Below, piece after piece: positions 1 to 10,179 of a stretch of DNA of 10,179 nt. Origin of the DNA: Candidatus Adiutrix sp. (GTDB lineage Bacteria; Desulfobacterota; Desulfarculia; Adiutricales; Adiutricaceae). The stretch is from assembly GCA_031285975.1 (NCBI GenBank), contig JAITVE010000148.1:1-10179 (forward strand). The letters run 5' to 3'. The translations under genes were made by a program, and so were the position numbers. Position 1 is the first letter of the stretch. Each line of letters begins with the position of its first letter. The notes under the pieces are model-generated. The model ran no database searches. It was given only the letters and a program-made list of their open reading frames with translations, and was not told the DNA's origin.

Positions 1-279
1 GGTGTTGGTGACCGTGGCCCCGCCGCCGCCTTTGCCCCCGCCGCCGGTTTTTTGGGTGCTGGTGATGCGCTCCTCCCGCAGGGGCCGGGCCCAGACCACG
101 TTCATCGGCAAACGGTTGAGGCCAAAGGCCAGGGGCACGCCTTCGTTATATTTGGAACCGATGGCCCGCAGATCGTCCACCCGGCTGCCCTCGTTGGTGA
201 TGCGCTGCTCCTGGGCCATGGCATAGCTCATGCCATAGGAAACCGCCGCCGCCACCGCTCCAATGATTACGTATTGCAT
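1..279 (-). CDS. Large tail-tip / host-recognition protein, N-terminal part (3' end outside window)
   Basis: First 93 codons of a protein that continues beyond the left edge. The family is the large tail-tip protein that follows the NlpC/P60 gene in GTA-like tails (comparable to GTA orfg15 and lambda gpJ) and contacts the host surface. The opening is a short hydrophobic Ala/Gly stretch (MQYVIIGAVAAAVSYG), common in this family and in TMP-like tail tips rather than a secretion signal. It is followed by 'RVDDLRAIGSKYNEGVPLAF', then 'GLNRLPMNVVWARPLREERI' (the usual yG..R..gnviWa..l.e) and a Gly-rich 'GGGGKGGGGATV' segment, which normally precedes a TYSY.vsfa stretch. GGAG lies 5 bases before the ATG at 279. 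Confidence 0.8.
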   Translation of the reverse strand, partial: MQYVIIGAVAAAVSYGMSYAMAQEQRITNEGSRVDDLRAIGSKYNEGVPLAFGLNRLPMNVVWARPLREERITSTQKTGGGGKGGGGATVTNT

Positions 280-310
280 AAAAACTCCAAAACGTTGAGG
301 ATGAATGACT

Positions 311-751
311 TCAGCTCTTCGTGCGATAAACGGCCGCCAGCCGCCGCAGCCAGGATTCGCCCAGGGTGACCCAGCGCACCTGCATGATAACGTCCGCCGA
401 GTGGAGCATCAGCTCCGGCCCGACAGGCGGACGCTCGGCCAGCAAGGCCAAATGCTGCGGCTCGCGCCGAATGGCGAACACCAGCACATCGCCTGGCTGC
501 CGTTGCTCCGCAGTCACTTTATGAAACAGGCCGCAGCGGTCGATGTGTTCCAGCAAAGAAATTCCCAACGAATTTTTGCCGTAACCGCTTGGCGCGGGCG
601 GGTTAAAACCCTGGCGGCGCAGGGCGGCGATGAGGAGTCCCGCGCAGTCCAGCCCGTTTTCGTCACGCCCCTGATGATGATATGGCGTGCCGACAAAACT
701 TTTCACATCGTCGATAAAGCGTTGCCTGTCAATGTGTTTTGGCTCAGCCAT
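311..751 (-). CDS. NlpC/P60 cell-wall peptidase of the tail
   Basis: 146-residue NlpC/P60 cysteine peptidase, equivalent to the GTA peptidase and the C-terminal part of lambda gpK. It probably cuts peptide stems of peptidoglycan so the tail can reach the inner membrane. Visible: N-terminal helix 'DRQRFIDDVKSFVGTPYHHQ' with the GtPy..qG entry motif; nucleophile Cys36 in 'GLDCAGLLI'; 'QPGDVLVF' (85-92), the standard strand before the active site; catalytic His100 in 'PQHLALL'; and H117 in 'LMLHSAD' as a candidate third polar residue. The end 'VTLGESWLRRLAAVYR' is typical of the phage branch. There is no signal peptide, as expected for a particle component. GGGAG lies 9 bases before the ATG. It overlaps the hub gene and is followed 31 bases later by the tail-tip gene. 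Confidence 0.9.
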   Translation of the reverse strand: MAEPKHIDRQRFIDDVKSFVGTPYHHQGRDENGLDCAGLLIAALRRQGFNPPAPSGYGKNSLGISLLEHIDRCGLFHKVTAEQRQPGDVLVFAIRREPQHLALLAERPPVGPELMLHSADVIMQVRWVTLGESWLRRLAAVYRTKS

Positions 752-1592
752 TGGCGCTGACTCCCGGCGCCAGCATCACGTCCTGGCCTGGCAAGTCCGG
801 CTCGCCGTTGAAGTTGACCAGATTGCCAAAAGCGTCGCGGCAGGCGCTGCGGCTGCGGTCGCAGCCCGGGGCCAGGCACACCGCGTCGCCCACCGCCGGG
901 GTGACGGTCAGCGGCACGTAGAGTGTTATCGCCGACCCGGAGCCGTGGCGTATTTCGCTGGCCAGCCCAGCCGCCGCGCCGCCCGCGACCTGGAGTTCGC
1001 CGCCCTGATAGAGATGTCCCTGCCCGCTGAGGGCGTTGATTTCAAAGGTTCGTGCGTCCACAATCGCTGTGATGGTTCCGTAGACACGGTAAGGCTCCAG
1101 AGTAACCCGGCAATTTTCGTCGCCGAGGCGGTTGCGGCAGGTGGGGCTGGTGCGCACGCCGATGTTGTGGCTAAAGGCGTGGGTGAGGCTGTTGACCTGA
1201 ATTGTATATTGTCCAGAGTCCACTTCCACCTCGCCGAAGCGGCCCCGCAGGAGGGGAATGACCGGCAAATCCGGGCGGCCGATGAAAGACAAAAAGACTT
1301 CGAGGTCGGCATAGTCGAAAAGCCCGGCCAATAAGTCCTGGCGCGAAAAGGAGTCCGCGCCTAAAATGCCGCGCAGTTCCGTGCTGTCCGCGCCGAGCCC
1401 GGCGTTGAGGCGGACGGCGCTGCGCTCGGCGCTGCCGTTGGGATAATAGGCCTGGCCGCCGATGATGGACGGTTCGTCCAAATCGACAAAGCGCAGGGCC
1501 AGGCCGTCCCGCCGGGTGACCACGGTGTGGGTGCCCATCACGATTAACGTGTCGTCCAAAGCTTCCAGCATGGCCGGAGAAAAGTCCCGCAT
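744..1592 (-). CDS. Baseplate hub protein (DUF2163, BR0599-like C-terminus)
   Basis: 282-residue tail hub protein of the DUF2163 family, equivalent to the GTA hub and functionally comparable to lambda gpL. It forms the trimeric platform between the distal tail ring and the tail tip. Seen in order: N-terminal DUF2163 features 'ALRFVDLDEPSIIGGQAYYP'; 'LGADSTELRGIL' (the usual g...dn.E..g.l); 'DLLAGLFDYADLEVFL' (dl.aG.yD.A.v...); and 'RGRFGEVEVDSGQYTIQVNS'. The C-terminal part has 'SPTCRNRLGDENC' (C152, C161), C239, 'GCDRSRSACRDAFGN' (C244, C251) and 'NFNGEPDLPG', the hallmark of this family. The conserved cysteines probably hold an iron-sulfur cluster, as described for gpL and the GTA hub. The ATG at 1592 has GGGGAGG 8 bases upstream; a TTG at 1598 is too close. 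Its end overlaps the peptidase gene by 8 bases. Confidence 0.9.
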   Translation of the reverse strand: MRDFSPAMLEALDDTLIVMGTHTVVTRRDGLALRFVDLDEPSIIGGQAYYPNGSAERSAVRLNAGLGADSTELRGILGADSFSRQDLLAGLFDYADLEVFLSFIGRPDLPVIPLLRGRFGEVEVDSGQYTIQVNSLTHAFSHNIGVRTSPTCRNRLGDENCRVTLEPYRVYGTITAIVDARTFEINALSGQGHLYQGGELQVAGGAAAGLASEIRHGSGSAITLYVPLTVTPAVGDAVCLAPGCDRSRSACRDAFGNLVNFNGEPDLPGQDVMLAPGVSANG

Positions 1593-1611
1593 TTGCAATA
1601 CCTCCCCGCGT

Positions 1612-4600
1612 TCAGCGGCGCACTTCGATGAGCTTGACGCTGCCGGGGCTCAGGTAGGGCCCGTCGCCCCAGCTTTCGATTTCAGCCGGGAAATAGTCCA
1701 TGTCAAAGCGCACCGGCACGTCAAATTCACCGGCCACCCGCACTTCCACCCCGGCGGCCGGGGCCTGGCTCAAGCTGACCAGGCCGGTGTGGTAATTGAC
1801 GGTGAAGCCGCCGCCCTGCCGAACGCCGCCGAGAAAAACCTCAAAACTCCCGGCCACCGGCTTCGTGACGCGGCGCAGCAGCGATTCCGCGCCCACGGCA
1901 TAGGCTTTGACGCACTGAAAGGTGCGGCTTTCCCCGTCGCCGAGGCCGATGAGCACGTTGTCGAGGCGGTAATCGGCCCAGTCTTTGAAGCGGAAACTCC
2001 GGGCCTTGCCCCGCGCCACCATGAAGAGGTCGCGCACGGCCTCATACTGCGCCCGCGTTTGAATTTTAAGGCTTATGTCATATTCGTACAGCGGCATCAG
2101 GCGCGTGGAGGCGCGGTACTCGTCGCCGCTTTTGGTGGCCACCACCGTGGTGTCGAACTTCGGCCCGCCGCCGGAGCCGAAGGAAATCGGCTCAGGAAAC
2201 CGCACATCAATAAAACTCATATCTTCATCCCTTCCAATTTGCTTGTGCGCGGGGAAAAATTCCTCCACGTCGCCGTCGTCGAGTTTCCATAAGCCGAGGC
2301 CGCCGAAACCGTTGTCAGCGGCCTCTTTCTGGCTGCGGTCAACGGTGAGGGGCGTGCCGAACCAGCAGGTTTTATCCTGATTCGTCCACGTTCCCTCAGT
2401 GCTTTCCACGCTGATGGACGCGCCGTAGAGCAGGGCCTCGCCGATGGCTTCGTGATAGCTCACATAGTCGGCGCCGTCTTCGGCCCCTGGGCGCCAATAG
2501 TGCCCGAAAGCCCGGCAGCCGCAGAGTATTCTGGGCCAAAACATTTCCGGCACCACCCGCCGGACGTAGGCATACGCCGCCTGCCAGAACCAGTCCGGCG
2601 CGGCCGGGCCTGGGGCGGAGTGCGGCCCGGTTTCGGTATAGCTCATGACTTTCACCGCGTCGCAGACCGCCGCCACCTCGGCCAAATCGCACCAGCCCAT
2701 CCACCACTCCGCATCGTAGTCGGTGCCGGTGATGGCCGGGACAGTGGCGTGCAGCAGAAAACCGTTGTCGTGGAAGGCCCGCGCGGCGGATCGGTAAAAA
2801 ACGGTGGCCGCCGCCCGGTGCTCCGGGCCGACTTCCTCGATGTTGCAGGTAATGCCGTCCCAACCTTTTGCCCGGCAGATATCAAGCATCTGTGGAATGT
2901 AGATATCCGGGTTTTGAAAAACATGGGCGCCGATTTCCGCCGAGGGTTCGCCGGTGCCCGCATTGTTGTTCAAAATCAGCAAACACTTGACGCCGCAGGC
3001 TTGCAGACGGGCCTTGTCGTCCGGGTAGATGTCCCAGCGGGCTTCGCTTTCATTCCAATAGCTGCCGCCGTCGTTGGTCGGGTGCGGCTTAATTTTTCCT
3101 AACCCGTCGAAGTACCAGGCATCGAAAGCCACATAATCAAGCACCTGCGGGCGATGGCGGATGGTGGCGCAGCCAGCCTCGTCGGCCTCCAAGGAGACCT
3201 GCCACTCCACTCCGCGATGCTTCACATCGTTCCACAACAGGCCGCTGTAGGCCAGCAAGTTGTTGTGGCTGGCGGCCGGGGGCTGATCGCCGTAAGCCAG
3301 CCAGCGGCCCAGGCACCAATCGGAAAAGCGCAACGGCGGCTCCCGGAATTCATCGCTCCCGGCATTGCGGAAAGCCTGGATGGTGTAACCGCCTTCCAGA
3401 CCCGCCTCTTCAAAAACTTCGCGGAGGACGGGGTGGATATCCTTTGATCCGTAAGGCTTTGTGGCGTAATAGTTTTCCTCTGCCCGGTAGGCCCCGAAGG
3501 GATAGACAATTTGCCGCACGGGCGGGGCTGGCGCTCCGGCTGTGCGTGAGAGGCCCAGCACGGCTTCCACCGGCCAGCGGCAGCATTGCTCCGCGCCCAC
3601 GGTGGGGCCGGGATTGACGGGGTAGACGCGAAGTTCCGCCGTCTCCCCGGCATTGATGGTAAAGGGTTCCACGTCCACGGCCAGGCCTCGGGTCAGCGTC
3701 CAAATGGGGCCGTCGCCGATTATCCGCCAGGCATTGTGGGCCGCGTCAAAAATTGAAAAGCGGAAAACAGCCGGATAACTGCGGTTCACGGCGTCGCTGC
3801 CCCAACGATAGATGAAGGGATCGGCCTCGCCGCCGGTAAAGAATTCCGGCGGTTTCAGCCACAGCTTGAGGCAGTCAATCGTCAGGGTTTCTTTGGCGGA
3901 TAAGGTGACACTGCCGCCGACCAGCGAGGGGTTATGCCAGCCCACCGGCAAAAAATCCTGCACCCAATGCACCCGCTGATTAGCGGGATACCATTCCGCC
4001 CAGTCGTCATCCCGCACTTCCCGCCAGGGGGCTTCCCACAATTTGGTTTCCGCCCACTCGCAGGTGAGGTACGTATTCACGCTGTCGTTAAAGGCCCGGC
4101 AGTCCGCGCGCACATAGTCGGCATATTCGGCGTCGGTGGCCGGGCGGCCATCGCCGAAGCCAAGAATAATGGCGGGCGTTACCGGCCAACGGTCTCCGGC
4201 GGGATAGTCGATGTATTGCCAAAACCGTTCGGACTCCTGGCTGCCCGCCGGGTAGAGTCCCCGGCAGTTGGTGACCGCCCGGAAATGCTCCTCGTCGCCG
4301 CTTAAAAGCGCGTAAATAATTCCGGCCCCAGGCCCGGCACTGAGCGTGGCAAATTCCAGGGTCACCGGCTGTCCGGTGTTGATTTGAAAGGCCTGGTCGA
4401 GGGCAATGGATAAAAACTCTCGCTCTGGCCACTGGCTTCTGGTTTCGTAATCTTGGGGCTGGATGACTCCATCCCAAACCAACAGGCCGTCGGCCCGGAT
4501 TTGCACCTGCGCGTCATAGCCCGCCCCGCTGGGCGCGGAGAGGCTCATCCACAGCCGCAAAATTTTCACCAGGCCCGTGCGGCGCGGGGTCACAAACAGG

Positions 4601-5274
4601 CTGGTGACAATGGGCGTGCGGCCGTCATAGGGGTCGGAGCCGAAGAGCGGCAGCCCGGCGCTGGCGCGGTCAACGTGGGAAAAGTCCCAATACCAACGGG
4701 TATCGCCATCGGCGATGTAGAGCGGGTCGCCATCGTCAATCCAGCAGGGGCCTTCCAGGATGGGCGCGGCTGTGCCGCCATGGTTCCAATACACCCCGCC
4801 GTCGCCGTGCCCCGGCTGGTTATCGCGCGTTTCGGGGAAGAGGGTCAGGCTGTGAAAATTGTAGGTGTGGCTGCAAATTTCCACCAACCCGCTCCGCACC
4901 CATTCATGCAGTTTTGACCAGCGCAGGTAACCGCCCTCGGGGTCAAATTTCCCCTGCCGCCGCGCGATAACCGCTATGCCGCAAGGAATACCGCGCCCGA
5001 TAAGCCAAGGAACCACGTATTCCAGGCTGTCCAAGCCGTCGTCGTGCTGAATCATGGCCACCGACTGCGCGAACGAAATTTCGCCCCGCCGCCAAGCCAG
5101 ATATTCGCCGGGCAGGACAAATGTATACCCGGCCCGGAGCAGTTTTTCAACGTGCCCCTGAAGATCGGCCACCTGCTCCCGGAAAGTCATGACTTCGCCG
5201 CGAGAGCCCACAAAGCCATGATAGCAAAGGACTGTAGCGTAGGGACGGCGTTTGCTGAAACGATCCAGCGGCAT
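1612..5274 (-). CDS. Distal tail protein fused to a PgaB-like deacetylase and GH18-like glycosidase
   Basis: 1220-residue fusion. (1) About 12-145: NodB/CE4 deacetylase start, with 'ATVLCYHGF' (13-21), 'IQHDDG' (D78, D79; base and metal ligand) and 'CSHTYNFH' (H136, H141). The H-x4-H spacing and SHTY are typical of PgaB/IcaB. (2) About 146-585: Trp-rich, probably beta-sandwich insertion. (3) About 585-660: 'RQIVYPFGAY' (587-596), like the PgaB/IcaB YPYG.Y motif 3. (4) About 705-1008: GH18-like TIM barrel with 'GWDGITCNIEEV' (804-815; putative acid E813), 'DAVKVMSYTE' and 'GLGLWKLDDGD'. (5) 1019-1220: DUF2460 distal tail protein, as in the Rhodobacter GTA, with 'FIDVRFPEPISFGSGGGP' (1021-1038), 'LGDGESRTFQCVK' and 'FDVPVRFDMD'. 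GGGAG lies 5 bases before the ATG. No signal peptide. DUF2460 would anchor the enzymes at the tail tip. Substrate unknown; surface N-acetylated polysaccharide is an inference. Confidence 0.85.
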   Translation of the reverse strand: MPLDRFSKRRPYATVLCYHGFVGSRGEVMTFREQVADLQGHVEKLLRAGYTFVLPGEYLAWRRGEISFAQSVAMIQHDDGLDSLEYVVPWLIGRGIPCGIAVIARRQGKFDPEGGYLRWSKLHEWVRSGLVEICSHTYNFHSLTLFPETRDNQPGHGDGGVYWNHGGTAAPILEGPCWIDDGDPLYIADGDTRWYWDFSHVDRASAGLPLFGSDPYDGRTPIVTSLFVTPRRTGLVKILRLWMSLSAPSGAGYDAQVQIRADGLLVWDGVIQPQDYETRSQWPEREFLSIALDQAFQINTGQPVTLEFATLSAGPGAGIIYALLSGDEEHFRAVTNCRGLYPAGSQESERFWQYIDYPAGDRWPVTPAIILGFGDGRPATDAEYADYVRADCRAFNDSVNTYLTCEWAETKLWEAPWREVRDDDWAEWYPANQRVHWVQDFLPVGWHNPSLVGGSVTLSAKETLTIDCLKLWLKPPEFFTGGEADPFIYRWGSDAVNRSYPAVFRFSIFDAAHNAWRIIGDGPIWTLTRGLAVDVEPFTINAGETAELRVYPVNPGPTVGAEQCCRWPVEAVLGLSRTAGAPAPPVRQIVYPFGAYRAEENYYATKPYGSKDIHPVLREVFEEAGLEGGYTIQAFRNAGSDEFREPPLRFSDWCLGRWLAYGDQPPAASHNNLLAYSGLLWNDVKHRGVEWQVSLEADEAGCATIRHRPQVLDYVAFDAWYFDGLGKIKPHPTNDGGSYWNESEARWDIYPDDKARLQACGVKCLLILNNNAGTGEPSAEIGAHVFQNPDIYIPQMLDICRAKGWDGITCNIEEVGPEHRAAATVFYRSAARAFHDNGFLLHATVPAITGTDYDAEWWMGWCDLAEVAAVCDAVKVMSYTETGPHSAPGPAAPDWFWQAAYAYVRRVVPEMFWPRILCGCRAFGHYWRPGAEDGADYVSYHEAIGEALLYGASISVESTEGTWTNQDKTCWFGTPLTVDRSQKEAADNGFGGLGLWKLDDGDVEEFFPAHKQIGRDEDMSFIDVRFPEPISFGSGGGPKFDTTVVATKSGDEYRASTRLMPLYEYDISLKIQTRAQYEAVRDLFMVARGKARSFRFKDWADYRLDNVLIGLGDGESRTFQCVKAYAVGAESLLRRVTKPVAGSFEVFLGGVRQGGGFTVNYHTGLVSLSQAPAAGVEVRVAGEFDVPVRFDMDYFPAEIESWGDGPYLSPGSVKLIEVRR
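2218..2235 (-). promoter_or_regulatory. Internal ribosome binding site and ATG for a free DUF2460 protein
   Basis: Within the fusion gene, GGAAGGG (2229-2235) stands 8 bases before an in-frame ATG at 2218-2220, exactly where the DUF2460 domain begins (MSFIDVRFP). Translation from here would give a 202-residue protein, the usual size of a stand-alone DUF2460 distal tail protein. There is no stop between the GH18-like domain and this ATG. The site may be a functional second start or a relic of two separate genes. Confidence 0.6.
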
Positions 5275-5553
5275 TCAAACTCCCATGACCCAGACGGCGG
5301 CGGTGCGGCCCGCCAGCGTTTCCGGGAATTGCAGGTTGATGTGGGTGTGCAGTTCGCCCAAGCCCGGCACCAGCTCTTTGGGCGAAGTGACAGTGACCTC
5401 GGTGGGCCCCCCATTGACGGTGACGAAGGTCAGCGGCTCGTTGACGGTAAAGCGTCCGCCGGGAAAATCCAGCCGGATGACCTCGCCGGAAGTGACGGCC
5501 ACCCGCACGGCCAATGGCCGCTGATAGGGGGCCCAAGGGATTTGTTCAGGCAT
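5275..5553 (-). CDS. Unrecognised 92-residue tail protein
   Basis: Small protein between the tape measure and the distal-tail fusion; I do not recognise a family. The start at 5553 is chosen because CGGAG lies 4 bases upstream and the sequence beyond it in the same frame is a proline/arginine-rich shadow of the tape measure. The sequence is mostly alternating hydrophobic (VRVAVTSGEVIRLDF, FVTVNGGPTEVTVTSP, HTHINLQFPETLAG), suggesting an all-beta fold, with no cysteine and no membrane segment or signal peptide. Its TGA is immediately followed by the ATG of the fusion gene with no gap, so translation is probably coupled. By position it could be a tube-tip or adaptor subunit of the distal tail, or a binding partner of the carbohydrate-active protein. 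That is inference from place only. Confidence 0.7.
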   Translation of the reverse strand: MPEQIPWAPYQRPLAVRVAVTSGEVIRLDFPGGRFTVNEPLTFVTVNGGPTEVTVTSPKELVPGLGELHTHINLQFPETLAGRTAAVWVMGV

Positions 5554-5563
5554 AGTGCTCCGT

Positions 5564-6862
5564 TCAGGCTTGGGCCCGCTTGATGCTGCGGGCCAGGTCG
5601 GCGTCCATCTGGCGTTTAGAGGCGCGGAACTGATCGAGATCAGCCTTGTCCTGCAAGACGTAGGTGGCGTTGATGGTGATGCTGCGCCCGCCGGACGCGC
5701 CGCTGCGCCCAGCCTCGCGGGCCAGCTTGGCCGTGGCCTCCCGGCCCGTAACCGTGGCCGGGCCCCGCACCAGCTCCGGGCCATATTCGCCCACCAAGCC
5801 GACCTTACCGCCGGGGATATAGCCGCCCCGGTCATAGGCTCCGGCGTAGTTGGAGCTATTGATTTGGCTGACGATGGAGGCCCCGGTGGCCGCCACGCGG
5901 GCCATTTCGCCCAAATTGGCCGGGAAGCCCAACTCCTGGGCCTTGGCCAGGCCGGTGGCGATGGACAGGGCCGCCTGGGCCACGGCAAAGCCTTTGCTGA
6001 TGGCAAACATGACCCGGTAAGCCTGGGATTGCTTACCGGAGAAGGATTTGGCCAGACCGGCCAGGCCGTCGAACATATTCTGGGCGCCGCCCAGCAGCGT
6101 TTGAATGCGGGCGTTCTCCATCGCGCCCAACTCAGCGTTATATTGCTGGGTAAGGCGTTTCATCAAATCCAAGCGCTCTTCCTCGGTCACCAGCGTGCTT
6201 TCCAGAATCATCTCTTGGCGGCGCGCATAGGACTGGGCCAGCATTTCCTCCTCACTCAGCAAACCGTTGTACAGGCTGTCGCGCTGGCGCTCTTGGGCGG
6301 CTTCAAAATCCGCAAGCTGGCCCTCATACTGCGCGCTCAGGCGACCGGTGAGTTCCAGCCGCAGTTCGGAGGCGGCGCTGGTGTGTTCCTCAATAATGGC
6401 CAGCCGCCGCTGGTACGACGCGGCCATGGCTTCCTCCTCAGTCATCAGCGAGTCGGCCAGCGATTGCAGTTCGCGGTTGCCGCCAACGTTGAAAATGCTG
6501 AGATCGCGCCGGGTAAAGGTGTTGTCCAGGGTTTGGCCGAAGCGGTCAAGAGCCTCGCCGGCCAGGGACAATTCCTCGGCCAGCGGCTCGGCGATGACGG
6601 GCGCTGACAGTTGCTCCAACTCCGAACCCACCGCCGAGAGTTGCGCGCTCATGACTTCCAGCGACGCCCCCAGAGGCGACTGGCCTTGGGTTCTGGCCAA
6701 TTGGTCATACGTCCGGGCCATGTCCGCAAACCGGGCCGAAAGCGTGCCAGCCGCCGACTCCGTGGTTTTGGCCTGCCCCGAAAACTTTTCCAAATTCCGC
6801 GAAGCCTCGGCCACGCCCTCGGAGCGAACTTTCAATTCCAGCGTCGCCAGATCAATGCTCAT
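5564..6862 (-). CDS. Tape-measure protein (short)
   Basis: 432-residue tail tape-measure protein, which sets tail length and threads the tube lumen. The ATG at 6862 has AAGGAG 6 bases upstream; a TTG one codon earlier (6865) is less well spaced. Domains: N-terminal 'IDLATLELKVRSEGVAEASRNLEKF', the usual tape-measure opening; a coiled-coil-like, Glu/Arg-rich middle (about 130-255) with a tandem repeat; and a hydrophobic segment (about 280-335, 'MFAISKGFAVAQAALSIATG'). The C-terminal signature 'YDRGGYIPGGKVGLVGEYGP' with 'ELVRGPATVTGRE' (about 343-376) is highly characteristic of lambda gpH-type C-termini. At 432 residues it is short: lambda gpH (853 residues) gives a tail of about 135 nm, so by proportion this predicts roughly 65-70 nm. 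The tail-fibre-side genes begin 10 bases downstream. Confidence 0.9.
   Translation of the reverse strand: MSIDLATLELKVRSEGVAEASRNLEKFSGQAKTTESAAGTLSARFADMARTYDQLARTQGQSPLGASLEVMSAQLSAVGSELEQLSAPVIAEPLAEELSLAGEALDRFGQTLDNTFTRRDLSIFNVGGNRELQSLADSLMTEEEAMAASYQRRLAIIEEHTSAASELRLELTGRLSAQYEGQLADFEAAQERQRDSLYNGLLSEEEMLAQSYARRQEMILESTLVTEEERLDLMKRLTQQYNAELGAMENARIQTLLGGAQNMFDGLAGLAKSFSGKQSQAYRVMFAISKGFAVAQAALSIATGLAKAQELGFPANLGEMARVAATGASIVSQINSSNYAGAYDRGGYIPGGKVGLVGEYGPELVRGPATVTGREATAKLAREAGRSGASGGRSITINATYVLQDKADLDQFRASKRQMDADLARSIKRAQA
6110..6445 (-). repeat. Tandem repeat of about 62 residues within the tape measure
   Basis: Two successive units in the tape-measure middle start 'MTEEEAMAASYQRR' (residues 140-153) and 'LSEEEMLAQSYARR' (202-215), offset by 62 residues. 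By hand alignment, 22 of 51 positions are identical without gaps, including EEE, SY, RR and RL..QY. The units are helical and charged. Such repeats in tape measures are natural points for length change by unit gain or loss. Confidence 0.7.
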
Positions 6863-6900
6863 CAAAAACTCCTTGTCCCATAGTATTTTCCGCCACCAAA

Positions 6901-7266
6901 CTATTTTACGCGGACAGAATCACGCCGCACTTTGGCCAGAAAAGCCGCGTCCAAAACCGTCAGCCAGCGCAATTCGGACGCGTTCAAGCGGAGCCGTTTC
7001 AGCCGGGCCCAGGCCAGTATTTCGCTGAATTTGAGCGGCCCCGGCCCCTCGCGGCCCGCCTCGGCGGCCCGCCGCAATTCCCAATACCAATCCCAAACCG
7101 CCAGGAGTTCCGGCGGAACCACCGGCGGCGGAAAGTCTTTGGGCCACAAGCCTGTTTGCTCGATAACCGCCCGGCAGTGTTCCATCATCACCGTGCCGTC
7201 GCGCCGCTTGGCGAAGAGGGCCAAGTGCCGCTCCATGGCCTCAAAAGCACCGCGCTCTAAGCCGAA
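6901..7266 (-). CDS. Tail assembly chaperone, T-like extension read by -1 frameshift
   Basis: This is the -1 frame continuing from the slippery site and corresponds to the T half of a lambda-type GT chaperone. After the slip the frame reads FGLERGAFEAMERHL and on to a TAG at 6901-6903. That adds 121 residues to 127 from the G frame, a predicted fusion of 248 residues. Residues after the first in-frame ATG (7236) include 'VVPPELLAVWDWYWELRRA' and 'LKFSEILAWARLKRLRLNAS', which resemble small phage T-like proteins with a W.wy.eL pattern. That ATG has only a GAGG 2 bases away, too close for a good independent start, so frameshift expression is the more likely route. The tape-measure gene starts 38 bases downstream. 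The protein is basic with no membrane segment. Confidence 0.7.
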   Translation of the reverse strand, partial: FGLERGAFEAMERHLALFAKRRDGTVMMEHCRAVIEQTGLWPKDFPPPVVPPELLAVWDWYWELRRAAEAGREGPGPLKFSEILAWARLKRLRLNASELRWLTVLDAAFLAKVRRDSVRVK

Positions 7267-7646
7267 AAAAAATTTTGGCGGTCGCTGACAAAGGCCTCCA
7301 CCTGCTCGCGGATGAAGCGCAGGCGCGGTTCGGTATAGATGTGACGTAGGTTGTCGGACGTGAATTCAAGCGGCTGGCCGTTATACACCAAGCCTTCCCA
7401 GCCGATGGTCACGGCCAGCAGATGTTCCAGCACCTGTTCGTCCACCATCTCGGCGGTGAGTTTGGTTTTGGTCTGCCGGGCCAGGCTTTTGTTGCGGGCC
7501 GCAGATTCGGCGCGGCGATAGATTTCGCTGTCCGGCCCGGCCAAGTGGAAGCGGAGGCCTGTATCGCTGTTGTCCTTGGGGTTCAATATCTTCAGCCAGG
7601 CGCTGTCGGCCAGGCTCTGCGTAAAATCAGCCAAATCGAATGACAT
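7257..7646 (-). CDS. Tail assembly chaperone, G-like (0-frame product)
   Basis: 129-residue protein in the position of lambda gpG, between tail tube and tape measure. G and GT chaperones coat the tape measure and recruit tube subunits during assembly, and are absent from the mature particle. The sequence has the small-chaperone style: a polar N-terminus, 'GLRFHLAGPDSEIYRRA' (about 30-46, resembling f.l.GpDs..yr.a), a basic helix 'ARNKSLARQTKTKLT', and 'LEHLLAVTIGWEGL', the usual ...v.gW.gl. Two ATGs lie at 7649 and 7646. GGAG sits 2 and 5 bases from them respectively, so 7646 is preferred. The last codons run through an 8-U tract and end NFFSA-stop. The frame is built for a -1 slip into the T-like frame (see the slippery-site entry). 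Confidence 0.75.
   Translation of the reverse strand: MSFDLADFTQSLADSAWLKILNPKDNSDTGLRFHLAGPDSEIYRRAESAARNKSLARQTKTKLTAEMVDEQVLEHLLAVTIGWEGLVYNGQPLEFTSDNLRHIYTEPRLRFIREQVEAFVSDRQNFFSA
7266..7272 (-). promoter_or_regulatory. Programmed -1 ribosomal frameshift site (slippery U UUU UUU)
   Basis: In the mRNA sense the 0-frame reads CAA AAT TTT TTT TCG GCT TAG, so the heptamer T TTT TTT is in the canonical X XXY YYZ register. It lies three codons before the 0-frame stop at 7257-7259. Slipping back one base gives TTC GGC TTA GAG and onward, open for 121 codons. Gene position between tail tube and tape measure is the conserved place for this event in long-tailed phages. A weak hairpin (arms at 7236-7242 and 7216-7223, about 7 bp with a bulge) begins 23 bases downstream, rather far for a classical stimulator. 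Confidence 0.8.
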
Positions 7647-7663
7647 CATTTCTCCGTTCCTGC

Positions 7664-8584
7664 TCAGGCGAAAGCGTCGATGCGGAGGTTGGTTTCCGCC
7701 GCCTGGTCGTACAAAGCCTGGAAGGGCATGGACAGCATGACCGGCCCTTCACTGTCCACCGGGTTGTCGCCGCCGGAATATTTGATGCGCGGCAGCGTGA
7801 AGGTATAGGACTGATGCTGCCCGTCGCCAAGGGTGAATTGCAGGCTGGATTCCGTTTCGTTCACGAATTTATTCAGCAATTCCATGCCCGAAAAATAGGC
7901 CGACAAGGTGCCGGTGACGTTGATGCGGCCCGGCGTAAGCGAGGCCGCCGAATCGCTGCCGAGAACGAAGGCGGGCTCGATAGCGTTGTCAATCATCAGT
8001 TCCAGCGAGGTGACCACGGCGACTTCCGAACCGCCTTCCCTGATGCGCCCGGCAAAACCGTCAAAGGGCGGCGCGGCCTGGCCGGGGGCGCACTCGGCGC
8101 AGAGCGGCGCGTCGGTGAAATTGATGGCGCGGCCCACCAGGGTCATGGTTCCCGTGACCATCGCGTTGGTGGCAATGGTCAAACTCAGGGACGAGACCTC
8201 GCAGCCGGTGAAATTTTCATAGCGGCCAATGTCGCCAAAGGCCCGTTCGATAGTGAAGGAACTCATGGTTGTCCCGGCGGTCAGGCACCGGGCCGCGCCG
8301 TCAGCGATCCATTCAGAGCGCAGGGCGGCGGCCAGAAAATCATCGTACTCGCCGTAGCTGAATTCCAGGCCTATCTCGCCCCCGGCCCGGCGCTGGCCGT
8401 GGCGCAGGTCGCTGATTTGCGCGTCGGCGCGAAGTTCTTGTGACTGAAAGGAATCCTTGGTCAGCACCAGGGAATTACTGGTGTGGCGCAGGGTTTTCAG
8501 CTGCGGCGCGTCCGGGGTTTGACCGAAAACGCTTTCCTTAATGTAGCGGGTGCCGTGAAAGGCCCCGGCGGCAAAAATGCTCAT
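7664..8584 (-). CDS. Major tail tube protein (Phage_tube_2-like)
   Basis: 306-residue tail tube subunit, which polymerises as stacked rings around the tape measure to form the DNA channel. Family-typical features in order are: 'YIKESVFGQTPDAPQLKTLR' (14-33, ..EstfGttP..p....lr.ts); 'SQELRADAQISDLRHGQRRA' (48-67), the usual SnEirsDrq..dlrhG.rr.gG; 'FSYGEYDDFLAAAL' (75-88); 'SSFTIERAFGDIGRYENFTG' (108-127); 'SLSLTIATNAMVTGTMTLVG' (132-151); and a second beta unit around 'INVTGTLSAYF' (221-231) with 'FVNETESSLQFTLGDG' (240-255). Length is normal for the family. The start has a GAGGTG ribosome site 4 bases upstream. A low-complexity insertion, 'LCAECAPGQAAPPFDG' (161-176), carries two cysteines. 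It is followed 14 bases later by the tail chaperone gene, the standard order. Confidence 0.9.
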   Translation of the reverse strand: MSIFAAGAFHGTRYIKESVFGQTPDAPQLKTLRHTSNSLVLTKDSFQSQELRADAQISDLRHGQRRAGGEIGLEFSYGEYDDFLAAALRSEWIADGAARCLTAGTTMSSFTIERAFGDIGRYENFTGCEVSSLSLTIATNAMVTGTMTLVGRAINFTDAPLCAECAPGQAAPPFDGFAGRIREGGSEVAVVTSLELMIDNAIEPAFVLGSDSAASLTPGRINVTGTLSAYFSGMELLNKFVNETESSLQFTLGDGQHQSYTFTLPRIKYSGGDNPVDSEGPVMLSMPFQALYDQAAETNLRIDAFA

Positions 8585-8592
8585 TATTCACC

Positions 8593-9003
8593 TCAGCATC
8601 GCTCGATGTGAGCGAACCAGGAAATGGTTACGGGAACGCGGTAGCAGCCGCCGACAATCAGCCCGGCGGCTCGCCCGCAGTTGACGACCAGGACGCTTTG
8701 CCCCGCGTGCGTGAAACGGGCTCCGGCGTGAAAACATTGCCGGATATGCTCAAAGTCGCGGCAACCCTGCTCGGCTCCAAGACCGGCGGGATAGTTGAGG
8801 TCTATCTGCAACAGGCCCCGAACTTCGTCCGCGCCGCCCTCGCCCAGAGCGGCGGCCGAGGGTAATTTTGGCAAAAAATGGAGAGCCGCCCATCGGCCTC
8901 CGCCCTGGGGCTGAAACGATTTATTCTCTTCGGCCAGCGGCCAGCCGTCCAGGCAGCGGCCCGCCGCCGTGAGCAAGGCGTGTTGCACTTCATGAAGACT
9001 CAT
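8593..9003 (-). CDS. Tail terminator protein (gpU/DUF4128-like)
   Basis: 136-residue protein resembling the DUF4128/gpU-like tail terminators, which form a ring that stops tail-tube polymerisation and docks to the head. Recognisable elements are 'WAALHFLPKLP' (38-48), the family W.r..flP..p; 'LGEGGADEVRGLLQIDLNYPAG' split over 53-74 (gxggxde..Gilqidl.yP.g); 'ARFTHAGQSVLV' (95-106); and 'YRVPVTISWFAH' (121-132), matching the terminal YrvpvsI.w.a. An AAAGGTG ribosome site lies 8 bases before the ATG, inside the end of the preceding gene. It directly precedes the tail-tube gene, the normal terminator-tube order; its stop codon lies within that gene's ribosome site. Six cysteines is more than expected for such a small protein. 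Confidence 0.75.
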   Translation of the reverse strand: MSLHEVQHALLTAAGRCLDGWPLAEENKSFQPQGGGRWAALHFLPKLPSAAALGEGGADEVRGLLQIDLNYPAGLGAEQGCRDFEHIRQCFHAGARFTHAGQSVLVVNCGRAAGLIVGGCYRVPVTISWFAHIERC

Positions 9004-9005
9004 GA

Positions 9006-9407
9006 TTATTTCACCTTTCCGGCAGCCCGGTTCAAGATAGCCGGGGCCTCGGCCAGCGCGCCGCGCAGCATACCCGCCGGAGCCGCCTGCCCTCCGGCCG
9101 TGCCGTATTCCACGGCGCGGGCATAGAGCAAGTTGTTGACCAGAAAGACTTCGCCGTCCGTATCGTTCAAAGCTTCCGACGCGGCCACGATTTCAGACCG
9201 CACCGCGCTTTCGCTCCGCAGGGCGCAACGGCCCTGGGGCGCGTGGCCGGAAGCGGCCTGCCAATTGGCCCGCAACAGGCCGGTGGCCACCGGGGTTTGC
9301 TCCAGCACGGATTGCAATAAGTTTTCAACGAAGCCGCTTCTGGTTTTGCGAACGCACGCGCAGGCGCGAGCGGCGAATTTTTGGATGGCCGACTCGAAGC
9401 CGCTCAT
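9006..9407 (-). CDS. HK97-gp10-like tail-completion protein
   Basis: 133-residue member of the HK97 gp10-like / minor tail protein family, which helps complete the head-tail joint. The family signature is clear: a basic amphipathic N-terminal helix (residues 1-37), then 'TPVATGLLRANW' (39-50), equivalent to the usual TPVDTGRLR.NW. Near the C-terminus are 'NNLLYARAVEYGT' (91-103), equivalent to N..pYA..lE.Gts, and 'APAGMLRGAL' (109-118), equivalent to .Pagmvr.tl. It overlaps the neck gene by 4 bases (ATGA) and ends 2 bases before the tail-terminator ATG. The short N-terminal 'ARACACVRKTR' gives an unusual pair of cysteines (C16, C18). Family assignment is firm, but the exact role within the neck varies between phages. 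Confidence 0.85.
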   Translation of the reverse strand: MSGFESAIQKFAARACACVRKTRSGFVENLLQSVLEQTPVATGLLRANWQAASGHAPQGRCALRSESAVRSEIVAASEALNDTDGEVFLVNNLLYARAVEYGTAGGQAAPAGMLRGALAEAPAILNRAAGKVK

Positions 9408-9793
9408 TGCTTCACCACGCCAATCATTTTGTACAATAAGGGCGTTCCGTCCGGGGCTACGGGCGTGACCGCGCGGATAAGCCAGCGGAGCCCGGCATAT
9501 TCCACTTCGTCCAGCGGGCGCGGCTCGAAGGGCGCGTTTTTGGCGGCGGCCAGAATTTCCAGACTGCGTTCTTCCACCAAACCCTCCGTCAGGCGGATTC
9601 CAGCCGATGCTTCAGCCTCGCCGCCCGGCAGGATGATGGCCGCCAGGAGTCCTTGTTCTTCAAGTGTTATCCGGCCTGAGCCTGTAGCCGTCTCTGAATT
9701 TTCCAGCGTGTAGCGCCGGATGGCCAGCAGCGTGCCTTTGGCCGCCACCGCCCGCAGGATGTTTTCCGCCGCGCGGTCATAGAATGGATTCAT
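9404..9793 (-). CDS. Head-closure (neck/stopper) protein
   Basis: 129-residue protein that probably caps the portal-adaptor complex and receives the tail, like lambda gpFII or the GTA stopper. The N-terminus (MNPFYDRAAENILR) followed by a 'G..L.IRRYT' strand is typical of small proteobacterial phage neck proteins of about 110-130 residues. So is the C-terminal signature: 'YAGLRWLIRAVTPVAPDG' followed by 'LLYKMIGVVK', equivalent to '.Y.V..V.P..P.G...LYEL.V'. The central part is predicted beta-rich. The start is supported by an AAGGGG ribosome site about 5 bases before ATG. The stop overlaps the next start by 4 bases (ATGA), so the two are translationally coupled. Assignment rests on motif memory and position. 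Confidence 0.7.
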   Translation of the reverse strand: MNPFYDRAAENILRAVAAKGTLLAIRRYTLENSETATGSGRITLEEQGLLAAIILPGGEAEASAGIRLTEGLVEERSLEILAAAKNAPFEPRPLDEVEYAGLRWLIRAVTPVAPDGTPLLYKMIGVVKQ

Positions 9794-9823
9794 GGCTTCC
9801 CCTTGTCCGAAATTTTCCCGACG

Positions 9824-10179
9824 TCACGACCGCGCCAGGCGGCGGATCGCGCCGCTCCGACCAGCCGCCGCAGCCGGGCCGGAAGAGGCGAAATCGTGGG
9901 TCAGGCCGGAGAGCAAATCGGCCAGGACGCTGTAGACGTCGCGGGGGGAAGCGTCCTCGAAGTAGCTGGTGGAAACGACGTCCACCGTTTCCGAGGCTAC
10001 CCGCCCGCCACGCGACAGAATCGGCTGCAAGTCCGTGCCCATAATGGCTAGCCCGGCCAGGTAGCAGGCGGCGGCTTTCACCCCGGCGGGCACTTCGTCT
10101 TCGGCTGCCACATAGCCGTCGCCGTCCACCACTTCCAGGCGGGGCCAGGCCATCAGGCGGCCCGCGACCGCCCGGCGGC
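9824..10179 (-). CDS. DnaT-like head-tail adaptor (connector) protein, C-terminal part, 5' end outside window
   Basis: Probable head-tail adaptor of the DnaT-like family, which sits under the portal at the neck of siphoviruses and GTAs. The frame stays open to the right edge, so the gene is partial. The ATG at 10153 is very probably internal: residues upstream of it (RRAVAGRL) run into MAWPR, and the family usually has an (A/L)AWPR motif in mid-protein. Further family-like traits are 'VPAGVKAAACYLAGLA', an alpha-helical stretch, and 'SRGGRVASETVDV', which matches the usual GGRVK-E-V segment before a short acidic loop and a final helix (VYSVLADLLSGL). The tail RSGAIRRLARS is basic. The head-closure gene starts 30 bases downstream, which fits the adaptor-then-stopper order. 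The DnaT resemblance is by fold only, and a role in replication is unlikely in this context. Confidence 0.75.
   Translation of the reverse strand, partial: RRAVAGRLMAWPRLEVVDGDGYVAAEDEVPAGVKAAACYLAGLAIMGTDLQPILSRGGRVASETVDVVSTSYFEDASPRDVYSVLADLLSGLTHDFASSGPAAAAGRSGAIRRLARS

Follow-up and report, generated by a model that had tools for sequence, protein, structure and literature searches.

A single gene in the window, the whole stretch of 10,179 bases analysed here, encodes a protein in which a PgaB-type CE4 deacetylase fold and a GH18-fold barrel are joined to a complete distal tail protein (DTP) of the DUF2460 family. What is new here is that the DUF2460 part retains its own start codon, a Shine-Dalgarno (SD)-like GGA-AGG and a dip in GC content and folding. 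Because of the conserved methionine, the SD-like codons and the GC and folding dip, we infer that this one gene would yield both armed and bare DTPs by internal initiation. If a bare DTP is perhaps made too, a full set of six enzyme modules per ring would not be required, and perhaps only some of the ring subunits carry enzymes. The contig ends inside the tail gene cluster, which may belong to a phage or a gene transfer agent (GTA).

Domain architecture of the fusion gene

The features of the gene and its neighbours are compiled in Table 1. The original prediction of a CE4 deacetylase, a GH18-like barrel and a full DUF2460 domain in one 1220-residue frame was borne out by profiles and by predicted structures, in which both enzyme folds were recovered, and the catalytic-type motifs it named proved to hold conserved residues in the aligned proteins. 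The same fusion occurs in 51 further proteins among those listed, which rules out a chance open reading frame or an assembly join. The CE4 domain (residues 8-687) is split by an insert of about 400 residues consisting mostly of beta strands according to the predicted secondary structure, and the spacing between H141 and P592 ranges from 401 to 692 residues across the 52 fused proteins. Three of these (P0023, P0029 and P0035) contain an extra GDSL/SGNH esterase inside the insert.

Table 1. Position of the fusion gene, its parts and neighbouring tail genes in the window.
Feature	Position	Strand	Remark
CE4-GH18-DUF2460 protein, whole gene, 1220 aa (long form)	1612-5274	minus	single uninterrupted open frame
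PgaB-type CE4 deacetylase, first part, residues 8-165	4780..5253	minus	contains motifs 1 and 2
Motif 1, QHDDG	5035-5049	minus	CE4 deacetylase first part
Motif 2, SHTYNFH	4852-4872	minus	CE4 deacetylase first part
Insert within deacetylase, residues ~168-575	3550..4773	minus	from secondary structure and spacing; boundaries approximate
Deacetylase, second part, residues ~576-687	3214..3549	minus	motif 3 YPFG at 3493-3504
GH18-fold barrel, residues 688-1017	2224..3213	minus	catalytic-type Glu813 in DGITCNIE (2836-2859)
SD-like GGAAGG, codons GGA AGG, residues 1014-1015	2230..2235	minus	9 nt 5' of internal ATG
Internal in-frame ORF, Met1019-Arg1220, 202 aa	1612..2220	minus	start codon ATG 2218-2220; predicted bare DTP and C-terminal domain of long form
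92-aa gene	5275..5553	minus	directly upstream of fusion gene
Tape measure protein, 433 aa	5564..6865	minus	PHROG 1538, E 3.1e-48
Baseplate hub	744..1598	minus	phiJL001_Gp84_N and BR0599; TIGR02218
NlpC/P60 peptidase	311..751	minus
Tail tube protein (Phage_tube_2)	7664..8584	minus

The deacetylase part

The N-terminus of the protein is supported, by model and by alignment, as a PgaB-type CE4 deacetylase fold with catalytic-type residues, and its activity is predicted. In the predicted structure, the deacetylase fold match covers model residues 8..678, and the Asp-Asp pair as well as the H-x4-H motif are present. D78, D79, H136 and H141 are invariant in all 66 aligned proteins, as are P592 and G594, and the spacing H136-x4-H141 is the same as that of H184-x4-H189 in E. 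coli PgaB. The protein scores below the curated cut-offs of PF01522 (17.0 vs 23.1) and TIGR03938 (30.3 vs 321.9), while its relative P0029 lies above that of PF01522 (25.8 vs 23.1). Residues 1-700 matched the PgaB profile (probability 95.4, E 6e-9) only once the insert columns were skipped. Among solved structures, the CE4 part has a match to 4wcj, a polysaccharide deacetylase, with E 4.5e-7 and weak ones to PgaB chains; since GH18 chains filled most of the structure-match list, other deacetylases were barely compared structurally. The poly-GlcNAc deacetylases PgaB and IcaB share with it the CE4 fold, the catalytic DD, the H-x4-H spacing and the P-[YF]-G motif, and in PgaB a TIM barrel likewise follows the deacetylase. 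However, they differ from the fusion in the insert of about 400 residues that here separates motifs 2 and 3.

The comparison with PgaB also bears on the substrate. Peptidoglycan, rather than a surface polysaccharide, is an unlikely target of the enzymes, although the GH18 neighbours include the spore cortex-lytic SleL and YdhD and one record annotates the related gp23 of Pseudomonas phage PMBT3 as a peptidoglycan hydrolase. The CE4 part fits the PgaB model and fold, an NlpC/P60 peptidase is already present in the cluster, and modules anchored to the DTP would lie outside the tail.

The GH18-fold barrel

The second module adopts the GH18 TIM-barrel fold and scores above the Pfam cut-off, but it reads DGITCNIE and lacks the DxxDxDxE motif of GH18. 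The catalytic-type Glu813 is found in 59/59 and Tyr879 in 58/58 of the proteins with a residue at the respective column. The middle Asp of DxDxE, which matters in GH18, is replaced by Asn811 in 54 of the 59 proteins with a residue there, and the chemistry of the barrel may therefore differ from that of GH18, including the chitinases and the spore lysins SleL and YdhD. The barrel is GH18-like, and residues 690-1018 gave no hhalign alignment to the C-terminal domain (GH153) of the one template used, E. coli PgaB.

The same asparagine leaves room for a doubtful but possible reading of the barrel as a lectin-like glycan binder, with the CE4 part as the only catalyst and the whole protein acting as a deacetylating adhesin. 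The GH18-fold matches include YKL-39, CHI3L1 and Ym1, which are non-catalytic chitinase-like proteins. However, lectin-type proteins of this kind have usually lost the catalytic Glu, which is retained here together with the Tyr, and GH85 enzymes operate through an Asn-x-Glu pair.

Distal tail domain and tail gene cluster

The DUF2460 portion (residues 1019-1220) is a complete DTP: the domain matches at full length with an E-value of 1.8e-54 and 184.7 bits against a cut-off of 30.4, and TIGR02217 with 149.2 against 136.65. The DTP fold is assigned from sequence, as the structure matches listed for the second predicted model were confined to the barrel. As expected for a protein at the distal tail, the location originally proposed, the gene lies in a tail gene cluster with the order Hc1, Neck1, terminator, tube, chaperones, tape measure, 92-aa gene, DTP, hub, NlpC/P60 and a gene in the megatron position. 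The fusion thus occupies the DTP position between the tape measure and hub genes, with the 92-aa gene intervening. This small gene is a constant neighbour of the enzyme module: among the fused loci fetched, all 9 whose sequence extends far enough upstream have it there, two of these loci being near-copies, and a homologue forms the C-terminal end of PMBT3 gp22. Its protein matches nothing in Pfam or PHROG.

The existence of another, separate gene for a DTP was rejected, as the fusion is the sole DUF2460 in 11/11 records that have one, several of these records being fragments. In the other 8 of the 19 records searched, DUF2460 is missing because of a free-standing enzyme or truncation at a contig end, or is otherwise absent. 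The distances between the modules correlate (Mantel r 0.59-0.91), with r of 0.59 and 0.70 for the DTP against the enzyme modules and stronger correlations of the enzyme modules with each other.

Proposed internal start at Met1019

A methionine falls within a 10-column stretch at the start of DUF2460 in 50/52 fused proteins, compared with a median of 0.08 for control stretches. Only 33 of the 52 have it at column 1019 itself, in others it is shifted, and two proteins (P0033 and P0051) have none near the start of the domain. The AGG of residue 1015 is the only AGG among the 81 Arg codons of the frame, and at the SD-like site Gly-Arg is written GGR-AGG in 6/6 cases as opposed to 1/51 elsewhere.

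The signals around the start were compared with a synonymous null, which represents what the amino acids impose, and pooled over 10 loci; L014 and L007 were left out because they nearly duplicate L013 and L015. Pooled in this way, anti-SD pairing (Fisher p 1e-4), the GC dip (p 1.3e-8) and weaker folding (p 1.2e-5) all exceed the null. The window itself reaches p 0.001 for GC and 0.003 for folding but 0.15 for its SD score. Among 145 control methionines, p was below 0.05 in two cases for GC and one for folding. The initiation signals at codon 1019 are non-random. The conserved start codon and the ribosome-binding signals emerge from the pooled loci, not locus by locus: p lies above 0.05 in 6/10 loci for SD, in 5/10 for GC (L003, L012, L013, L015 and L018) and in 6/10 for folding. 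Furthermore, Met859, Met877 and Met911 of the window show SD pairing equal to or above that of Met1019, and Met877 is retained in 45/52 fused proteins.

On these grounds the full-length fusion might be the sole product, with six enzyme-bearing subunits per ring and Met1019 as a relic of the ancestral DTP or kept for structural reasons, a reading we consider rather unlikely. It would agree with the uninterrupted single protein in all 52 listed fusions, with the methionine at which free DTPs normally begin (6tba and 8gtc alignments), with the at least half of the loci that are individually non-significant in each test, and with a generic codon-conservation scan in which the junction does not stand out (63rd of 1176 windows at best). 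However, retention of SD-like codons, of a low GC content and of weak folding in excess of the amino acid constraint is not what one would expect of a relic, and the signals persist in loci whose proteins are 39-55% identical to that of the window in their best segments. In addition, the N-terminus of the DTP touches the baseplate in RcGTA, where Ala2 helps to bind the hub and the megatron (PMC7296036), so that large modules at the N-termini of all six subunits would fit poorly.

Fusions with NCTSP-named domains

A different type of DUF2460 fusion has domains whose name derives from the non-contractile tail sheath protein (NCTSP). At the protein level, only 4/53 of these fusions show Met at the DTP start, and their use as a Met-less control was overturned at the DNA level, where GTG or ATG stands at the DTP start in 71/71 parsed loci (9/80 were unparsed). 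Because of these start codons, the NCTSP fusions are cautiously counted as support. Their SD strength is mostly driven by the amino acids (1/30 with p<0.05) and the GC test is flat (3/30); the resemblance of their signal to that of the CE4-GH18 fusion is less certain. In the codon-conservation scan, the junction of this set did not stand out either (best rank 70 of 774 windows). It seems somewhat better than an even chance that N-extended DUF2460 DTPs form a class of dual-product genes, providing armed and bare subunits by internal initiation. A six-fold ring could then bear large modules in sub-stoichiometric number and still offer free N-termini to a three-fold hub. Such a class would have arisen twice, as CE4-GH18 and as NCTSP-TIM-DUF2460 in sphingomonad elements.

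Proposed mechanism and comparison with known systems

We consider it probable that the gene specifies both an armed and a bare DTP from one frame, for a particle that has an RcGTA/R4C-type tail and is either a siphophage or GTA-like. In the long form of 1220 aa, the CE4 domain with its beta-rich insert and then the GH18-fold barrel would extend the N-terminus of the DTP and hang off the hexameric ring at the junction of tail tube and hub. Their target there would be a surface polymer that contains GlcNAc: they would remove its acetyl groups and bind or cleave it, and so open the way to the outer membrane. Translation of the 202-aa short form would begin at Met1019, with a ribosome-binding site of its own, and this form would act as an ordinary DTP whose N-terminus is free. 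A mixed ring would then bear fewer than six enzymes and leave free DTP N-termini for docking of the hub and the megatron. Production of the short protein, the presence of both forms in one ring, enzymatic activity and the substrate are what we infer in this model. It is quite improbable that the short form alone builds the DTP ring and the long form assembles at another site of the tail, such as in a partial sheath or an additional ring above the DTP. Tail tube proteins and DTPs have a common fold (PMC7296036), and the NCTSP-named fusion also retains a start codon at its DTP start, but here a single gene occupies the canonical DTP position.

The closest counterparts of the C-terminal domain are the DTPs of RcGTA (Rcc01695) and roseophage R4C (6tba and 8gtc; DUF2460/TIGR02217), to which residues 1019-1206 and 1019-1219 align and which are likewise followed by hub and peptidase genes. 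Their lengths are 210 and 214 residues, and, unlike the fusion, they lack enzyme modules. A separate tailspike, TspA, is described as docking onto the OB domain of the RcGTA DTP (PMC13420450), and the R4C paper notes, from PSI-BLAST and Pfam, that its Dit is associated with proteins of the glycoside hydrolase family (PMC10276861). The evoDits of lactococcal and Bacillus siphophages are also described as DTPs with added carbohydrate-active modules that aid adsorption; these are carbohydrate-binding modules, whereas the present extension is N-terminal and consists of two enzyme folds.

The enzyme module itself recurs in PMBT3 gp23 (1018 aa; 38% identity across 82% of the query), which has the same CE4-insert-GH18 order and adjoins a homologue of the 92-aa protein. 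In contrast to the window, it is unfused to a DTP and belongs to a tail with a lambda-J-type central fibre; the main text of the PMBT3 paper uses neither "deacetylase" nor "peptidoglycan hydrolase" (0 occurrences of each; PMC8421299). A virion-borne polysaccharide deacetylase is described for the tailspike of Acinetobacter phage Aristophanes, which differs in being a tailspike and in coming from a phage of the Autographiviridae; the abstract mentions neither a DTP nor a GH18 barrel (PMC8471582). In-frame internal starts are described for two-polypeptide endolysins, where the full-length and the C-terminal product form mixed multimers, once in a ratio of 1:5; however, these are lysis enzymes and not ring proteins of the virion (PMC9430671).

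Distribution and significance

Close relatives were limited to the window itself among 41 genomes of the host order (E 1e-30) and 297 genomes of the host phylum (E 1e-20). In the order of L003 (399 genomes), only L003 has the full fusion, and four others match in the DTP alone. No near-identical phage DNA was found, a DNA pattern scan returned six contigs and no new locus, and the best 50 matches in a viral structure library comprised GH18 and tail proteins at low coverage and no whole-protein match. RecA had no match in the bin, and RpoB was used as host marker in its place. Neither a CE4-GH18 DTP nor a dual-product DTP was found among the open-access papers listed by the literature searches.

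If the proposed model is true, a siphophage- or GTA-type tail would carry a PgaB-like deacetylase and a glycosidase-fold barrel covalently on its distal ring, and not on tailspikes or fibres; the catalytic residues and the start site are named here for the gene. If the dual product is real, the ratio at which a symmetric ring is decorated with a bulky minority would be set by translation, with no second gene, and the fusion family is a candidate source of enzymes for PNAG-like biofilm polymers.

Distribution and genomic context of the fused gene

A search of 5.8 billion proteins (E ≤ 0.001) returned 156 relatives, and among the 120 of them that were listed at least 52 proteins including the query carry the full CE4-GH18-DUF2460 fusion. 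The original prediction was right in describing one fused gene. The source names of the listed relatives include Albidiferax and Burkholderiaceae, and one fusion locus lies in a Rhodocyclaceae bin. Locus L007, from a bin named Archaeoglobales, is identical to the viral contig L015 in the DNA around the start of the distal tail protein (DTP), with AAGGAGG ahead of the internal ATG in both, and is likely a mis-binned phage contig. Module distances are correlated, with Mantel r values of 0.91 and 0.84 inside the enzyme part and of 0.59 and 0.70 against the DTP, so the fusion has for the most part been inherited as a unit. The deacetylase of three relatives (P0023, P0029, P0035) holds an inserted GDSL/SGNH esterase as third enzyme fold. 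Deacetylase and insert occur with no barrel or DTP match in L004, L005 and L006 (Peptococcaceae and Gracilibacter bins) and in P0059-P0066 (about 690 aa).

On its minus strand the window carries a cluster of tail genes arranged as in RcGTA and roseophage R4C; by its position only, the last, incomplete gene would be the megatron. At only 433 aa, the tape measure protein points to a short tail; its listed start is TTG, and the ATG immediately after it may be the true one. The window is contig C408 in a 417-contig bin of about 78% completeness, whose RpoB shows 93% identity to that of Deltaproteobacteria bacterium OttesenSCG-928-M10 and 89-90% to Candidatus Adiutrix, and this 10-kb phage contig may be mis-binned.

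Features of the window cluster, in gene order, and of related loci
Feature	Locus	Position	Strand	Description
Hc1, Neck1, tail terminator, tail tube, two further genes	window		minus	Hc1 is head closure; the last two are chaperone-like
Tape measure	window	5564-6865	minus	
92-aa gene	window	5275-5553	minus	no known family; directly ahead of enzyme module
1220-aa gene	window	1612-5274	minus	CE4-GH18-DUF2460 fusion
Hub protein, NlpC/P60 peptidase, start of further gene	window		minus	
PMBT3 gp23	L002	9971-13027		free-standing CE4-GH18 protein, 1018 aa
NCTSP fusions	L051-L130			NCTSP_N, NCTSP TIM barrel and DUF2460; viral contigs

The enzyme module is also found without DUF2460 in some relatives, such as gp23 of Pseudomonas phage PMBT3. 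The tail of this phage has a lambda-J-like central fibre, and the enzyme module therefore serves two different tail types. Gp23 is annotated as minor tail protein or peptidoglycan hydrolase, and a word count of the main text of the phage paper gave no "deacetylase" (PMC8421299). The 92-aa gene travels with the enzyme module. It lies ahead of the module in 9/9 fetched fused loci whose upstream sequence is available, and its equivalent in PMBT3 is the C-terminal end of gp22; no copy was seen next to L022-L025, loci that lack DUF2460. Its product is perhaps an adaptor.

Signals at the proposed internal start

The DTP domain opens with its own methionine. A Met lies within a ten-column stretch at this point in 50/52 fused proteins, despite the variable linker sequence, and in the exact column in 33/52; control stretches have a median of 0.08, the two highest reaching 0.87 and 0.77. 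Of the 12 fused loci with available DNA, the window among them, 10 were used after leaving out two near-copies. Gly-Arg just upstream of the internal start is coded GGA/GGG-AGG in all six loci that have it, compared with 1 of 51 such pairs elsewhere in the same ORFs; the remaining four comprise L012, where Thr-Arg is coded with AGG, and L003, L017 and L019, where Gly stands without Arg. Among the 81 Arg codons of the window ORF, the sole AGG is that of the Shine-Dalgarno (SD)-like site.

As null for the site, synonymous codons were drawn at random following the codon usage of each ORF. Anti-SD pairing exceeds this null (Fisher p 1e-4, 10 loci), with p<0.05 in 4/10 single loci (window 0.15) and in 2/145 control Mets. 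The window site, at -6.0 kcal/mol, is within the range covered by the gene starts of the window (-4.5 to -8.8). Two results speak against an internal start: three more in-frame Mets inside the window ORF pair equally well or better than Met1019, one of which, Met877, is also kept in 45/52, and in a generic codon-conservation scan the junction ranks only 63rd of 1176 windows. GC around the start is below the null (Fisher p 1.3e-8, 10 loci; p<0.05 in 5/10, window 0.001, controls 2/145) and folding is weaker (Fisher p 1.2e-5, 10 loci; 4/10, window 0.003, controls 1/145). No dip is seen in L015 and L018, which are the lowest in GC content, yet both have strong SDs (-12.2 and -11.7 kcal/mol).

A second kind of DUF2460 fusion

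The scan for fusions with non-contractile tail sheath protein (NCTSP) domains kept 80 of 444 relatives, with 9/80 loci unparsed; named sources among the listed relatives are Sphingopyxis, Novosphingobium and Sphingomonadales. GTG or ATG stands at the DTP start in 71/71 parsed viral-contig loci, and Val at this start is coded GTG in 23/23 non-redundant loci, the mean share elsewhere in the same ORFs being 0.56. A strong SD-like sequence of the GGGGAGG type precedes most of these starts and is mostly imposed by the amino acids under the synonymous null, against which the GC test was flat. These sequence features are suggestive, not proof, of a second dual-product DTP gene, and the loci may be GTA-like clusters. 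In PHROGs, and in many listed phage records too, the DUF2460 distal tail family (PHROG 2913) goes by the name "glycoside hydrolase", at odds with the structural nature of the domain; the label may stem from fusions such as the ones described here.

Proposed mechanism

The ring and baseplate composition of the RcGTA and R4C tails is treated in PMC7296036 and PMC10276861. In RcGTA, the N-terminal Ala2 of the DTP contributes to the contacts with hub and megatron (PMC7296036). Six 1018-residue extensions at the DTP N-terminus would be hard to fit in such a ring, and a ring mixing long and short subunits would remove this space problem. Outside the ring, deacetylase and barrel would act, as the particle approaches, on a capsule or matrix polymer that contains GlcNAc; the activity and its substrate are inferred, as are the ratio of subunits and the placement on the ring. 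In RcGTA a separate tailspike, detachable and docked on the DTP OB domain, serves a similar end (PMC13420450). The earlier interpretation as a tail-borne device that deacetylates and cleaves a glycan is mostly sound, although catalysis is a prediction and the picture is altered by the internal start. We slightly favour, short of proof, the view that dual-product distal tail genes exist as a class.
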